From an uncultured Prevotellaceae bacterium (GTDB taxonomy: Bacteria; Bacteroidota; Bacteroidia; Bacteroidales; Bacteroidaceae), in the NCBI GenBank assembly GCA_902778255.1, contig CACYXD010000015.1:1-64000 (forward strand): 64,000 nt of DNA. Reading direction: 5' to 3'. Numbering within the stretch: position 1 is the first letter of the stretch; every line of letters begins with the position of its first letter. Below the pieces are notes generated by a model. The model made no database searches, was not told where the DNA came from, and saw nothing but the letters and a program-made list of their open reading frames with translations. This document shows positions 1 through 64,000 of this stretch, piece after piece. The position numbers and the translations under genes are program-made.

Positions 1-1
1 C

Positions 2-937
2 TTCCATGATAATCCAGACAAGGCACCCAAGGATTGGAAGGATGACAACACCCATATATATAATAAGGTGGCGAAATCAACAATAGGGAAAGAGAAACCC
101 AAGCCCATGGAACCGTCGCTGATTCCCTATGAGATTGTGCAGAAGAGTATCGCCAGATTTGATATGAATCCTCTACATGCCTATCTGTGTGGCATCTTCG
201 GCAAAGAAGAAACCAAACGTTTGTTCCAGTTGTATTTTGTAGGGACAGGACATAAGTGGGGCGGATGTACGGTCTTCTGGCAGATTGACTTCAACGGCAA
301 TGTACGCGGCGGTAAGCTGATGGGTTATAATCGCGAGACAGGCCACCGTATCAAAAAGCCAACAAGTCAGGTCACATGGGCACACTCAGAACTGAAGTTG
401 CAAGACTTCCATCTGGTTCAGTGCCTGTTTGGCGAGTATCAGCTTCGTCAAAGACCCACAGCAATCGTTGCCCTTGTGGAAAGTGAGAAGACGGCTCTTG
501 TCATGGCACACTTCATGCCAGATTTCGTATGGCTGGCCACTGGCGGCATGGATGGCTGTTTCAATGAGAAAACGATGCAAGTACTCCGAGGACGAACGGT
601 AGTTCTCTTTCCTGATCTCGGCGGTTGGGATAAGTGGCAGAAGAAAACACAAGTTCTGAAGTTCATCTGCAAACGGGTCATTATGTCTGATGTGATAGAG
701 CAGCAAGCCGCAGACGAGCATCGTGAGGCAGGTCTTGACATTGCAGACTTCTTCCTAATGAAAGCTACCTCTCACGAGATCCTGGCAGACATGATAAGAC
801 GGAACTCTGCTGTCCAATCACTCGTTGATAAATTAGGACTGGAGATATGCGATGAAGAAGAATCACACTATGTGGGAAATTTGCCTAATCTCCGTTGGAA
901 ACTCATTCAGCGCAAGACTAATAGAAATAGTCCATAA
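2..937 (+). CDS. DUF6371 Toprim-like mobile-element protein (5' truncated by window edge)
   Basis: The frame is open to the left edge, so the true start lies outside the window; the GTG at 68 is only an internal codon. Visible are the conserved blocks HKWGGCTVFWQID, VALVESEKTALVMAHF and VVLFPDLGGWDKW. The ESEKTA and FPDLGG blocks resemble the acidic motifs of Toprim folds, and the last block LDIADFFL is also typical of DUF6371 proteins, which normally carry an N-terminal zinc-binding part (missing here). Such proteins usually sit on conjugative or mobilisable elements of Bacteroidetes and may act in element replication or priming. The relaxase gene follows 140 nt downstream in the same direction, which fits a mobile element. 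Family assignment is from recognised motifs; the biochemical role is inference. Confidence 0.8.
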   Translation, partial: FHDNPDKAPKDWKDDNTHIYNKVAKSTIGKEKPKPMEPSLIPYEIVQKSIARFDMNPLHAYLCGIFGKEETKRLFQLYFVGTGHKWGGCTVFWQIDFNGNVRGGKLMGYNRETGHRIKKPTSQVTWAHSELKLQDFHLVQCLFGEYQLRQRPTAIVALVESEKTALVMAHFMPDFVWLATGGMDGCFNEKTMQVLRGRTVVLFPDLGGWDKWQKKTQVLKFICKRVIMSDVIEQQAADEHREAGLDIADFFLMKATSHEILADMIRRNSAVQSLVDKLGLEICDEEESHYVGNLPNLRWKLIQRKTNRNSP

Positions 938-993
938 CATAATATGGACTTTTAAAATCGTTGCACTCCTTCAAAAGTCCCATTATGCTCTCC

Positions 994-1041
994 GAGGGTC
1001 TGGTCCCTCGACCCTCCACTCAGGTTTCACCCGAGACCTGA
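994..1041. other. Candidate oriT: two adjacent inverted repeats upstream of the relaxase
   Basis: GAGGGTC (994-1000) pairs with GACCCTC (1010-1016), and the loop contains CCCTC, which could pair alternatively with GAGGG. A second repeat pairs 1020-1028 with 1033-1041 with one mismatch. They lie 37-84 nt before the MobV relaxase start. Relaxases of this type act at inverted-repeat-containing nic sites usually located upstream of mob. The nic position itself cannot be read from sequence. Confidence 0.4.
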
Positions 1042-1077
1042 TAACCATTAATTCAACAAAACATATTTATACATATT

Positions 1078-3036
1078 ATGAGTTTAGAAATTAAAGACAA
1101 GCATTATGCCGCCGTTCATGTCGGCAATCCTGCGAAGTCCTTCTCTGCGTCCGAAAGCAATGAAGCCGAACGTCGTGGATGGGACGAGGAAACATATCGT
1201 CTGAAGAATCACGATATGAACAACCACTATGACATCACCCGCAAGCACCTCAACTTCGAGATTAACGGTGATGGCGAGATAGTACCCCTTGGTTCCAACC
1301 CTATACCCCTTCATGAGAGGTTACTCCAACGGCTTGAACAACTCGGTTTCAAGCAGTACAAGGACAAGAACAATCCTTCTGTCGTGGCAAACAACAGTCC
1401 TAACTGTACCATTGGTATCATTATCAGTGGTGATCATGACGTGCTAACGCGTCTTGCCTTTGGTGACCAGAAAGTTGATTTCACGCCCAAGACGAGCAAT
1501 GCCGATGTCCGTCTGCGACAGGGCATTAAGGACTGGGCCAAGGACACATACGCCTGGGCTTGTGAACGCTGGGGTGAGGAGAATATCATCGGCTTCGACG
1601 TGCATTGCGACGAAACCACCCCGCACATCCATATTCAGACCATCCCTGTTGCCATGACGAAAGCAAGAGGTCGTGCATCCACTACTGCTGAAAGAGGGAA
1701 GCAGGAATGTGTCTCTTTTGCAGGCGTATGGGGCAAGAATAAGTATGAGTTCAACGCATCCAAGGAACAGATTCACACCGACTATCATGACAAGGTGGGC
1801 TATAAGTACGGGCTGGAACGTGGAGAACATATATCCATGCTGTCACCAGAAGAGCGTCGCAATCGTGTTCATAAGAACAAGGCCGTTCTGGAGGCTGAGC
1901 GTCAGGCGAAAGATGCTGTTGCAAAGTCTAAGGCCGAGAAGAAAGCTGCTGAAGAGCAGAAGGCAAGGATTGAATATGACATCGTAGAAGCAGAGCAGCG
2001 GAAGGCCAAGACGGAGAAGGATCTTGCAAAGTGGGAGTCGTATGCCAAGGCTATGAATATCACTGAAGAAGAGTTGGAGGTTCCTGAACTTGATACAAAT
2101 CCGATTGTTATCAAGGCAAGAATGGCTATGCTGGCAGAACTTGAAAAGCCCATTCCTCCTTTCGGTCGCAAGGAATGGCAGGAGGATTGTAAGAAGGCTG
2201 CAAAGCAAATCTTCACCGACATGCAGATAGCACTAATAGAAGCTAAGGCTGCACAGAAAAAAGAGATAAAACAGTATGGTAAGTCACTCTATCAAAAGAC
2301 GACGAAGGAGATTGCCAACATCATTGAGCAGAACAAACAGCTGCAAAAGGCCAACAAGAAGCTGGAAGCCGAGAATTCAATGTTGAAGAAGAGGATATCG
2401 ACGATGGACGAGACGGCTATCAGCAATCTCCGCAAAGAGAAAGATGCGGAAATCTGTAAACTCCAGAAGGAGTGTGAGCAAGCCAATGCCCGTGCCGACA
2501 AGTCCGACGATATTGCCATCAAGATGACTCACCGGCTTACTAAGACAGAGGGGCAGATCAAAGAAATGATGGCAGTTCCTGAGATTGCAGGGATTTGGAA
2601 CAGAATCCAGAAGAACAAGAAAGCCTTCGTGCAGCAATTAGAGCAGTGGATAGCCGGTGCCATTACTGCCATTCTGGATTTTACTAAGGGCCATAAGTCC
2701 CTCTTCTCAGATGTAGATGAAAGGATGATAAGCCAGGGTATCATTGCCAAAGCTATCCAGAACAACCTCGATCCGTCCAACGACGAACAGCGTATGCAGG
2801 CCACTCATAACTTTTTGGATGATGTGTCTTGGAACGGAACGACTGACTACATGTATGATTTCACCAAGAAGCGAACTGAGCAACTATGCGAGGAAATGAA
2901 TGTCTCTCAAGATCTGGTGAAGGGACTCCTTATCGCAGCTGGAGGACGAGCCGGATTCTGTGCAGGTGGTGGTGGAGGTTCTGATAATGCCCTCACCAAT
3001 TGGGACGGTACTAAGAGACGTGGTATGGGAGTGTGA
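1078..3036 (+). CDS. MobV-family relaxase (plasmid mobilisation/recombination protein, Pre/Mob)
   Basis: This 652-residue protein carries the MobV histidine motif HCDETTPHIHIQTIP at about residues 176-190, which in the family binds the metal ion used to nick oriT. The N-terminal half (about 1-270) is the relaxase domain, with NDITR-like and EINGDGEIVPLG segments. Residues about 270-500 are Lys/Glu/Ala-rich and predicted to form long coiled coils. The C-terminus ends in a glycine run (GGGGGS) and a basic tail. The start ATG at 1078 directly follows an AT-rich stretch. The upstream hairpins may be its oriT. No coupling protein or integrase is visible in the window, so the element is probably mobilised in trans, with the rest lying to the left. 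Family identification is firm; the substrate site is inferred. Confidence 0.9.
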   Translation: MSLEIKDKHYAAVHVGNPAKSFSASESNEAERRGWDEETYRLKNHDMNNHYDITRKHLNFEINGDGEIVPLGSNPIPLHERLLQRLEQLGFKQYKDKNNPSVVANNSPNCTIGIIISGDHDVLTRLAFGDQKVDFTPKTSNADVRLRQGIKDWAKDTYAWACERWGEENIIGFDVHCDETTPHIHIQTIPVAMTKARGRASTTAERGKQECVSFAGVWGKNKYEFNASKEQIHTDYHDKVGYKYGLERGEHISMLSPEERRNRVHKNKAVLEAERQAKDAVAKSKAEKKAAEEQKARIEYDIVEAEQRKAKTEKDLAKWESYAKAMNITEEELEVPELDTNPIVIKARMAMLAELEKPIPPFGRKEWQEDCKKAAKQIFTDMQIALIEAKAAQKKEIKQYGKSLYQKTTKEIANIIEQNKQLQKANKKLEAENSMLKKRISTMDETAISNLRKEKDAEICKLQKECEQANARADKSDDIAIKMTHRLTKTEGQIKEMMAVPEIAGIWNRIQKNKKAFVQQLEQWIAGAITAILDFTKGHKSLFSDVDERMISQGIIAKAIQNNLDPSNDEQRMQATHNFLDDVSWNGTTDYMYDFTKKRTEQLCEEMNVSQDLVKGLLIAAGGRAGFCAGGGGGSDNALTNWDGTKRRGMGV

Positions 3037-3049
3037 GTAATGTATAGTT

Positions 3050-3089
3050 CATAGGCATAGCAACCGTAATGATGGTTGCTATGCCTATG
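3050..3089. terminator. Bidirectional terminator-like hairpin
   Basis: A perfect 16-bp stem (3050-3065 with 3074-3089) with an 8-nt loop lies between the convergent relaxase and lipoprotein genes. Only a weak T-rich tract follows, so termination is inferred from position and stem strength. Confidence 0.6.
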
Positions 3090-3097
3090 ACTGTTTA

Positions 3098-3649
3098 TTA
3101 GAAACTTGGCTCTTGATTGCCGCGAAGGAAGGTAATCCATCCATCCTTGTCTTTGAAGTAAAATCCTTCGAATCGAAGCGTCGTTTCATCGGCGTAGTCG
3201 AAGGTGGCGATATTAGAGTAGGCCATGTGTCCACTATTTGCACCTTCATACTGGGCATTTAGAAATAGGCAGTTGCGTTTCTCGTCATTTACCCCTTCCG
3301 GACTGTAGTAACTCAGTTTCCATGTACCTGAGAAAGTTCCTTCCAAAGGCTCCACATTCTCCCAATCGGTATAGCGTTGCTCGCCGTCGATGGTGACGAA
3401 CTTGCGGGTTTGCCATTTGCGCATACCCGTCAGTGTGCCGTCGGCCTGGAACGTGAGGCGCTCGAAGTAACGCTGCGTGTCGCTGATGTTCTCATATTGC
3501 CATGTGCCAACCATGAGCGGCCCGTACTGCTCATTCAGCTTCACCGTCTTTTCGTGTGCCTCTGGGTCAGCCCATTGAGGTTCGTCGCTGCTGCAAGAAT
3601 TAAGAGATATTGCTATAAACAATATAGATAGAATGTTCTTTGCTCTCAT
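3098..3649 (-). CDS. Hypothetical lipoprotein
   Basis: The 183-residue product begins with a basic N-terminus, a hydrophobic stretch and a lipobox ending at Cys19 (SLNSC), so it is predicted to be lipid-anchored. The mature part has alternating beta-rich segments (GTWQYENISDTQRYFERL, TFSGTWKLSYY, TTLRFEGFYFKDKDGWITFL), suggestive of a small beta-barrel or lipocalin-like fold, but no specific family is recognised. Its ATG overlaps the stop codon of the upstream DUF4419 gene in an ATGA arrangement, so the two are probably translationally coupled and functionally linked. The function is unknown. Confidence 0.75.
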   Translation of the reverse strand: MRAKNILSILFIAISLNSCSSDEPQWADPEAHEKTVKLNEQYGPLMVGTWQYENISDTQRYFERLTFQADGTLTGMRKWQTRKFVTIDGEQRYTDWENVEPLEGTFSGTWKLSYYSPEGVNDEKRNCLFLNAQYEGANSGHMAYSNIATFDYADETTLRFEGFYFKDKDGWITFLRGNQEPSF

Positions 3650-5052
3650 TTCAAAATACTACATTGGGGAAAACGCTTTCTTATAGCAGCTTTCTCTGAA
3701 TCGTTCATTTCTCCTTTTATCGTGAAACGATCTATTATCAGTTTGTCCATCCATTCTGGTAAAACCACTTTTCCGGTAAATACAAGCTCAAGCGTCTTGA
3801 TATGACCCAGTTGAGACAGCATTTCCGGCACTTCCTGGATGCGAAGGTGTATGCCCCAGTCATTGTTATTCTTTTTGAGTTCCTTTAAGGTATCATCATC
3901 ACTTTCTGCCACACGAACGAGCCATCCCAATTTGGGAATCAGCATATTGCTTGTCGTGTCAACCTTTGCTCCGACAAAACCTGCCCATAGTTCCATCGGT
4001 GTTTCACTGATGAGATTTCCGTTCGCCGGATCGACTACTCGATATTTGAAATTGACTCGAACATATTCTGAAGGCATTTCCTTGGTATGCTTTACCTTGT
4101 CAAGAGTCTGACCGCTCTCATCTGGAAAGAACTTCAGCAACCAGCCATCGAGTTCTGTAGGATTGTCAGGGCTACATGCTCCGCCTTTAAGCTCAGTGAT
4201 GTTCTGCTTTTTGACTATACTTTTCCAAAAAGCCTGATTAGGATGTCCATTAGCTGCCTGAATAAATTCATTTAGTATTGGTTCCAGAGTGTTTACCCAG
4301 GATTCAAGGCCATACTGTTTCAGACACTTCGTCTTTTCGAGTACGCGTTGCCAGTCCTCAACTGTTCCTTGCAATGTGATGGTTGGAATGCCACAAGCGA
4401 TGCGATAAACAATGTACTCAAAATAAGACTTTACACTTTCCATCAGTGTAATCTGTGATGCCACACGTTCGACAGAGCCTGTAGTCGTGAAGTCGGAGAT
4501 AATATTCTTGGCAATGCCGTCTTTGGTGTATTTGTCTATCTGTGACGAGAAATCGTCAATCAGCGATGGCCAGTCAACATTTTCGGTTAACAAGTCTTTG
4601 TTCGTTATAATAGCCAAGTCCATCTTCCCCTCGTGGTTTACCAATTTGGGACGCAGTTCTTCTGCGTGTGCATTCACGTATCGGGCAAAGCCCTGACTTA
4701 TAACAAGCCAAACCATATCAGGTGAGAGCGTTACTGATTGGTGATTTGCATAGGCATCGACAACACATCTGTAGAAAGCATCCTTCCCCATGTGCCTAAG
4801 GTTATTTTCATCAGAAAAACTCGTAGCAATAATACGCTGTGCATCTTTTGGGATTTGTTCTTCAGACAGAATGTACTTGGCAATACTTTCTCCAGTATAC
4901 AGACGCATAAATGGGTTGTCAAAAGGAGTAAGATTCTCATCTACGACGAAGGTAATACTCCCATCGGTTCGATTCGTAATTTTGTTACTGCCTGCATAAC
5001 CTGCTATTGTTACAAAGGCGAGCAGGGCGGTGATGATAGTTTTCTTGTTCAT
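3646..5052 (-). CDS. DUF4419 domain-containing secreted protein
   Basis: The 468-residue protein starts with a signal peptide (hydrophobic segment to about residue 20, AGYAG) and continues as a DUF4419 protein: LSPDMVWLVISQGFARYVN (about 108-126), the ITLMESVKSYFEY block, CGIPTITLQGTVEDWQRVL, and the GWLLKFFPDESG segment. DUF4419 proteins are widespread in Bacteroidetes and fungi and have no established biochemical role. It is the first gene of a two-gene unit with the lipoprotein 3098-3649. The 320 nt upstream hold a strongly folded RNA candidate and a -7 box (5375-5382), so the mRNA may carry a long structured leader. Confidence 0.85.
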   Translation of the reverse strand: MNKKTIITALLAFVTIAGYAGSNKITNRTDGSITFVVDENLTPFDNPFMRLYTGESIAKYILSEEQIPKDAQRIIATSFSDENNLRHMGKDAFYRCVVDAYANHQSVTLSPDMVWLVISQGFARYVNAHAEELRPKLVNHEGKMDLAIITNKDLLTENVDWPSLIDDFSSQIDKYTKDGIAKNIISDFTTTGSVERVASQITLMESVKSYFEYIVYRIACGIPTITLQGTVEDWQRVLEKTKCLKQYGLESWVNTLEPILNEFIQAANGHPNQAFWKSIVKKQNITELKGGACSPDNPTELDGWLLKFFPDESGQTLDKVKHTKEMPSEYVRVNFKYRVVDPANGNLISETPMELWAGFVGAKVDTTSNMLIPKLGWLVRVAESDDDTLKELKKNNNDWGIHLRIQEVPEMLSQLGHIKTLELVFTGKVVLPEWMDKLIIDRFTIKGEMNDSEKAAIRKRFPQCSILK

Positions 5053-5099
5053 TGTTCGTTTCTTATTTGTCTTTACCTTTTATTATATAAACGCCGTAA

Positions 5100-5369
5100 T
5101 CGCGGAAATATGACGCTGCGGGGCGTTAAACTTTCCTAATCCATTGGGCATAGAGAAAGCGTGAACAACCCATATCTTTCCCTCGTGGCTGTAGGAAGTG
5201 CCAAAATAGTCAGATAAGTTTCGCCCACGCTATAACGTGAACGTTCACCTTATCTATTCTCTGACTATTATTCCTTGAAACTTCCTACATTTCGAGGTCT
5301 TTGAATGAGATAGCGAACGCCATTTCTCTTGTCCACAATGTCTTTGGGTATCACACGAATGCGAAATCC
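5100..5369 (-). ncRNA. Candidate structured RNA or structured leader of the DUF4419 gene
   Basis: A long imperfect hairpin spans 5181-5297. Nested perfect stems are CCTCG/CGAGG (5181-5185 with 5293-5297), a 10-bp stem (5190-5199 with 5280-5289), a 10-bp stem (5205-5214 with 5260-5269) and GATAAG/CTTATC (5213-5218 with 5249-5254), with the palindrome GTGAACGTTCAC (5237-5248) near the tip. A TACCTTTG -7 box lies at 5375-5382 on the minus strand, so transcription would begin near 5369. A further weak stem (AACGCC/GGCGTT) lies near 5090-5130. The rod shape with interior bulges is reminiscent of 6S RNA, but this is only an analogy; it may equally be a 5' leader of the downstream gene. Confidence 0.5.
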
Positions 5370-5374
5370 AGCGA

Positions 5375-5382
5375 CAAAGGTA
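5375..5382 (-). promoter_or_regulatory. -7 promoter box for the structured RNA/DUF4419 unit
   Basis: TACCTTTG on the minus strand; a TTTG lies 24 nt upstream, slightly longer than the usual spacing. Confidence 0.55.
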
Positions 5383-5428
5383 CGAAAATATTAGAGAAAT
5401 AAGATACAAATAAGGAGTTTTTTACGCT

Positions 5429-5536
5429 TTGCGAACAAAAATCGAGGATTTTGCGAACAAAATGCAGATACAAAAGCCTTCAGGAGGTATGCACAATGTT
5501 CCATGAAATATCATTTTGTTCGCAAATTGTTCGCAA
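5429..5536. repeat. Four TTGCGAACAA sites, two direct and two inverted
   Basis: TTGCGAACAA occurs at 5429-5438 and 5451-5460 and its reverse complement at 5516-5525 and 5527-5536. The flanks are also similar (runs of A after the site). The arrangement lies between the structured RNA and the 3' end of tRNA-Met, next to a mobile element, so it could be arm-type recombinase sites or an operator. Neither role is shown by the sequence. Confidence 0.7.
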
Positions 5537-5544
5537 AAAGAGAA

Positions 5545-5577
5545 ATCAGCAACTCGAATATCTTCTAAGTTGCTGAT
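5545..5577 (-). terminator. Terminator of the tRNA-Met gene
   Basis: A 10-bp perfect stem (ATCAGCAACT with AGTTGCTGAT) follows the tRNA 3' end on the minus strand and is followed by a T-rich tract. Confidence 0.75.
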
Positions 5578-5585
5578 TATTAATG

Positions 5586-5659
5586 TGGACCAGCCAGGGC
5601 TTGAACCTGGGACCTCCAGATTATGAGTCTGTTGCTCTAACCAACTGAGCTACAAGTCC
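5586..5659 (-). tRNA. tRNA-Met (CAT anticodon)
   Basis: The minus strand folds as a 74-nt tRNA: acceptor GGACTTG, D-arm with AGCTCAGTTGGTTAGAGC, anticodon loop CTCATAA (anticodon CAT), and T-arm containing GGTTCAAGCCC, ending in discriminator A. CCA is not encoded. The acceptor stem carries a U-U mismatch at pair 6-67 and a G-U at 5-68. A CAT anticodon is also compatible with tRNA-Ile2 (lysidine-modified), which sequence alone does not exclude. The promoter -7 box TACCTTTG is at 5685-5692. Confidence 0.9.
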
Positions 5660-5752
5660 GAGCAAAACTATTTTTTTGCGGCTGCAAAGGTACGAGTAAA
5701 ATGTGAATTATCCAAATAAATTATGTAAAAAGACGTAAAACGACATCTTTTC

Positions 5753-5784
5753 TTTGGTTTTTCGCTCTGTTTGCACTACCTTTG
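5753..5784 (+). promoter_or_regulatory. ribF promoter, predicting a leaderless mRNA
   Basis: TTTG (5753-5756), a 20-nt spacer and TACCTTTG (5777-5784) form a textbook Bacteroidetes promoter. Transcription should begin about 5789-5792, at or within 2 nt of the ATG at 5791. Confidence 0.75.
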
Positions 5785-5790
5785 CAAACA

Positions 5791-6723
5791 ATGAAAACAA
5801 TATTCTTTCCTGACCAAACCATCAATGATGGCACGTATGTTGCCACCATCGGTTTCTTTGACGGCGTACACCAAGGGCATCAGTTTCTGATGGAACGACT
5901 GAGGAGAGAGGCCGCAGAACGTGGTATGCGGTCTATGGCTATCACCTTTGAGAGTCATCCGCGCCAGGTGGTACAGGGAGGATGGAAACCAGAACTGCTG
6001 ACAGACCTTCACGAAAAGCTACGCCTGTTGAAGGCTACGGATATCGACACCGTCGTTGTCCTGCGCTTCAATCGTCAGATGGCAGCCTTCTCTGCCCGCG
6101 ACTTCATGCAACTGATGTACGAACGCTTGGGCGTAAGGGTATTGCTCACTGGCTATGACAACCGCTTTGGTCATAATCGTGCAGAGGGTTTCGAGGACTA
6201 CCAGTGCTACGGACGAGAACTCGGCATTGAGGTGCTTTGTGGCGATGCCTTAGCCATAGGGAAACAGAATGTGAGTTCCTCATACGTACGCCAACTACTG
6301 AAAGAAGGCAACATAGAAGAGACCAACTACTGCTTGGGGCGTCCATATAGTATCAGCGGAGAGGTGGTGCATGGTGAACAGATAGGTCGTACCATCGGTT
6401 TCCCCACGGCCAACCTGCAGCCCGACAATGAGAAGCTCATTCCTGTGGATGGCGTCTATGCCGTGATAGTTGACATCGACGATGAGATACGTAAGCCAGG
6501 CATCATGAATATCGGCACACGCCCTACCTTCAACGGCACTTCCCGCACACTGGAGACCAACCTCCTGGAACCTGTCGGCGACCTTTACGACCATCGCCTG
6601 ACGATTCATTTTATCGCTCGCTTGCGTGATGAACAGCCGTTTCCCTCTGCTGAAGCACTGGCCGAACAGATTCAGAAAGACAAAAAACAAGCAGAAGAAA
6701 TACTCTCAAATTATCAACTATAA
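5791..6723 (+). CDS. ribF: Bifunctional riboflavin kinase/FAD synthetase
   Basis: RibF phosphorylates riboflavin to FMN and adenylates FMN to FAD in the cytosol. The N-terminal FAD synthetase half shows the nucleotidyltransferase signature IGFFDGVHQGHQFL (about residues 18-31) and the SSSYVRQLL segment. The C-terminal riboflavin kinase half shows GRTIGFPTANL, the PVDGVYAV block and NIGTRPTFNG. The length of 310 residues is usual for the family. I chose ATG 5791 rather than the TTG at 5782, because 5782 lies inside the -7 box and cannot be transcribed from this promoter. The last codons and the following gene start are made of 7-nt repeats (6709-6743). The downstream CPBP gene starts 10 nt later and is probably cotranscribed. 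Confidence 0.95.
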   Translation: MKTIFFPDQTINDGTYVATIGFFDGVHQGHQFLMERLRREAAERGMRSMAITFESHPRQVVQGGWKPELLTDLHEKLRLLKATDIDTVVVLRFNRQMAAFSARDFMQLMYERLGVRVLLTGYDNRFGHNRAEGFEDYQCYGRELGIEVLCGDALAIGKQNVSSSYVRQLLKEGNIEETNYCLGRPYSISGEVVHGEQIGRTIGFPTANLQPDNEKLIPVDGVYAVIVDIDDEIRKPGIMNIGTRPTFNGTSRTLETNLLEPVGDLYDHRLTIHFIARLRDEQPFPSAEALAEQIQKDKKQAEEILSNYQL

Positions 6724-6750
6724 ACTGTGAATTATGAACATTGAACTCAA
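6709..6750. repeat. 7-nt tandem repeat at the ribF/CPBP junction
   Basis: Six consecutive degenerate heptamers: AATTATC, AACTATA, AACTGTG, AATTATG, AACATTG, AACTCAA. They contain the ribF stop codon and the ATG of the next gene. Confidence 0.65.
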
Positions 6751-7543
6751 AAAGCCCCTTGCTGCCATAGCCTATATATTTGTTTTCCTTTGTATTCAGG
6801 CTATGGTATCAACAGCAGTACTGGGCTTTTACCTATTGATACTGAAGAAAGAACTCTCAGAACTCGATTCCGTTGGTATGGTCGTTGCTACGGGCCTTTT
6901 TACCATCATCACCATTGTGCTGTTTGCCTGGCTGAAATGGTCGCCCTTGTCAAAAAAGTTTATCATGACCCGTCGCTGGGACATCATCCTATGGAGTATC
7001 ATCGCCTCATTAGGCGCCATCATCCCCTCGGCCTATCTGCAAGACCTGATGCCCGAATGGCCAGAAAGCATCCAGCAACAGATTGACCAGCTGGCACGCA
7101 CCATGCTGGAAGTCATGAATACCACAGGTGGCTATGCCGTCATCTGTCTCTTGGCCCCTATTGCCGAGGAGATGGTGTTCCGTGGTGCAGCGCTCAAGAA
7201 ACTGCTGGAGTGGCAGCCTGAGCGCCGCTGGCTCATGATTTTCCTCTCTGCCCTACTCTTTGCCTTGGCCCACATGAACCCCGCCCAGTTTATCCATCCA
7301 TTGCTCATCGGTCTGCTCCTTGGTTGGATGTACGAACGCACAGGCAGCATTATCCCTGGTATTATCTACCATTGGGCTAACAATACGGTAGCCTATCTGT
7401 TGGCACGCTCCTATCAAGATCCAGACATCACTGTGACGCAGATTTTCGGCGACCAGTTTCATGTCCTCATGGCTGTGGGCTTCTCGCTGCTTATCTTCAT
7501 CCCTGCTATCTATCAGCTGAATCTCAGGATGAAGAAATCATAA
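6734..7543 (+). CDS. CPBP-family intramembrane metalloprotease (CAAX-protease-like)
   Basis: This 269-residue membrane protein has about six to eight hydrophobic segments and the CPBP glutamate-type motifs: EEMVFR (Glu145, Glu146, Arg150), His180 in FALAHMNP, and His213 in YHWANN. Related proteins cleave prenylated or other membrane substrates (Rce1 in eukaryotes) or take part in bacteriocin self-protection; no substrate can be inferred here. It follows ribF by 10 nt in the same direction and is closed by a strong terminator at 7575-7607. Confidence 0.88.
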   Translation: MNIELKKPLAAIAYIFVFLCIQAMVSTAVLGFYLLILKKELSELDSVGMVVATGLFTIITIVLFAWLKWSPLSKKFIMTRRWDIILWSIIASLGAIIPSAYLQDLMPEWPESIQQQIDQLARTMLEVMNTTGGYAVICLLAPIAEEMVFRGAALKKLLEWQPERRWLMIFLSALLFALAHMNPAQFIHPLLIGLLLGWMYERTGSIIPGIIYHWANNTVAYLLARSYQDPDITVTQIFGDQFHVLMAVGFSLLIFIPAIYQLNLRMKKS

Positions 7544-7574
7544 CGATGAATTACTTTTGAAAACACTATAAACT

Positions 7575-7607
7575 AAAAAAAGCCATCCTTCGCGGGTGGC
7601 TTTTTTT
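7575..7607 (+). terminator. Rho-independent terminator after the ribF-CPBP unit
   Basis: AAAAAAAGCCATCC and GGGTGGCTTTTTTT form a stem around a TTCG-containing loop with a run of seven T. Confidence 0.85.
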
Positions 7608-7697
7608 CGTCTTTCGAAGTTTTCTCAACTTCCAGAAAGCAATGTTTTAATCCTAATGATAAATGAATGTTTTATATAGAGAAAGCATAGAAATGTA

Positions 7698-8174
7698 TCA
7701 TTCCAAATAGCCCGTGGGCTTGTATAGCGAGTCAGCCTTCAGCGAATCAGTCCCCAACTGGTCGTAAGCCATAGCCGGCTCATCACCAGTAGGTGCATAT
7801 TCCAACGCATAGTCCGACTGATCGGTCCACACCCTGTCGTCCTTGAACGACTGGTTCAGCGCGGTGGTCAGCGTGATAAGGATAGCCACCACGGCAGCCG
7901 CACGCATCAACGGACGGAAGCGCTCAGTCAACGAGATGGTGCGAGCCTTCACCTGAGGCTTCTCCTCTATCATCTGCAGCATTCGCTCGTCGAAGTCATC
8001 GCCCAGTGTCTCATCCTGCTCGAGCGAGGCGAAAAGGTCGCGATAGGCGCGCAGGTTCTCTGGCAGCTCCTCCTCATTCTGTTCGAAGAAAGCCTTCAGA
8101 ATCTGCTCCTCCTTCAAGGTCGTCTCGGCCTCGAAGTAGCGATCCATCAACTGTTCGATGTACTTATAATCCAT
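7698..8174 (-). CDS. Probable anti-sigma factor (single-pass membrane protein)
   Basis: This 158-residue protein has a soluble acidic helical N-terminal part (about 1-85) and one transmembrane segment near residues 90-108 (AAAVVAILITLTTAL), followed by a short acidic C-terminal part outside the cytoplasm. It overlaps the end of the ECF sigma factor gene by 11 nt, the usual arrangement for a cognate membrane anti-sigma factor. No FecR domain is present, so the signal-transduction mode differs from classical FecI/FecR. Similar Bacteroides proteins are often left as hypothetical. The role is inferred from context. Confidence 0.6.
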   Translation of the reverse strand: MDYKYIEQLMDRYFEAETTLKEEQILKAFFEQNEEELPENLRAYRDLFASLEQDETLGDDFDERMLQMIEEKPQVKARTISLTERFRPLMRAAAVVAILITLTTALNQSFKDDRVWTDQSDYALEYAPTGDEPAMAYDQLGTDSLKADSLYKPTGYLE

Positions 8175-8685
8175 ATTTTTCTTGTTTCAGAAATTCTTGT
8201 TTTATTGTCTGGCGAGCTCGGAAGATGTTAATTTTCACCTGCTGCTCCGTGATATCCATCACAGCGGCTATCTCCTTGTAGCTCTTCCCCTCGACATCGC
8301 GCAACTGCATACAGCTTCGCTGTTTCTCGGGCAACTGGTTCATCAGACTCCTCACGCGTTCCACTCTGTCACGCTGCATGGTCTGCTCCTCAGGAGAGGT
8401 GATAGATGATGGGTGATTGCTGATGGTTGCGTCTTCATCTTCCAGCGACACGTTCTGGTTCTCCATCCTTTTCTGGTGGTCGAGCGCCACGTTGCGGCAA
8501 ATCGTCATACAGAAGGCCTCCATCGACTCTATCTGCGCCCATTGCTCGCGGCGGTTCCAGACTTTCATCATCGTTTCCTGCACCACGTCCTCGGCATCTT
8601 CCCTATTGAGAGTGATGCGTAGTGCCAAGCGGAAGAGTTCGTTCTTCAGCGGCAACACGTCGGTGCGAAAACTGATTTCTTTCAT
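8164..8685 (-). CDS. ECF-type RNA polymerase sigma factor
   Basis: The 173-residue protein contains sigma region 2 (NREDAEDVVQETMMKVW, about 28-44) and region 4 (LPEKQRSCMQLRDVEGKSY... ITEQQVKINIFRAR, about 118-160), joined by a linker with a degenerate 7-nt repeat encoding ISNHPSSIT (8400-8427). It directs RNA polymerase to a regulon that cannot be defined here. It is cotranscribed with the overlapping membrane protein 7698-8174. The upstream region carries a -7-like box (8718-8725, TAACTTTG on the minus strand) and a 21-nt direct repeat (8722-8742 and 8803-8823) that may be a regulatory site. Confidence 0.92.
   Translation of the reverse strand: MKEISFRTDVLPLKNELFRLALRITLNREDAEDVVQETMMKVWNRREQWAQIESMEAFCMTICRNVALDHQKRMENQNVSLEDEDATISNHPSSITSPEEQTMQRDRVERVRSLMNQLPEKQRSCMQLRDVEGKSYKEIAAVMDITEQQVKINIFRARQTIKQEFLKQEKYGL
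8400..8427. repeat. Degenerate 7-nt repeat inside the sigma-factor linker
   Basis: TGATAGA, TGATGGG, TGATTGC and TGATGGT follow one another in frame and encode part of the region 2-4 linker on the minus strand. Confidence 0.45.
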
Positions 8686-8721
8686 CCTCTCTAAATATTA
8701 AGACGATTGAGTTGATGCAAA

Positions 8722-8823
8722 GTTACAAAAAATCGAGAGAAATGCAAAAGAAAATGCTTTTTTCTTTTCATTTCCGAGTGCACGTAACTTCGGCAGAGCC
8801 AATGTTACAAAAAATCGAGAGAA
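8722..8823. repeat. 21-nt direct repeat upstream of the sigma-factor gene
   Basis: An identical 21-nt word beginning GTTACAAAAAATCGAG occurs at 8722-8742 and 8803-8823 (81 nt apart). The first copy overlaps the -7 box of the sigma operon. Confidence 0.75.
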
Positions 8824-8882
8824 AAAAGAAAAATATTTCGCATAAAAGCTATTACAACACAAAAATGTGGTATCTTTGCACT

Positions 8883-9098
8883 GTGAAACGCCATAGAATC
8901 TATCTCATACTGACCATACTGTCACTTCTGACTGCATCGTGTACCGATGGGGAAGGGATGCGGCAGCAGCTGGCCGACCTGCAGATGCGCAACCAGGCCG
9001 ACTCCTTGCTTACCGACGACTCGCTGGCACTCGCCCTCTGCGATTATTTCGACAGCCACGGCACTCCCAATGAGGGAATCACGGGGACAGGTCTTTGA
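8883..9098 (+). pseudogene. Truncated TPR-type lipoprotein, broken at the left end of the RAYT element
   Basis: Starting at GTG 8883, four nt after the -7 box TATCTTTG (8871-8878), the frame gives a lipoprotein signal (LLTASC, Cys20) and then QADSLLTDDSLALALCDYF. This matches the N-terminus of Bacteroidales tetratricopeptide lipoproteins that normally run several hundred residues. Here the frame passes directly into the left end of the RAYT element at about 9080 and stops after GITGTGL. The rest of the gene is absent on the other side of the element. It is therefore a remnant; transcription is still possible, and the transcript would be nearly leaderless. An ATG further upstream (8712) precedes the promoter and was not used. 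Confidence 0.65.
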
Positions 9099-9994
9099 TT
9101 CATATAATAAAAGATGATTCGTCTCGTTATTAGGATAGAACTAATCTTTGATCTATGCCGAGGAAAGAAAGAGAACATAGTGAAACAGGTATCTATCATG
9201 TAATGCTACGTGGTATCAATCGCCAAGATATATTTGACGAAGAGGAAGATTACTGGGCTTTCATCAGAGCACTCTCTTCTATACAATACAGATTGGAAGA
9301 CGACCAAGTGACAAGAATATGTACCTGCCACATATATGCCTACTGCTTGATGCCAAACCATGTTCATCTGCTGCTTTGCGAAAAGGAATGGAAAGTGGGT
9401 GAGGTGATAAAATCCATTGCATCAAGCTATGTACTCTATTACAATAAGAAATATGGTCGGACAGGGCATCTGTTTCAGGATCGCTTCAAGAGTGAGCCGT
9501 GTAATGACTCCGCATATTTCATAACGCTGTTCAGATATATCCATCAGAACCCTGTCAAGGCTGGGATATCGAAAGATGCAAAAGAATACAGATATAGCAG
9601 TTGGGGAAATGACTATCTGGGACTATCTGTTTTAAATACATGTTATATTGATCCGGCAATAAACAGATATGGAATGGACATGCTGACAGAGTGGGTGGTA
9701 TCTCCTTTGACTGATGATGTAGGATGTTTGGAGATGGGGGAACGCGCAATCGTTCCTGATGAAAGAATACGCCAGATGATTCTTGAAAAAAGTAATACAA
9801 TGAGCATTGCGGAGTTTCAGTCTCTTGAAAAGAAAGCGAAACGGGAAATCGTTCGCAGTGCAATGCTTGAAACAGGAATAGGACCTCGCCAGATGGTGCG
9901 TGTTAGTGGCATGACATACTCCGAAATATATAGACTATCAAAGTCATAATAGTTTACATGATGAAGATGAATCAAAGACCTGTCCCCATGATCC
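9078..9994 (+). mobile_element. RAYT (REP-associated transposase) element with inverted ends
   Basis: The left end GGGGACAGGTCTTTGATTC (near 9083) and the right end GAATCAAAGACCTGTCCCC (near 9969) are perfect inverted repeats around the transposase gene. The outermost bases form a longer imperfect palindrome with GATCA/TGATC. The element interrupts a TPR lipoprotein gene on the left, and its right end merges into the reading frame 9958-10539. Confidence 0.85.
9155..9949 (+). CDS. REP-associated tyrosine transposase (IS200-like Y1 HUH family)
   Basis: This 264-residue protein has the RAYT hallmarks: GIYHVMLRG (12-20), the HUH motif MPNHVHLLL (His69 and His71), and the tyrosine-containing helix SSYVLYYNKKYGRTGHLFQ (about 90-108) that should supply the catalytic Tyr. 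YIHQNPVKAGI (about 128-138) is also present. The C-terminal 60 residues form a helix-turn-helix segment of the type often annotated as DnaA-like. Family members cut and join single-stranded DNA at REP sequences. It lies between inverted REP-like ends. Two partial copies of its coding sequence sit in the deleted elements at 12058-12239 and 19823-19990. Catalytic residues look intact, so it may be active. Confidence 0.92.
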   Translation: MPRKEREHSETGIYHVMLRGINRQDIFDEEEDYWAFIRALSSIQYRLEDDQVTRICTCHIYAYCLMPNHVHLLLCEKEWKVGEVIKSIASSYVLYYNKKYGRTGHLFQDRFKSEPCNDSAYFITLFRYIHQNPVKAGISKDAKEYRYSSWGNDYLGLSVLNTCYIDPAINRYGMDMLTEWVVSPLTDDVGCLEMGERAIVPDERIRQMILEKSNTMSIAEFQSLEKKAKREIVRSAMLETGIGPRQMVRVSGMTYSEIYRLSKS

Positions 9995-10539
9995 CCACAG
10001 AACAGATTCTCTCAAGATTTACTAAAGAATTACCACAAACCATCTTGGGATATACATATTCAGAATCACGCCTCATATGGGATGACGTTGATCGTGTCGA
10101 ATATTTTGATGGAGCTACATATGTAGTTAATGAAAACAGTAATTCACACAAGGGAGTAACAATAGGAAATTTCATAAACATTAATGATAGAGGATCTTTG
10201 CCTGTTGACGAGCATGGAAAATTCGCACCACAAAATGATCCGCTATATATGCATGAATATGGACATTATTTGCAAAGTCAGAAGTATGGATGGGAATATC
10301 TAATATCTGTTGGAATTCCTAGTCTTTTTAGTGCATCGACAGCAGACAGGCTTGACACTCCTCCATTCTCAACTCATAACGAGAAGTGGTTTGAGAAATC
10401 TGCAAATAAAATGGCCAGTGAATATTTTGGCAATAAATACGGGGTGAATTGGAATACAAGATATGTGCCTTGGTTTTGGCCTGAATGGAAGAAAAAACGA
10501 TTTTGGTATCTGAGATATAAAGATTTTTATCCAATTTAA
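9958..10539 (+). CDS. Orphan Rhs-type C-terminal domain with HEYGH metallopeptidase-like motif
   Basis: This 193-residue reading frame begins inside the right REP end of the RAYT element, so its first 12 residues are REP-derived. From about residue 15 on it resembles the variable C-terminal domains of Bacteroidetes Rhs/polymorphic toxins: TYVVNEN, VTIGNFINI and then YMHEYGHYLQSQKYG (about 99-113), an HExxH-type zinc motif, followed by GIPSLFSA and HNEKWFEKSANKMASEYF. The Rhs core that would deliver it is missing, and no secretion signal is present. It may be a silent cassette or a pseudogene fragment. The lipoprotein gene 44 nt downstream could be a cognate immunity gene. Toxin activity is inference. 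Confidence 0.65.
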   Translation: MMKMNQRPVPMIPTEQILSRFTKELPQTILGYTYSESRLIWDDVDRVEYFDGATYVVNENSNSHKGVTIGNFININDRGSLPVDEHGKFAPQNDPLYMHEYGHYLQSQKYGWEYLISVGIPSLFSASTADRLDTPPFSTHNEKWFEKSANKMASEYFGNKYGVNWNTRYVPWFWPEWKKKRFWYLRYKDFYPI

Positions 10540-10582
10540 TAGATTCTATGAGATAATAACATACAATAAAAACACTATAGAC

Positions 10583-11194
10583 ATGAATAAAGTAATAATC
10601 ATTTGGGGAGTTATTTTAATTGTTTTTTTTGAATCATGCGTCTTGCCATTAAATCAGGAATGGGTAGGTTTAAACGCGGTAAATACAAGCAATGATAGTA
10701 TACTCATTTATTTAGCAAGAGGTCACCAATGGTCACCTACTGTATATCCCGATACGTTGCTGCCCAAAGACACTTATGTGGGAGAAATAAATCTTCCGCA
10801 CACCAACGATAGTATTTCCGGGTATTTAGTACCTCTTGCTCCACATGACACGACATGTGTAGAGCTCTCATTAATATACTGTGATGATTGGAAGCATGGA
10901 ATGTTAGACAAGTTCTTTGCAGATTTCCCAAAGATTACGTCTTGGTTTTTCATCTCTGCCGATTCTGTCGAGAAATATGGGTATGATTATGTTGCTACTC
11001 ATAACATCATTTTAGCAAGGTATGACTTAACCACTTCAGATATGAAATATTTAAATATGATGATTCCATATCCACCGACGGAAGGCATGAAAGGTATGAA
11101 AATATGGATGTCAAAGAACAATGGAAACTCAGGGGCCAGTGGGAACTCTGAAAAGGATCAGAAGGGATCATGGGGACCGGTGTTTCAATACTAA
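10583..11194 (+). CDS. Small lipoprotein, possible immunity protein
   Basis: The 203-residue protein has a signal peptide ending in a lipobox (FFESC, Cys19) and a mature domain with no recognised family. It shares with 12269-12742 and 19364-19837 a motif near its C-terminus (PYPPTEGM here, FPPTEAM there), suggesting a common lipoprotein group. It lies 44 nt after the Rhs-type C-terminal domain, a common position for immunity genes. Its last residues (GSWGPVFQY) are encoded by a half REP sequence (GGATCATGGGGACC, 11166-11179), so the native C-terminus may have been replaced. Confidence 0.6.
   Translation: MNKVIIIWGVILIVFFESCVLPLNQEWVGLNAVNTSNDSILIYLARGHQWSPTVYPDTLLPKDTYVGEINLPHTNDSISGYLVPLAPHDTTCVELSLIYCDDWKHGMLDKFFADFPKITSWFFISADSVEKYGYDYVATHNIILARYDLTTSDMKYLNMMIPYPPTEGMKGMKIWMSKNNGNSGASGNSEKDQKGSWGPVFQY
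11155..11181. repeat. Solo REP half-site
   Basis: GGATCAGAAGGGATCATGGG followed by GACCGG matches the outer end of the RAYT element (GGATCATGGGGACA) and forms the 3' end of the lipoprotein gene. Confidence 0.6.
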
Positions 11195-11274
11195 ACAGGT
11201 AATTTTGATTAATAATCGTCAAAAAAATATTAACTTTAAAAGACTGACAGCAAAATAAAGTTTATATTTGTAAT

Positions 11275-11967
11275 ATGAATAGAATACTATATACTACATC
11301 GCTATTATTATTGTTGCCATTGCAACTTTTTTCGCAGGTACATTCTGCAGATAATATTGCAAAGGACAGTTTAGACGCACCATACACAAAACATGAAATA
11401 ATAGAATTTTACAGATGTTTAGTGCATGGCATAGATATGAAACCGATATTAACATGGGATGATAGGATTAAGGCTGTAATCTCAAGAGAACACGAACTAA
11501 CCCAAGGGTACGATTTGAACGTAATCTATAAGATCATAGATGAAGCCGTTGCATTTACTGATGGCGAATGGGTCGATACAATCATTGCACTCTCGTTCCC
11601 GAATGGAAATACCGTATATCACCAACTATCAGATGGCTCCTGGAATCATATTTGGTTGCCTAATGGAACAGATGCGTTTGATATGTCATCAAGGCCTTGG
11701 TTTTTTATGCGTCCAGCCATCATCAATGATCGAGATGGGTATGTGAATATTCGAGAGGCCCCCAATGCTCAATCCAAAATTGTAAGACGCATCAAGGAAA
11801 ATGAAATCTTTTATTTTACACCATTATCCAAGGCAGAATGGTATCCGGTTTATCTTCGTGAGGCACTGCCAAGCCTTGGTTATATTCATAAGTCACGTAT
11901 AAAAACATATGATGGCTTCCCAAACAAACTAAAGATACTTGTTAAGAAAATGCGTGGAGGATGCTAA
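11275..11967 (+). CDS. Secreted protein with bacterial SH3-like domain
   Basis: The 230-residue protein starts with a clear signal peptide (hydrophobic run to about residue 20, LFSQ). Residues about 150-210 contain GYVNIREAPNAQSKIVRRIK and an aromatic-rich GYIHKSRI segment, typical of bacterial SH3 domains (SH3b), which often bind cell-wall peptides or other ligands. The middle (GEWVDTIIALSFPNGNTVYHQL) is not recognised. The -7 box TATATTTG (11263-11270) lies only four nt before the ATG, so the mRNA is predicted to have almost no leader. It is isolated between accessory lipoprotein genes; its role is unknown. Confidence 0.7.
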   Translation: MNRILYTTSLLLLLPLQLFSQVHSADNIAKDSLDAPYTKHEIIEFYRCLVHGIDMKPILTWDDRIKAVISREHELTQGYDLNVIYKIIDEAVAFTDGEWVDTIIALSFPNGNTVYHQLSDGSWNHIWLPNGTDAFDMSSRPWFFMRPAIINDRDGYVNIREAPNAQSKIVRRIKENEIFYFTPLSKAEWYPVYLREALPSLGYIHKSRIKTYDGFPNKLKILVKKMRGGC

Positions 11968-12057
11968 GATACAATGAATCGCAGGTCTGAAGTGCCCCCA
12001 ACATTTGGACGGATTAAACATGGTTACTATACAAAATATTTGTCATTAGAATATCGT

Positions 12058-12239
12058 GAATCACAGGGTCTTTGATTCATATAATAAAAGAGGGTTCGTC
12101 TCGTTATTAGGATAGAGCAAGAAACAAAATCTATGACTTATGCCGAGGTTAGTGGCATAACATACTCCGAAATATATAGACTATCAAAGTCATAATGGTC
12201 AACATGATGAAAATGAATCAAAGACCTGTCCCCTGATCC
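12058..12239. mobile_element. Non-autonomous RAYT element (internally deleted copy 1)
   Basis: The left end (GGGTCTTTGATTCATATAAT) and right end (GAATCAAAGACCTGTCCCC) match the full RAYT element at 9078-9994. The interior keeps the transposase start (ATGCCGAGG) fused directly to its last 18 codons (from TTAGTGGCAT to the stop). About 730 nt of coding sequence are missing. It lies in the 300-nt gap before the lipoprotein gene 12269-12742. Confidence 0.85.
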
Positions 12240-12268
12240 ACAATAACTAGAATAAAACATATTAAGTT

Positions 12269-12742
12269 ATGAAACATTTGAATTTATATCTGGTAGCATT
12301 GGTCGTAATGGTTCTTTCTGTTTCCTCCTGCTATAAACTTCATGAGGATGAAGGCCATCACTTCAAGATATATTTCGAAAATCACTGGAATAAGTCCATT
12401 TATATATGGTACGATATTGATTGGCATTGGTATGACAATCCTTACGAAAACTATCTTCCATTGTTTGCAGAAAAACCAATCTATGAAACAGAAGTCTGTC
12501 CTAAGATTCTTCCTGGAGATGTTAACAGTGAACTTATGAAGCACAGAGATTATTATGAAATAGCACTTCAAGATCAAGATTCTGTTGTTATTAGCGTATT
12601 TGATGCAGAACAACCTGATAAGAAAGATTCTGAGTGCTTCCTTGTCCGATATCATCTGTCAAAAGAGGATCTTCAAAAGGTTAACTTTCACATATCTTTT
12701 CCTCCAACAGAGGCTATGCCCTGTGATCCATTACATTATTAA
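12269..12742 (+). CDS. Small lipoprotein, paralogue of 19364-19837
   Basis: This 157-residue lipoprotein (lipobox SVSSC, Cys21) shares with its paralogue the segments LHEDEGHHFKIYFEN, IDWHWYD and YYEIAL. The last 99 nt before the divergent tail are completely identical between the two genes (12620-12718 and 19721-19819). The 5' flank and first codons (from ATAACTAGAATAAAACAT) are identical too, while the centre has diverged. The tail CDPLHY follows a CCTGTGATCC sequence that looks like a degraded REP end. No known family is recognised; an immunity or surface-lipoprotein role is possible. A terminator follows at 12772-12795. Confidence 0.65.
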   Translation: MKHLNLYLVALVVMVLSVSSCYKLHEDEGHHFKIYFENHWNKSIYIWYDIDWHWYDNPYENYLPLFAEKPIYETEVCPKILPGDVNSELMKHRDYYEIALQDQDSVVISVFDAEQPDKKDSECFLVRYHLSKEDLQKVNFHISFPPTEAMPCDPLHY

Positions 12743-12771
12743 TCATAAAAAAGTCATTCTCAAATGAAAAA

Positions 12772-12795
12772 GCCTCCCCTCGGGGAGGTTTTTTT
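12772..12795 (+). terminator. Rho-independent terminator
   Basis: AGCCTCCCC and GGGGAGGTTTTTTT form a strong stem with a run of seven T. Confidence 0.85.
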
Positions 12796-12826
12796 AGATA
12801 CTACTCAGGGAACTTGCCAATCAAAA

Positions 12827-12868
12827 GGGAGGAACTGCCTGTTCCTAACCGAGGAACAGGCAGCTCCC
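12827..12868. repeat. Large palindrome with 22-nt spaced GGAAC...GTTCC units
   Basis: GGAACTGCCTGTTCC (12831-12845) and GGAACAGGCAGCTCC (12853-12867) start 22 nt apart and together form one long hairpin (GGGAG...CTCCC) with a short loop. It stands in the gap between a terminator and the promoter of the next gene and lacks a T tract. Confidence 0.75.
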
Positions 12869-13044
12869 CAAGAGCATTCTGAGCATATTTTCCAGAGAAT
12901 TCCATGAGGTAATTGGAGCTATTTTTCGTATATTATTGTTTCTTAGGATTTTACGAGCGCCCCCTGTTTGCATATTTTCCATAGGCAACAGATACAACAT
13001 AAGAATATATGTCGTAACTTTGCAACCAGAAAACCCAAACTTAT

Positions 13045-14433
13045 ATGCAAACAAGGACTTGGTACATATTTATTATAAGCATCTTGTTAATTGCCAACAG
13101 TTGCAAGCAGCAGAATCAGCATCCTCAAACAGCAAAGTCTTGTCTGGAGGAAGCAGAAGTTGCTTTGAACAACGATAGTATTCAACAGGGTGAGACTTTA
13201 CTGCGAAAGACCATCCTTTTGTCGGAAGAGGCTGAAGACTGGCACACCCATTATATTGCGTACCAGCGATTAGCAGAATCTCTATCACAAAGCGACCCGG
13301 AGGAGGCATTACGACTAATGAAGAAAGCATTGGCCATCTATGAACAACATCCCGACGATGAACATAATCATGTCATCCTGCTCGACTATGCAGGCACTTA
13401 CAGCGCACAAGTGACATATATCACTGAAGGGGCATACGACGAAGCAGTCGATTTCATCCTTCGTGCATACGACATCGCAAAGAAGAAACAGATGACAGAC
13501 CTCATGTGTCAAACCCTTACCAGTCTTGCAAACATCGCTTGGGCAAAGGAGGATTACCGTCAAGCACTCGACTATGCCCATCTGGCAGAATCTACAGCAA
13601 CAACCGATCTATTACCTGGCACCCTGCAAGTACTTGCCCGCACTTACCTTAGCCTCAACATGCTCGACTCTGCAGAAACGGTCTATCGGCAGATTGAACC
13701 AGGTGATGATGTTCACCTGGCATATATCGTTCAGAGCAATCTTGCCAAGATAGCCCTCCGACGAATGGGAGCCACACAAGTGGAAGACAGCGTGACAGAT
13801 GCATTCGAGCAAATAGAGGGTTTCTATTATCAGGCTCTTGAACAGAAAGACCAGTACTATCAAGAGACTTTGAAGCAGGAAGCGGAGAGCCAGCAACTGG
13901 AATACCGCTCTAAGTTGTATGGCTATACACTCCTTTTCTTCATCATCACATCGTTTCTCGTTATTATGGCAATCATATTGGTGGTGAGGTATCGGATGCG
14001 AGCATTACGTCAGGAGAAACAGCATCTACAGCAAGAGGCAGAATATCAGAAAGTTCAGTTACACCAAGCTAACGAGGTGGTGGCGTTCCTACAGAACTTC
14101 ATCCTCGAACGTACGGAAGTGATAAAGAAGCTCAACCAAAGCAGTGACTCACTCATCACCCTCAAGCCGCACGAATGGAGTGAAATAGAACGTACGCTCA
14201 ACGCCATCGATAACAACCGCTTTGCCAACATCCGCAAACAGCATCCCGATATGCAGGAAGATGATATCCGCCTGTGCATCCTCACTCGCTTGGGGCTCAG
14301 CAACCGCACCATCGGTAACATCTACTGTATTACCATCTCTGCCGTCCAGCATCGTAAGCTCAAGTTGAAGAAGGAAGTCTTTGGAGAAACCAATCCAGAT
14401 ATCACCTTGGAACAGATACTAAAGAACAAATAA
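13045..14433 (+). CDS. TPR sensor-like membrane protein with C-terminal HTH
   Basis: The 462-residue protein has an N-terminal hydrophobic segment ending in a possible lipobox (LIANSC, Cys20) and tetratricopeptide-like repeats to about residue 250 (for example EEALRLMKKALAIYEQH and YDEAVDFILRAYDIAKK). A transmembrane helix follows (about 293-317), then a coiled coil, and a C-terminal helix-turn-helix of LuxR/GerE-like type (DIRLCILTRLGLSNRTIGN and ISAVQHRKLKLKK). Such proteins are common in Bacteroidales and are thought to link envelope signals to transcription; direct evidence is sparse. The -7 box is TAACTTTG (13015-13022). The secreted protein 14446-16533 starts 12 nt downstream and is probably cotranscribed and perhaps its partner. 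Confidence 0.8.
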   Translation: MQTRTWYIFIISILLIANSCKQQNQHPQTAKSCLEEAEVALNNDSIQQGETLLRKTILLSEEAEDWHTHYIAYQRLAESLSQSDPEEALRLMKKALAIYEQHPDDEHNHVILLDYAGTYSAQVTYITEGAYDEAVDFILRAYDIAKKKQMTDLMCQTLTSLANIAWAKEDYRQALDYAHLAESTATTDLLPGTLQVLARTYLSLNMLDSAETVYRQIEPGDDVHLAYIVQSNLAKIALRRMGATQVEDSVTDAFEQIEGFYYQALEQKDQYYQETLKQEAESQQLEYRSKLYGYTLLFFIITSFLVIMAIILVVRYRMRALRQEKQHLQQEAEYQKVQLHQANEVVAFLQNFILERTEVIKKLNQSSDSLITLKPHEWSEIERTLNAIDNNRFANIRKQHPDMQEDDIRLCILTRLGLSNRTIGNIYCITISAVQHRKLKLKKEVFGETNPDITLEQILKNK

Positions 14434-14445
14434 AAACATACAGCT

Positions 14446-16533
14446 ATGAAACGTACATTATTATATTTTGCTTGCATACTAGCATCTGTTACGATGCAAG
14501 CCCAAAAGGAAGCCAACGAATACATTCCTTTGGTAGAGATGGGCAAACAGTGGCATGTGGTTCGGTCTGGTTTCGGCCAAGGCTATCATTTTATCCGATA
14601 TATGCTGACGAATGATAAAGTGGAAAAGTCTGGAAAGACCTATATAAAGATGTCTCGGAGTGAGGATGATTTGGCAGAAGTCTATGATACAGGACTTCTG
14701 CGTGAGGAAGGACGCAAGGTGTATTACTTCGGCTCTGATATGCAAAAGGAGTTTCTGATGTTCGACTATTCTTTAAAGGAAGGCGACACCTATGAAACTT
14801 ATTCGTATGATGAGCAGAAAAAGGTAACATACAAGGTGCTGTCTGTTGGCGATTATAGGGAAGGCCCTAAAGTTACACGCTACGAATATGACGAGAAGGC
14901 AGACAGCATGAACATTCGCCAACGCTTTTTACAGAAATGGACAGTATGTCGTACAGACAACGAGTCAACTCAAAAAACATGGATAGAGGGAATTGGTTCT
15001 CCAGAAAGTCCTTTAGCTAACCTCTACGATGCACGTCCCGTATCTTCCCAAGATTACTTGGCTTATGTAGAAAATCTCAAAGGCGACCTTTATCTGCCTT
15101 TCTCATTCTATGATATGTTCGGATTCGTTCATGGAAACAACATGCCCACGGGAAAAGCAGACTCTTCGGAAGGTGAAAGACATCATAAGCTCATCTACGA
15201 ACAGGAAGATAATCGCCTGCATGTCTATGGAGATGCGTTTACCCAATGCGGACCAAATAACTATGCCTACTTTATCGAGGAACTAACAGATGACCCATTG
15301 GTACGCAAACTTCATTTCGAAATACAGGGAATAGAGCCGCTTGCAGATTGTATGTCACTACATCCGACAGACTTCTATGTCTATGGTTTTGACCCAAATA
15401 TAAGCTACATCGTTGTAGACAATCTAGGAGAAGAGCATCCCGTTGTCAACAAGACGCCACAGATAGCTTATCGTCCGTTCATCGAAGATAATAAGGTATG
15501 GAAAGTAGGTGCTCTAAACACTGGTAATCCTGTTCAACAGGTTGAGTACCTCTACTTTGATGGAGACACTATCATCGACGGAAAGACATGCAAGCAAATG
15601 ATGAGTCAGCGGTATGTCAGCCCAGAGCAACCGGATTATGATATGACAACATCATATCCCATTCTAAGCTATGTGGGAGCATGGTACGAAGAGGCCCAGA
15701 AAGTGTATACCTATAATGCGGCAAACAAGCAGTTCCAACTCATGTACGACTTCTCCCTCGATGCATACGACACCCTGCAGATAAATAATGATTTCATAAA
15801 TTACATACTTAGCCCAAAGAAAACAGGAGGGATAAAAGGTTTCAAGGGCGTATATAGAGATGTCGAGATGCGTACAGACAAAGGACAACGCACTGGCAAT
15901 ACCTCGTGGTTGGAAGGAATAGGAGATTTCGGCGGCCCGATATACGGTCTCTCTTACGGGGAAGAAAGTCGTGAATGGTTCCTAATGTCATGTTCTGTTG
16001 GTGATGAGGTTATCTACCTCAACGATGAGTATGAGGATGGAGCTACTCTTATGCCTGCAGGAGCCTATAGAACCCGTTTCGATTTTACCCATACTATCAA
16101 GACAAAGCCCCGCGTATCGGATATGGAAGGCCCCACAATCTATGGTGAATACAGCGGTCTGCTGTTGGGAATTAATCTTGAAGCACTTGACGATGCTTAT
16201 CTGGTAAGCATTACCAGAGGGAACAGCAACATCGTCTACGAGAAGGCCATCAACGCAGGTAGCACCGTAGCCCTTAGCATTGACATCTCTTCCTATCCCA
16301 AAGACCGTTACACCGTAACTGTGGAGAATAGCCAGGAATCCTTCACTGGCGAGTTCGAAACACAAACGACAACAGGAATCAGCGAAGCTTTACGTCTTAA
16401 CAGAAATGAAGGAATAAGCAGCCACAACATCTATAACCTTCAAGGCCAGCGACTCAATTCCTTGCAGAGGGGCTTGAATATCGTAAATGGGAAAAAGGTG
16501 TATGTTAAGAATCAGAATCAGCAGGGACGCTAA
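14446..16533 (+). CDS. Large secreted protein with C-terminal sorting-like domain
   Basis: The 695-residue protein starts with a signal peptide ending about MQAQ (residue 20). It contains repeated segments of about 50-60 residues (FLQKWTVCRTDNES / WIEGIGSPESPL and TSWLEGIGDFGGPIYGL), indicating two copies of one unit. The C-terminus IYNLQGQRLNSLQRGLNIV followed by NGKKVYVK is the typical Prevotella type IX-like C-terminal signal, so export to the surface or milieu is likely. No enzymatic motif is recognised. It directly follows the TPR/HTH gene by 12 nt. Confidence 0.7.
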   Translation: MKRTLLYFACILASVTMQAQKEANEYIPLVEMGKQWHVVRSGFGQGYHFIRYMLTNDKVEKSGKTYIKMSRSEDDLAEVYDTGLLREEGRKVYYFGSDMQKEFLMFDYSLKEGDTYETYSYDEQKKVTYKVLSVGDYREGPKVTRYEYDEKADSMNIRQRFLQKWTVCRTDNESTQKTWIEGIGSPESPLANLYDARPVSSQDYLAYVENLKGDLYLPFSFYDMFGFVHGNNMPTGKADSSEGERHHKLIYEQEDNRLHVYGDAFTQCGPNNYAYFIEELTDDPLVRKLHFEIQGIEPLADCMSLHPTDFYVYGFDPNISYIVVDNLGEEHPVVNKTPQIAYRPFIEDNKVWKVGALNTGNPVQQVEYLYFDGDTIIDGKTCKQMMSQRYVSPEQPDYDMTTSYPILSYVGAWYEEAQKVYTYNAANKQFQLMYDFSLDAYDTLQINNDFINYILSPKKTGGIKGFKGVYRDVEMRTDKGQRTGNTSWLEGIGDFGGPIYGLSYGEESREWFLMSCSVGDEVIYLNDEYEDGATLMPAGAYRTRFDFTHTIKTKPRVSDMEGPTIYGEYSGLLLGINLEALDDAYLVSITRGNSNIVYEKAINAGSTVALSIDISSYPKDRYTVTVENSQESFTGEFETQTTTGISEALRLNRNEGISSHNIYNLQGQRLNSLQRGLNIVNGKKVYVKNQNQQGR

Positions 16534-16580
16534 ATTAACTCTATTCCCTAATAAATATTATGTATTTATAATTTAAAGTG

Positions 16581-16588
16581 TACCTTTG
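16581..16588 (+). promoter_or_regulatory. -7 box of the first BspA-like gene
   Basis: TACCTTTG, about 30 nt before the chosen start codon. Confidence 0.6.
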
Positions 16589-16618
16589 CACTATCAAAGC
16601 AATTAAAACAATATGGTC

Positions 16619-17743
16619 ATGAAAAAAAACATAGGAACTTTTATGGGTACTAATAAGACTCACGCGAATCCTCACTTCGTGCTGTGTGAAATATGGAATG
16701 TAAAAAGAATCCTTTCGTTATTTGTATGCATATTCTTTGGCAGCATCTTATTTGCCCAAAATGAAGAACCTGGATTGCCTGATCCTCCACCAGCGGTGAC
16801 TATAGACGGATTACTGTATAAATTGTATGAAGATTCACACACAGCAATGATTGCTAATGTGAATAGTTGGGAGGGAGAATTGGAAATACCCGAACAGGTA
16901 ATGTATGACAAGCAGACATATACAGTGAACAAGATTGAATGGCTTGCTTTTGACTTGTGCGAGACGCTGACCAAGGTGAAGATTCCCAAAACAGTGACAG
17001 ATATACAGCATTATGCTGGTCATGATGCCTGCAAGAATCCTTTTAGAGGATGTACTAGTTTAGAGACAATTGAAGTTGACGAAGAAAATCCCAGTATGTG
17101 TTCGATTGATGGAGTCCTGTTCAGCAAGGACAAATCCAAACTTTATTGCTATCCTGCAGGAGCAAAAGCGAAGTCATATAATGTACCTAAAGAGGTGACA
17201 TGGATTGGTGGCGAGGCATTTGCACGTAATTTGTATCTTTGTACCGTTGAAATGCCTAATAGTGTCACTTTCATGGGCTATGGAGTTTTCAGTGGTTGCC
17301 GTAATCTAGAGTCAGTGAGGCTTTCGGAAAACCTCAAATACTTAGACGCTTATACATTCGATAATTGTGAAAGCCTACACGTCCTAGATATACCAAAGAA
17401 TGTGAGTGGATTTGCAGAAAGTGTATTTCGATGGACTCATCTTGATGCATTGGTCGTCAGAGGCACTTTCCCTGCGACTCTACGTAGTGACACCTTTTAT
17501 TTTGTAGATGATTCCATGATTATTTACGCCCAATCGTCAGAGGTTGCAAAGTTTAAGAAGGTGTTTTCTGGCAAAGTACTATCGTTGGAGGATTATGAGG
17601 ATGGAATTAAGACTGGGATTATTGCCCCACGATCTATAGCATCTCTAATAAACCACTCTCTCTTCGACCTCTCGGGCCGTTGCCTCTCAGCTCCGCCTAC
17701 GAAAGGACTCTATATCAAGAACGGGAAGATTGTGGTGAAATAA
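16619..17743 (+). CDS. BspA-type leucine-rich repeat surface protein
   Basis: The mature part consists of BspA/Treponema-type LRR units (LRR_5), for example AFDLCETLTKVKIPKTVTDI, CTSLETIEVDEENPSMCSID and FDNCESLHVLDIPKNV. It ends in a short sorting-like tail (LFDLSGRCLSAPPTKGLYIK then NGKIVVK). Proteins of this class are exported and often bind host or microbial surfaces. The signal peptide is KRILSLFVCIFFGSILFAQ. The preceding 30 residues are unusual, so the true start could be 16619 (ATG AAA) or a GTG near 16683; I chose 16619 as downstream of the promoter. It is similar in layout to 17875-19215 and probably arose by duplication. Confidence 0.78.
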   Translation: MKKNIGTFMGTNKTHANPHFVLCEIWNVKRILSLFVCIFFGSILFAQNEEPGLPDPPPAVTIDGLLYKLYEDSHTAMIANVNSWEGELEIPEQVMYDKQTYTVNKIEWLAFDLCETLTKVKIPKTVTDIQHYAGHDACKNPFRGCTSLETIEVDEENPSMCSIDGVLFSKDKSKLYCYPAGAKAKSYNVPKEVTWIGGEAFARNLYLCTVEMPNSVTFMGYGVFSGCRNLESVRLSENLKYLDAYTFDNCESLHVLDIPKNVSGFAESVFRWTHLDALVVRGTFPATLRSDTFYFVDDSMIIYAQSSEVAKFKKVFSGKVLSLEDYEDGIKTGIIAPRSIASLINHSLFDLSGRCLSAPPTKGLYIKNGKIVVK

Positions 17744-17780
17744 GGAGGCCTGAAGCTATAGAGATCGGATTAGTGTGGAC

Positions 17781-17845
17781 GGTTCTGAATGATTACTTTT
17801 CCCAATAAATATTTGGAAGTAATTGTAATTTTGACTATCTTTGCG
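17781..17845 (+). promoter_or_regulatory. Promoter module A (shared with 20484-20548)
   Basis: A 65-nt stretch from GGTTCTGAATGATTA to TATCTTTGCG is near-identical to the one upstream of 20581-21270. It contains TTTG, a 20-nt spacer and TATCTTTG. Confidence 0.75.
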
Positions 17846-17874
17846 AAATAATTTTACACTAAAAACAAAAAGCT

Positions 17875-19215
17875 ATGAGAAAACGCGATTTGTTTATTAT
17901 GATGCTACTTTCTCTGCTCACATGGCAGAGCACGGTAAAAGCACAGACACGCAGCTTAACTGTTTCTGATATCTATAAAAGCCCTTGCTTGACAAATACC
18001 CGTTCAGCAGAAATCAAAAGTGTACCAACGATTATCTTGAAGAAAGAGGGCGACAGCTTACGAATTGAGTTATATAGAATTGTAGCCAACTGCGGTACCA
18101 GATACTTTAAAATAGCTGCTGATATGAGCGAAGGCAAAGAAGGCTCGCCTAATAGTCTTAGTGTGAGCGTAAAGCCTTTTACTCCCATGGAAGCCGATTG
18201 TACGTGTGACTTTAATGTCTCGTACACGTTACATGGGATAGAGGATAACCGTTTCTATCTAACTTGCTGGTGGTACGACAACCTAGTGGAACTAAAGGAC
18301 GGAGAGCCCCTCGTGTTGGAGCGTATTGTGGAGAAGGTTACTATTGATGGCTTAAAATACTACCTCATCAAAACGATGCAACAAGCCATACTCGAATCGA
18401 ACAAATGTGAGGGTGAACTTCGCATACCTGCAGAAGTAGAATACAATGGGACGGTTTACCCTGTAACCGGCTTATTTAGGTATGCTTTCTGTCATAGTGA
18501 GAATATGACAAAGGTCTTTATCCCAAAGACCGTCAAGAATCTGGAGTATTCTTCTGGGGAGACCATTCATTTCAATCCATTTAACAAATGTGCCAATTTG
18601 GAGTCGATAGAGGTAGACGAGGAAAATCCTTACTTGTGCTCCGTAGATGGTGTATTGATGAACAAGGAAAAGACTGTGATTGTCAAATATCCCGAAGGTG
18701 CTAAACAATCTTCCTACATTATGCCACAAAGTGTAACGCAGATACAAGATTGTGCATTCGCCGATAATGTATATCTGAAGTCATTGAGTATATCTCCTAA
18801 TGTTTACAGGATTGGCATCTATGCTTTTTATGGTTACAAAAACATGACGACATTAGACATACCAGAGAGTGTACATATCATAAATAGCGGCGAATATAGT
18901 AGTGCTTTTTGTGAAAGTAAATTTGACTCATTGATTATTAGAGGAATTATAGATCCTGAGTATATGACTGCAGGCCTGTTCTATGGACTTGATACACAGA
19001 CAAAAATCTATGTGCAACCATCGGAAGTTGAGAAGTTCCAAAAGATTTATAAGGGTAAGGTTTATCCACTATTACCATCAGGCGAGCCTACGGGAATCAG
19101 AGAACATGACAAACCTTCTCCTGCAACAGAAACATTCGACCTTCTGGGACGCAGTATGAAAGACAAGTCACATAAAGGTGTATATATTCAGAAAGGAAAG
19201 AAAGTGGTGAAGTAG
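17875..19215 (+). CDS. BspA-type leucine-rich repeat surface protein
   Basis: The 446-residue protein has a signal peptide (STVKAQ near residue 24) and a unique N-terminal domain of about 140 residues (VPTIILKKEGDSLRIELYRI; YTLHGIEDNRFYLTCWWYD). BspA-like LRR units follow from about residue 150 (MTKVFIPKTVKNLEY, CANLESIEVDEENPYLCSVD, MTTLDIPESVHII). The C-terminus (FDLLGRSMKDKSHKGVYIQ, then KGKKVVK) is a sorting-like tail. The block around IEVDEENP...CSVDGVL is nearly the same as in 16619-17743, supporting a duplication. It is driven by the promoter module at 17781-17845. Confidence 0.8.
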   Translation: MRKRDLFIMMLLSLLTWQSTVKAQTRSLTVSDIYKSPCLTNTRSAEIKSVPTIILKKEGDSLRIELYRIVANCGTRYFKIAADMSEGKEGSPNSLSVSVKPFTPMEADCTCDFNVSYTLHGIEDNRFYLTCWWYDNLVELKDGEPLVLERIVEKVTIDGLKYYLIKTMQQAILESNKCEGELRIPAEVEYNGTVYPVTGLFRYAFCHSENMTKVFIPKTVKNLEYSSGETIHFNPFNKCANLESIEVDEENPYLCSVDGVLMNKEKTVIVKYPEGAKQSSYIMPQSVTQIQDCAFADNVYLKSLSISPNVYRIGIYAFYGYKNMTTLDIPESVHIINSGEYSSAFCESKFDSLIIRGIIDPEYMTAGLFYGLDTQTKIYVQPSEVEKFQKIYKGKVYPLLPSGEPTGIREHDKPSPATETFDLLGRSMKDKSHKGVYIQKGKKVVK

Positions 19216-19283
19216 TCTTAGTGATGACAGAGGGACTGGAGAGAGAAACCTCTTCCTTATAATCAAGAATCGACAGTCTCGTA

Positions 19284-19309
19284 AGAGATCATGGGGACCC
19301 ATGATCTCT
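19284..19309. repeat. Perfect REP-type palindrome
   Basis: AGAGATCATGGG and CCCATGATCTCT pair perfectly around a GA dinucleotide. The GATCATGGGGAC core is that of the RAYT element ends. It lies between the LRR gene and the lipoprotein gene. Confidence 0.8.
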
Positions 19310-19363
19310 AAGTCTTTTGTCGTTATTTATAAAAGCAATAACTAGAATAAAACATATTAAGTT

Positions 19364-19837
19364 ATGAAACATTTGACTTCGTGTTTTTTAATATTAATTG
19401 TAATAGTTTCTTCGTTCTCTTCATGTTTCCCTCTTCATGAGGATGAAGATCATCATTTCATAATATATTTCGAGAATTTATGGAATAAGTCTATCGTGAT
19501 AAATTACCATATAGATTGGCATTGGTATGATGATCCTTTTGAAGCATATTCCGATTCCCTTTTCTTTAAAGAAAAACCATTATCAGAGGGATTGATACAA
19601 TATGAGATAAAACCAGGAGGTATTGATAGTAAACTTATGAAATTTAATGACTATTATGAGATTGCTCTCGAAGATAAAGATTCCGTTGTCATATATGTAT
19701 TCGATGCAGAACAGCCAGACAAGAAAGATTCTGAGTGCTTCCTTGTCCGATATCATCTGTCAAAAGAGGATCTTCAAAAGGTTAACTTTCACATATCTTT
19801 TCCTCCAACAGAGGCTATGGAAGGATCATGGGGATAG
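19364..19837 (+). CDS. Small lipoprotein, paralogue of 12269-12742
   Basis: The product (157 residues) has a lipobox (FSSC, Cys21) and shares LHEDEDHHF, IDWHWYDDPF and the identical C-terminal block KKDSECFLVRYHLSKEDLQK with the paralogue. Its final residues EGSWG and the stop codon come from the REP sequence GGATCATGGGGATAG at the left end of a deleted RAYT element. The native C-terminus has therefore probably been replaced. The function is unknown; presence in an area with an Rhs-type domain makes an immunity role possible. Confidence 0.65.
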   Translation: MKHLTSCFLILIVIVSSFSSCFPLHEDEDHHFIIYFENLWNKSIVINYHIDWHWYDDPFEAYSDSLFFKEKPLSEGLIQYEIKPGGIDSKLMKFNDYYEIALEDKDSVVIYVFDAEQPDKKDSECFLVRYHLSKEDLQKVNFHISFPPTEAMEGSWG

Positions 19838-19990
19838 GTCTTTGATTCATAGACAATAAAAAGGGAGAAATCTCATTCCTAAAGTATAATTAATTGGTTA
19901 TGCCAAGGAAGGAAAGGCAACAGAGCAGTACAGGCATCTATCACGTCATGCTACGTGGTTGGGCGAATCAAAGACCTGTCCCCCTGATCT
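19823..19990. mobile_element. Non-autonomous RAYT element (internally deleted copy 2)
   Basis: The left end GGATCATGGGGATAGGTC and the right end GAATCAAAGACCTGTCCCCC flank a fragment that keeps about 20 N-terminal RAYT codons (MPRKERQQSSTGIYHVMLRG). These differ from the full copy at 9155, so it derives from a different RAYT lineage. The deletion joins the coding start directly to the right end. Confidence 0.85.
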
Positions 19991-20003
19991 CTAGAATTAT
20001 AAT

Positions 20004-20474
20004 ATGAATTCATTTTACAAGTTTTGTAGGTTCTTAGTAGTAACGTCTACCATTATATATGTATCATCTTCATGTCTATTTCTTGGTGATGTAATACATG
20101 TTGTAAAATTCAAGAATTGCACGAACGATACATTATTAGTATGTGCTTCTCATCATGATTGTATAGATAGTGTTGCCTTACTATTATCTTCACTTTACGG
20201 GTTTGATAATGACATACTCGATTCTACAGGGATTTTTCTATGGGATAGAACAGCTGTTAAAGATTATGACTTAATATATCCTGATTCTATATGCGCGACT
20301 ACTGCGGAAGCCTTATTCTCCAATCAAGACACTTGCTATTTCTTTTTAGTCAGATGGAATGATGCAAAGAATTATTCTTGGGATGGGATCCGTGCGAAGA
20401 AACTATATAAGAAATGGATTACAACAAAAAATAAGGATGGAGATTGCGACAGAAATATAAGGTATGACTATTAG
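20004..20474 (+). CDS. Small lipoprotein of unknown function
   Basis: The 156-residue product has a signal segment ending in a lipobox (YVSSSC, Cys24). The mature domain starts FKNCTNDTLLVCASHHDCID and contains the segment YDLIYPDSICATTAEALF. These resemble, weakly, the NTSNDSILIYLARG segment and proline/aspartate layout of 10583-11194, suggesting the same loose lipoprotein group. It follows the deleted RAYT element by 13 nt and may use a promoter inside or upstream of it. No family is recognised. Confidence 0.6.
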   Translation: MNSFYKFCRFLVVTSTIIYVSSSCLFLGDVIHVVKFKNCTNDTLLVCASHHDCIDSVALLLSSLYGFDNDILDSTGIFLWDRTAVKDYDLIYPDSICATTAEALFSNQDTCYFFLVRWNDAKNYSWDGIRAKKLYKKWITTKNKDGDCDRNIRYDY

Positions 20475-20483
20475 CAATCGGTG

Positions 20484-20548
20484 GGTTCTGAATGATTATT
20501 TTTCTCAATAATTATTTGGCGAATATTACAATATTGACTATCTTTGCG
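20484..20548 (+). promoter_or_regulatory. Promoter module B (copy of 17781-17845)
   Basis: This 65-nt stretch matches the module upstream of the LRR gene, with TTTG, a 20-nt spacer and TATCTTTG (20539-20546). Confidence 0.75.
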
Positions 20549-20580
20549 GTATTGTTTGATAATTAAAATTAGGAACAATC

Positions 20581-21270
20581 ATGAAGAATGTGTTTAAGAA
20601 GGTTATAGTTGTGGCTATATTGCTTTGGGGCTCGTTTCCTATAGAGGCGATTGCTTCGCAGAGGAACGGACAAGAAGATGTGGAAACAGATACGACCCAA
20701 GTAAAATGCAAATTCTGCTATAATGACGGTCAACTTATTGGTGGCAATTGGATACTGCTTGACAGTATTATTGTTACTAAGTTGTACTCTAACACGTCTT
20801 TCTTCGGATATGTTTTTTCATCACCCAACAAACAAGTTACGAAGATACTTAAAGAAGATGCACTTTATGTCAGCTACAATGATACACTATACATAAATTG
20901 CCACGTTGCAATGGATGAAACTTTAAATTGTTATTCCAAGGCATATCTTGGGAAATATGATTTGGTGTTTTTTGCAAGTAAAAACGTAGCGAACAAGGGT
21001 GTTGTTGCAGCTTCTGCCGTTGGTTTTGGTTTAATTGGAGGCACTATGGCTTTCGCTGCATCTAACATAACGAGTCAAGCATCCTCAGAGAAGCCTTATT
21101 TCTGGGATATGAGACAAGGCTTTCCTATCTCTATAGACCCCAAATACATGAAAGATCTTTTGTCTAAAAAGAAATTCTTGCTTAAAGAATATAAAAACGA
21201 GAGTAAACATGATAAGAAGAAGCCAGAGGTTGTCATGAAATATTTGCAAAAGATACATATCCTAAAGTGA
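20581..21270 (+). CDS. Hypothetical exported protein
   Basis: This 229-residue protein has an N-terminal signal segment (about 1-26, IEAIAS), a beta-rich middle (LIGGNWILLDSIIVTKLYSN), and a small glycine/alanine-rich hydrophobic segment near residues 143-165 (VVAASAVGFGLIGGTMAFAA) that may be a membrane hairpin. The basic C-terminus is lysine-rich. No family is recognised with confidence. It shares its 65-nt promoter module with the LRR gene 17875-19215, so the two may be co-regulated. Confidence 0.6.
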   Translation: MKNVFKKVIVVAILLWGSFPIEAIASQRNGQEDVETDTTQVKCKFCYNDGQLIGGNWILLDSIIVTKLYSNTSFFGYVFSSPNKQVTKILKEDALYVSYNDTLYINCHVAMDETLNCYSKAYLGKYDLVFFASKNVANKGVVAASAVGFGLIGGTMAFAASNITSQASSEKPYFWDMRQGFPISIDPKYMKDLLSKKKFLLKEYKNESKHDKKKPEVVMKYLQKIHILK

Positions 21271-21284
21271 GATTTTTGTGGAAG

Positions 21285-21316
21285 GGATCATGGGGACACA
21301 CCTGTCCCCCTGATCC
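21285..21316. repeat. Minimal RAYT-end palindrome
   Basis: GGATCATGGGGACA (21285-21298) and TGTCCCCCTGATCC (21303-21316) face each other with only four nt between them. This is what remains if everything between the element tips is deleted. Confidence 0.75.
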
Positions 21317-21318
21317 AT

Positions 21319-21388
21319 GAAACTATCAGTTTCTGCCATTGAAACTGTCAGTTCCAAGGCGTGGTACTGATGTGAAACAGCCTGTTTC
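21319..21388. repeat. GAAAC-N5-GTTTC palindromes with 22-nt spacing
   Basis: GAAACTATCAGTTTC (21319), GAAACTGTCAGTTCC (21341) and GAAACAGCCTGTTTC (21374). The first two start exactly 22 nt apart and the third a further 33 nt on. Confidence 0.7.
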
Positions 21389-21472
21389 TTCAGTGATTCA
21401 AAAAATAATTTCCGGATATTCCCCCTTTTACTATCATTTTTATTACTTTTGCATCCAAAATAAGGAACTATT

Positions 21473-22456
21473 ATGATACAAGCCATGATACGACTGAGCC
21501 GCTGGCTCGCTGGCAATGCCTCGCTATTTATTATCGCCATTGCCATACTGACCTTCTTTCTGCCTGAACTCTTCGTGTGGGTGAGAGGCACCACGCAGAC
21601 CGTCATTCTTGGCATTATCATGCTGACGATGGGACTAACGCTGACTACTGATGACTTCCGCATACTAGCCCGCAGACCTCTGGATATTCTTTTAGGTACG
21701 TGCGCACAATTTCTCATCATGCCATGCGTCGCCTATCTGTTAACACGAGTGTTTCATCTGGAGCCAGCCTTAGCATTGGGCATATTGCTGGTGGGGTGCT
21801 GTCCTGGTGGCGTGTCGAGCAACATCATGTCGTATCTCTGTCATGGTGATGTGGCCTTCTCGGTGGGCATGACCTGCGCTTCTACCCTACTCGCCCCCGT
21901 CATGACACCCATGTTGATGCAACTCACGGCTGGAGAGATTATTGAAATAGATGCCATCGGCATGTTCCTGAATATTCTGATCGTGACGATTATCCCTGTT
22001 GGAATCGGCTGTTTCCTGAATTACACTTATTCCAAGAACAAGCATTTCCCTACCATACAAAGCCTGATGCCTGGCCTCAGTGTGATCAGTCTGGCTTGCA
22101 TCGTAGGTGGGGTTATTTCAACAGTACACGATGACTTGATAGCTCGCGGGCTGTGGCTCTTCCTATGGACCTTTGCGGTGGTGTTCTGTCACAACACGCT
22201 GGGCTATATCCTCGGCTATACGGCAGGTCGCATAGCTGGCTTTAATCAAGCTAAGAAGCGCACCATCAGTATTGAGGTGGGTATGCAGAATGCGGGACTT
22301 GCCACAGTTCTTGCCGGCAACTTCTTCGCCGCCCAGCCACTGGCCGTACTACCTTGTGCCATCAGTTGCGCCTGGCATAGTATCAGTGGCACCATACTGG
22401 CTGGCATCTTCCTCCGTTTTGATAAGAAAACGATCAAAGTCCTTGTAGATCGTTAA
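21473..22456 (+). CDS. BASS-family (bile acid:sodium symporter-like) transporter
   Basis: The 327-residue protein has about ten hydrophobic segments and the family signature GCCPGGVSSNIMSYL (about 103-117), plus the second conserved region EVGMQNAGLATVLA (about 263-276). BASS members carry bile salts or organic anions with sodium; in free-living bacteria the substrate is usually unknown. The -7 box TACTTTTG (21444-21451) gives a 20-nt leader before ATG 21473. It is monocistronic or followed by the YdcF gene 48 nt on. Confidence 0.88.
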   Translation: MIQAMIRLSRWLAGNASLFIIAIAILTFFLPELFVWVRGTTQTVILGIIMLTMGLTLTTDDFRILARRPLDILLGTCAQFLIMPCVAYLLTRVFHLEPALALGILLVGCCPGGVSSNIMSYLCHGDVAFSVGMTCASTLLAPVMTPMLMQLTAGEIIEIDAIGMFLNILIVTIIPVGIGCFLNYTYSKNKHFPTIQSLMPGLSVISLACIVGGVISTVHDDLIARGLWLFLWTFAVVFCHNTLGYILGYTAGRIAGFNQAKKRTISIEVGMQNAGLATVLAGNFFAAQPLAVLPCAISCAWHSISGTILAGIFLRFDKKTIKVLVDR

Positions 22457-22503
22457 GAATTTCTCACAGCGGACAGCAGGGACAGGTGGGAAAGAAAGCA
22501 AGC

Positions 22504-23160
22504 ATGAAAAAGAGAGTAATAAGAATTTGTGCGTGGATTATTGGCGTTTTTGCTGTTGTATGTCTGGCGTTGATGCTGATATGCAATCAGATTGTGGTGC
22601 ACAATGCTGAAGGCAAGGTATTCTCTGACATCGACAGCATAAAGTATAATAAAGTGGGGTTGTTGTTAGGGACGACTCCAAAAGCGAGGATTGACAGGAT
22701 TACGAACTACTTCTTTATCTATCGCATCGATGCGGCAGAGCAGTTGTATAAGGCTGGGAAGATTGAGCAGATTCTAATCAGTGGTGATGAGCATAGTCTG
22801 GATGGTGTCAACGAAACAGAATGCATGAGAGATTCGTTGGTGGCGCGAGGAGTTCCTGCGAATGCAATCATTCTAGATGGTAAGGGCTACAGGACGATTT
22901 GTTCTGTTATCAATGCCAACAAGGTGTATGGTCTGAAGAGTTTTACTATTATCTCGCAGCAGTTCCACAACGAGCGGGCCATCTATCAGGCAGAGCACCT
23001 TGGTTTGGATGTGGAGAACATTCAGGCATATAACGCTAAGGAGCCAAAATCAGCGCGAGCATATCTTACCACGATTCGTGAATACTTTGCGAGGGTGAAG
23101 TTGTTCATCGATTTATTCACTTACGACGATAAAATGAAAACACCTAACCACCTACCATAA
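22504..23160 (+). CDS. YdcF/SanA-family (DUF218) envelope protein
   Basis: The protein has one N-terminal transmembrane helix (about 8-28) and an extracytoplasmic DUF218 domain with VGLLLGTTPKARID, EQILISGDE, GVPANAIILDGKGYRTICSV and IISQQFHNERAIY. SanA/ElyC relatives support envelope integrity or polysaccharide metabolism. I chose ATG 22504 over the GTG at 22486 because of the typical MKKR start. The last residues TPNHLP and the stop codon are encoded by a GGTAGGTG-type repeat (23138-23160) that continues downstream, so the native C-terminus may have been changed. Confidence 0.85.
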   Translation: MKKRVIRICAWIIGVFAVVCLALMLICNQIVVHNAEGKVFSDIDSIKYNKVGLLLGTTPKARIDRITNYFFIYRIDAAEQLYKAGKIEQILISGDEHSLDGVNETECMRDSLVARGVPANAIILDGKGYRTICSVINANKVYGLKSFTIISQQFHNERAIYQAEHLGLDVENIQAYNAKEPKSARAYLTTIREYFARVKLFIDLFTYDDKMKTPNHLP

Positions 23161-23405
23161 TAGGTCTGAAACCCCGATGTATAAAGGGTTTGAGGCATGG
23201 TAGGTGTTTGGCAAACACCTACCATACACCTACCATATTTTATAAAAGACCTCAATTAACCCGTCAACTTGATCTAGTCGAAAGACAGAAAACTGACAAC
23301 CAAAATCAGCGAACTACAATAAGTGTCATTTCTACATTTATGGTAGGTGTTAGGTTAGGTGTATGGTAGGTCTTTGGTAGGTGTTTGAGCAACACCTACC
23401 ATATG
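23138..23405. repeat. GGTAGGTGT repeat clusters in both orientations
   Basis: ACACCTACCAT and its complement ATGGTAGGTGT recur in three clusters (23138-23160, 23197-23240, 23339-23403). The second contains a perfect ATGGTAGGTGTTTG / CAAACACCTACCAT palindrome. The third has four units spaced 11-12 nt apart followed by an inverted copy. The first cluster encodes the end of the upstream gene. Confidence 0.8.
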
Positions 23406-23524
23406 TAAGACGCTCTATACCAAATAGTTAAATCAAAAACATTAGGTGTTGGCCATTTTTTGCGAAATAGCCTGTTTTTGATGCTAAAACAGCATGAATG
23501 AGGATACCAAATAGCTTGTTTGGG

Positions 23525-23568
23525 ATTGCAAAGAAGCTGCAAACGCATCGTAAAGAGGCTGCAAACGG
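23525..23568. repeat. Two 22-nt tandem units (GCTGCAAAC type)
   Basis: ATTGCAAAGAAGCTGCAAAC at 23525 and ATCGTAAAGAGGCTGCAAAC at 23547 begin consecutive 22-nt units directly before the next array. Confidence 0.7.
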
Positions 23569-23573
23569 ATCGA

Positions 23574-23653
23574 GATGTGCCCGTTCGCGGGTCACGAGCT
23601 AGGCGTTCGCGGGTCACGAGCTAGGCGTTCGCGGGTCGCGAACCGGCACATCC
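23574..23653. repeat. Three 22-nt TTCGCGGGTCACGAGC units inside a hairpin
   Basis: GTTCGCGGGTCACGAGCTAG begins units at 23583 and 23605, and a variant follows at 23627. The array is bracketed by GATGTGCC and GGCACATC, which can pair. The same core word occurs at 53354. Confidence 0.8.
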
Positions 23654-23839
23654 TCCCTTGTGAACCTGCAGTTCTTTCGCCAGGGCAGGCAAGTCTTTCG
23701 TATATGTTTCCCAAATGAATAGTGGACTAGTTGTGTAATAGCCATGCACAAGTACATAAGATCCAAAAAGCCATACTTTCAGGACGGGTTGTGTCTTGAA
23801 GTAGTCGGCAATTTTTTGTTGCATTGCTTGTGTACACAT
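23621..23839 (-). pseudogene. Remnant of an MNT-type nucleotidyltransferase (antitoxin-like)
   Basis: The first 30 residues (MQQKIADYFKTQPVLKVW, then LFGSYV) match the start of minimal nucleotidyltransferases, whose GSxARG motif follows directly. Here the motif breaks after GSY and the next residues do not continue the fold; the required aspartates (DxD) are missing. A segment LPALAKELQVHKGG may be a later piece or a partner remnant. A -7 box TATTTTTG is present upstream on the minus strand. The 3' end runs into the 22-nt repeat array. Such genes usually pair with HEPN toxins, and none is visible here. Confidence 0.5.
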
Positions 23840-23924
23840 AAGCGATACGTTTTGGTGTCGCCTGCAAAAATAAAAATTATTTTTTAATAAACAAAATTAT
23901 GGGATGAAAAGTTTACAGCTCCTT

Positions 23925-24034
23925 TTTCTGTTTTAGGCTCCTTTGCGTTGCGTTTCAGCCTGTTTTAGGTTGCGTTTAAGCCTATTTCACCTCGCGTTTC
24001 AGGCTGTTTCGCATTGCGTTTTAGGCTCCTTTAC
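23925..24034. repeat. Five 22-nt tandem units (GTTTCAGGCTGTTT type)
   Basis: Units begin at 23925, 23947, 23969, 23991 and 24013 and follow the pattern TTGCGTTTYAGSCTSTTT. The core is related to the GAAACAGCCTGTTTC palindrome at 21374. A partial inverted copy (CCTAAAACAGGCTGTTTCG) follows to 24055. Confidence 0.8.
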
Positions 24035-24176
24035 AACCTAAAACAGGCTGTTTCGTAAAAACTTATGATAGAAGTCTCTCAATAGATCATGGAGGTGAAG
24101 AAAGACGAGGTGGTCTTGCATTATTCCGATTAACATATATTAATAGTCGCTGGTGATATTTTATTAAGAAAATACT

Positions 24177-24184
24177 TATCTTTG
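24177..24184 (+). promoter_or_regulatory. -7 box of the lipoprotein gene 24219-25481
   Basis: TATCTTTG, 34 nt before the ATG. Confidence 0.6.
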
Positions 24185-24218
24185 CACGCACATAGTTAAA
24201 CCTAAAACAATTACGACA

Positions 24219-25481
24219 ATGAGAAAGGTATTCTTTTTTATGGCAGCAGTATGCTGTGGTGCACTGCTGGCGGCTTGCGGAGGTTCCTCAAGCAGTAGTG
24301 AATCGACGACTGACGGTATCCTTGGTGAACTGGACGAATACGTACAGGATTTCTATGCCAAGAGCAACGAGGTGGCTGCACTTGGACGGTTATATGGTAG
24401 TGATGAGGCTACCTTCGAAGAAGGCTACAAGCTAAGTCCTGGGCTGATTGAAACTTTTAATAAGTTGATGGAAGTAAAAGATCAAGCTGTTGGTCGCGAA
24501 ATGCCAACTGTTGTGCGTGAGGGGACTCCTATGAAGGTCATCAAGCCAATGACGGTCATGGGTGTACAAATCTTACCAGAAAACATCAAGCATTATGAAC
24601 CCAACGAGCATTACGAAAAGAAGTTGCAAGATCTGGAATATGCAGCACTTCTTAGTAAAGGCATTCTGTATGTAAAGTTAGAGTGTGAAGTGGAACTGAC
24701 TGAGGACATTCGTGCCCAAAAGGGGAAATACAGTGGTGTAAGCATTTACTATGATCACTATATTACCAGCTTCGGCTTGAATAGCGCTGACAGCATTATT
24801 AGCATGAGCCAAGAGCGTTCTTCTGTCAGGTATGATGAAGCGATGAAGGCAGGAACACGTGTGAAGCTTAGCATTTCTGTGCAAGACAAGAATCATCGGC
24901 CATATGATAAGGCTCCGAAGGAGGAATACTACTACGACAATCTGATTAATCAGATAACGAAATTTGAAATCGTATTTGATGCAAATACCTCAGCCGCTCT
25001 CAGCGACAATGGCGTGAAGGGTGAGTTAGGCCTTTTCGAACTGCAGGGTCCGGTGAAGAAATGCACAATCCTCAATGATTGGGGCAATGTGGTGCGTACC
25101 TTTGACGAACAGGGTTTCTGGCAGACCCATGATGGCAAGAAGCTGAGTGAGGTCTATCCAGGCGGCATTGAGCGCGACGAGTACGGACGTATTATCAAGG
25201 GACTGGTCGATACGGAAGGTAATGGTGAGGAATACTCTTACAATAAGTTCGGCAAGGTATTGAAATACAACTGCCATATCTACGACAGTATTGAGGAGGA
25301 CGTTTATACCTACGATGACAATGGCAATCTGCTGAAAAAGCACATTGAGATGGGAGGTATGGATGCCGAAGAGCCTTATGACGAGACTTACACCAATGTC
25401 GTGACCGATGAGAAGGGCAACTGGACAAGCCGTAAGGCAAACGGAGAAGTGCAGAAACGTAAGATAGAATACTATAATTAA
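24219..25481 (+). CDS. Lipoprotein with YD-repeat-like C-terminus
   Basis: The 420-residue protein has a signal peptide with lipobox LLAAC (Cys20) followed by a serine-rich spacer (GGSSSSSES). The middle domain (about 30-260) is not recognised. The C-terminal 130 residues contain YD-type segments (GNVVRTFDEQGFWQ, YSYNKFGKVLKYNC, VYTYDDNGNLLKKH) like those of Rhs proteins, probably forming a small beta-structure. No enzymatic motif is seen. It is monocistronic, facing the convergent DUF4421 gene. Confidence 0.75.
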   Translation: MRKVFFFMAAVCCGALLAACGGSSSSSESTTDGILGELDEYVQDFYAKSNEVAALGRLYGSDEATFEEGYKLSPGLIETFNKLMEVKDQAVGREMPTVVREGTPMKVIKPMTVMGVQILPENIKHYEPNEHYEKKLQDLEYAALLSKGILYVKLECEVELTEDIRAQKGKYSGVSIYYDHYITSFGLNSADSIISMSQERSSVRYDEAMKAGTRVKLSISVQDKNHRPYDKAPKEEYYYDNLINQITKFEIVFDANTSAALSDNGVKGELGLFELQGPVKKCTILNDWGNVVRTFDEQGFWQTHDGKKLSEVYPGGIERDEYGRIIKGLVDTEGNGEEYSYNKFGKVLKYNCHIYDSIEEDVYTYDDNGNLLKKHIEMGGMDAEEPYDETYTNVVTDEKGNWTSRKANGEVQKRKIEYYN

Positions 25482-25510
25482 CTGGAAAGATCTGACAACT
25501 GCCTGGTTAT

Positions 25511-26683
25511 CTACAGTCTGATTCCGATGGTGGCTTTGATGTACCAGTCGTTCAGGCGGCCGCTGAAGTCATTGGTCTTGTAGCGGAAGTTGCAGAACTG
25601 TCCGTAGGCATTGAAGAGCAGGCGGTCGTTCAGCTCGTAGGAGAGAGACAGACGGGCATCGAAATTCAATGTGATGTTCGAGTTTTGGCTTTCTACAGGG
25701 TTCTGGGCCGAGGGGCGGATTGTGTAGCCTGTTGCATCCAGGTCTCCGGCATCGTCAAGACCTTCGGTTAAGACGAGATCTTTCAGGTTGGAGTCGTAGC
25801 GCCACAGCTTGATATGGTTGTGGAAGGTCACCATGGGTATGGCCATGGCGCTGATGAGCAGTCCGTGGGCAGGCACCCAGTTGTAGATATAGCCCACGCC
25901 GGCACTTGTCTGCCAGGACTTGAAACGGCCGATGTCGTTCATAAACAGCATGAGGTCGGCATTGGCGTCTGTGTCGTAGGATGTGGTGGAATGGAAATAC
26001 ATGGCACCGGCAATGAGTGAGCCAGCCGAGCGCTTCTGGATCACGCTCTGGTCGTAGGCCGCGGCATACGAGCATTTCGTGCCGTTGAAAAGGTAGTAGG
26101 CGTCAAGAAACAGCGTGCGGGTCTTGACGGGGCTGCCCAGATCTACTTTGTCGTCATAGGTGAAGGGGGCATAGACGAAGGTGCCGTCGGTGGTGATGTC
26201 GTTCAGGGCGTTGCCTGCGAAATGTACCTCAGGGTTGTCGTTTTCGAACCAGTGGATGCGCAGGTTCACACCATAGCTGCCACCTGTAGCGCCAAAGGTG
26301 AGGATACGTCCCTTGTCGCCCCCAATGTTCCATGAGTAGCTGAGTCCGTAGCCACGGTAGCCTGCCCAGACGCCGAGATAGAAGGCGGGATGGGTCTTGA
26401 TACGGGGCTCCCAGACGATGTCGCCCTGCATGAAGGGAAACAGCTCCTCGGCATGGCGTATGGTGGAGTTGAGCTTCAGGTCTGACTGGCTGACCTCACT
26501 CCTGAGCATCACCTGCCAGGGCTTCTCGGGTGCTCCGATATAGCGACGGTCCACGCCGTTGAGCGCCATGGAGTCGAGCAGGGTGCCCAGTTTGCTGACA
26601 AAGCCCAACACGCCGTTGCCCTCGGCCGAGGCCGACAGCGACAGCATCATCATGGCAATAAGAAGAAAGATGTTACGTCTCAT
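25511..26683 (-). CDS. DUF4421 outer-membrane beta-barrel protein
   Basis: The 390-residue protein has a signal peptide (about 1-21, SASAEG) and a beta-rich sequence with alternating aromatic residues (YRGYGLSYSWNIGGDKG; FGATGGSYGVNLRIHWFE). It ends in a strand with hydrophobic periodicity (YIKATIGIRL), typical of the outer-membrane DUF4421 family. The role is unknown. Its -7 box TAATTTTG (26697-26704) is only 13 nt from the ATG and is divergent from the xerD promoter, 45 nt away. Confidence 0.85.
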   Translation of the reverse strand: MRRNIFLLIAMMMLSLSASAEGNGVLGFVSKLGTLLDSMALNGVDRRYIGAPEKPWQVMLRSEVSQSDLKLNSTIRHAEELFPFMQGDIVWEPRIKTHPAFYLGVWAGYRGYGLSYSWNIGGDKGRILTFGATGGSYGVNLRIHWFENDNPEVHFAGNALNDITTDGTFVYAPFTYDDKVDLGSPVKTRTLFLDAYYLFNGTKCSYAAAYDQSVIQKRSAGSLIAGAMYFHSTTSYDTDANADLMLFMNDIGRFKSWQTSAGVGYIYNWVPAHGLLISAMAIPMVTFHNHIKLWRYDSNLKDLVLTEGLDDAGDLDATGYTIRPSAQNPVESQNSNITLNFDARLSLSYELNDRLLFNAYGQFCNFRYKTNDFSGRLNDWYIKATIGIRL

Positions 26684-26711
26684 ATCTTTTCGGCCGCAAA
26701 ATTACTAAAAT

Positions 26712-26739
26712 AATTGTAAATTATAAATTGTAAATGGTA
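26712..26739. repeat. 7-nt tandem repeat in the DUF4421/xerD divergent promoter region
   Basis: Four heptamers: AATTGTA, AATTATA, AATTGTA, AATGGTA. They lie between the two -7 boxes (26697-26704 and 26749-26756). Confidence 0.75.
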
Positions 26740-26772
26740 ATATTTTCGTAATTTTGCTGCCGTTAATAGTGC

Positions 26773-27687
26773 ATGATGGATCAACAGACCATAAAAATTC
26801 GCAAGGACTACCTGCGCTACCTGCGACTGCAGCGTAGCGTGTCGCCCAACACGCTGGAGGCGTATGCCCTGGACGTGGACAAGCTGTTGGTGTATCTGGA
26901 GCACGAGGGGAAACGGGCTACGGATGTGGAGCTGGCCGACCTGCAGTCGTTTGCTGCGGGGCTCCATGATGTGGGCATAGGCCCGCGCTCGCAATGCAGG
27001 ATACTGAGCGGCGTGCGCTCGTTTTATCGCTTCCTGGTGATGGACGGCTATATGGAGAGCGACCCCACGGAACTGCTGGAGTCGCCCGTGCTGGGCGAAC
27101 ATCTGCCTGAGTTCCTGACCCCGCAGGAGGTGGACCGGCTGAAGGACAGCATAGACCTGTCGAAACCCGAGGGCCACAGAAACAGGGCTATCATCGAGGT
27201 GTTGTTCTCTTGCGGACTGCGTGTGTCGGAACTGGTCAACCTGAAGTGGTCGCAGGTCTATGCCGACGAGCGTTATCTGCGCATCTTGGGTAAGGGGTCC
27301 AAGGAGCGACTGGTGCCTATTTCCAATACGGCTTTAAGTGAGATAGAGAATTACCTGCCCTGGCGCAACTCCCTGAAGATAAAACCTGGCGAGGAGGACT
27401 ATGTGTTTCTGAACCGCAGGGGCAGTCACCTGACTCGTGTCATGATACTCATCATGCTGAAGGAACAGGCCGAGGAGGCGGGCATCAAGAAGACCATCTC
27501 GCCCCATACCCTGCGCCATTCGTTTGCCACGGCACTATTGGAGGGCGGCGCCGACCTGCGCGTCATCCAGGCCCTGCTGGGTCACGAGAGCATCGGCACC
27601 ACGGAGATCTACACTCATCTCTCCATGCAGACCCTGCGCGACGAGGTGCTCAACCACCACCCACGAAATATCATACACGAATCATAA
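26773..27687 (+). CDS. xerD: Tyrosine recombinase XerD
   Basis: XerD resolves chromosome dimers at dif together with XerC. The 304-residue protein has the N-terminal SAM-like domain (about 6-90) and a C-terminal catalytic domain with Arg150 (GLRVSELVNL), Lys174 (GKGSKER), His245 and Arg248 (HTLRHSFA), His271 (LLGHESI) and Tyr280 (TTEIYTHL). All catalytic residues are present. An ATG at 26776 is an equally good start. The -7 box TAATTTTG (26749-26756) leaves a leader of about 10-14 nt. It is convergent with dusB with no bases between the two stop codons. It may also be a XerC-type paralogue, but the length and motifs fit a housekeeping Xer protein. Confidence 0.9.
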   Translation: MMDQQTIKIRKDYLRYLRLQRSVSPNTLEAYALDVDKLLVYLEHEGKRATDVELADLQSFAAGLHDVGIGPRSQCRILSGVRSFYRFLVMDGYMESDPTELLESPVLGEHLPEFLTPQEVDRLKDSIDLSKPEGHRNRAIIEVLFSCGLRVSELVNLKWSQVYADERYLRILGKGSKERLVPISNTALSEIENYLPWRNSLKIKPGEEDYVFLNRRGSHLTRVMILIMLKEQAEEAGIKKTISPHTLRHSFATALLEGGADLRVIQALLGHESIGTTEIYTHLSMQTLRDEVLNHHPRNIIHES

Positions 27688-28668
27688 CTATCCCAAGAGC
27701 TTGCGCGTGTCCTCAAGGATGGCCATCAGTTCGTCCATCTTTGAGGCGCGTAGCATGGCGATGCGTGTCTGTCGGAAATTGGGGATGGCCTTGAAGATAG
27801 GGGTGGCAGCCAGATGCCGACGGGTATGGAGGATGCCGCGCGTCTCGTCGATGCGCTCAATGTTGATACGCAACTGTTCTTCGAGGATGTCCAGCTTCTC
27901 GTTGAAGCCGAAGTTGCTGTCCACCGCGTTGTTATCAATATAATCACGTATTTCCTTAAAAATCCAGGGGCGACCAAAGGTGGCACGTCCCACCATGATG
28001 GCATCTACGCCGTAGGTCTCGAATGCCTGCTTGGCCTCTTCGGGCGAAGTGATGTCGCCATTGCCGATGATGGGGATATGGATGCGCGGGTTGCGCTTCA
28101 CCTCGCCAATGAGCGTCCAGTCGGCCTCGCCAGTGTACATCTGTGCACGAGTGCGGCCGTGGATGGTCAAGGCCTTGATGCCGCAGTCCTGTAGCTGTTC
28201 GGCCAGTTCGGTGATAATGAGTTGCTCGTGGTTCCAACCCAGACGGGTCTTCACGGTGACAGGGAGTTTGACGGCATCGACCACCTTTCGTGTAATCTCC
28301 AGCAGCTTGGGGATGTTTTGCAGCATACCGGCACCAGCCCCCTTGCCTGCCACCTTCTTTACGGGACAGCCGAAGTTCAGGTCTATGAGGTCAGGGCCAG
28401 CCTGTTCCACAATCTTGGCGGCCTCGACCATCGCATCCACGTCACGTCCGTAGATCTGAATACCCACGGGGCGCTCCTCGTCGCTGATGGTCAGCTTTTG
28501 CTGGGTGGATTTTACATCACGTATCAGGGCCTCGGCCGATACAAACTCCGTATATACCATCGATGCACCGAACCGCTTGCAAAGCAGTCGGAAGCCGATG
28601 TCCGTGACATCTTCCATAGGTGCCAGAAACACGGGGCGGGGGCCAAACTCTATTTCTCCGATCTTCAT
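27688..28668 (-). CDS. dusB: tRNA-dihydrouridine synthase
   Basis: The 326-residue FMN enzyme reduces specific uridines in tRNA D-loops. Visible are the N-terminal FLAPMEDVTDIGFR motif, the catalytic cysteine in NFGCPVKKVAGKGAGAGML (about 99-117), TVKTRLGW, LTIHGRTRAQMY, and NGDITS with the VDAIMVGRATFGRPW block. The best fit is the DusB subfamily. It starts 15 nt after the C10 peptidase gene ends and probably shares its transcript. Its stop codon directly abuts that of xerD. Confidence 0.93.
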   Translation of the reverse strand: MKIGEIEFGPRPVFLAPMEDVTDIGFRLLCKRFGASMVYTEFVSAEALIRDVKSTQQKLTISDEERPVGIQIYGRDVDAMVEAAKIVEQAGPDLIDLNFGCPVKKVAGKGAGAGMLQNIPKLLEITRKVVDAVKLPVTVKTRLGWNHEQLIITELAEQLQDCGIKALTIHGRTRAQMYTGEADWTLIGEVKRNPRIHIPIIGNGDITSPEEAKQAFETYGVDAIMVGRATFGRPWIFKEIRDYIDNNAVDSNFGFNEKLDILEEQLRINIERIDETRGILHTRRHLAATPIFKAIPNFRQTRIAMLRASKMDELMAILEDTRKLLG

Positions 28669-28683
28669 ATTGAGGATAATGCT

Positions 28684-31041
28684 TTAGCGTGTTATCTTCC
28701 TTGTTCTGCCGTCTGTTGTACGCAGGATATAGGTGCCGTGCTGCAGGTTGCGGAGTGCCTCACGCTGTGTCAGCCCCTGGCGTATGCAGACACCCGATGT
28801 GAGATAGACGCTCACCATGTCGTCGTCGTCAGCCTGTTGTGTGGCAGGCTGCTGGATGTCGGTAGTGGGTGGCAGCAGTGTGTAGTAGAGGTAGTTGACC
28901 GAGGGGTAATAGTATTCTTTATTGATCTCGTAAAACGTGTAGGCATAGTATTGGATGTCGGCAGAAGCATTCGGGTAGGTGTTGGTATAGATAAACTCCT
29001 GGCTCTCGCCTGCCTTCAGGTCGATGTCCTCATCCTGTGATCCCAGCGTCCAGTAGGTTATCAGTGTCGCCTTGATGTCGTTGACAGCCTTTATTTTGGT
29101 CTTGACCGTCACCTGGAGCACATTCTCCACGGTATTCGTTTCAATGCCAAAGTCGCTGATGATGAGTTGCGGCACGCTGCCCTCACCACCTTTCACCAGC
29201 AGATTCTTTACCTGAGAAGCCAGTCCGTTGGCCTGCTTGATGGCTTTCCACTCGCTGCCATAGGCTGCCTCGCGATAGGCCAGTTCAATATTGAAGGTGC
29301 CGTCGTAGGATACACAGGAAGCAGGAATGCCGACATAGACATACCGCTCGCCTCCAGGACGTAGGATCCTGCTGCCAGCAGGAATAAACTGTGTGGCACT
29401 GCTTCTGATGTCCTTCAGCATCAGGCCGAAGATATAGTCGCCTGTATAGCTGCCATCGACCACGACATTGCCATAGGCCTCTATCCAGTTGTCGGGGTCG
29501 TTGCGCAGGGCGGTGCGCGAGGAGGTGAGTGTCAGGTTGCCCACGATATAGATACGCTGGTTGCTGGGCTCAATGTTGTTGACCACCTGCAACTTGACGG
29601 GTGCGATGTCATTGCGTAGCGGACGGAACGACTGCCAGTCGCCCTCGCCGTTGATTCGATAGACGGGCTCCACGATGTAGCTGTCTTCTGCGACGGGCAG
29701 TTCCTGTAAATTGAAGTAATAGTTCTCAGTCTCCTCCTTGGCTTTCCATGTCTCCACATAGCCGTCTCCATAATAATAAGTCTCTCCAGTGGTGACACTG
29801 GTGAAGCGTGTGCCTCTTTCTACCTTCAGGTCTTGTGTGGAGTGGTTGGTGAAATTGCCTCTGAACAAGCCATAGCTGGTATGACCAGTCATCGCAATAA
29901 TCGGCGACTCCAGATTGTAGGGCAGAGCCACGGTGAAGTCGGGCTCTGAGGTCTCGGTGCCAGGCTTCAGTCCGATGATACAGCTGGGACGGTCCCAGTA
30001 ATCGCCTCGCTTGTCGGGCAGGGTGAGGGTGAAGTAGCCGTCCTGATTGCCGCCCCATCCCCAGTTGATATGGAAATAGTTGTTGTTGTCGCAGCCATCG
30101 ACGATAAACAGATGTCCTGAGTAGTTCTTGTCCTGAGCACAGTAATAGACGGGGCGCGCTGCCAGCAGCTCATCGTTGATGATACGCTCCCACTGGGCGT
30201 TGCTGGTCTGGTTCTTATACATCCACGCACTTCCGGAGTCGTAGCCGAAATAATCGACAAACTGTCGATAGATGCTGGCATAAGTCAGGTTGGCGCCATA
30301 GTTGGCCTCGCACACCACGCCGCAGTCGAACATCAGTTGTGCCACAGACTGCACGTTCTCGTTGGTATAAGATGCTGACGAGTAGCTTGTCAACATCTTG
30401 TTCCATTTATAGGTGTGCGCCGAGAGATCGGTGCTCAGCGTCTGGTTGTTCCACTGATAGGAGTGGCTGCCCGTGCCTGTGGCAGGATAGCTGTGGTATT
30501 TCATGATCTGAGCCATGGCGGTGGCTACGCAGCCAGTGATGCAGCGGCTGCTGTTATAGATAGGACACATGCTGTTGAAGGGCGGGGTCTGATTCCATGT
30601 GGTCTTGATGAGCGGACTGACGGCAGTAGTGGGCTCAGGGAGGTCGTCGCCGAAGTTATCGCCTGCCCTATGACGTGACTCCTGGACATAGGTGCCGTAA
30701 GCCTCGATCATCTCCTGCATGGCAGGTGGCAGATCGGCCATGGCACTGATGGTGTCGGTATCTGAGTAGGCCAGCACGCTACGCACGGCATCGCTGCCGG
30801 CCACCAGCACGAAGCCGCCTCCCTTGCGGTTGAACAGATGGTAGAGCGGAGCACCGTTCTGGGTGCGGCTCTCCACCAGTCTGACGGCTGATGATACTTC
30901 ACTGCCGTCGGCTGTGCGTGCTGCGGCACGTCGTGAGTGGTCGAAAGACAGTGCTATCTGTTCTGCCTGTTGGGTACTGATGTCGTCGGCCATTGCGCAA
31001 AGGGGCAACAACGCGAGAAGTAGGAGTTGTAGTCTTTTCAT
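28684..31041 (-). CDS. C10-family cysteine peptidase (streptopain-like) with prodomain
   Basis: The 785-residue exported protein has a signal peptide (MKRLQLLLLALLPLCAMA), a Spi-type prodomain (about 20-140) with GGGFVLVAGSD, and the C10 catalytic domain. Cys171 lies in GCVATAMAQIMKYH and His310 in GHLFIVDGC, followed by FHINWGWGG, all family hallmarks. The C-terminal 400 residues are beta-sandwich-like and end in a sorting-like tail (LRNLQHGTYILRTTDGRTRK). I chose ATG 31041, not a more upstream ATG at 31122, because the -7 box TACCTTTG (31077-31084) lies between them. Such enzymes degrade host or dietary proteins. It is followed by dusB. Confidence 0.92.
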   Translation of the reverse strand: MKRLQLLLLALLPLCAMADDISTQQAEQIALSFDHSRRAAARTADGSEVSSAVRLVESRTQNGAPLYHLFNRKGGGFVLVAGSDAVRSVLAYSDTDTISAMADLPPAMQEMIEAYGTYVQESRHRAGDNFGDDLPEPTTAVSPLIKTTWNQTPPFNSMCPIYNSSRCITGCVATAMAQIMKYHSYPATGTGSHSYQWNNQTLSTDLSAHTYKWNKMLTSYSSASYTNENVQSVAQLMFDCGVVCEANYGANLTYASIYRQFVDYFGYDSGSAWMYKNQTSNAQWERIINDELLAARPVYYCAQDKNYSGHLFIVDGCDNNNYFHINWGWGGNQDGYFTLTLPDKRGDYWDRPSCIIGLKPGTETSEPDFTVALPYNLESPIIAMTGHTSYGLFRGNFTNHSTQDLKVERGTRFTSVTTGETYYYGDGYVETWKAKEETENYYFNLQELPVAEDSYIVEPVYRINGEGDWQSFRPLRNDIAPVKLQVVNNIEPSNQRIYIVGNLTLTSSRTALRNDPDNWIEAYGNVVVDGSYTGDYIFGLMLKDIRSSATQFIPAGSRILRPGGERYVYVGIPASCVSYDGTFNIELAYREAAYGSEWKAIKQANGLASQVKNLLVKGGEGSVPQLIISDFGIETNTVENVLQVTVKTKIKAVNDIKATLITYWTLGSQDEDIDLKAGESQEFIYTNTYPNASADIQYYAYTFYEINKEYYYPSVNYLYYTLLPPTTDIQQPATQQADDDDMVSVYLTSGVCIRQGLTQREALRNLQHGTYILRTTDGRTRKITR

Positions 31042-31076
31042 GCCTAAGAAAATGCTAATCAGTTGCTGTTTGTTTG

Positions 31077-31084
31077 CAAAGGTA
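31077..31084 (-). promoter_or_regulatory. -7 box of the C10 peptidase-dusB unit
   Basis: TACCTTTG on the minus strand, about 35 nt before the start codon. Confidence 0.65.
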
Positions 31085-31161
31085 CGTCTTTTTCTTGATA
31101 ATAACAAAAAAATCCTGACCATTATTCATGAAGTAATGGCCAGAATTTATTTGGATAGCTG

Positions 31162-33222
31162 TTAAAACAGTATGGGTACGATGACCTTTAATGCGATATT
31201 CCTGCCTGGATTGTAGATGCCCTGATGACCAGTAATTGCGTTGACATCGGTGTATTTCAGTCGGCTGAGGTGGTTTTGATAGGCACGGTTGAAGATGTTT
31301 TGTGCGGTGAGATAGAGCTCGGCCACCTTGCGCCTGTTAATGAAGAGATCAGTACCAGCGCTGGCATTGAAGAGGGTGTAGGAGGGTGTACGTGTCTCGG
31401 TGTCGTCAAGCATATAGTAATGGTCCTGAGCCAGGAAGCAATCCAGCCCTACGGCTACGAAGGCATTGTTGAAGGTCTTGCCGTGGTGGGTAATCTCGTA
31501 TTTCAGGTCGGAGGTCCAATGGGGGGCAGGTGTCATGGGCAGATAGCGTGACTCCCTGGGCTGGTGCAACTGGCGGGCATCGACCAGAGAGAACGAGTTG
31601 CCGAAGTGCAGGCTGTGGAAGGGGTGGAAGTCAACCGATGCCTCAAAGCCCTTCAGCACGGCATCGCCCTGAGTATAGGAGAAGGTGCGGTACTGAGGGT
31701 CTATCACGGTTGTAATGTGGTGTGAGAAGATATAGTTCTCAATACGGTTGAGGAAGAGGCTCACCTGTGCTGACACGTAATTATTATGATAATCGGCACC
31801 AAGGTCGGCCTGCCAGCTATATTCCGACTTCAGGTCGGGGTTGCCCAGCTCATAGCGGATGGTACCCTCGTGCACGCCATCACTGCCCAGTTCGCTCATG
31901 TTTGGCGCACGGAATCCGCGAGCCAGGTTGAGACGGAAGTTCAAGGATTGTGTGGGCGTTGCAATGACGCGGCACACGGCACCGATGCTGCCTGTCAATC
32001 CACTGTAGTTGCCATAGCCGTTGATATGGCGGTTGTCCATACGCAGACCGCCGCTCAGTGTCCAGCGGTCAAGGGTTGTCTGGGCTGTGGCATAGCCTCC
32101 GATGTCAAAGAGACGATAGGCGGGGATCAGCGCCTCCTCAGCGAGATTGTCCGACTCCTGATACATGCCACTCATGCCTGCCGAGAGTTGGCTATTGGCA
32201 ATGGCCAGTTGGTAGCGCAGGTCGTAGGTGGCTGTGTGCAAATTGAAATACAACTCAGGCTCAGCAGTGTTGTCCTCGAACTCCTGACGGCGGTTCTGCT
32301 GGTAGGCCAGGATAGCCTTCAGCATACCATGCCCCAGATGCTGGGCATGATCCCAAGTGACCTTATAGTGCTTGATATCCTGATACGGCAACTGGCGGTG
32401 GTAGGTCTTCAGCGCGTAGTCGTGTTCCAGTTCACCTGTCAGTGGGTCGCGTTCACCCTCGGCCATACTGGGCATCAGATGATAGGTATCCCATTTCAGG
32501 CGAGAGTGTCCCCACGCCTTGTCGATGCCCAATAATAGCGAGCCGGCGCGCTCGTGCATCTGGGTACCAGGCACATAGCCGTCGACGGGCGTCTTAAACT
32601 CATGGGCCATCTTCTCGCTGTAGCGGGCATTCCATACAAAGCCTTTCTTGTTGCCCGCGAAGTTCAGCGAGTAGTCAAAGAGTCCGCTATTGGTCTGATA
32701 GCCTGTGCTCACCTTTCCCGTCATCTCGCCCTCGGCCAGTGAGGGTGTGCTGTGAAGAATCAGTACGCCCGCCATAGCATCCGAGCCATACATCAGCGAG
32801 GCAGGGCCTTTCAGGATTTCTATCGAGTGAACACTATGTTCGTCTATCTCCAGTCCGTGCTCGTCGCCCCACTGCTGGCCTTCCTGTCGCACGCCGTCCG
32901 ATACTACCAGCACACGATTGTAGCCCAGTCCGCGGATGATAGGCTTTGAGATGCCGTTGCCCGTGGTCAGTTGGGCGATGCCTGGCTGATGGCTGATGGC
33001 ATCGATGATGTTGGTGCCAGTAGCGGCCCGCAGTTCGCGCGGCGTGACCACAGATACGGGTGCAGGCATATCGCGCAACTTTGTCTGTCCCGTAACACCC
33101 GTCACGGTCAGTTCGTTAAGTCTCAGGTGTTTATAGAAGACATCCGAAGAGTCGGATGCCTCTTGTGCTGTCATTGCTGCACCATAGCACAGCAACGACA
33201 TAAGAATCATTCTTTTATTCAT
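31162..33222 (-). CDS. TonB-dependent outer-membrane receptor, probably for a metal
   Basis: The 686-residue protein has a signal peptide (about 1-19, GAAMTAQ), a plug domain (LNELTVTGVTGQTKL, ISKPIIRGLGYNRVLVV, VHSIEILKGPASLMYGSDA) and a beta barrel ending in a typical hydrophobic strand (PGRNIALKVIVPILF). The plug sequence GDEHGLEIDEHSV resembles receptors for zinc or copper in Bacteroidetes. I chose ATG 33222, the start of MNKRMILMSLLCYG, over an upstream start at 33300, which overlaps the preceding gene. The small Cys/His-rich gene 33272-33625 lies 49 nt upstream and is probably cotranscribed, supporting a metal role; the substrate is inferred. Confidence 0.88.
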   Translation of the reverse strand: MNKRMILMSLLCYGAAMTAQEASDSSDVFYKHLRLNELTVTGVTGQTKLRDMPAPVSVVTPRELRAATGTNIIDAISHQPGIAQLTTGNGISKPIIRGLGYNRVLVVSDGVRQEGQQWGDEHGLEIDEHSVHSIEILKGPASLMYGSDAMAGVLILHSTPSLAEGEMTGKVSTGYQTNSGLFDYSLNFAGNKKGFVWNARYSEKMAHEFKTPVDGYVPGTQMHERAGSLLLGIDKAWGHSRLKWDTYHLMPSMAEGERDPLTGELEHDYALKTYHRQLPYQDIKHYKVTWDHAQHLGHGMLKAILAYQQNRRQEFEDNTAEPELYFNLHTATYDLRYQLAIANSQLSAGMSGMYQESDNLAEEALIPAYRLFDIGGYATAQTTLDRWTLSGGLRMDNRHINGYGNYSGLTGSIGAVCRVIATPTQSLNFRLNLARGFRAPNMSELGSDGVHEGTIRYELGNPDLKSEYSWQADLGADYHNNYVSAQVSLFLNRIENYIFSHHITTVIDPQYRTFSYTQGDAVLKGFEASVDFHPFHSLHFGNSFSLVDARQLHQPRESRYLPMTPAPHWTSDLKYEITHHGKTFNNAFVAVGLDCFLAQDHYYMLDDTETRTPSYTLFNASAGTDLFINRRKVAELYLTAQNIFNRAYQNHLSRLKYTDVNAITGHQGIYNPGRNIALKVIVPILF

Positions 33223-33271
33223 TGTCGTAAAAATAATTGTTGTTTCTGAAATGTCAATAATAAGCTGGAGT

Positions 33272-33625
33272 TCAGAAACAACGAGGAGGCGCACGTCCAA
33301 AGACGATGCCTACCTGCCGACTCATTAACAGCGAGATCCGCAAGGGCAGGCGCTTGGGGCTCAATGTGATGAACAGCAATATGCCGATAACCACTGCGGC
33401 CACAAAGCTCAGACTTGCAAACTGGCATATCACACAGTCGTGCTGGAAAAAGTCTGCCGCCGACAGATGGCCACCATGAGGAATATGATTGACGCAGGCA
33501 TCGCAGGTAATATGTGATGAGGCCCCTTCATCATGTATATGAAGGACCGTCAGCATCATCATTGGCAGGAATACTGCCAACAACCAGCGTGCCACTAAGC
33601 GTCTTCTCTGTTCCAGTCTGTTCAT
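33272..33625 (-). CDS. Small Cys/His-rich membrane protein near the TonB receptor
   Basis: The 117-residue protein has two hydrophobic segments (about 12-28 and 78-96) and, between them, HIHDEG, CDAC, HIPHGGH and HDCVIC: a dense set of cysteine and histidine residues suited to binding metal. The arrangement is reminiscent of DUF2946-type proteins of copper loci. The -7 box TACCTTTG (33634-33641) ends eight nt before the chosen ATG 33625, so the mRNA is nearly leaderless. The alternative upstream ATG (33721) precedes the promoter. The role is inferred from composition and position. Confidence 0.65.
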   Translation of the reverse strand: MNRLEQRRRLVARWLLAVFLPMMMLTVLHIHDEGASSHITCDACVNHIPHGGHLSAADFFQHDCVICQFASLSFVAAVVIGILLFITLSPKRLPLRISLLMSRQVGIVFGRAPPRCF

Positions 33626-33754
33626 TGCGGGTGCAAAGGTAGTGTAAACCGAGCGAAAAACCAAACTTGTTTGAGTTTTTCCGAGGTGCAACCTACCTTC
33701 GAGGTTGCATAGCAGCCTCAAAGGTACTACTTTTTTCTGATTTTAGAAAAAAAA

Positions 33755-36250
33755 CTATAATTCTATGACGCGTAGAGAATAGGGGGGAAGCGTCGTGGGC
33801 TCGCTGGTCTCTATCTCTACAGCCTTGGCTTTTTGGTCGTCGATGGTACCAGTAAACTGCTGGCATCTCACGCTGGCAGGAAGCTGGATGCCTTCAACCT
33901 GAATCTTCAAGGTGGCGGGCAGGGCATTGATGAGTTTCAGATAGCGCTTGCCGGTCTTCGAAGAGCGCACCACGCTGGCACCAATGCGGTGGGCTAATTG
34001 AGAATTGACAATGGATAATTGAGAATTGACATAGCGGTCGCCGCCATAGACGCTGAAGAGGCGCTGAATCTCGTAGGCGGGGGTGGTGCGGATATGTGTA
34101 TTAGAGAAATAGATCATGTCGGGGTTCCAGTTGGAGTGGCCGTCCTTGCTGAGCATGGGGGCGTAACTGGTCATCTCCACGATGTCGCCATTGCGCTCTA
34201 TGTCCGTGAGATAGAGGGCCTCGGCCAGTGCCGTTTCCACATTAGGACGCTTTACATGCGTAGAGGCAGCCCATTCGCCCAGATAGACTTTTGCCGACTT
34301 TCTATCGTAGTTGTCGTAATAGTTGCGATGGTGCATAAACCAGCCCGTTGACTCGTAGTAGTGCTCATCGACCATGAACTGCAGGTCGGGGTGCTTCTTG
34401 GTGAAGTCCCAACCCTCGAGGTAGTCGGCCGAGGGCGTGTGGAAGGGGCCTACCGTGCCGCAGATCTTAATGTCGGGATAGCGCTCACGGATGGCCTTGC
34501 ACAGCATCTCGTAGCGCTCTTCATAGACGGTAGAGATGATATCCTCGTTGCCCAGTCCAAGGTATTTCAGGTTGAAGGGAGCGGGATGTCCTGCATCGGC
34601 ACGCATCCTGGCCCATTTGTTGGTGGCAGGGTCGCCGTTGGCCCATTCGATAAGGTTGCAGATCTCCTCAACGTATGCCGGCATATCTGCCATGGGAATG
34701 CCTCCCTGCTGTCCGCCGATGCCCTCGGCATTGTTGGCAGAGTTCTGACAGGGCACGCCAGCAGCCAGGACGGGCAGGGGTTCGGCACCGATATCCTCAC
34801 AGAACTGGAAATACTCGTAGAAACCCAGTCCGCGCGTCTGGTGATAGTGCCAGATGTTGAAGTCGGGCTTGCGCTCCTGCAGCGGCCCTACGGTATGGTT
34901 CCAGTGGTAGATATTTTGCAGGCCTTGTCCGTGACTCATACAGCCACCAGGGAAGCGCACGAACTTAGGGTGCAGGTCGGCAATGACCTGGGCGAGGTCT
35001 TTTCTTAGACCGTTCTTGCGATTCATGAAGGTCTCCTGGGGGAAGAGCGAGATCATATCGACACCCACATGGGCTGCCCTCTGCGGAATGATGGCCAGAC
35101 GGGCCTTTTCATTGCTGGCCTTGGCGGTGAGCACCGTAGAGAACTGCTGCCAGTCCTTGGCGTTCGTCTTCAGTTTGCTTTTGGCTAACACCTTGCCATC
35201 GTCGGCTATGAGCTGAATCAAGAAGTCCTGTTTTTGGCCACCAGCAAGGACAAACATAGAGAAATCGTATTTCTTACCTTTTTCAACGGCGATGCCATCC
35301 CATCCTTCATTCCACAGGGTGTCCTGCCAAATCAGGGCATAGTGTGGGTTGTTGGGATGCAGGGGGTGCTCAGTAGCAATCTCTATGGGTTTTCTGGAGT
35401 GCCAGGCCGTAGTGGCATTCCAGCCCTGATGGTCGCGAGCCGTGTATTCAAAGTCACGGTTCTGGATGAGTTCGGCATAGAGTCCGCCATCGGCCGCATA
35501 GCTGATATCCTCGAAGAAGATGCCGATGAGCTTGTCGCTGATGGCCTTTTCCTCATTGGGATAGACCTTGAGGGTGGCTTCCATGGTGGCTGGCAACTGC
35601 AGGTTCTTTGCATCGTCGTACATCCGCTCGTTGCTCTTTCGCCAGTCTTGAGTGCTTTTCTCAAAATGGCTGCGGATGGTTTTCAGTTCGTTGTCAGAAA
35701 TGGAAAAGAGCTGGCCGTCAAGCTGCTGTCCGTTGATGGCAATCGTGTCGCGCTGCCACAGCTTCTCGTTGACAGAAGAGAGGGCGACATCGCCATAGAA
35801 ATGGCGGAAGTCAAGGGTGCCCGTTATGCAGCGAACAGCGCCGTCGCCAGTGTTGTAGCAGATGCTGAAGTAGTCGCCGGCAGGGGTCACCACAGGACTC
35901 AGGCATTTCTTTGCCGACACGAGGGGATAGTCCTGCGGCCGCCAGGTAATCAGGTCCTTACTGTAAGAGGCGGCAAAGAGTGGCGCACGGTCGTTGACTT
36001 GGAACACCAGTCGCCACGAACCGTCCGTGGCCCTACAGAGTGAGGGATGGTACATCTTTTTCTCAACACCCCATGTGCCGTAGTCGGAGGAGCAGAGCTG
36101 CCCCAGGTCTTTCCAGACATTGTCTTCCTGAGTAGCCAGATGCAGTCCGGCTCCAGGGTTGGGAGCGTAGATAAACACGTTGTTTTGAGCGATACCAGCC
36201 ATACTCCAGAAGAGGGCTACTGCTGACATCAATAATGATTTCAGTTTCAT
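33755..36250 (-). CDS. GH51 alpha-L-arabinofuranosidase with N-terminal GH43-like segment
   Basis: The 831-residue protein has a signal peptide (about 1-22, MAGIAQ), a roughly 200-residue N-terminal part resembling five-bladed propeller GH43 segments, a carbohydrate-binding-like sandwich, and a GH51 barrel with FVRFPGGCMSHGQG, YLGLGNEDI (acid/base Glu) and VDEHYYES / VYLGEWAAS (candidate nucleophile Glu). It removes arabinofuranosyl side chains from plant arabinans or arabinoxylans. I chose ATG 36250, because an upstream ATG (36286) lies in the -7 box (36284-36291). A 35-nt array of five heptamers (33996-34030) is inserted in frame and encodes VNSQLSIVNSQL. It is monocistronic. Confidence 0.9.
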   Translation of the reverse strand: MKLKSLLMSAVALFWSMAGIAQNNVFIYAPNPGAGLHLATQEDNVWKDLGQLCSSDYGTWGVEKKMYHPSLCRATDGSWRLVFQVNDRAPLFAASYSKDLITWRPQDYPLVSAKKCLSPVVTPAGDYFSICYNTGDGAVRCITGTLDFRHFYGDVALSSVNEKLWQRDTIAINGQQLDGQLFSISDNELKTIRSHFEKSTQDWRKSNERMYDDAKNLQLPATMEATLKVYPNEEKAISDKLIGIFFEDISYAADGGLYAELIQNRDFEYTARDHQGWNATTAWHSRKPIEIATEHPLHPNNPHYALIWQDTLWNEGWDGIAVEKGKKYDFSMFVLAGGQKQDFLIQLIADDGKVLAKSKLKTNAKDWQQFSTVLTAKASNEKARLAIIPQRAAHVGVDMISLFPQETFMNRKNGLRKDLAQVIADLHPKFVRFPGGCMSHGQGLQNIYHWNHTVGPLQERKPDFNIWHYHQTRGLGFYEYFQFCEDIGAEPLPVLAAGVPCQNSANNAEGIGGQQGGIPMADMPAYVEEICNLIEWANGDPATNKWARMRADAGHPAPFNLKYLGLGNEDIISTVYEERYEMLCKAIRERYPDIKICGTVGPFHTPSADYLEGWDFTKKHPDLQFMVDEHYYESTGWFMHHRNYYDNYDRKSAKVYLGEWAASTHVKRPNVETALAEALYLTDIERNGDIVEMTSYAPMLSKDGHSNWNPDMIYFSNTHIRTTPAYEIQRLFSVYGGDRYVNSQLSIVNSQLAHRIGASVVRSSKTGKRYLKLINALPATLKIQVEGIQLPASVRCQQFTGTIDDQKAKAVEIETSEPTTLPPYSLRVIEL
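33996..34030. repeat. In-frame 7-nt tandem repeat inside the GH51 gene
   Basis: Five heptamers: AATTGAG, AATTGAC, AATGGAT, AATTGAG, AATTGAC. They are read on the minus strand as VNSQLSIVNSQL near the C-terminal domain. Confidence 0.85.
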
Positions 36251-36283
36251 GTCTTTGAGGTGCTTAGGTTTTGTTTCCGTCTG

Positions 36284-36291
36284 CAAAGATA
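36284..36291 (-). promoter_or_regulatory. -7 box of the GH51 gene
   Basis: TATCTTTG on the minus strand, divergent from the LruC promoter at 36346-36353. Confidence 0.65.
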
Positions 36292-36345
36292 ATCCTTTTT
36301 ACTGAAAAAGTGGGTAAAAATCTTCTGTTTCTCAAAAAAACATCG

Positions 36346-36353
36346 TAACTTTG
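36346..36353 (+). promoter_or_regulatory. -7 box of the LruC gene 36375-38846
   Basis: TAACTTTG, with the ATG 22 nt downstream. Confidence 0.6.
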
Positions 36354-36374
36354 CCGCGAATTATATATATAATT

Positions 36375-38846
36375 ATGATGAAGAAGTGTTTTGTGGCAGC
36401 TTTGGCAACCGTAGGTTTTATGTTGTTGAACGGCTGCTCCACTGACGATGGCGTCAGAGTATATACCGAAGAGGAAAAACTGAAGAATGCGGCAGCGCTG
36501 TTGGAGATTGACTCCATTGATCCCAATCAGGACTGGCGTATGACGGCACAGGCCAGCGCCCAGATTACCGTGTCAGGCGATTATGGTGAGACCTATGCCG
36601 TGACGATCTATAGCAATGATCCCCTGGCCGACGGCATGGGTTATGTGCTGGCAGAGGGCGAGATAGAGAGTGGTGCCACCTTCGAGGCCTCGTTTGAGTA
36701 TCCCTCGGCCGATTCGCGCCTGATGGTAGGCGTGGCCGATCATAATGGCTATACCACCTATCGCTACGTGCCAGTGGTTGATGGCGTGATGAAAACCACC
36801 ATTGGCGAGGAGGCCGAAGCCCGTTCTTTGCGCTCGATGGCAGCACCCAGCGTGCCTCACCTGAGCAGCATACCCGATCAGGCATACGTGAACACTTACC
36901 TGCAGAATGCACAGGAACCTAATGATGCCAATATCTATGCTAACTACAAGGCATGGGTAGAGGCAGAACCCGGCCACTATGCAATTGGTGAGTTTACTGT
37001 TAATGATTGGGAGCTGCAGGGCAACGATAAGCAGTTCTGGGTGGATAATGTCCAGCAGTTTACCTGGTGGAACTTCAGCTACTATGGCGTGAGCACGCGT
37101 GAGGCCGCTTGGGAGATTGTGGTGCAGCGCTGTGTCAATGGCGGTCATAGCAGTTGGCTGAAATGGGTTGACGGCATTGAGGGTCATTGGAACTATGGCG
37201 ACAACTATGTGGACCACTTTAAGATTACCAGCACATGGGATAAAACCATCAATGTGTTGGCTACTGAGGGCCTGACCGATGGTGTTCCCAACCATTGTGA
37301 GCGTACAGTGGTGGTGACTGGTACTTGGAACCTGAACGACAACCAGCGTGTGGGTAGCCGTGGATTGGTGATCGTGGCCAATGGAGGCAAACTGACCATC
37401 CCCAAGGACAAGCAGTTGGAACTGGTCAACCAGTCACGACTGGTGGTGATGCCGGGCGGTATGGTGAGTGGCGAGGGACAGATTCTCGTGACCAATGGCA
37501 ATGAGGCCGGTTACGAAAACTATAATGGCGGTACCATTGATGTGGGTATCTTCAATAATAACTTCGGCAAGTTCTACAACTACAACATGCTGAAGGCCAA
37601 CGAGTATCGTGCCGGCGGTCAGGAGAGTAACTTCTATAACCACGGCATCGTGAATATCGACCACTCGGCAGTGTATAATAACGACTGGTACACTGAGAAG
37701 AACGCTCCCAATGCCCGTATCTTCAATGCCTGTCAGTGGTATTGCAAGAACGATATGTCGGCCCGTAACATTGAGATGACGGCAGGTTCGTATCTGTATG
37801 TGGGACGCGAACTGGTGATGAGCATCAGCGAAGACGGCACTTCCGATCCCTCTTATGTCAGTCTGGCCTCTGGCGCACTGCTCTGTGCCGGATGGCTCAA
37901 CAACAATGGTACCATCTGGCAAGGTCCTACCAGTGGCTTGGCTGTGGTGGAATTTGAGAAGGTAAAGTACCTGAACTGGGATGGCGAAGGTCCGCTGACC
38001 CGTGGTTATTTTGCCAATTACATCGCTGTGAGTGTGGAGAACAAGACCAATAACTGCATGGGACATACAGAGGAAAATGCCTATCAGGCTTTCCAGAAAT
38101 ACGTGGCCAATGGACTAGGCACCAATGGCAACACCCGAATGGTGGGCAATGGCGGTGTGGTGATGGTCAAGCAGGGAAAGGCTAACATTCAGATTCCTGG
38201 CAGCAATGTGTTTGTCAGGGGCGAGAAGGGTTGTTGTCCTGGCTATAACGGTGTGCCTCAAGAGGAGGCCGAGAGTCGTCCCAGTGTGTGGACTTATGCC
38301 TTTGAAGACTCACCCATCGGCGACTATGACATGAACGATGTGGTATTGAAGGTGAGCTACCATTATGATGAAGCGACGAAGAAGGTCGATAAGAGTGAAC
38401 TTGACGTGACACTCTGCTGTACAGGTGCTGCCCTGAGTCTGAAAGCTTATCTGGGCAATCAGGCGTTGTTTGGCGGCAAGGAGGTGCACGACTTCCTGGG
38501 ACAGCGGGCCGGTCAGCTCATCAACACGGGTCTGAAGCCTGATGTGTCTGTAGTCACGGGCTATATCAAGACACCAGCCAACTTCTCGTTTGCCGATGCC
38601 GACTTCTGGATTGATTCACCATCGGTGATCGGTGGCGTACATATTGCTAAGAGGGGACAGGATCCTCATGGTATAGTCATTCCCTCTGACTGGGAGTGGC
38701 CTATCGAATATGTGTGTATCAAGGAGGCTTATCCCAACTTCGTGGAGTTTGCAAAGGATGCCTCGACAACCGATGAGACCGTGAAGGGCTGGTACAAGAA
38801 AACCGCAGACAATCCCGTAGCCAACAGGGTGTACAGGATTCAGTAA
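36375..38846 (+). CDS. LruC-domain surface lipoprotein with repeat-rich middle
   Basis: The roughly 823-residue protein has a lipobox (MLLNGC, near residue 20) and an N-terminal beta domain. A long asparagine/glycine-rich parallel-beta-like middle (about 300-600) follows, with repeated short strands such as GGTIDVGIFNNN and NHGIVNIDHSAVYNN. The C-terminal LruC/DUF4842 domain carries WTYAFEDSPIGDYDMNDVVL, an acidic DxDxND segment that may bind calcium. I chose ATG 36375, because the -7 box covers the alternative start 36351. It lies divergent to the GH51 gene and is one of three LruC proteins within 11 kb. Likely a surface adhesin or fimbria-related protein. Confidence 0.82.
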   Translation: MMKKCFVAALATVGFMLLNGCSTDDGVRVYTEEEKLKNAAALLEIDSIDPNQDWRMTAQASAQITVSGDYGETYAVTIYSNDPLADGMGYVLAEGEIESGATFEASFEYPSADSRLMVGVADHNGYTTYRYVPVVDGVMKTTIGEEAEARSLRSMAAPSVPHLSSIPDQAYVNTYLQNAQEPNDANIYANYKAWVEAEPGHYAIGEFTVNDWELQGNDKQFWVDNVQQFTWWNFSYYGVSTREAAWEIVVQRCVNGGHSSWLKWVDGIEGHWNYGDNYVDHFKITSTWDKTINVLATEGLTDGVPNHCERTVVVTGTWNLNDNQRVGSRGLVIVANGGKLTIPKDKQLELVNQSRLVVMPGGMVSGEGQILVTNGNEAGYENYNGGTIDVGIFNNNFGKFYNYNMLKANEYRAGGQESNFYNHGIVNIDHSAVYNNDWYTEKNAPNARIFNACQWYCKNDMSARNIEMTAGSYLYVGRELVMSISEDGTSDPSYVSLASGALLCAGWLNNNGTIWQGPTSGLAVVEFEKVKYLNWDGEGPLTRGYFANYIAVSVENKTNNCMGHTEENAYQAFQKYVANGLGTNGNTRMVGNGGVVMVKQGKANIQIPGSNVFVRGEKGCCPGYNGVPQEEAESRPSVWTYAFEDSPIGDYDMNDVVLKVSYHYDEATKKVDKSELDVTLCCTGAALSLKAYLGNQALFGGKEVHDFLGQRAGQLINTGLKPDVSVVTGYIKTPANFSFADADFWIDSPSVIGGVHIAKRGQDPHGIVIPSDWEWPIEYVCIKEAYPNFVEFAKDASTTDETVKGWYKKTADNPVANRVYRIQ

Positions 38847-38863
38847 GTAGTTCGCTTCAGTAA

Positions 38864-39850
38864 TTACTCTTCCGTAGAGATAAAGCGCGAAAAGAATAGG
38901 GTGATAGCCACAACTGTCAGGAATACGACCAGGATGGCTATCATCTCGCCAATGTGGTTTAGCGGATCAACCCATATCTCGTTGAAGAATCCATTGCGGG
39001 CCATCACCTCGACAAAGGTCCAGAAGATGATGACCGTAGCCAGGGCATAGCGGATGTTGCGCCCCCATGAGGCGATATGCAACTCTTTCTTGAGCATCAG
39101 TGCCGAACCGATGAGGCACACCAGCGCCAGGATAATGGTGACGGGATGCGACTGTCCCAAGAACACAGGGTCATAACAGAACATCAGCACCAGATAGATT
39201 CCCCACATCATCACATTCCACTCCATAAACACCACAAACGAGGCATTACGGATGCCTACACGGATGCCGCCCTGCAGGTTGCTGAAACGGCGATCGGCAG
39301 GCAGACAGTGGTTCTGCAGCCAGTTGATGAGGTCGCAACCGGTCTTGGTGCAGAAAACATAGAACATCATCACCATCATCCACAGCCCAAAGGTGGCAGG
39401 AAGGATGAGATACTCCGGACGCGAGCCGCGTATGACCTTCAGTTCCTGACGGCTAAAGGTGTCGAGTGCCTGACCGTTGATGGTAAAATCATGCTGCACG
39501 GCGATGCCGTCGGCATAGTGTGAGGTGGTCTGCACGATGCCGCTACCTATCAGGTCGCAGTGTACGCCATAGCGCTGTGCATAATAGACGAAGAGAAACT
39601 CTACCCACCCCGTCCAGAAGAGCATGGCACCGATGATGCCCCAGATGGTCTGGCGCGTATCACTTTTTGCAAAAGCCCCTATAATGGTGATCACAAAGCC
39701 TGTCAATCCCATTGTAAAGGCGGCATAATGTAAGGCTGTGGGTTCCAAGTAATGTTCCATCAGAATCATCAGAGCATGGCCCAGCGGCATCAGCAGCAAT
39801 ACCACGAGGAAAGCTCCCAGAGTTTTTCCGATATATGGTCTTTTGTTCAT
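38864..39850 (-). CDS. Integral membrane protein of a haem-uptake-like operon
   Basis: The 328-residue protein has about seven or eight hydrophobic segments (for example LGAFLVVLLLMPLGHALMIL, WGIIGAMLFWTGWVEFLFVY, VTIILALVCLIGSALML). Histidine and aromatic residues lie near the membrane. No specific family is recognised. Its ATG overlaps the stop codon of the TonB receptor (ATGA), so it is translated from the same mRNA. It may move substrate onward or act in energising uptake; this is inferred only from the context. Confidence 0.7.
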   Translation of the reverse strand: MNKRPYIGKTLGAFLVVLLLMPLGHALMILMEHYLEPTALHYAAFTMGLTGFVITIIGAFAKSDTRQTIWGIIGAMLFWTGWVEFLFVYYAQRYGVHCDLIGSGIVQTTSHYADGIAVQHDFTINGQALDTFSRQELKVIRGSRPEYLILPATFGLWMMVMMFYVFCTKTGCDLINWLQNHCLPADRRFSNLQGGIRVGIRNASFVVFMEWNVMMWGIYLVLMFCYDPVFLGQSHPVTIILALVCLIGSALMLKKELHIASWGRNIRYALATVIIFWTFVEVMARNGFFNEIWVDPLNHIGEMIAILVVFLTVVAITLFFSRFISTEE

Positions 39851-41814
39851 CAGTTCAGATCGATACCTATGCCCACCTTCAGGTTGGTACCATCGGTGAT
39901 GGGCGCGTTGAGATAATAGTATTTAGGCTTGTAGTTCAACAGGTTGTCGAGCGTCACCGTCAGTTTCAGGCGCTGCCACAACCATTGTTGCACAGAGAGG
40001 CGCCACAGACTGTAAGCGGGGTAGCAGACAGTGGCCGTGCCCTTCGAGATGTCATAATAGTCGCGATATTCCTCATTGTCAACAGTCGAGAGCCATCGGC
40101 CGTTGAGGGTCACACTGAGACGATAGTCGGCAGAGAACGCATGGTCGTAGGTCACCTCAGCAGTCAGCGAGTGCGGACGGGCAGGGATATACTGGTTGTT
40201 GATGGTGTTGCCATTGCCGTCCTTAGGCAGGTGTTCACAGGTGTAGGCATAGGCAATCTTGGCACTGACCGACTGCCAACGGGCATGTGCCGATGCCTCG
40301 GCACCATAGACGCTGTAGTGCTCAAGGTTATTGTAGGGCAGGCGCAACTGCTTGCTACCGTCGGAAGCATAATAGGGCACGCCCGTAGAAATTTTGTTGC
40401 GTACCTGATTATAATAGCCCATCACCATCATATTATATCGGCCATGCGCATATTCGGCTGAGAGGTTCAGGTTATGACTTGACTCAGGACGGAGATTCTT
40501 GCTACCCTCTACAATCCAGATGCCCGACATATCAAACTCAGAGTATTTCTCTTTCAACGTGGGAGCACGGAAGCCCATGCCATAGCCCAGACGCAGGTTC
40601 AGATGGCGGTCGGGTTGATAGCGGGCCGAGAGCTTAGGCGTGACACGCGACAGATGGCCGTCGCTGAAAAAATCGTAGCGCAGGGCACCCACCACTTCCC
40701 ACTGTGACGAGAGGTTCCAGTCGTACTGTACAAAGGCATCAAAGGTGTTTTGAGTGCGTGTGCGGTCGGTGAGCTTGGTGTTCATCAGGTAGTCGTGCAT
40801 CACATCGCCGCCTATGGTGAGCATATCGCCCGCGAAGTCATGGTTGTAGAGGGCGCGGACACTATTTTGCACGTTGCTATAGGTACGCACATCGAGGCCC
40901 AGGGCCTTTTGCTTGACCGACTTGTCATACTGGTCGAAGGCATACGAGATTTCCAGTTGGTCTGCATCGCTCATCAACCAGTTACCCTTCAGTCCTGCCG
41001 AGTAGTCACGGTAGCGTTCGGGCTCGCTGGGCGAACGGGGCACCTGGCGGAAGAAATACCCCATCCTGCCGATGAGCTTCAGTTGGTCGGAAGCATCGAA
41101 GGTAAGTCGCTCCTTCACGTTCAACGTACGGTTGCCATAGACCTCACTGAACACACGGGTTACAGGATTGGCTCCACTGTTCACGGTGAAGTTGTCAACA
41201 CTGCTCCACGATGCTGATAGGTTGTTGTGCCATTGCTTTTGGTTGATGTCGTTCACTAGGTTATAGCGCTGACCATTGTGGCGCGACCACTGGGTATCGG
41301 CCGTGATGTGCCAGGGCTGACGACCCTGACGCGTGATGATGTTGACCACGCCGCCTCCGGCATTACTGCCATAGAGGGCCGAGGCGGCACCTTTTACGAT
41401 CTCCACCCTTTCGATGCCGGTCATCACCAAGCGGGAAAAGTCCACATCGTCCATCGTCTCGCCAGCCAACCGCTCGCCATCGACTAAGAACAGGATGCCT
41501 TGTCCACCGAAACCCGAGAGGTTCAGGTGGGTCTGCTGGTTCATGGCATACGAGAACTCCACCCCTGGCATCTCCTGTTGCAACAAGGCTTGGATGTCTG
41601 TGGCATCGGCCCGCTCTATCTCCTGATGAGTGATGAGACTGGTGGGCACGGGCGTGTTAGCCAACGACTTGGGCGTACGGGTGCCTGTAACTACTACCTG
41701 CTGCAAGGCGAGGGTGTCGTGGTCGAAATCGTGGACGAACTTCTGCGCTTCAACCCCACTGGCGGCCAGCAACATCGCTACAACGGATATTTGTATTCTA
41801 TGGTAAGCTTGCAT
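39850..41814 (-). CDS. TonB-dependent receptor (HmuR-like)
   Basis: The 654-residue protein has a signal peptide (about 1-23, SGVEAQ), a plug domain (LQQVVVTGTRTPKSLA, GFGGQGILFLVDGERL, VEIVKGAASALYGSNAGGG) and a beta barrel ending NLKVGIGIDLN. It lies directly after an HmuY-like lipoprotein gene, with its start overlapping that gene by 37 nt, the arrangement known for the hmuYR haem uptake locus of Porphyromonas. Haem or a related porphyrin is therefore the likely substrate. The membrane protein gene follows with an ATGA overlap. Confidence 0.87.
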   Translation of the reverse strand: MQAYHRIQISVVAMLLAASGVEAQKFVHDFDHDTLALQQVVVTGTRTPKSLANTPVPTSLITHQEIERADATDIQALLQQEMPGVEFSYAMNQQTHLNLSGFGGQGILFLVDGERLAGETMDDVDFSRLVMTGIERVEIVKGAASALYGSNAGGGVVNIITRQGRQPWHITADTQWSRHNGQRYNLVNDINQKQWHNNLSASWSSVDNFTVNSGANPVTRVFSEVYGNRTLNVKERLTFDASDQLKLIGRMGYFFRQVPRSPSEPERYRDYSAGLKGNWLMSDADQLEISYAFDQYDKSVKQKALGLDVRTYSNVQNSVRALYNHDFAGDMLTIGGDVMHDYLMNTKLTDRTRTQNTFDAFVQYDWNLSSQWEVVGALRYDFFSDGHLSRVTPKLSARYQPDRHLNLRLGYGMGFRAPTLKEKYSEFDMSGIWIVEGSKNLRPESSHNLNLSAEYAHGRYNMMVMGYYNQVRNKISTGVPYYASDGSKQLRLPYNNLEHYSVYGAEASAHARWQSVSAKIAYAYTCEHLPKDGNGNTINNQYIPARPHSLTAEVTYDHAFSADYRLSVTLNGRWLSTVDNEEYRDYYDISKGTATVCYPAYSLWRLSVQQWLWQRLKLTVTLDNLLNYKPKYYYLNAPITDGTNLKVGIGIDLN

Positions 41815-42542
41815 TTGACGTTGTCGGTTCCGATATAGTTCTTAAGTCGAAGGGCGGCATAGGTGCCGTCGCTGAAGCGCACGATAAACACGTGACCATT
41901 ATAGATAAACGATGGAGGCATTGGGGGAATATCCAACTGCAACCACTTGCCTAGTTCGCTGTTGACCTTGATGCGCTGGTTACCCACCAGACCGTTGAGC
42001 ATCTGGTCTTGCACCGTCCAGACATCCATCTCATTCCAAGTATCCTCTACAAACGGCAGGGTGGCATAGACACTACTACTGCCCACCTCGCTGATGCTGG
42101 TGAGCGAGGTCTCCATCACGGCCCCGCCATTGGTGCGCACATTGTTGCGATGGATGGCCAAATCCCAGTGTTCAGGTTCGGGTTGCCGAATGGTGGGGTA
42201 GTGGTTGCGCAACTCATGATTGGAGATGCCCTCACCAAACACATCATACCAATAGGTATAGATGCCGTTGCCATCAGACTCTTCCTCACTCACCTCTTCC
42301 AATGGGATATCGTAAGTGTGGAACGAGAGGTCGGGCTCTTCGCCTTTGACTATCGCTTCCTGTATGGCGTGAAGATCGATGTAGTGCCACTTCGTCCAAC
42401 TGCTGGCATCGACATATAGGTCGCCAGCGGCGGGCTTTGCTGGCTCGTCGTAGAGGTCGTCGAAAAGACCATGACAGGCTGTGATCAGTAATAGCCCACA
42501 GCCTGTCATCATCCGTATGATCGTGGAATGGAGGGAAGTCAA
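41778..42542 (-). CDS. HmuY-like haem-binding lipoprotein
   Basis: The 254-residue protein has a lipobox (LLLITAC, Cys23). Its C-terminal half shows HmuY-family features: the WDLAIHRNNVRTNGGAVME block (about 126-144) and the closing strand ALRLKNYIGTDNVKCKLTIEYKY. HmuY proteins capture haem outside the cell and pass it to the HmuR receptor encoded just downstream. Conservation of the haem-ligating histidines cannot be judged without alignment. Probably in an operon with the calycin-like protein 42556-43551 (13-nt gap). Confidence 0.8.
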   Translation of the reverse strand: MTSLHSTIIRMMTGCGLLLITACHGLFDDLYDEPAKPAAGDLYVDASSWTKWHYIDLHAIQEAIVKGEEPDLSFHTYDIPLEEVSEEESDGNGIYTYWYDVFGEGISNHELRNHYPTIRQPEPEHWDLAIHRNNVRTNGGAVMETSLTSISEVGSSSVYATLPFVEDTWNEMDVWTVQDQMLNGLVGNQRIKVNSELGKWLQLDIPPMPPSFIYNGHVFIVRFSDGTYAALRLKNYIGTDNVKCKLTIEYKYPL

Positions 42543-42555
42543 TTCCTATATGTTT

Positions 42556-43551
42556 TTATTTGCGGATATACTTCTTGCCGTTCTTGATGAGCAGACCCTT
42601 GGCACCGTTGGTCCCCCGCTGTCCGCTGAGGTTATAGACGGCTTCAATATTTGCGGCGGTCTTTGTGGCAATGGTCTTCACATCTGTAGAGGTGTTGATG
42701 ACGAAGCTGGTGGCGATGGGGAAGGGCATACGACCTGGCTGGAACACATTCTGGATGTTGATATCCTTGGTGCCGTCGAAGGCGACGCTAATCTCCTGTT
42801 TCTTGCCATTAGTGCCGAGTTCGTAGTCACTATCCATGCCGGTGGCCGTGAAGTGCATCTTCAGACCATCGCTGGTGTAGTCGCGGTAGTAGGCTTTCTT
42901 CACCTCATCGTAAACGAGTCCCTTCACGGTGTAGCCGCCAGAGGTCAAAGCACCGATAGCCGACTCCGTCAGCGAGAAGGTGGGCACCTCAATGTCAACC
43001 TTCGTCACGTCGCCATCGAGATAGGTGCGCACGTTATAGGTCACTGCCTCTGCCGTCTGATATGTCTGGTCGATGGTCGCGTCGAGCAGGGTGCTGTAGG
43101 CCTTGACGTAATAGCTGTCGATGGTATAGGTGATGGGCATCGGCATTTTGCCATAGGTGAAGGTGATAGAGAGCTTCACATTATAAATACCATTGTTGTG
43201 TGTAAACGAGCCCACCAGCGATGATCCGTTCACCGTATTGCCATCGGTCGTAGTGGCGGTAAAGGTCTGGTCTTCCCATGTCACACCAGCATAGCCACCC
43301 GTAAAAGTGGTGTTGGTAATGACAAACGAAGGAATAACCATATCGTGGCCAGCCATGCTGTATGTCATAGAGGGAATGGTGAAGTCACTTCCTGCATAGA
43401 GAATGGTGTCACTCTCAACCGGCACGTTGACGCTAGACACCGAGAAGTTGGCTTTTCCAACAAACTTCATGGCAGCAGCGGCGTGCTGTCCCTGTGCAGA
43501 GGCTATCAAAGTGAAAAACGAAACGACGAATAGCGTAAAAATCTTTCTCAT
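42556..43551 (-). CDS. Secreted calycin-like (DUF4925-type) protein, first gene of the haem operon
   Basis: The roughly 331-residue protein has a signal peptide (MRKIFTLFVVSFFTLIASAQ) and two related beta-barrel-like halves with repeated SF(V/T)...NGIYNVKLSITFTYGKMPMP-type strands. It ends in a sorting-like tail (IEAVYNLSGQRGTNGAKGLL and IKNGKKYIRK). I chose ATG 43551 because the -7 box TACCTTTG (43594-43601) excludes an upstream start at 43596. Proteins of this group often precede HmuY genes in Prevotella and may bind porphyrins or lipids; that is inferred. Confidence 0.75.
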   Translation of the reverse strand: MRKIFTLFVVSFFTLIASAQGQHAAAAMKFVGKANFSVSSVNVPVESDTILYAGSDFTIPSMTYSMAGHDMVIPSFVITNTTFTGGYAGVTWEDQTFTATTTDGNTVNGSSLVGSFTHNNGIYNVKLSITFTYGKMPMPITYTIDSYYVKAYSTLLDATIDQTYQTAEAVTYNVRTYLDGDVTKVDIEVPTFSLTESAIGALTSGGYTVKGLVYDEVKKAYYRDYTSDGLKMHFTATGMDSDYELGTNGKKQEISVAFDGTKDINIQNVFQPGRMPFPIATSFVINTSTDVKTIATKTAANIEAVYNLSGQRGTNGAKGLLIKNGKKYIRK

Positions 43552-43593
43552 AATGCATAATGATTGAATGGTTGTTATTACTGAAATCGGGTG

Positions 43594-43601
43594 CAAAGGT
43601 A
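43594..43601 (-). promoter_or_regulatory. -7 box of the haem operon
   Basis: TACCTTTG on the minus strand, with a leader of about 37 nt before ATG 43551. It drives the calycin-like, HmuY-like, TonB receptor and membrane protein genes. Confidence 0.65.
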
Positions 43602-43643
43602 CACCTTTTCAAGAAATACCACAATCCCTATTTATGAGTATTT

Positions 43644-44918
43644 TTACGGCTGATAGACCTGTGCTTCACTGGGATAAAGCCACCAGTCTTCTGATTTGGT
43701 GTGGTTGCGGCCCCATTCGCCAAACGAGTGGCCATAGCGGCTATAGGCTCCAGTGCTCTCGCCGTTGCGATAACGGCCTAAGAACATCCCCTCGACTGGG
43801 TAGCGGAAGTCGCCATCGGGTACCATCAGTGCCCAAGGTACCATGTCGTCCTCACTACCAGGACCGTTGGTGTAGTGCCAGATAGCCTCACTGTATTTGT
43901 AGGTAAATGTGTGGACCTCGACCACCAATCCATTGCTGTTGGCAATGATAAAGGGGTCAATGTCTGACAATTGGAGGAACGAGGCATCGATACCCTCGTT
44001 TAGATAAATATTGTATGTACGTGAGACGGTAGGCATGTTGACACTCTCGTTTTTCACTTCATAGTTACGGGTGTTGTAGTACATACGCACCACCTGTCCG
44101 TTTTTCTCGTCGCTGTTCATGCACCAGTGGGCATCGTCAAAAAGGTTGATGACAGCCGAACCGTCACGTCCGCGTACCAGCACTTTCTCATCGTCGATGA
44201 AATAGCGCTCTACGGGGTAGCCCTCGTCGAAGCGACGCCCCTCGTCAATAGTCACCTTCTCTATATCGGAAGATTTCAACAAGGGGAAACGGATGGCAGC
44301 TCCCAACTGCTTCGTGGCGCCAACGGCAGCAAGGGTGACGGTAAGTTTCAGCTTGTTTTGGGCTACAGCCTGTTGCGAGATGCGCAACACTACATCGTTG
44401 AAGTCGAAGTCACCAGGGTAAGGATAGTCCTCTTCAAACATGTAAGTAAAGGTCTGTCCCACAGGGCGGCTTATCATCAGTTTGTTGCTGATCATGCGAG
44501 AACCACCAATCACCACATCGCTCTTGTCCTCAATGGGAATCACGTAGTATTTCCCTTGATTGGTGACGGCAGCGGCCCAGAATTCTGTCTTTGTGGCAGG
44601 CACCGAGAAGGTGGGACTCACCGTGTTGCCGTCTGTACAAAGTCGATTGGCCAAAATTTCCACACCCTCTTTCTCAAAAGGGTTGCCGTCGAGCACCTGT
44701 ACATAGGCGATGTCTGGGTCGTCAACCTGCGACTTGATACGTACGGCACGCTCCTTCAGCAGGTTCCAGGTGTGTTGCTCGTCAATGGAGTCAATCAGAT
44801 AGTTCTGCTTCACAATTTCGCGGAACTGCTCGAAGTCAAATTTTCGGCACGACTCCATCATCGTCACCTGCAGTATGACGGCAAATATAAGGAAAAATAT
44901 CTTGGATATTTTGGTCAT
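43644..44918 (-). CDS. LruC-domain lipoprotein
   Basis: The roughly 424-residue protein has a signal peptide with a lipobox (MMESC) and a central LruC/DUF4842 domain with YMFEEDYPYPGDFDFNDVVL (about 157-176). The C-terminal part is beta-rich (FTYKYSEAIWHYTNG; WLYPSEAQVYQP). I chose ATG 44918 rather than the upstream ATG at 45008, as it starts the signal peptide. It is divergently transcribed from the LruC gene 45100-47340, and the promoters share a 180-nt region. The mature protein is likely on the cell surface. Confidence 0.8.
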   Translation of the reverse strand: MTKISKIFFLIFAVILQVTMMESCRKFDFEQFREIVKQNYLIDSIDEQHTWNLLKERAVRIKSQVDDPDIAYVQVLDGNPFEKEGVEILANRLCTDGNTVSPTFSVPATKTEFWAAAVTNQGKYYVIPIEDKSDVVIGGSRMISNKLMISRPVGQTFTYMFEEDYPYPGDFDFNDVVLRISQQAVAQNKLKLTVTLAAVGATKQLGAAIRFPLLKSSDIEKVTIDEGRRFDEGYPVERYFIDDEKVLVRGRDGSAVINLFDDAHWCMNSDEKNGQVVRMYYNTRNYEVKNESVNMPTVSRTYNIYLNEGIDASFLQLSDIDPFIIANSNGLVVEVHTFTYKYSEAIWHYTNGPGSEDDMVPWALMVPDGDFRYPVEGMFLGRYRNGESTGAYSRYGHSFGEWGRNHTKSEDWWLYPSEAQVYQP

Positions 44919-45062
44919 CGTTTTCTGAGGTCTTTTCGTTTTCGTTGGCGAAATTACGAAAAATAATGGTTTGTACCTCATACAACGGCTCATTTTATAG
45001 ACTATCATCGCGATTTTTGTACTTTTTAACTGAAAAATAGGATATACGGGCAGGAAAATGCG

Positions 45063-45070
45063 TAACTTTG
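45063..45070 (+). promoter_or_regulatory. -7 box of the five-gene operon 45100-53304
   Basis: TAACTTTG followed by a 29-nt leader to the ATG at 45100. Confidence 0.65.
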
Positions 45071-45099
45071 CAATCGAATTTTAACGTTAAAAGTTTTTT

Positions 45100-47340
45100 A
45101 TGAAGAAGTTTTTGATGACAGGTATGGTTGCCGTGTCCGTGATGGGTATGGTAAGCAGTTGCTCGCACGAGGAAGGTGACTCCGGCTACGATGAGGTGAC
45201 GAGCAATTATATCAATGCGTTTAACAGAACATTTGGTGAGCCTGCTGGTAATCAGGACTGGGGTTTCGATCAGGTGGAGCTGGCTGCTTCACGTATGACG
45301 CGTGCCATCTATCCCGACTACAATTTCAGTAGCGCAATTCCCCTGAAACCTACTACTTCCGAGATGAGTGGCGACAAGTTTAAGACCAATGTTGATGGGA
45401 TTCCTGCCTATAGCAGTATCAATGGCGGTGGTGGCTATGCCAATGGTGTCAGCTATATCAACGGAAGCATGAATATTAACATCTGGGGCGGTGGCGGCAC
45501 GGCTGAGAATGGTTGGAAGAATTCTGGCGGTGAGCTCTATTTCTATGGCAATTGTGACCTTTCAAACAATAATGTCTATATTGCCGACAATACCACCATT
45601 TACATTGTGAAAGATGCTACGGTGACGCTGAACAACGGCTTCCAGCAAAACTGTAAGGTCTATATCGGCGAGAATGCCAAGCTGACTATCAACAACAATA
45701 TCAGCACGGGCAACGTGAGCTACTATATCAAGAAAGGTGGCTTCGAGGCAAAGAACCAGCTGGTGGTCAATGGCGGCCATGAGTTCTTTGTGGAGGATGG
45801 TCAGGTGAAGGTCGGCGGTGAGCTGCAGGTCGAGAATGCCACGTTCTATGCCAAGAATACCCCCATCACCATTGGAGGAATGCTCAACTTGATTGTGCGC
45901 GACAACCCCGCTTTGTTCTATAACGAGGGCGGCGAGATCAAGTGTAGCGGCAAACTGCTCAACAATAGTTCGAAGTTCTATACCGATGCAAACTCTACCT
46001 TTGCCGAGATCTCTGAGAACGGCAACTGCGTAGTGTATAATGGTGCCCAAGCCACGATGGTTTCTAATGGTGTGATCCGTGTTACTAACAGCAACAGCGA
46101 TGGTTCCAACGGTTCGGTACTGATCAACGACGGTGACCTTGAAGGTACCTATCTGGGTACTGAGGGTGGTGCCTTCTTCGAGAACAATGGTCTGACGACT
46201 ATTAATGGCAACACCATTGTCAACAGCAACAACAACACCTGGGTGAACAACGGCACCTACAACACCCTGTATTTCATCTATAATGCAGGCAGCAGTCAGG
46301 TGATCAACAACTGCCGACTGCATGTCAGCGAAGATTTTGATATCAACCTGGGCGACAACCCTGGCACCAGCTCGTTCCGTATGGACAGTAATGCCGGCGT
46401 GGTGACCAAGAACTTCAATGCAGGTGGCGTCTTCACTTTCAACAACGGCACCTTCAATGGTGGTCCGTTCTATATCTACATGAACTCAGGTTCGGTGTTT
46501 GAGGTGACGCAGACGGCTACCATCAATGCCACCAAGGCAGACTATGGTATCTACTGCCTGGGCGACAGTTGGGCGGTGTTCCATGCCAATAAGATCCAGT
46601 GTGCCCCTGGTCAGGAGTATCAGGGCAACAAGGTGACCTACGGCGGAAAGCTGGCTGTAATCTCAGAGACCACCCACTTCCCACAGGGCAAGTCAGGCCA
46701 GTATGACTATATCAACTATGCCAACGGCTTTAAGGAAGATTATATCTACGCTACCAATTTCAATACAGGTAGTGCCAACATCTCTATCCCAGCCACGGCA
46801 TGTAACCCAGGTTTCAATCGTAGTAACGCGAATCCCGATCCTGATCCGGAGCCCGATCCTATCACGCCTGATGTGCGTATCATTGCTGAGGACCTGACAG
46901 CTAAGCAGAACTCAGACTTCGACTTCAACGACGTGGTGTTTGACGTGACCTTCACTTCTGAGACCACAGCTACCATCACCCTGCTGGCAGCTGGCGGCAC
47001 GCTGCCTCTGACTGTGGCAGGCAAGAATGTGCACGACCTCTTCAATGCAGGCGAGAAACAGATGATCAATACCAACGCTCCTGAGCGTGATGGTGGTGTG
47101 AAGCGTGACCCTGTCTCCTTCGATATCACGGGTATCAACAGAGCCAATAGGGGTAAGGACATCCGTATCATGGTGAAGAAGGACGGCAAGTGGATTGAGC
47201 TGATTGCCAACAAGGGCGTGGCTGCTGCAAAGATTGCTGTGAAGCCAACCTTTGAGTGGTGCGACGAGTATATGGATATCCAACTCAAGTATCCGAAATT
47301 CAAGCAGTGGGTACAGGATAAGGATGTGATATGGTATTAA
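45100..47340 (+). CDS. LruC-domain lipoprotein with beta-helix repeats, first gene of an operon
   Basis: The 746-residue protein has a lipobox (MVSSC, Cys21), and its middle (about 110-560) is rich in N/G repeats (NNGFQQNCKVYIGENAKLTI; NNGTFNGGPFYIYMN), suggesting a parallel beta-helix. After a DPDPEPDPITPD linker comes a C-terminal LruC domain with NSDFDFNDVVFDVTF (about 605-619). It may be a large surface adhesin. The next gene starts before this one ends (47331), which indicates coupled translation. It is one of three LruC proteins in 11 kb. Confidence 0.82.
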   Translation: MKKFLMTGMVAVSVMGMVSSCSHEEGDSGYDEVTSNYINAFNRTFGEPAGNQDWGFDQVELAASRMTRAIYPDYNFSSAIPLKPTTSEMSGDKFKTNVDGIPAYSSINGGGGYANGVSYINGSMNINIWGGGGTAENGWKNSGGELYFYGNCDLSNNNVYIADNTTIYIVKDATVTLNNGFQQNCKVYIGENAKLTINNNISTGNVSYYIKKGGFEAKNQLVVNGGHEFFVEDGQVKVGGELQVENATFYAKNTPITIGGMLNLIVRDNPALFYNEGGEIKCSGKLLNNSSKFYTDANSTFAEISENGNCVVYNGAQATMVSNGVIRVTNSNSDGSNGSVLINDGDLEGTYLGTEGGAFFENNGLTTINGNTIVNSNNNTWVNNGTYNTLYFIYNAGSSQVINNCRLHVSEDFDINLGDNPGTSSFRMDSNAGVVTKNFNAGGVFTFNNGTFNGGPFYIYMNSGSVFEVTQTATINATKADYGIYCLGDSWAVFHANKIQCAPGQEYQGNKVTYGGKLAVISETTHFPQGKSGQYDYINYANGFKEDYIYATNFNTGSANISIPATACNPGFNRSNANPDPDPEPDPITPDVRIIAEDLTAKQNSDFDFNDVVFDVTFTSETTATITLLAAGGTLPLTVAGKNVHDLFNAGEKQMINTNAPERDGGVKRDPVSFDITGINRANRGKDIRIMVKKDGKWIELIANKGVAAAKIAVKPTFEWCDEYMDIQLKYPKFKQWVQDKDVIWY

Positions 47341-48563
47341 ATTATATCTGGATAGCCTTTTTCGTTATCGCCTTTCTGGTGGCACTGGTCCGACTGGTGT
47401 TCTTTGGCGATTTCGATGTGTTTCCGGCGATGATGGACTCTACGTTCTCATCGTCGAAAACTGCTTTTGAGATATCACTTGGTCTGACGGGTGTGCTGTC
47501 GCTCTGGCTGGGCGTGATGAAGATTGGCGAGAAAGGTGGGGTGGTCAATGTGTTGGCCCGTATGCTGTCGCCCTTGTTTGTCCGTCTGTTTCCCGATGTG
47601 CCCAAGGGCCATCCCGTCACGGGCAGTATCTTCATGAACATTGCTGCCAATATGTTGGGACTCGACAATGCCGCCACGCCACTTGGACTGAAGGCGATGG
47701 AGCAGTTGCAGGAAATCAACCCCAAGAAAGATACAGCCTCGAACCCGATGATCATGTTCCTGGTGCTCAACACCAGCGGCCTGACGCTTATCCCTGTATC
47801 TATCTTGGTGTATCGTGCCCAGATGGGTGCTGCCCAGCCCACCGATGTCTTTATTCCCATCCTCCTGGCTACGTTCTTTTCAACGATCATGGGCGTACTC
47901 ATCACCTCGCTCTTTCAGCGCATCAACCTCTTTAATCGTGTCATCATACTGACGCTTGGTGGTGCCTGCGTGGTGGTGTCGGCCATCATCTGGGGCTTCA
48001 GTAGGCTCGACGGAGTGATGATGAACACGGTGAGCACCACCGTGGCCAACATCCTGCTCATGGTCATTATCATGGCCTTTATCCTGGCAGGTGTCTTTAA
48101 GAAAGTGAATGTCTATGATGCCTTTATCGAGGGAGCCAAGGATGGTTTTTCTACAGCCGTCCGTATCATCCCCTATCTGGTGGCAATCCTCGTTGGAATC
48201 GGCGTTTTTCGTGCCTCGGGGGCCATGGACTATCTGATCCAGGGCATCGGCAACATCGTCAATGCCTGTGGAGTTGACAGCGATTTCGTGGCTGCCTTGC
48301 CCACGGCGATGATGAAGCCCCTCTCGGGCAGTGGTGCGCGTGGTATGATGGTTGATGCGATGACTACCTATGGTGCCGACTCCTTCGTGGGTCGTCTGTC
48401 GTGTATCTTCCAGGGCTCTACCGATACCACCTTCTATATCCTCGCCGTCTATTTCGGCAGCGTGGGCATCCGCTATACGCGTCATGCCGTGACTTGCGGC
48501 CTGTTGGCCGACTTGGCAGGCATCATCGCAGCGATATTTATTTCCTATCTGTTCTTTGCATAA
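47331..48563 (+). CDS. SpmA-SpmB-like nucleoside-recognition membrane protein
   Basis: The 410-residue protein has about ten transmembrane segments and looks like a fusion of the spore maturation proteins SpmA and SpmB: the N-terminal half contains FMNIAANMLGLDNAATPLG, and the C-terminal half contains FRASGAMDYLIQ and MKPLSGSGARGMMVDAM. These nucleoside-recognition (Gate) proteins are common in non-sporulating Bacteroidetes, where they probably act as transporters of unknown substrate. It overlaps the preceding LruC gene by 10 nt and precedes a flippase gene by 3 nt. Confidence 0.88.
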   Translation: MVLNYIWIAFFVIAFLVALVRLVFFGDFDVFPAMMDSTFSSSKTAFEISLGLTGVLSLWLGVMKIGEKGGVVNVLARMLSPLFVRLFPDVPKGHPVTGSIFMNIAANMLGLDNAATPLGLKAMEQLQEINPKKDTASNPMIMFLVLNTSGLTLIPVSILVYRAQMGAAQPTDVFIPILLATFFSTIMGVLITSLFQRINLFNRVIILTLGGACVVVSAIIWGFSRLDGVMMNTVSTTVANILLMVIIMAFILAGVFKKVNVYDAFIEGAKDGFSTAVRIIPYLVAILVGIGVFRASGAMDYLIQGIGNIVNACGVDSDFVAALPTAMMKPLSGSGARGMMVDAMTTYGADSFVGRLSCIFQGSTDTTFYILAVYFGSVGIRYTRHAVTCGLLADLAGIIAAIFISYLFFA

Positions 48564-48566
48564 CCT

Positions 48567-50021
48567 ATGGCAAACCTTAAATCACTTGCAAAAGACACGG
48601 CCATTTATGGCCTCTCCAGTATAGTAGGCAGATTCCTCAACTATCTGCTGGTACCGCTTTATACGCATTATATGCCGAAAGCCTCGGGCGACTATGGTAT
48701 CAGTACCAATGTCTATGCCTATACGGCACTCATCTTGGTGTTGCTCACCTTTGGCATGGAAACCACCCTGTTCCGTTATGCCAATGATGACAAATATAAG
48801 CCCGATACCGTTTTCTCTACAGCGATGGGCACCGTGTCGATGCTCACGGCGCTATTCCTGGCATTGGTCTTTTCTTTCATTGGTCCTATCAGCACGTCTT
48901 TAGGCTATGAGGCCCATCCCGACTACCTGCAGATGATGGCTGTCGTGGTGGCACTCGATGCCTTGCAGGCCCTGCCATTCAGTTACCTGCGTTTCCAGAA
49001 GCGACCTATCCGTTTTGCTTCATTGAAACTTCTGTTCATCATGCTGAACATCGGCTTGAACCTGTTGTACTTTGTATGGCTGGGTAAGACCTCCGTATTC
49101 TATGTATTCTTCATCAACCTGGTCTGCACAGGGTTTATCACGCTGTTTTTCATTCCCGATATGTTCCGTATCCGCTGGCATTTCGATGTCGCTTTACTGG
49201 GTCGGATGCTGGGCTATTCATGGCCTATCCTCGTATTGGGTATTGCCGGCATCCTGAATCAGGTAGCCGATAAGATCATTTTTCCCCTAGTCTATCCCGA
49301 TGAGGCTGAGGCCAACGTGCAGTTGGGCGTCTATGGCTCATGTGTGAAGATAGCCATGATTATGGCCATGATCACACAGGCCTTCCGCTATGCCTATGAG
49401 CCCATTGTCTTTGCCAAGAGCAAGGATGGCGACAAGGCGGAATACTATGCTTCGGCCATGAAGTATTTCCTCATCTTCACCCTATTGGCATTCCTCTGCG
49501 TGATGGGATGGATTCCCTTGCTCCAGAATATCATTGGTGCCGATTATCGTGAGGGAATGGGCGTGGTGCCTATCGTGATGGTGGCAGAGATTATGATGGG
49601 AGTCTATTTCAACCTGTCGTTCTGGTATAAGCTCATCGACAAGACCATCTATGGCGCCTGGTTCTCATTGGCAGGCTGTTTGGTGCTCTTTGCCGTCAAT
49701 ATCATCTTCATTCCAAAGTATGGCTATTGGGCATGTGCATGGGGCGGCGTGGCAGGCTATGGCACGGCTATGGTGCTCAGCTATATCATTGGTCAGGTAA
49801 AGAATCCTATCCCTTATCCGATGAAAAGCATTGTGATGTATATCATTCTGGCAGCTATATGCTATGTGCCTATGATCTACACCAACGACCTGTTGCCGGC
49901 ATGGGCCAGCGTGACGATAAATACCATCGGCATCATGCTTTTTGTGGCCTATATCATCTGGCGCGACCTGCCCTTGAGCAGTCTGCCCGTCATTGGAAAG
50001 AAATTCAGGAAAACAAAATAA
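48567..50021 (+). CDS. Polysaccharide flippase (Wzx/MATE-like)
   Basis: The 484-residue protein has about 12-14 transmembrane segments, an N-terminal LAKDTAIYGLSSIVGRFLNY block and a YDFGISTNVYAY-like segment (YGISTNVYAYTAL). It belongs to the oligosaccharide flippase family, which moves undecaprenyl-linked sugars across the inner membrane. No glycosyltransferases are nearby, so its substrate is open. It lies between the SpmAB-like and S46 peptidase genes with gaps of 3 and 6 nt. Confidence 0.88.
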   Translation: MANLKSLAKDTAIYGLSSIVGRFLNYLLVPLYTHYMPKASGDYGISTNVYAYTALILVLLTFGMETTLFRYANDDKYKPDTVFSTAMGTVSMLTALFLALVFSFIGPISTSLGYEAHPDYLQMMAVVVALDALQALPFSYLRFQKRPIRFASLKLLFIMLNIGLNLLYFVWLGKTSVFYVFFINLVCTGFITLFFIPDMFRIRWHFDVALLGRMLGYSWPILVLGIAGILNQVADKIIFPLVYPDEAEANVQLGVYGSCVKIAMIMAMITQAFRYAYEPIVFAKSKDGDKAEYYASAMKYFLIFTLLAFLCVMGWIPLLQNIIGADYREGMGVVPIVMVAEIMMGVYFNLSFWYKLIDKTIYGAWFSLAGCLVLFAVNIIFIPKYGYWACAWGGVAGYGTAMVLSYIIGQVKNPIPYPMKSIVMYIILAAICYVPMIYTNDLLPAWASVTINTIGIMLFVAYIIWRDLPLSSLPVIGKKFRKTK

Positions 50022-50027
50022 TAAAAT

Positions 50028-52106
50028 ATGAAAAAGATACTCGTTTCATTAGTAGCGCTAATCACATTAGCAAGCCCTTCCCATGCCGATGAGGGTATGT
50101 GGACGCTTTACAACCTGCCCACTGCTGTCTATGAGCAGATGAAGGGCTACGGCTATCAGCTGCCATACGAAAAACTCTACCAGGCCGACGATGCTATCAT
50201 GCATGCCGTGGTCAACTTCTCGGGCTACTGCTCAGGGGTCGTTGTATCGCCCGACGGACTGGTGTTTACCAACCACCACTGTGGGTTTGAGGCTATCCGT
50301 TCCCATTCTACCGTAGAGCACGACTATATGCTCCATGGCTTCTATGCCAAGACCTTCGAGGATGAACTGCCTAATAAGGATATGTTTGTATCGTTCATGG
50401 TAGAGCAAAAGGATATCACCGATACCCTCATGGCCCATGGCTTCGACATGATGAATAATGAGCAGAAAGAGGAATACCTCGATTCCATCGAGAAAGTGAT
50501 GTCGAAAGAGGTGAAGGAGAATGACTCTACCCTGCGCCTTGAAATAAAACCTTTCTACGAGGGCAACCGCTATTTTGCCACTACCTATCGCGACTTTACG
50601 GATCTGCGTCTGGTCTTCGCCATCCCTAAGTCAATGGGTAAGTTTGGTGGCGAGACAGACAACTGGATGTGGCCTCGTCAGACCTGCGACTTCTCCGTGT
50701 TCCGTATCTATGCCGACCCTAAGACCAATGGCCCTGCAGCCTATTCCAAGGACAACGTGCCCTATCATCCAGAGCATTGGGCACGCATCTCGGATGAAGG
50801 CTATCAAAGCGGTTCGTTCTCCATGACGATGGGCTATCCTGGCTCAACCAATCGTTATCTGTCCAGCTATGGTATTCAGGAGCGCTATGTGCAGAATGCC
50901 ATCCGTGCCCAGGTGCGTGGGGTGAAGCAGGAGGTGATGAAGCGCCACATGGATGCCTCGGAGGCCGTACGTATCAAGTACGACTCGAAGTATGCCCAGT
51001 CGTCCAACTACTGGAAGAATTCCCTTGGTATGAACAAATGTATCGATTCCATCGGACTGATTCAGCAGAAACAGCAGTTTGAGGCACAGCTCCAAGAGTG
51101 GCTCCGCGAGAGCGGCTATCTGGAGGGCAAGATCGACTTTGCCAAGATGAAGCGTTACTACAAGAAACGCATGGAGGTGATGGAGTCCTATATGCTGTGG
51201 TTCGAGACCTTCCGCCGTGCTGATGAGCTCTCTACACGTGCCATGCTGGTACACAATGGTGCCAGTCCCAAGGGTCACGGCAAGCACCAGTATATCAAGA
51301 TGAAGGACAATAGCGATACTTACGATGCCGCTACCGACTGCGAAATCCTTGGCACGTTGTTGCAGAACTACCGTTCGCAGCTCAAGGACCAGTTCTATCT
51401 GCCTGATTTCTTTAAGGTGATCGATGAGAAGTTTGATGGCGATTGTCAGAAATACGCCTCTTATCTCTATAAGAAGTCGAAACTGATGAAGAAGAAGGCA
51501 CGCCTGTATCCCAACAAGAAATCATTCATGAAAGACCCTGGTGTCAGCTTCGGACTGGACATCACCGAGGTCATGCAGGCTCTGCGCATTGAAATACTGG
51601 CCATCAACGACTCTATTGAGGATCAGGAGCGTTACCTCTGTGCTGCCAAACTGCGTATGGAGGAAGACCAGCCTCACTATAGCGATGCTAACTTCACCAT
51701 GCGTATCTCCTACGGACAGGTGAAAGAATACAATCTTGGCGGACAGCCTTCTGGTTGGCAGACCAAGGCTCCCAGTATGGTGAAGAAGATGAAAACAGGC
51801 AATTCCATCGAGGATTATAAGGTAGAGCCTGAGATGATCTCTCTGCTCGAGGGCGCAGGCAACATGCCCCTCTGCTTCCTCACCACTAATGATATAACAG
51901 GCGGCAACTCTGGTTCGCCGATGTTCGATGCCCAGAACCGCCTCATTGGTCTGGCTTTCGATGGCAACTGGGACAGCCTCTCCAGCGATATCTTCTTCGA
52001 TAGCCAGCTGGCTCGCTGTATCGGTGTCGATATTCGCTATGTTCTCTTTATGATGGATAAGTGGGGACACGCTGACCGTCTGATAGACGAAATGAATAAA
52101 AAATAG
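50028..52106 (+). CDS. S46-family dipeptidyl-peptidase (DPP7/DPP11 type)
   Basis: The 692-residue exported serine peptidase removes dipeptides from the N-terminus of peptides in the periplasm, supplying amino acids. It has a signal peptide (about 1-20, ASPSHA), the catalytic histidine region FTNHHCGFEA (His84), and the serine motif GGNSGSP with Ser628. The C-terminal VDIRYVLFMMDKWG is also typical. Whether it has DPP7 (hydrophobic) or DPP11 (acidic) specificity depends on one residue in this region that I cannot assign safely. The next gene starts seven nt later. Confidence 0.93.
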   Translation: MKKILVSLVALITLASPSHADEGMWTLYNLPTAVYEQMKGYGYQLPYEKLYQADDAIMHAVVNFSGYCSGVVVSPDGLVFTNHHCGFEAIRSHSTVEHDYMLHGFYAKTFEDELPNKDMFVSFMVEQKDITDTLMAHGFDMMNNEQKEEYLDSIEKVMSKEVKENDSTLRLEIKPFYEGNRYFATTYRDFTDLRLVFAIPKSMGKFGGETDNWMWPRQTCDFSVFRIYADPKTNGPAAYSKDNVPYHPEHWARISDEGYQSGSFSMTMGYPGSTNRYLSSYGIQERYVQNAIRAQVRGVKQEVMKRHMDASEAVRIKYDSKYAQSSNYWKNSLGMNKCIDSIGLIQQKQQFEAQLQEWLRESGYLEGKIDFAKMKRYYKKRMEVMESYMLWFETFRRADELSTRAMLVHNGASPKGHGKHQYIKMKDNSDTYDAATDCEILGTLLQNYRSQLKDQFYLPDFFKVIDEKFDGDCQKYASYLYKKSKLMKKKARLYPNKKSFMKDPGVSFGLDITEVMQALRIEILAINDSIEDQERYLCAAKLRMEEDQPHYSDANFTMRISYGQVKEYNLGGQPSGWQTKAPSMVKKMKTGNSIEDYKVEPEMISLLEGAGNMPLCFLTTNDITGGNSGSPMFDAQNRLIGLAFDGNWDSLSSDIFFDSQLARCIGVDIRYVLFMMDKWGHADRLIDEMNKK

Positions 52107-52113
52107 GAGTGTT

Positions 52114-53304
52114 ATGCGACTGATAGCAGGCATATTGTGCTTCTTGGGACTGATGATAAGTTGTACCTCTAAGGCTCAACTTGCCCGCTATCAGCATAAC
52201 TTTACGCTTGATAAGACCGATTTTGTCGATTCCATCACCATAGAGTGGGAGCGAGGACAGGTGTTCCTGCCTGTTGAGATTGGTGGCAAGCCTTATCGTT
52301 TTCTCTTTGATACGGGGGCGGCACAGGCGGTGGTCTATGCCGACACGCCCATCGATGGCTGTCAGTCGGCTGGCATGATTCGCTCGCAGGATGCTACAGG
52401 TGCTATGGATACCGTGCAGATGGTGACCCTTCCTCCGCTTACCATGGGACAGTTGACGCTCACAGGTTGTCAGGCCACCATCCAGCATCGCCCTGTCAAG
52501 GGCAGGAATATCGATGGAATCATTGGGTTTAACCTCATCAACAGAGGACTGAGTGCTAAGATTGACGTGCATAACCAGCTCCTCATCCTTACCGATAGGA
52601 AGGATTTCTTTAATCGTGAGCAGGGTTTTGAGGCTCGCTATCGCCTGAAATTCCACGTGCCTTATCTGGAGGTATCGCCTTTTGGGAAATATAAGGAGTG
52701 GACACTCTTCGATACAGGGAGCCGCCAACTCTATACGATGAGTCACAAGAGTTTTGAGGCTTGTGATGCTAAGGCAGGAGACCTGATGGACTCTCAGGTA
52801 GAGGGTCGCAGTATGGGTCGCCATGCCATTGGGCATTTCGGCGTGGAGGCCCTCCATGAGGTGGTCTTCCTGAATTTCAGTCAGATGCGGGTGTGCGATT
52901 ATACCTTCAGCAATCTGCATACGTTGACTACGCAGGGAGAATCATCGCTTGGAGCAGGTATGCTCGACTTTGGTGCCGTCATCTTCAATCCGCGAAAGAA
53001 GCGGGTGCGCTTCCAACCCTATAATCAGCAGATAGAGGTTAGCGTCAACAACCAACAATTGGATATCGCCTTTGTACCTGAGAAGGGGATGCCCAGCGTG
53101 GGACTGGTGTGGGAGCAGAGCGAGCCTTATCGCTTAGGCTTCCGTCAGGGCGATATCATCACCAAGATTGACGATACCCCTATCCGCAGCTTTTCGCATT
53201 TCGTGGCCTATCCCTTTGTCATAGGTCGCGTGTACCTCTTTATTGTAAAAGACCCTCGTGGCTTCTCTCGCGAAATTTGCTGGACGCGACTGAAGGCTCG
53301 CTAA
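52114..53304 (+). CDS. Retropepsin-like aspartic protease with two DTG motifs and a PDZ domain
   Basis: The 396-residue protein has a lipobox (LMISC, Cys17) or signal peptide, then two retropepsin-type lobes in one chain: FLFDTGAAQAVV (Asp66) and TLFDTGSRQLYT (Asp200), each with downstream IIGF- or LGAGML-type strands. A C-terminal PDZ-like domain (about 320-390) contains GFRQGDIITKIDDTPI. Most retropepsin-like bacterial proteins with a PDZ domain are related to this arrangement, in which the two lobes fold together like pepsin. It ends the operon that starts at 45100 and may process exported proteins or peptides along with the S46 enzyme. Confidence 0.82.
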   Translation: MRLIAGILCFLGLMISCTSKAQLARYQHNFTLDKTDFVDSITIEWERGQVFLPVEIGGKPYRFLFDTGAAQAVVYADTPIDGCQSAGMIRSQDATGAMDTVQMVTLPPLTMGQLTLTGCQATIQHRPVKGRNIDGIIGFNLINRGLSAKIDVHNQLLILTDRKDFFNREQGFEARYRLKFHVPYLEVSPFGKYKEWTLFDTGSRQLYTMSHKSFEACDAKAGDLMDSQVEGRSMGRHAIGHFGVEALHEVVFLNFSQMRVCDYTFSNLHTLTTQGESSLGAGMLDFGAVIFNPRKKRVRFQPYNQQIEVSVNNQQLDIAFVPEKGMPSVGLVWEQSEPYRLGFRQGDIITKIDDTPIRSFSHFVAYPFVIGRVYLFIVKDPRGFSREICWTRLKAR

Positions 53305-53344
53305 TAGTATAGAAACGACACTTCGTTTTATGCTGAAACGGCTG

Positions 53345-53399
53345 AAGTGGTACTTCGCGGGTCACGAGCTAGGGGTTCGCGCCCTTCGAACTGCCACTT
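53345..53399. repeat. Hairpin with a TTCGCGGGTCACGAGC core, sister of 23574-23653
   Basis: TTCGCGGGTCACGAGCTAGG (53354) is shared with the array at 23583. A second TTCGCG begins 22 nt later (53376). AAGTGG and CCACTT bracket the core and can pair. It lies in the gap between the convergent protease and trpA genes and may serve as a terminator. Confidence 0.7.
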
Positions 53400-54192
53400 A
53401 TTTATTCAGGGCAGCAAACAGCTGATCAAGGGCAGCATCGACATCGCCGTTAGCCTCGTTCAGGAGAGTGACGAACTTGCTGCCGATGATAGCGCCAGCA
53501 GCATTATCTTGGGCGGCCTTCAGGGTCTGGGCATTGCTAATGCCGAAGCCGATCATGCGCGGATTGCGCAGGTTCATGGCGTTGATGCGGCGGAAGTATT
53601 CCTGCTTCTGGTCATCAAAATTCTTCTGGGTGCCAGTGATAGCGGCTGAGCTGACCATATAGATGAAGCCATCGGTATGGTCATCGATGAATCGGATGCG
53701 CTCCTCGCTGGTTTCAGGAGTTATTAGCATGATGACGCGCAAATCATAGCGGTCGGCAACAGGCTTCACGATATTCAGATAGTCGTCGAAGGGCAGGTCG
53801 GGAATGATCATGCCGCTAACGCCGGCCTCTACGCACGACTGACAAAAGGCCTCGATGCCGTAATGGAGGATGGGATTCAGGTAGCCCATCAGTACGAGGG
53901 GAATCTCTACCTGGTCTTTGATGGCTTTCAACTGCTTAAAAAGCAGTTTCACGCTCATACCGTTTTTCAGAGCCTGTGTGGCAGCACTCTGGATGACGGG
54001 ACCGTCGGCCAGCGGGTCGCTGAAGGGAATACCAACCTCAATCATGGCGATGCCTCTTTTTTGCATCGTCAGAATGACATCAGCCGTGCTCTCGAGGGTA
54101 GGGCAGCCTGCACAGAAATAGAGAGACAGCAACTTTCTGTCGCCGCGATTATTGAAAAGCTGATTGATTTTATTTTCCATTGTTAATTGCAT
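53398..54192 (-). CDS. trpA: Tryptophan synthase alpha chain
   Basis: TrpA cleaves indole-3-glycerol phosphate and passes indole to TrpB. The 264-residue protein shows [19 protein letters not shown] (Asp/Glu of the active site), [27 protein letters not shown], and [13 protein letters not shown] near the end. It is the last gene of the trp operon and starts 23 nt inside the trpF gene. Confidence 0.96.
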
Positions 54193-54832
54193 TTAAAAAT
54201 GTTCTGAGTTTGTTGATGTCTTTAAGCCCTGGGGCGAGTTCGAAGCGGGAGTTGAGGTCGATGCCGATACACTTCTCGTGGCGGAAGGCTTTTACACGCT
54301 GGGCATCATCGGGCCCGATGCCGCCACTCAGCAGGAATGGTGTGTTGCCATCATAGGCTGAGAGCACGCTCCAGTCGAACTGCTGACCACTACCACCTAC
54401 GGATGGGCACTTAGTGTCGAAAAGGAAGAAATCCACAAGCCCCTCGTAGCTTTTGTATGTCGCAATGTCATCCCGTCCGCTCACGCTGATGGCCTTGATG
54501 AGGCGGGGTGCAGCACAGGCGGCGCGGAGAACACGGATGTAGTCGGGCGTTTCATGGCCGTGTAGCTGAATGAAGTCAAGGGTATATTCATCTGCGATTC
54601 TTCTGACCGTCTCAATGTCCTCATCGACAAAGACGCCGACCCGCTTGCATTGCGTAGGCAGATAGGCGGGACGCTCGGCCACATATCGGCTCGACTTTGG
54701 CCAGAAGATGAGGCCCATCAAAAAGAGTGAAGAGTGAAGAGTGAAGAGTGAAGAATTTGTTATCGCACTCTCAACTTCGCGGATGTTACCGGCCTCACGC
54801 ATACCACATACCTTAATCATCATGGGGCTCAT
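54170..54832 (-). CDS. trpF: Phosphoribosylanthranilate isomerase with a repeat-derived insertion
   Basis: TrpF isomerises phosphoribosylanthranilate. The 220-residue protein shows [12 protein letters not shown] (catalytic Cys), [18 protein letters not shown] and [11 protein letters not shown]. Where relatives read a short [16 protein letters not shown]-like segment, this one reads [18 protein letters not shown] before [10 protein letters not shown]. The extra segment is encoded by four and a half copies of a 7-nt unit (54724-54754). The inserted loop is next to the beta-alpha barrel strand 2, so activity is plausible but not certain. The start could also be the ATG at 54823. Confidence 0.93.
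54724..54754. repeat. In-frame 7-nt tandem repeat inside trpF
   Basis: AGAGTGA is repeated four times and then partly. On the minus strand it encodes [11 protein letters not shown]. Confidence 0.9.
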
Positions 54833-54836
54833 AGAA

Positions 54837-55607
54837 CTAATGGGTTAATTGGGTAATGAAGTCGTGAAGAGCCTGACCAGGGTCGGCAGTTTTCATAAAG
54901 TTCTCGCCAATGAGGAACCCGCGGAAGCCAGCCTGACGGAGGGCCTTGACGGTATCGGGATTGCTGATGCCGCTCTCGCTGACAAGGACGGGCCTGTTTG
55001 TTGCGACTGAGTCGCAACATGCTGAACAGAGACGCTCGGCCAGGCGGAAGCTATTTTCAACATCGGTGTGGAAGGAGCCGAGGTTGCGGTTGTTGATGCC
55101 ACAGAGGTCTGGGCCGAGGGCAGCGTATTCCAGTTCCTCTTCAGAGTGCATTTCCAGTAGTACCTCAAGACCGAGGGCGTGGGCTTTCTTCAGTAGTGCA
55201 GAACATTGCTGCACACTAAGACAGGCAGCGATGAGTAATACGGCTGAGGCTCCACAGAGGGCAGCGGCATAGAGCTGGGCTTCGTCAATGACGAAGTTTT
55301 TGTACAACACGGGCAGGGTGACACCGCTTTTGCGGGCTATGCGGATGAAGTCGTCAGAGCCGCCGAAGTAGTGCTCATCAGTCAGGATGCTCAAGGCAGC
55401 AGCACCATTTTGCTGGTAAGAGAGCGGGATGATGTCGGCACGTCCCTCTTCCTTGATCCAGCCCTTCGAAGGCGAACGGCGCTTGAACTCAGCGATAATG
55501 CCTGTCTCGCTCTGGAGCAGAGCCTCGCGCAGCGAGGGCTTGGGGGCACAGAGTGCCTCCAGCTCCTGGTGCTTGTGGGCAATGATTTCCTGAAGGATAT
55601 CTTTCAT
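54837..55607 (-). CDS. trpC: Indole-3-glycerol phosphate synthase
   Basis: The 256-residue protein forms the indole ring. It shows IIAEFKRRSPSKGWI (catalytic Lys), LSILTDEHYFGGS, PVLYKNFVIDE, GINNRNLGSFHTDVE and SESGISNPDTV, all typical of a monofunctional TrpC. It is separated from trpF by four nt and from trpD by about 48 nt holding 8-nt TTTCGA-type repeats (55635-55658). Confidence 0.96.
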   Translation of the reverse strand: MKDILQEIIAHKHQELEALCAPKPSLREALLQSETGIIAEFKRRSPSKGWIKEEGRADIIPLSYQQNGAAALSILTDEHYFGGSDDFIRIARKSGVTLPVLYKNFVIDEAQLYAAALCGASAVLLIAACLSVQQCSALLKKAHALGLEVLLEMHSEEELEYAALGPDLCGINNRNLGSFHTDVENSFRLAERLCSACCDSVATNRPVLVSESGISNPDTVKALRQAGFRGFLIGENFMKTADPGQALHDFITQLTH

Positions 55608-55634
55608 TTTTCTTCTTCTTTTCTTTTTTCTTTT

Positions 55635-55658
55635 TCGAAATTTCGATGTTTCGAGTTA
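55635..55658. repeat. 8-nt tandem repeat at the trpD/trpC junction
   Basis: TCGAAATT, TCGATGTT and TCGAGTTA follow one another between the two genes. Confidence 0.6.
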
Positions 55659-56666
55659 ACTATTTAGCTCAACGAACTTCTTAAACGTCCTGAGGGCACT
55701 GCCACTGTCGATACTCTCGCGGGCGATGGCAATACATTCCTCTATACTCTTCTGTCCTCGCTCCAGCACCTGGATACCGAAGGCAGCGTTGGCCAGTACA
55801 ATATTCTTTTGGGCGGGCAGGGCACGGTTCTCAAGCACGCTGTCGAAGATCTGTGCTGCCTCTTCCTCAGTGGCACCACCCACGAGTTCCTCGGGTTTGG
55901 CAATATCGAAACCAAGATCCTTTGGTGAGAAGATACGCTCATAGTCCTTGGTGGTCACCTTGAAGTCGCCTGTCAGCGAGATCTCGTCGTAGCCGTCGAT
56001 GCTGTTCACGATACCATAGTCGATACCCAACTTCTGATACACCTGGTTGTAGAGGCGCATCTGGTCAAGGTTGGCAACGCCCAGCAGCTGACATTTAGGC
56101 TGTGAGGGGTTGACGATGGGGCCCAGAAGGTTAAAGATGGTGGGGAACTGCAGGGCTTTGCGGATTGGTCCAACGAACTTCATGGCCTTGGCGAAGAGCT
56201 GGGCATGAAGATAGACGATGCCTGCTTCATTGAGCGAACGGTTCAGAAGGTTGATGTCGTCGGTGAACTTAATGCCGTGATGCTGGATCACATTTGAGGC
56301 ACCTGAAACGGAAGTAGCAGCGTAGTTGCCATGCTTGGCCACCTTATAGCCAGCACCCGCAATGACGAAGCAGGCTGTGGTAGAGATATTGAAAGTGTTT
56401 TTGCGGTCACCGCCAGTGCCAACTACATCGATATAGCGGTCACAGTCGAGGATGGCTGGCACACCAGTCTCCAATATACCGTCACGGAAGCCAAGGAGTT
56501 CGTCAACGGTGACACCACGCATCTGCAGGCAGGTGAGCAGTGCAGTAATCTGCTCGTTGGGATATTCACTCTGTGTGATACCAATCAGAATGGTCTTCAT
56601 CTCCTCGCGGGAGAGCTCTTCGTGGTTAAGGAGGCGGAAGAGATAGCCTTTCATTGTCTGTTCCAT
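55656..56666 (-). CDS. trpD: Anthranilate phosphoribosyltransferase
   Basis: The 336-residue protein transfers phosphoribose to anthranilate. It shows the PRPP-binding GTGGDRKNTFNIST (about 81-94), AKHGNYAATSVSGASNV, and FLGPIVNPSQPK-like sequence. The gene reads on from the trpG side over a 36-nt array of 9-nt repeats (56675-56710). Length and motifs are complete. Confidence 0.96.
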   Translation of the reverse strand: MEQTMKGYLFRLLNHEELSREEMKTILIGITQSEYPNEQITALLTCLQMRGVTVDELLGFRDGILETGVPAILDCDRYIDVVGTGGDRKNTFNISTTACFVIAGAGYKVAKHGNYAATSVSGASNVIQHHGIKFTDDINLLNRSLNEAGIVYLHAQLFAKAMKFVGPIRKALQFPTIFNLLGPIVNPSQPKCQLLGVANLDQMRLYNQVYQKLGIDYGIVNSIDGYDEISLTGDFKVTTKDYERIFSPKDLGFDIAKPEELVGGATEEEAAQIFDSVLENRALPAQKNIVLANAAFGIQVLERGQKSIEECIAIARESIDSGSALRTFKKFVELNS

Positions 56667-56674
56667 ATTTATGA

Positions 56675-56710
56675 GAAGTTAAAGGAGTTATAGAAGTTAA
56701 AGAAGTTAGA
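56675..56710. repeat. 9-nt tandem repeat at the trpG/trpD junction
   Basis: GAAGTTAAA, GGAGTTATA, GAAGTTAAA and GAAGTTAGA. They include the trpG stop codon. Confidence 0.75.
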
Positions 56711-57269
56711 GGAAGAGCCAGTTTTGGAGCATTTTCTTTCCGTCAGGCGTGAGCACGCTCTCAGGGTGGAACTGGATACCTCGGATGTTGAGCTCGCGAT
56801 GGCGAAGTGCCATGATTTGTCCCTCGTCAGAAACGGCTGTTACTTCCAAGCAAGCGGGTAAACCTTCGCGAGACACCACCCATGAGTGGTAGCGGCCAAT
56901 GGTAATGTCGCGGTCGATACCGCTGAAGATGGGATCGTCAGCGATGATATGGCAGGGGGTGGCCACGCCGTGGAAGACATCTGACAGATTCTCCAATTTC
57001 CCGCCAAAGGCCTCGCCAATGGCCTGATGACCAAGGCAGACGCCGAGAATGGGCTTACGGCCGGCGTATGTACGGATGACATCGAGCAACAGTCCAGCCT
57101 CAGAGGGGATGCCAGGTCCTGGTGAGAGGATAATCTTACTGTAGGGCTCTAAATCGGAGAGTTCGAACTGGTCGTTGCGCACGACATCGACTTCGGCACC
57201 GAGCTCCTTCACCAAATGACTCAAGTTGTATGTAAACGAGTCGTAATTATCTATGATAACTATTTTCAT
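56706..57269 (-). CDS. trpG: Anthranilate synthase component II (glutamine amidotransferase)
   Basis: The 187-residue class I amidotransferase supplies ammonia to TrpE. It shows LSPGPGIPSEAG, the nucleophile GVCLGHQAIGE (Cys near 79), and FHPESVLT (His and Glu of the triad). It could also serve 4-amino-4-deoxychorismate synthesis, as is common. The ATG lies 30 nt after trpE with AATCCG-type repeats in the gap. Confidence 0.95.
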   Translation of the reverse strand: MKIVIIDNYDSFTYNLSHLVKELGAEVDVVRNDQFELSDLEPYSKIILSPGPGIPSEAGLLLDVIRTYAGRKPILGVCLGHQAIGEAFGGKLENLSDVFHGVATPCHIIADDPIFSGIDRDITIGRYHSWVVSREGLPACLEVTAVSDEGQIMALRHRELNIRGIQFHPESVLTPDGKKMLQNWLFL

Positions 57270-57299
57270 ATCCTTATAATCCGTTTAATCCGTGTTCGT

Positions 57300-58739
57300 T
57301 TAAAGTGCTTCTGCCTTTTCGATGGCTTTGCGCAGGGCGCCGAGTTTGTTGTTCACTTCCTGAAGTTCGTATTCCACATCACTCTTGGCCACGATGCCAC
57401 CGCCAGCCTGGAACCACAGTTCACCATTACGGCTTACAAAGGTGCGGATGGTGATGGCTTGGTTCAGCGAGCCGTCCAGTCCGATGATGCCAATGCAACC
57501 ACCGTAGGCACCACGGTTGTGCGGCTCGTATTCCGAGATCAGCTGCATGGCGCGTACCTTAGGAGCTCCCGAGAGCGTACCTGCAGGGAAGGTGTCAATA
57601 AAGGCCTTGATAGGATCAGCGCCATTGTCGAGTTCACCGTTGACGCGAGAAACGAGATGGATGACGTGCGAATAGTACTGAATGTCTTTGTAGTAGTCCA
57701 CCTTCACGTTGTGGCAGTTGCGGCTTAGGTCGTTACGGGCCAGATCGACGAGCATTACGTGCTCGGCATTCTCCTTGGGGTCGTTGCGCAGGTATTCTGC
57801 TCCTTTCTTGTCGGCCTCAGCATCGCCAGTACGCTTCGTGGTGCCGGCAATCGGGTCGATGTAAGCGCGGAACGCGGGTGTTGGGTGTTGGGTGTTGGAT
57901 GTTTGCTCTATGCGACAATGCGTCTCAGGGCTTGAACCAAAGATGCGGAAACCGCCGAAGTCAAAGTAGAAGAGGTAGGGGCTGGGGTTGATGCTGCGCA
58001 AGGCGCGGTAGAGTTTGAAGTCATCGCCCTCGTAGCGCTGGATAAAACGGCGGGAGAGCACGATCTGGAACACATCGCCACGCAGACAGTGCTGAATGCC
58101 TCGGCGGATATTTTCACGGTGCTCGTCGTCAGTCAGTGTTGAGCGCACATCGCCAACGGGATGGAAGTCGTAGGCCTGCACATTGGCTTTGTTCATGGCC
58201 TTCAACACGGCATCGATATTTTTGTTTTCGTTATGGTTATCGTTTTCGTTCAGACTCACCACTTTCAACAGATTGTTGTGATGGTCGAACACAATCACCA
58301 CCTTATATAATATATATAGCACGTCTGGTGCATCGTTCTTTGCCAGTGTCTCGTCCTTAACATTGATATTCTCAAAATAGCGCACGGCATTGAACGAGGT
58401 GTAACCGAAGAGTCCGCACACGGCTGCATCGTCACCCTCTACTTGGATGCAATCAATAAGTGCATGGATGGCTTCGGCAGAACCGAAGTCCGCGCTTAAG
58501 GGCTTACGCTCGGTGGTGCCATCGGGGAAACCGATGGTCACAATCCCGTGGCTGATGGCCACGCTGGCAATGGGGTTGATGCCGATAAAACTACGTGAGT
58601 TGTTCGCGTCGTGATAGTCCGAACTCTCCATTAGCGCACTCTGCGGATAGAGGTCGCGCAGTCGCATATACACGCCTACTGGCGTGTACATATCGGCCAG
58701 TATTGTTTTGCTATTTGTCTGGAATTTAAAAGTTGCCAT
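57300..58739 (-). CDS. trpE: Anthranilate synthase component I with a repeat-derived insertion
   Basis: TrpE converts chorismate to anthranilate with ammonia from TrpG. The 479-residue protein shows the N-terminal LMESSDYHDANNSRSFIG (related to the tryptophan-binding feedback site), IVLSRRFIQRYEGD, the PIAGTTKRTGD signature, and GTLSGAPKVRAM. A segment QTSNTQHPTPAFRAY precedes the PIAGT motif; its NTQHPTP part is encoded by four 7-nt units (57876-57903) and looks like an insertion in a loop. The start codon lies 14 nt inside trpB. Confidence 0.95.
   Translation of the reverse strand: MATFKFQTNSKTILADMYTPVGVYMRLRDLYPQSALMESSDYHDANNSRSFIGINPIASVAISHGIVTIGFPDGTTERKPLSADFGSAEAIHALIDCIQVEGDDAAVCGLFGYTSFNAVRYFENINVKDETLAKNDAPDVLYILYKVVIVFDHHNNLLKVVSLNENDNHNENKNIDAVLKAMNKANVQAYDFHPVGDVRSTLTDDEHRENIRRGIQHCLRGDVFQIVLSRRFIQRYEGDDFKLYRALRSINPSPYLFYFDFGGFRIFGSSPETHCRIEQTSNTQHPTPAFRAYIDPIAGTTKRTGDAEADKKGAEYLRNDPKENAEHVMLVDLARNDLSRNCHNVKVDYYKDIQYYSHVIHLVSRVNGELDNGADPIKAFIDTFPAGTLSGAPKVRAMQLISEYEPHNRGAYGGCIGIIGLDGSLNQAITIRTFVSRNGELWFQAGGGIVAKSDVEYELQEVNNKLGALRKAIEKAEAL
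57876..57903. repeat. In-frame 7-nt tandem repeat inside trpE
   Basis: GGGTGTT three times and GGATGTT once, read on the minus strand as SNTQHPTP. Confidence 0.85.
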
Positions 58740-59928
58740 ATTCCTTTGCCATTTGTTTGTTCTTCAGATAAGTCTCCACGTCCTTGTCGCCGCGACCGCT
58801 CACAGTCAGCACCACCACATCATCTTTCTTGAATGTCAACTTCTTCAGGGCAGCGATGGCATGAGCACTCTCAATAGCGGGGATGATACCCTCCATGCGG
58901 GTGAGTTCATAACCACCATAGATAGCCTCGTCGTCATTGATAGAGAGCACCTGTGTGCGTCCCTGTTTTGCCATGTTGCAATGCATGGGGCCTACACCAG
59001 GATAGTCGAGACCCGCACTAATGGTGAAGGCCTCCTGAATCTGGCCGTCCTCGTTCTGCATCACCAGCATCTTTGCCCCATGCAGGATACCCGTTGTGCC
59101 GCGATGGATGGTGGCAGCGGTGTAGTCGGTATCCCAGCCATGTCCGCCAGCCTCCGCGAGTACTATCTTCACGCGCTCGTCATCCATATAGTGGTAGATG
59201 GTGCCTGCCGCATTACTGCCACCACCGATGCAGGCGATGAGGTAGTCGGGGTAGTTGCGTCCGATCTTTTCTTCCAACTGCCATTTGATTTCCTCAGAGA
59301 TGACGCTCTGCATCCGGGCTACGAGGTCGGGATAGGGATGAGGTCCCATGGTTGAGCCAACGATATAAAAGGTGTCGGCAGGATGACAGCACCAGTCGCG
59401 AATGGCCTCACTGCACGCATCGCTCAGCGTCATGTTGCCTGTACGTACGGGATGTACCTCGGCTCCCAGCATCTTCATGCGTTCCACGTTTGTGTGCTGG
59501 CGCTCTACATCGGTAGCTCCCATGAACACCTCGCATTTCATGTTCATCAGTGCACAGACGGTGGCTGTGGCTACGCCGTGCTGTCCAGCGCCAGTCTCAG
59601 CGATGATGCGTGTCTTGCCCATTTTCTTTGCCAGCAGGATCTGTCCGATGGTATTGTTGATTTTGTGTGCACCTGTGTGGTTTAGGTCTTCACGCTTCAG
59701 ATAAAGCTGGCAGCCATAGTGTTCACTCATGCGTTTTGCATAATAAAGTGGTGACGGACGACCCACATAGTCTTTCAGCAGGGCATGATACTCCTGTTTG
59801 AACTCCTCTGATTCGATGATTGGCAGATAAGCCTCCTGCAAATCGTGCACGCACTTGTAGAGAATCTCTGGCACGTAAGCACCTCCGAACTCTCCGTAGA
59901 AACCATTTTTGTCAACTTGGTAATTCAT
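58726..59928 (-). CDS. trpB: Tryptophan synthase beta chain
   Basis: TrpB joins indole and serine with pyridoxal phosphate. The 400-residue protein shows RPSPLYYAKRMSEH, LNHTGAHKINNTIGQ (the PLP lysine), AETGAGQHGVATAT, CIGGGSNAAGT, and EGIIPAIESAHA. It is the first structural gene behind the trp leader, and the trpE gene starts before its end. Confidence 0.97.
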   Translation of the reverse strand: MNYQVDKNGFYGEFGGAYVPEILYKCVHDLQEAYLPIIESEEFKQEYHALLKDYVGRPSPLYYAKRMSEHYGCQLYLKREDLNHTGAHKINNTIGQILLAKKMGKTRIIAETGAGQHGVATATVCALMNMKCEVFMGATDVERQHTNVERMKMLGAEVHPVRTGNMTLSDACSEAIRDWCCHPADTFYIVGSTMGPHPYPDLVARMQSVISEEIKWQLEEKIGRNYPDYLIACIGGGSNAAGTIYHYMDDERVKIVLAEAGGHGWDTDYTAATIHRGTTGILHGAKMLVMQNEDGQIQEAFTISAGLDYPGVGPMHCNMAKQGRTQVLSINDDEAIYGGYELTRMEGIIPAIESAHAIAALKKLTFKKDDVVVLTVSGRGDKDVETYLKNKQMAKEYGNF

Positions 59929-59969
59929 CTTTGTATTGTTTCTTTATTTGTTAAGTCGATATGTCAATT

Positions 59970-60010
59970 AAAAAATCTGAGAGGCCCATCGTAAGAACGA
60001 TAGGCCTCTC
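59970..60010 (-). terminator. Attenuator terminator in the trp leader
   Basis: A 14-bp near-perfect stem (59979-59992 with 59997-60010) with a 4-nt loop is followed on the minus strand by a run of T. It lies between the leader peptide and trpB. Confidence 0.9.
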
Positions 60011-60051
60011 ATTATCTTTTCTGTGCAAACCATAGGCACGCGGCTATCTTC

Positions 60052-60111
60052 TCACGATCTTTTGAATCTTGAGTTGCGCCACCACCAATAATTGTTTGCA
60101 GACATTGTCAT
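60052..60111 (-). CDS. trpL: trp operon leader peptide with three tandem Trp codons
   Basis: The 19-codon frame reads MTMSANNYWWWRNSRFKRS, with three consecutive TGG codons at positions 9-11. A second ATG (codon 3) could also be the start. The frame lies between the trp promoter and the attenuator terminator, the layout expected for ribosome-mediated attenuation: stalling at the Trp codons under starvation would favour an antiterminator and allow expression of trpBEGDCFA. A Bacteroidetes trp leader RNA of this kind (the Bacteroid-trp motif) has been described. Confidence 0.88.
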   Translation of the reverse strand: MTMSANNYWWWRNSRFKRS

Positions 60112-60139
60112 TTCTCTTGTTGTTTTTATAATTCGGCAG

Positions 60140-60171
60140 CAAAAGTAGATATTTTCTTTCAGACTGCCAAA
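60140..60171 (-). promoter_or_regulatory. trp operon promoter
   Basis: On the minus strand TTTG (60168-60171), a 20-nt spacer and TACTTTTG (60140-60147) precede the leader peptide. Transcription should begin near 60134. Confidence 0.75.
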
Positions 60172-60217
60172 TTTTTTCACTAGAATTTTACGATTTCACA
60201 CAAATTTAGCGTTTTTC

Positions 60218-60970
60218 TTACCATTCATCATCCTCGTTTCCAACGATTCCGTTCTTGATAGCCTCTTCCACCTTGTCCATGATAGCATTGGAATAGGCGT
60301 GGGTCATCACGAGGGCTTTTGAGCAGGTGCGTTTCTTGTTGTCTTTTTCTACAAAGGGATAATGCTTGGCAATCTCCCACTGTTCATCATAGAGGCGACG
60401 GTCGGTATTGTCGCCCTTCAGGCGCTTGCCATCACCATAGTAGTTCTGGCGCTCCGTACGGTTGGAACTGTTGTCGAGAATACCGCCCACCCATCCTGCA
60501 GCCTCAGCTTTCAGGATGTCATAGTTTTGAACGGTATAGGTGACACGCACACGTCCGTCCTTGATATCAATTTTGATAACGGGCGTGATGCTTACCACAT
60601 AGCGATTAATAGTACCTGTATGATCGGCAATACCGTCGATAGACGATGAGATAATGATGCATCCACCCTCCTTATCATTGAGCGTGATGGCCTGCTTATC
60701 CTTAAAAGTAGCCGTGACCCAGTAGTTCAGCGCTACATAAAGCTGTGCCTTTGTCTTACCAGGGGCTTGGATAACCTGCTGATAAGACAGCGACTCGTTC
60801 TTATCAAGTGTCAAGTCCTTAGCCAGATTGGCAGCAGCGTCGAGCCACTTATCACCATATTTCTCCTTAGCATATTTCTCCAAATCGGCCGCTTTCATGA
60901 TTTGTGCCTGAGCACTCATAGCACTGCAAGCAAGGACTGTGGCCAGAATCCAATTGAAAAGACTCTTCAT
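60218..60970 (-). CDS. DUF4468-domain exported protein
   Basis: The 250-residue protein has a signal peptide (about 1-22, SAQAQ) and a DUF4468 (TBP-like fold) domain with QLYVALNYWVTATFKDKQ, INRYVVSITPVIKIDIKDGRVRV and a short C-terminal helix. The function of DUF4468 is unknown. It is transcribed divergently from greA. Confidence 0.85.
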   Translation of the reverse strand: MKSLFNWILATVLACSAMSAQAQIMKAADLEKYAKEKYGDKWLDAAANLAKDLTLDKNESLSYQQVIQAPGKTKAQLYVALNYWVTATFKDKQAITLNDKEGGCIIISSSIDGIADHTGTINRYVVSITPVIKIDIKDGRVRVTYTVQNYDILKAEAAGWVGGILDNSSNRTERQNYYGDGKRLKGDNTDRRLYDEQWEIAKHYPFVEKDNKKRTCSKALVMTHAYSNAIMDKVEEAIKNGIVGNEDDEW

Positions 60971-61085
60971 AACTGTACTTATTTAATGCGTTGATAATTT
61001 GGCGACAAAGATACGAAATAATTATCGGAACACCACTATATAATATGGTAAAAAGGAGGGGGGAGCCTAACTTTTCTTCAAAAAA

Positions 61086-61117
61086 TTTGGCGGTTTCGGA
61101 AAAAAGGTTTATCTTTG
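61086..61117 (+). promoter_or_regulatory. greA promoter
   Basis: TTTG (61086-61089), a 20-nt spacer and TATCTTTG (61110-61117). Transcription should start about 61123, giving a leader of about 115 nt. Confidence 0.8.
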
Positions 61118-61148
61118 CAGCGGATAATGACAAAAAGAGAAAACGAGG

Positions 61149-61188
61149 ATTCCGACTTGAAAGGACAGTCGGGATTCTTTCTTTTTTG
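61149..61188 (+). terminator. Terminator in the greA leader (possible attenuator)
   Basis: ATTCCGACT (61149-61157) pairs with AGTCGGGAT (61167-61175), with T-rich TTCTTTCTTTTTT after it. It lies between the greA promoter and the greA start. Premature stop here would yield an RNA of about 65 nt. Confidence 0.7.
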
Positions 61189-61238
61189 CCGACCGAAGGA
61201 AATACCTAAGATAATATAAAACAAAAAATAATAGAATT

Positions 61239-61706
61239 ATGGCTTATATGTCACAAGAAGGCTATGATAAACTCATAGCCGAACTGAAACGTCTGGAGGG
61301 CGTTGAGCGTCCCAAGGCATCGGCCGCCATCGCAGAGGCACGCGATAAGGGCGACTTGAGTGAGAACAGCGAATACGAGGCAGCCAAGGAGGCACAGGCC
61401 CACCTGGAGTCAAAGATCAACCTGCTGAAGCAACAGATATCTGAGGCAAAGATTGTGGATACGTCGCGCCTGAGCACAGATTCTGTACAGATTCTGTCGA
61501 AGGTAGAGATGACCAATTTGGCCAATAAGGCTCGCATGACATACACCATCGTGAGCGAGAGCGAGGCTAACTTGCGTGAGGGAAAGATCTCTATCCAGAC
61601 ACCTATTGCCCAGGGCTTGCTCAACCATAAGGTGGGCGACGAGGTGGAGGTGAAGATTCCTCGCGGTACCATTAAGTTGAGAATCGAGAAAATTACTGTA
61701 GGATAA
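61239..61706 (+). CDS. greA: Transcription elongation factor GreA
   Basis: GreA rescues arrested RNA polymerase by stimulating RNA cleavage through the secondary channel. The 155-residue protein has the N-terminal coiled coil with ARDKGDLSENSEYEAAKEAQ (acidic tip) and the C-terminal FKBP-like domain (VKIPRGTIKLRIEKI). The length is typical. The leader contains a terminator-like hairpin (61149-61188). The HIT gene follows 60 nt downstream with an 8-nt repeat array between them. Confidence 0.96.
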   Translation: MAYMSQEGYDKLIAELKRLEGVERPKASAAIAEARDKGDLSENSEYEAAKEAQAHLESKINLLKQQISEAKIVDTSRLSTDSVQILSKVEMTNLANKARMTYTIVSESEANLREGKISIQTPIAQGLLNHKVGDEVEVKIPRGTIKLRIEKITVG

Positions 61707-61715
61707 AAATTAATG

Positions 61716-61755
61716 TCGATATATTGAGGTTTCGATATGTCGATAAATCGAAAAA
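61716..61755. repeat. 8-nt tandem repeat between greA and the HIT gene
   Basis: TCGATATA, TTGAGGTT, TCGATATG, TCGATAAA and TCGAAAAA follow each other (five units of 8 nt). Confidence 0.7.
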
Positions 61756-61766
61756 GATTAAAGAAA

Positions 61767-62168
61767 ATGGATATTTTCAGTAAGATTGCTGCTGGCGAGA
61801 TTCCCAGCTACAAGTGTGCAGAGAACGAGAAGTTCTATGCCTTCCTTGATATCAATCCTGTGGCAAAAGGTCACACGCTGGTAATCCCTCGTCGTGAGGT
61901 AGATTATATCTTTGATATGGACGACGACGAGTTGGCTGAGTTTGAGGTCTTTGCAAAGCAAGTGGCCGTGGCCCTGAAGAAGGCTTTCCCCTGCAAGAAG
62001 GTGGCTCAGGTGGTGCTGGGCCTTGAGGTGCCCCATGCGCATATCCACCTCATTCCTATGAACAGCGAGGGCGACGTGGACTTCCGCAAAGAAAAACTGC
62101 ATCTCCCCAATGAGGAAATGCAGCAGATAGCTGAAAAGATTTACGCCGAGTTCAATGGTAAACAGTAA
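61767..62168 (+). CDS. HIT-family nucleotide-binding protein
   Basis: The roughly 133-residue protein has the histidine triad HAHIHLIP near residue 92 and the family start MDIFSKIAAGEIPSYK. HIT proteins hydrolyse adenosine phosphoramidates or dinucleoside polyphosphates. I chose ATG 61767 because the upstream ATG 61737 lies inside an 8-nt repeat and gives a basic tail not found in relatives. The C-terminal residues NGKQ and the stop codon are formed by a 7-nt repeat array (62154-62181). Confidence 0.92.
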   Translation: MDIFSKIAAGEIPSYKCAENEKFYAFLDINPVAKGHTLVIPRREVDYIFDMDDDELAEFEVFAKQVAVALKKAFPCKKVAQVVLGLEVPHAHIHLIPMNSEGDVDFRKEKLHLPNEEMQQIAEKIYAEFNGKQ

Positions 62169-62181
62169 ATTGTAAACTATA
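62154..62181. repeat. 7-nt tandem repeat at the end of the HIT gene
   Basis: AATGGTA, AACAGTA, AATTGTA and AACTATA. They supply the stop codon of the HIT gene and reach the 3' end of the convergent manC gene. Confidence 0.75.
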
Positions 62182-63268
62182 CAAACTTTTCCCCATAACG
62201 TATGCCAACCTCGTTGACATACTTGCGAATGAGCGACGATGAGTCGCTCTTTTTGCATATGAGTAGCACGTCGCCTTCTTCGGCCACGATAAAACCTTCC
62301 AATCCGTTGATAATGCCGATGTGCCCCTTTGGCAGTTTGATGATATTGCCCTTGCAGTCTTCTGTTATCACCTCAGAGTCAATCACTACGTTTTCATCGG
62401 TTGTGTGACTCATAAACTCATAGACGGAGTGCCATGTGCCCAAGTCGGCCCAGCCGAAGTCCACCTGTTTCACATATACCTTATTGCCTTGCTGTAGCAG
62501 CCCTTGGTCGATGGCCACATTGGGCAGTGAGGCGTAGTTGCGACCAATATAGTCAATGACCTGATCGATGGTGTAGGTATGGTTCTCGCATAGTCCAGGG
62601 GCAAACATCTCCAGGAACAGCTTGCGAAGACATTCGCGCAGGTGACGGGCATTACTGAGAATCAATCCCGTGTTCCACAAGAACTCGCCGCTCTCCATAA
62701 ATAGTTGTGCAAACTCCCTTTCAGGTTTCTCAACAAACGACTGGATACGGTAAACATGATCGAACTCACCGTTGGAGCCCATCTGGATATAGCCATAGCC
62801 TGGTTCCGGACGTGTAGGCTTGATGCCCATCACCAGTACCATGTCCTGCTGGCCAACAAGTTCTAACCCATCGAAGATATTGCGCTTAAAGGCCTCTTCA
62901 CCGGTTATATACTGGTCGCTCGGTACGATGACGATACTGGCGTTCTCGTTACGCTTTTGGATGTTCAGCATCGCCCATGCTGTGCTGCCCGCCGTGTTGC
63001 GGTTGACAGGTTCTATCATCAGACATTCGTCGCTCAACTCTGGCAGTTGTTCGTGTACCCAGTGCTCGTATTCCTTACACGTACATACATATATATTCTC
63101 TTTAGGAACGATAGATGCCATCCTGTAGAAGGTGTCCTGCAACTGTGTACGTCCTGTTCCGAAGAAATCAATAAATTGCTTGGGACGCTCCATCCTACTT
63201 GATGGCCACAGTCTTTTCCCTCGTCCGCCTGCTAAGATAATGCAGTAATGATTGTTTGAAAAACTCAT
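62177..63268 (-). CDS. manC: Mannose-1-phosphate guanylyltransferase
   Basis: The enzyme makes GDP-mannose from GTP and mannose 1-phosphate for cell-surface polysaccharides. The 363-residue protein has the nucleotidyltransferase signature ILAGGRGKRLWPSSRMERPK (about 11-30), the VIVPSDQYITGEE segment and a WNTGLILSNA block. A second, isomerase domain is absent, so it is the monofunctional type. It is convergent with the HIT gene; its promoter is not clear. Confidence 0.94.
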   Translation of the reverse strand: MSFSNNHYCIILAGGRGKRLWPSSRMERPKQFIDFFGTGRTQLQDTFYRMASIVPKENIYVCTCKEYEHWVHEQLPELSDECLMIEPVNRNTAGSTAWAMLNIQKRNENASIVIVPSDQYITGEEAFKRNIFDGLELVGQQDMVLVMGIKPTRPEPGYGYIQMGSNGEFDHVYRIQSFVEKPEREFAQLFMESGEFLWNTGLILSNARHLRECLRKLFLEMFAPGLCENHTYTIDQVIDYIGRNYASLPNVAIDQGLLQQGNKVYVKQVDFGWADLGTWHSVYEFMSHTTDENVVIDSEVITEDCKGNIIKLPKGHIGIINGLEGFIVAEEGDVLLICKKSDSSSLIRKYVNEVGIRYGEKFV

Positions 63269-63380
63269 ATATTAGATTTGTAGTTTTTGTTTCTGGCTGC
63301 TAAGTTACGAAACTTTTTTGAGAAAACCAAGTATTTTTAAGATTTTTAGTAGAAAGTTTTGCGGATTCAAAAAAACTTCG

Positions 63381-63388
63381 TATCTTTG
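63381..63388 (+). promoter_or_regulatory. -7 box of tRNA-Leu
   Basis: TATCTTTG with TTTG 19 nt upstream (63358-63361). Confidence 0.75.
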
Positions 63389-63402
63389 CACCCGCTTTTC
63401 GA

Positions 63403-63484
63403 GCCCAGATGGCGGAATCGGTAGACGCGCTGGTCTCAAACACCAGTGGGGCAACCCGTCCCGGTTCGACCCCGGGTCTGGGTA
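63403..63484 (+). tRNA. tRNA-Leu (CAA anticodon)
   Basis: The 82-nt sequence starts GCCCAGATGGCGGAATCGG. Its anticodon stem CTGGT/ACCAG closes the loop CTCAAAC (anticodon CAA), with a long variable arm (GGGGCAACCCG), the T-arm CCCGGTTCGACCCCGGG, and an acceptor closing TCTGGGT plus A. CCA is not encoded. A long variable arm is typical of tRNA-Leu. Confidence 0.95.
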
Positions 63485-63499
63485 CAAAGCTTAAAAAGC

Positions 63500-63531
63500 A
63501 ATCCTCTGTAAAATTTTACAGAGGATTTTTT
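63500..63531 (+). terminator. Terminator after tRNA-Leu
   Basis: A perfect 14-bp palindrome AATCCTCTGTAAAA / TTTTACAGAGGATT is followed by TTTT. It can also terminate the metallophosphoesterase gene from the other side. Confidence 0.85.
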
Positions 63532-63998
63532 AGTTTTAATACTATATACTCCGATTGGGTGCCAATGCGGTATTTGCCTCCCCAGATTCCCAGTCCGCTA
63601 CTGACGTAGTAGTAGGTGTTGCCTCGCTGATGACTTCCCCATGCACATTCGTAAAGCCGATGGGTGATCCATGAGATAGGCCATATCTGTCCCTCATGGG
63701 TATGTCCGCTGAGTTGGAAGTCGATACCAGTCTGTTCAGCTTGCTCCAAGTGATACGGCTGATGGTCCAGCAGAATCTGATATTTCGTGCTGTCGGCTTT
63801 CTGCATCAGTTTCTTGAGTGCTGTGCGATGTATGTTGGTGCGATCGTCACGTCCAATGATGCAGAGGTCGTCTGCCACGATGCATGAGTCTTGTAGTAGG
63901 TGGATGCCTGCTTCAGCATAGAACTGACATGCCCGTGGTTCGTTGCTATAGTATTCGTGATTTCCCAGACAGGCATAGACGGGAGCCTTTAGTCGATG
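63516..63998 (-). CDS. Metallophosphoesterase (5' truncated by window edge)
   Basis: The frame is open through the right edge of the window, so the N-terminus is missing. Visible are the metal-binding LGNHEYY segment near the edge, LLDHQPYH, and LSGHTHEGQIWP, motifs of calcineurin-like phosphoesterases of the YaeI/UDP-diacylglucosamine-pyrophosphatase-like group, often with an N-terminal membrane anchor. The C-terminal GLGIWGGKYRIGTQSEYIVL is typical. The substrate is not known. Confidence 0.88.
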   Translation of the reverse strand, partial: HRLKAPVYACLGNHEYYSNEPRACQFYAEAGIHLLQDSCIVADDLCIIGRDDRTNIHRTALKKLMQKADSTKYQILLDHQPYHLEQAEQTGIDFQLSGHTHEGQIWPISWITHRLYECAWGSHQRGNTYYYVSSGLGIWGGKYRIGTQSEYIVLKLKNPL

Positions 63999-64000
63999 GA

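Follow-up and report, generated by a model that had tools for sequence, protein, structure and literature searches.

Between the genes of Prevotella-like bacteria and of other genera of their family lie short tandem arrays whose unit sequences are unrelated but whose period is the same, 22 nt, a pattern suggesting that the spacing matters more to some part of the cell than the letters do. The first-pass annotation of the window (the whole stretch of 64,000 nt analysed here) had claimed a common spacing without a common sequence, and the samples, drawn from the genus and from further genera of the family, confirm it. On these samples the arrays are apparently a non-coding interspersed class with family-specific sequences. 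The 124 arrays of period 22 found in stretches of 16 genomes (genus and family) fell into 46 sequence clusters, against 0-12 arrays and 0-9 clusters at every other period from 15 to 30. The periods 20, 21, 23 and 24 gave 6, 6, 9 and 8 clusters, respectively, 21 and 23 being no commoner than 20 and 24. The annotation had named the lack of a peak at lag 22, or an even spread of spacings, as what would speak against it, and neither was seen, because 46 clusters have period 22 and 0-9 have any other. For clustering, each array was represented by one consensus unit, and the units of a genome were compared in every rotation and on both strands with a cutoff of 68% identity, after low-complexity and N-containing units had been dropped; the procedure is rough and splits some families, such as family iii of the relative G139, and does so equally at every period.

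The lack of a common sequence holds within genomes as well as between them. G139 carries three unrelated families, all at 22 nt (GTGC/GCAC, TTATTTTCATGAAAATAA and GCCCTTTTG). The G016 pattern has 449 matches in G016 with both strands taken together, a count that is partly double because the unit is near-palindromic, and that of G024 occurs 18 times in G024 but in none of five further genomes of the genus. Among the 52 cluster units compared we found no common sequence and, by eye, no end motif common to the families.

In the window itself, inspection by eye recovered the 22-nt steps annotated at 12831/12853, 21319/21341 and 23583/23605/23627, as well as those at 23525/23547 and five times from 23925, whose starts we read as about 23530/23552 and about 23930. 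The two-unit array at 12831..12867 (no strand assigned) has GGAAC-N5-GTTCC-type dyads at a 22-nt step within a lag-22 segment of 12809-12867, and lies, by eye, beyond a terminator-like hairpin and T-run that follow the stop codon at 12742. The two-unit array at 21319..21355 (no strand assigned) combines GAAAC-N5-GTTTC with GAAAC-N5-GTTCC, begins 48 nt after a stop codon at 21270, and adjoins a hairpin containing the core of the repeat that flanks the RAYT transposase gene of the window. A composite array follows, its class B part at 23487..23575 (CAAACGCATCG / TAAAGAGGCTG; no strand assigned) sharing one lag-22 segment with the class A array at 23582..23641 on the + strand, in which TRF counts 2.7 units of GTTCGCGGGTCACGAGCTAGGC. 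The class C array, at 23930..24027 on the + strand, has five units beginning with GCGTTTNAGSCTGTTT and then, by eye, one inverted unit to about 24055. The distant class A pair 53354/53376 (53353..53397, + strand) also keeps the 22-nt step; it lies between convergent genes and adjoins the tryptophan synthase alpha gene (trpA, 53398-54192), and its lag-22 score is below 11, yet it is a one-mismatch copy of the unit at 23583. One further 22-nt pair, absent from the annotation, lies at 5428..5462 (unit TTTTGCGAACAAAAATCGAGGA; no strand assigned). The 15-nt palindrome GAAAC-N5-GTTTC attributed to the units is thus found at 21319, and at 12831 in the form GGAAC-N5-GTTCC, but not in the arrays at 23583 and 23925.

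TRF reports period 22 in the window at 23530-23572, 23582-23641 and 23946-24021. Its 25 intergenic regions contain five ungapped lag-22 segments scoring at least 11, one of them the pair at 5428, where 50 Markov shuffles lead one to expect 0.16 and never gave more than 1. Among lags 5-60, those of 44 and 22 stand highest in the window's intergenic autocorrelation. The class A 21-mer occurs 16 times in the genome of the window (G000) at up to three mismatches and not at all in 59 relatives at up to two; the class C pattern, at up to one mismatch, occurs 103 times in G000 but in none of 59 other genomes of the genus. Carriage of class C by phages was considered too and rejected, the viral collection searched having no exact match to it. 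An Rfam search of the window returned one tRNA only and no match at an array.

Following the annotation's proposal, we computed the autocorrelation of intergenic DNA over a sample of 400 kb from the 3.51 Mb of G000 (20 stretches chosen by position; 28,171 intergenic bases). Lag 22 came out on top of lags 5-69 (0.294, naive z 8.4), followed by lags 7, 21 and 6 (z 7.3, 6.9 and 5.9, respectively), lags 44 and 66 were also raised, and the coding DNA of the sample gave no autocorrelation signal at lag 22. With sample and window taken together, intergenic segments scoring at least 15 numbered 13 at lag 22, 8 at lag 44 and 6 at lag 66. The sole higher count was that of lag 7, with 18 intergenic segments but also 19 in coding DNA, where no lag-22 segment reached this score. 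TRF likewise gave 17 intergenic rows of period 22 and one coding row in the G000 sample, and in a second sample of G139 lag 22 accounted for 46 segments, while no other lag from 15 to 30 exceeded 6. Arrays of period 22 were present in 8 of the 11 genomes sampled in the genus, the three array-free ones having been sampled with 20 kb each, and in 4 of the 5 sampled from other genera of the family. Over all stretches and loci of the genus, 274,189 bp of intergenic DNA held 115 arrays (4.19 per 10 kb; one of the 115, in locus L139, is an 11-nt repeat), and the other genera gave 14 in 64,931 bp (2.16 per 10 kb); other families of the order gave two arrays in 46,017 bp, both in locus L224. These figures come from sampled stretches with one genome per species, in which G139 and G000 dominate; arrays of one family are non-independent events, and the gene limits are crude longest-ORF calls by which some short genes were counted as intergenic.

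Several observations bear on whether the spacing is maintained. We sought the consensus unit of each array just outside its edges (234 edges) and, at a threshold of 13 of 22 positions, found 11 outer units at exact phase, none at +-1 or +-2, and single or double cases at -4, -3 and +3, the shuffled control giving a single case each at +2 and +3. With the threshold lowered to 12, 17 outer units stood at exact phase and 4 at +-1/+-2, where the control also gave 4. Neighbouring units are 75% identical over 117 arrays, and the usual ratio in bacteria is one indel per roughly ten or twenty substitutions; with a quarter of the positions changed, neutral decay should therefore have left indels. However, the array caller favours unbroken arrays, and those broken by indels may escape it, so that the spacing argument is supportive rather than proof, and weaker than the raw counts make it look. 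Among near-identical tandem repeats the periods scatter, with 22 in 5 of 15, whereas 89 of 189 diverged ones stand at 22 and 35 more at 44 (Fisher p = 0.055, periods of 44 and above left out). Although the numbers are small, this contrast is what maintenance, and not generation at 22, would give.

The arrays are short: 25, 41, 34, 10 and 5 of the 117 round to 2, 3, 4, 5 and 6 units, respectively, and 7 and 11 units occur once each. Over these arrays nucleotide identity has no 11-nt sub-period (0.247 at lag 11); the G016 arrays have one in their pattern of A/T versus G/C (0.71 at lag 11). Segments at lag 11 number 8 in G000 and 0 or 1 elsewhere, and a period of 33 was seen in one array. Dyad symmetry exceeds mirror symmetry in 49 of 72 arrays, against 25 of 77 control repeats of other periods, and is weak in G000 and G016 (6 of 13 arrays each). 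The annotation was right that palindromes are frequent in the units, 30 of the 52 clusters reaching 6 of 8 dyad pairs and 12 reaching 6 of 8 mirror pairs, but they are not universal, 22 clusters being without a clear dyad. The two arms also tend to change together, with 33 columns of paired, two-sided change against 16.4 in 300 shuffles (sd 2.8, maximum 23). This set comprised 88 of the 117 arrays, 46 from G139 and 4 from G000, the other 29 being too short, containing N or having no clear dyad; a smaller set of 50 arrays gave 27 columns against 11.7 shuffled.

The position of the arrays relative to genes is biased. Genes were called on either side of 117 arrays. Convergent pairs enclose 36 of these against 20.9 expected by length, same-strand pairs 61 against 66.9, and divergent pairs 20 against 29.2 (chi-square over the three classes, p = 8e-4), and 43 of the 61 same-strand arrays are nearer the end of the upstream gene. 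The annotation's statement that all sit directly downstream of genes therefore survives as a tendency only, given the 20 divergent cases and, in the window, the arrays at 23487 and 23930, which begin 326 and 769 nt past the preceding stop codon. A terminator precedes the array at 19 of 133 array-facing gene ends and stands within 200 nt at 71 of 582 array-free ends, which gives no link to terminators. No Pfam family occurred in more than 2 of the 70 neighbour genes scanned (of the 94 nearest; best 25 of 152 families), the largest family count among 70 of 732 background genes being 3. Rfam searches of seven array-bearing stretches gave six matches above the gathering score, none at array coordinates; lysM-Prevotella RNA was matched in a G139 stretch. 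Beside trpA, a search of 398 genomes of the genus, our own included, gave 79% as the best other match. The 3′ neighbour of trpA was readable in 24 of the 29 loci of relatives (7 convergent, 16 on the same strand, 1 missing), and in these 24 no orthologous empty site demonstrated an insertion. Locus L149, of genome G208, has period-22 arrays of unrelated sequence beside trpA; L139 has the 11-nt repeat mentioned above. A replichore polarity of the G016 unit was also considered and rejected, both strands being alike in the sampled stretches.

The reading that we favour, tentatively, is that these are BIME-like interspersed repeats which may serve as rows of candidate protein sites, one per two helical turns. 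It draws on the 46 clusters at 22 against at most 9 elsewhere, the three G139 families at one period, the raised lags 44 and 66 and the outer units at exact phase, and also on the paired arm changes, the excess of dyads, the convergent preference and the phase dependence known from plasmid iterons. Each unit would be an operator-like binding site, often with two-fold symmetry. A dimeric DNA-binding protein could occupy successive units, so that its copies line up along one face of the DNA at intervals of two helical turns and stack cooperatively, much like initiator proteins on iterons. Selection would then act on the spacing, and the sequence could drift provided that an array's units change in step with one another and the two arms of each unit do likewise. 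Families would spread inside a genome and be replaced from species to species, in the manner of REP/BIME families, and the preference for convergent and 3′-side positions might reflect either that arrays are tolerated there or that they help to insulate or condense the DNA between transcription units. Several results sit less easily with candidate protein sites. A clear dyad is missing from 22 of the 52 clusters, and the symmetry is weak in G000 and G016. Phasing on one face, taken alone, would predict many periods of 11 or 33 as well, yet lag 11 is represented mainly in G000 and period 33 by a single array; and the RNA folding of most of the arrays picked for that purpose (described below) counts against them, since a DNA site needs no RNA fold. 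No candidate for an array-linked binding protein emerged, and none of the families listed recurred in more than 2 of the 70 neighbour genes.

Of the two mechanisms offered in the annotation, proteins that read the spacing fit somewhat better than one common way of making arrays, given the phase of outer units, the diverged repeats at 22 and the paired arms. A bolder form, which we consider unlikely, is that a conserved machine reads the periodicity itself, loading on any two-turn array, so that sequences turn over and the spacing is frozen. If so, geometry rather than sequence would define this class of chromosomal element. Sequence is the usual means of finding and classifying repeats, and this class becomes visible only through its period. 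In the sampled genus 10 kb of intergenic DNA holds about 4 arrays, so that whatever reads or makes them may be basic to the chromosome biology of the family, and the constraint is clean and testable: 22 bp, not 21 or 23.

An enzyme that generates a fixed unit is the other mechanism, and it belongs to a wider explanation in which hairpins would provoke slippage or template switching, or a transposase would act on a 22-nt structural unit, leaving selfish or neutral arrays, MITE- or minisatellite-like and without function. We hold this to be possible, if on the doubtful side. In its favour, the families are scattered over many loci and genome-specific, as the matches of the G016 and class C patterns show. 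In family ii of G139, 12 of 14 segments measure 78-93 nt, or some four units, many have GAATTA/TAATTC-like ends, and by eye the flanks appear unrelated and show no target duplication; inverted ends are visible by eye in this family and around class A elements. The BrickBuilt element of Porphyromonas gingivalis, with its 23-nt units, is a precedent, and quasi-palindrome correction can also yield paired arm changes. Against generation stand the scatter of near-identical repeats and the concentration of diverged ones at 22, albeit at a p of only 0.055, the families' lack of a common sequence or end motif, and the array-bearing genomes G088 and G139, in which a transposase search confined to the Y1_Tnp family had no match. 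That last result also weighs on a more specific origin, by which the RAYT (Y1) transposase encoded at 9155-9949 would have mobilised the arrays as REP/REPIN elements, and which is very improbable. A Y1_Tnp gene does lie within the window, with four matches in the genome, and REPs are likewise described as extragenic, palindromic and species-specific (PMC2817692). However, this gene is flanked by an inverted repeat of its own (GATCATGGGGACAGGTCTTTGATTC, 7 copies with up to three mismatches) that by eye is unlike the arrays, the 52 cluster units have by eye no common GTAG-type tag, and arrays are frequent in G088 and G139, where the PF01797 (Y1_Tnp) profile gave no match (these two and G000 being the array-bearing genomes searched). 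We therefore rejected a RAYT/REP origin. The best named relative of the transposase, at 61% identity, is from an uncultured Prevotella from sheep. This relative, and the lysM-Prevotella RNA in G139 as a member of the same genus, are the grounds for regarding the host as Prevotella-like; the family is Bacteroidaceae.

The arrays could also act as strings of RNA hairpins, transcribed past gene ends and serving in mRNA 3′-end protection, in termination or as a protein sponge, a role that we judge decidedly unlikely. Seven of eight hand-picked arrays fold better as RNA than their shuffles (z -2.5 or lower), and in 46 arrays pairing jumps from 0.24-0.38 at distances 1-3 to 0.65 at distance 4, the smallest hairpin loop. 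This hairpin signature keeps a role in RNA or single-stranded DNA in play, although its loop edge blurs once the G139 sample is enlarged. Sense-strand G.U pairs exceed A.C pairs (29 versus 17), the same-strand arrays crowd towards upstream gene ends, and class A shares the strand of the nearest upstream gene in 7 cases against 3 opposite. However, the G.U excess is non-significant (p = 0.10, and 0.09-0.19 in a second test), class C is 5 same to 3 opposite and family iii of G139 5 to 7, the G016 array tested folds like its shuffles (z -0.07), and single class C units are no hairpins by eye even though the whole window array reaches z -4.97. DNA folding parameters split the eight picked arrays in the same way, 20 of the 117 arrays stand between divergent genes, and no Rfam family was found at the arrays tested. 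A role in DNA is favoured over one in RNA because the G.U excess is non-significant, the strand is mixed and the G016 array and single class C units are poor hairpins. Finally, single two-unit cases such as that at 12831 could arise by chance or as a scanning artefact, but for the class as a whole the probability of this is negligible: lag-22 segments scoring at least 13 number 57 against 0.38 expected in G139, 16 against 0.14 in G000 and 14 against 0.08 in G016 (50 Markov shuffles per genome).

Among known systems, the comparison begins with Porphyromonas gingivalis, a member of the same order as the array host. The nearest described element that we found is its BrickBuilt MITE (PMC4596501), which resembles the arrays in having tandem units of about two turns that are intergenic, dispersed and species-restricted, with predicted stem-loops; the same paper mentions 22-nt tandem repeats in P. 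gingivalis W83 as well, without locations. BrickBuilt differs in its 23-nt unit, its single sequence family of 1 to 22.8 units and its leader and tail with small terminal inverted repeats, whereas our arrays have 22-nt units, dozens of unrelated clusters and mostly 2-6 units, with 46 clusters at 22 and 9 at 23. Among the matches listed, the open-licence literature gave no report of a lineage-wide 22-nt period.

Plasmid iterons (PMC4980987) are alike in another respect. Their units measure 17-22 bp in the plasmids named there, and they are read cooperatively in dependence on helical phase: separating two iterons by half a helical turn abolishes the cooperativity. Iterons, however, are origin arrays read by a Rep protein, whereas here many arrays lie along the chromosome, and among the Pfam families listed none recurs in their neighbour genes. 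Nor do they resemble CRISPR arrays, the units being contiguous and about 25% divergent, with no spacers. With REP, BIME and REPIN elements they have in common that they are extragenic and multi-copy, often palindromic (the 30 of 52 clusters), and form species-specific families with a regular spacing within clusters. REPs, however, retain a tag in their sequence and are accompanied by a RAYT (PMC2817692), while the arrays keep a period and not a sequence; by eye no GTAG-type tag runs through the cluster units, and neither G088 nor G139 gave a RAYT match. With the period kept and the sequence not, Y1_Tnp absent from G088 and G139, and the repeat around the RAYT gene a different one, we class the arrays as interspersed palindromic/minisatellite repeats defined by their period.

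Dyad arrays of period 22 were also found in G505, a genome from another family of the order (L224:2696-2859), and since this genome lies outside the family, the phenomenon may extend beyond it. In G208, another genome of the genus, two period-22 arrays (L149:2652-2799) are located within a 182-nt region adjoining trpA, the tryptophan synthase alpha gene that also neighbours a class A pair in the window, and they differ in sequence from the window's arrays. When stretches of G139, G026 and G004 (L126, L066 and L132, respectively) were compared by eye, some array families of different species were seen to have pieces in common, for example AAAGACGCC or GGTGGCC linkers. These shared pieces hint at a common descent of the array families accompanied by sequence drift.

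Composite intergenic elements occur at several loci, namely window 23161-23641, L010, L011 and L022, the last being inverted. Their order is constant across loci, with an 11-nt repeat (TGGTAGGTGTT / ACACCTACCAT) followed by class B and then class A. Adjoining the class C array, a 91-aa stop-to-stop frame on the minus strand (window 23621-23896) resembles, by eye, a fragment of a minimal nucleotidyltransferase, and locus L039 holds a region with 85% identity over 323 nt.

The window also carries a RAYT-like Y1 transposase gene (9155-9949), within a region, 9077-9993, that includes its flanking repeats, GATCATGGGGACAGGTCTTTGATTC being present on both sides in inverted orientation (9077, plus strand; 9969, minus strand). 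Seven copies of this repeat, allowing up to 3 mismatches, were found in the window's genome. The core of this RAYT repeat, GGGGACAGGT, lies on the minus strand at 21300 within a hairpin (21290-21319) that the two-unit GAAAC array immediately adjoins. Two inverted GATCATGGGGACAGGTCTTTGATTC pairs, at window 19824/19965 and G000:C38:13555/13595, are REPIN-like in appearance.
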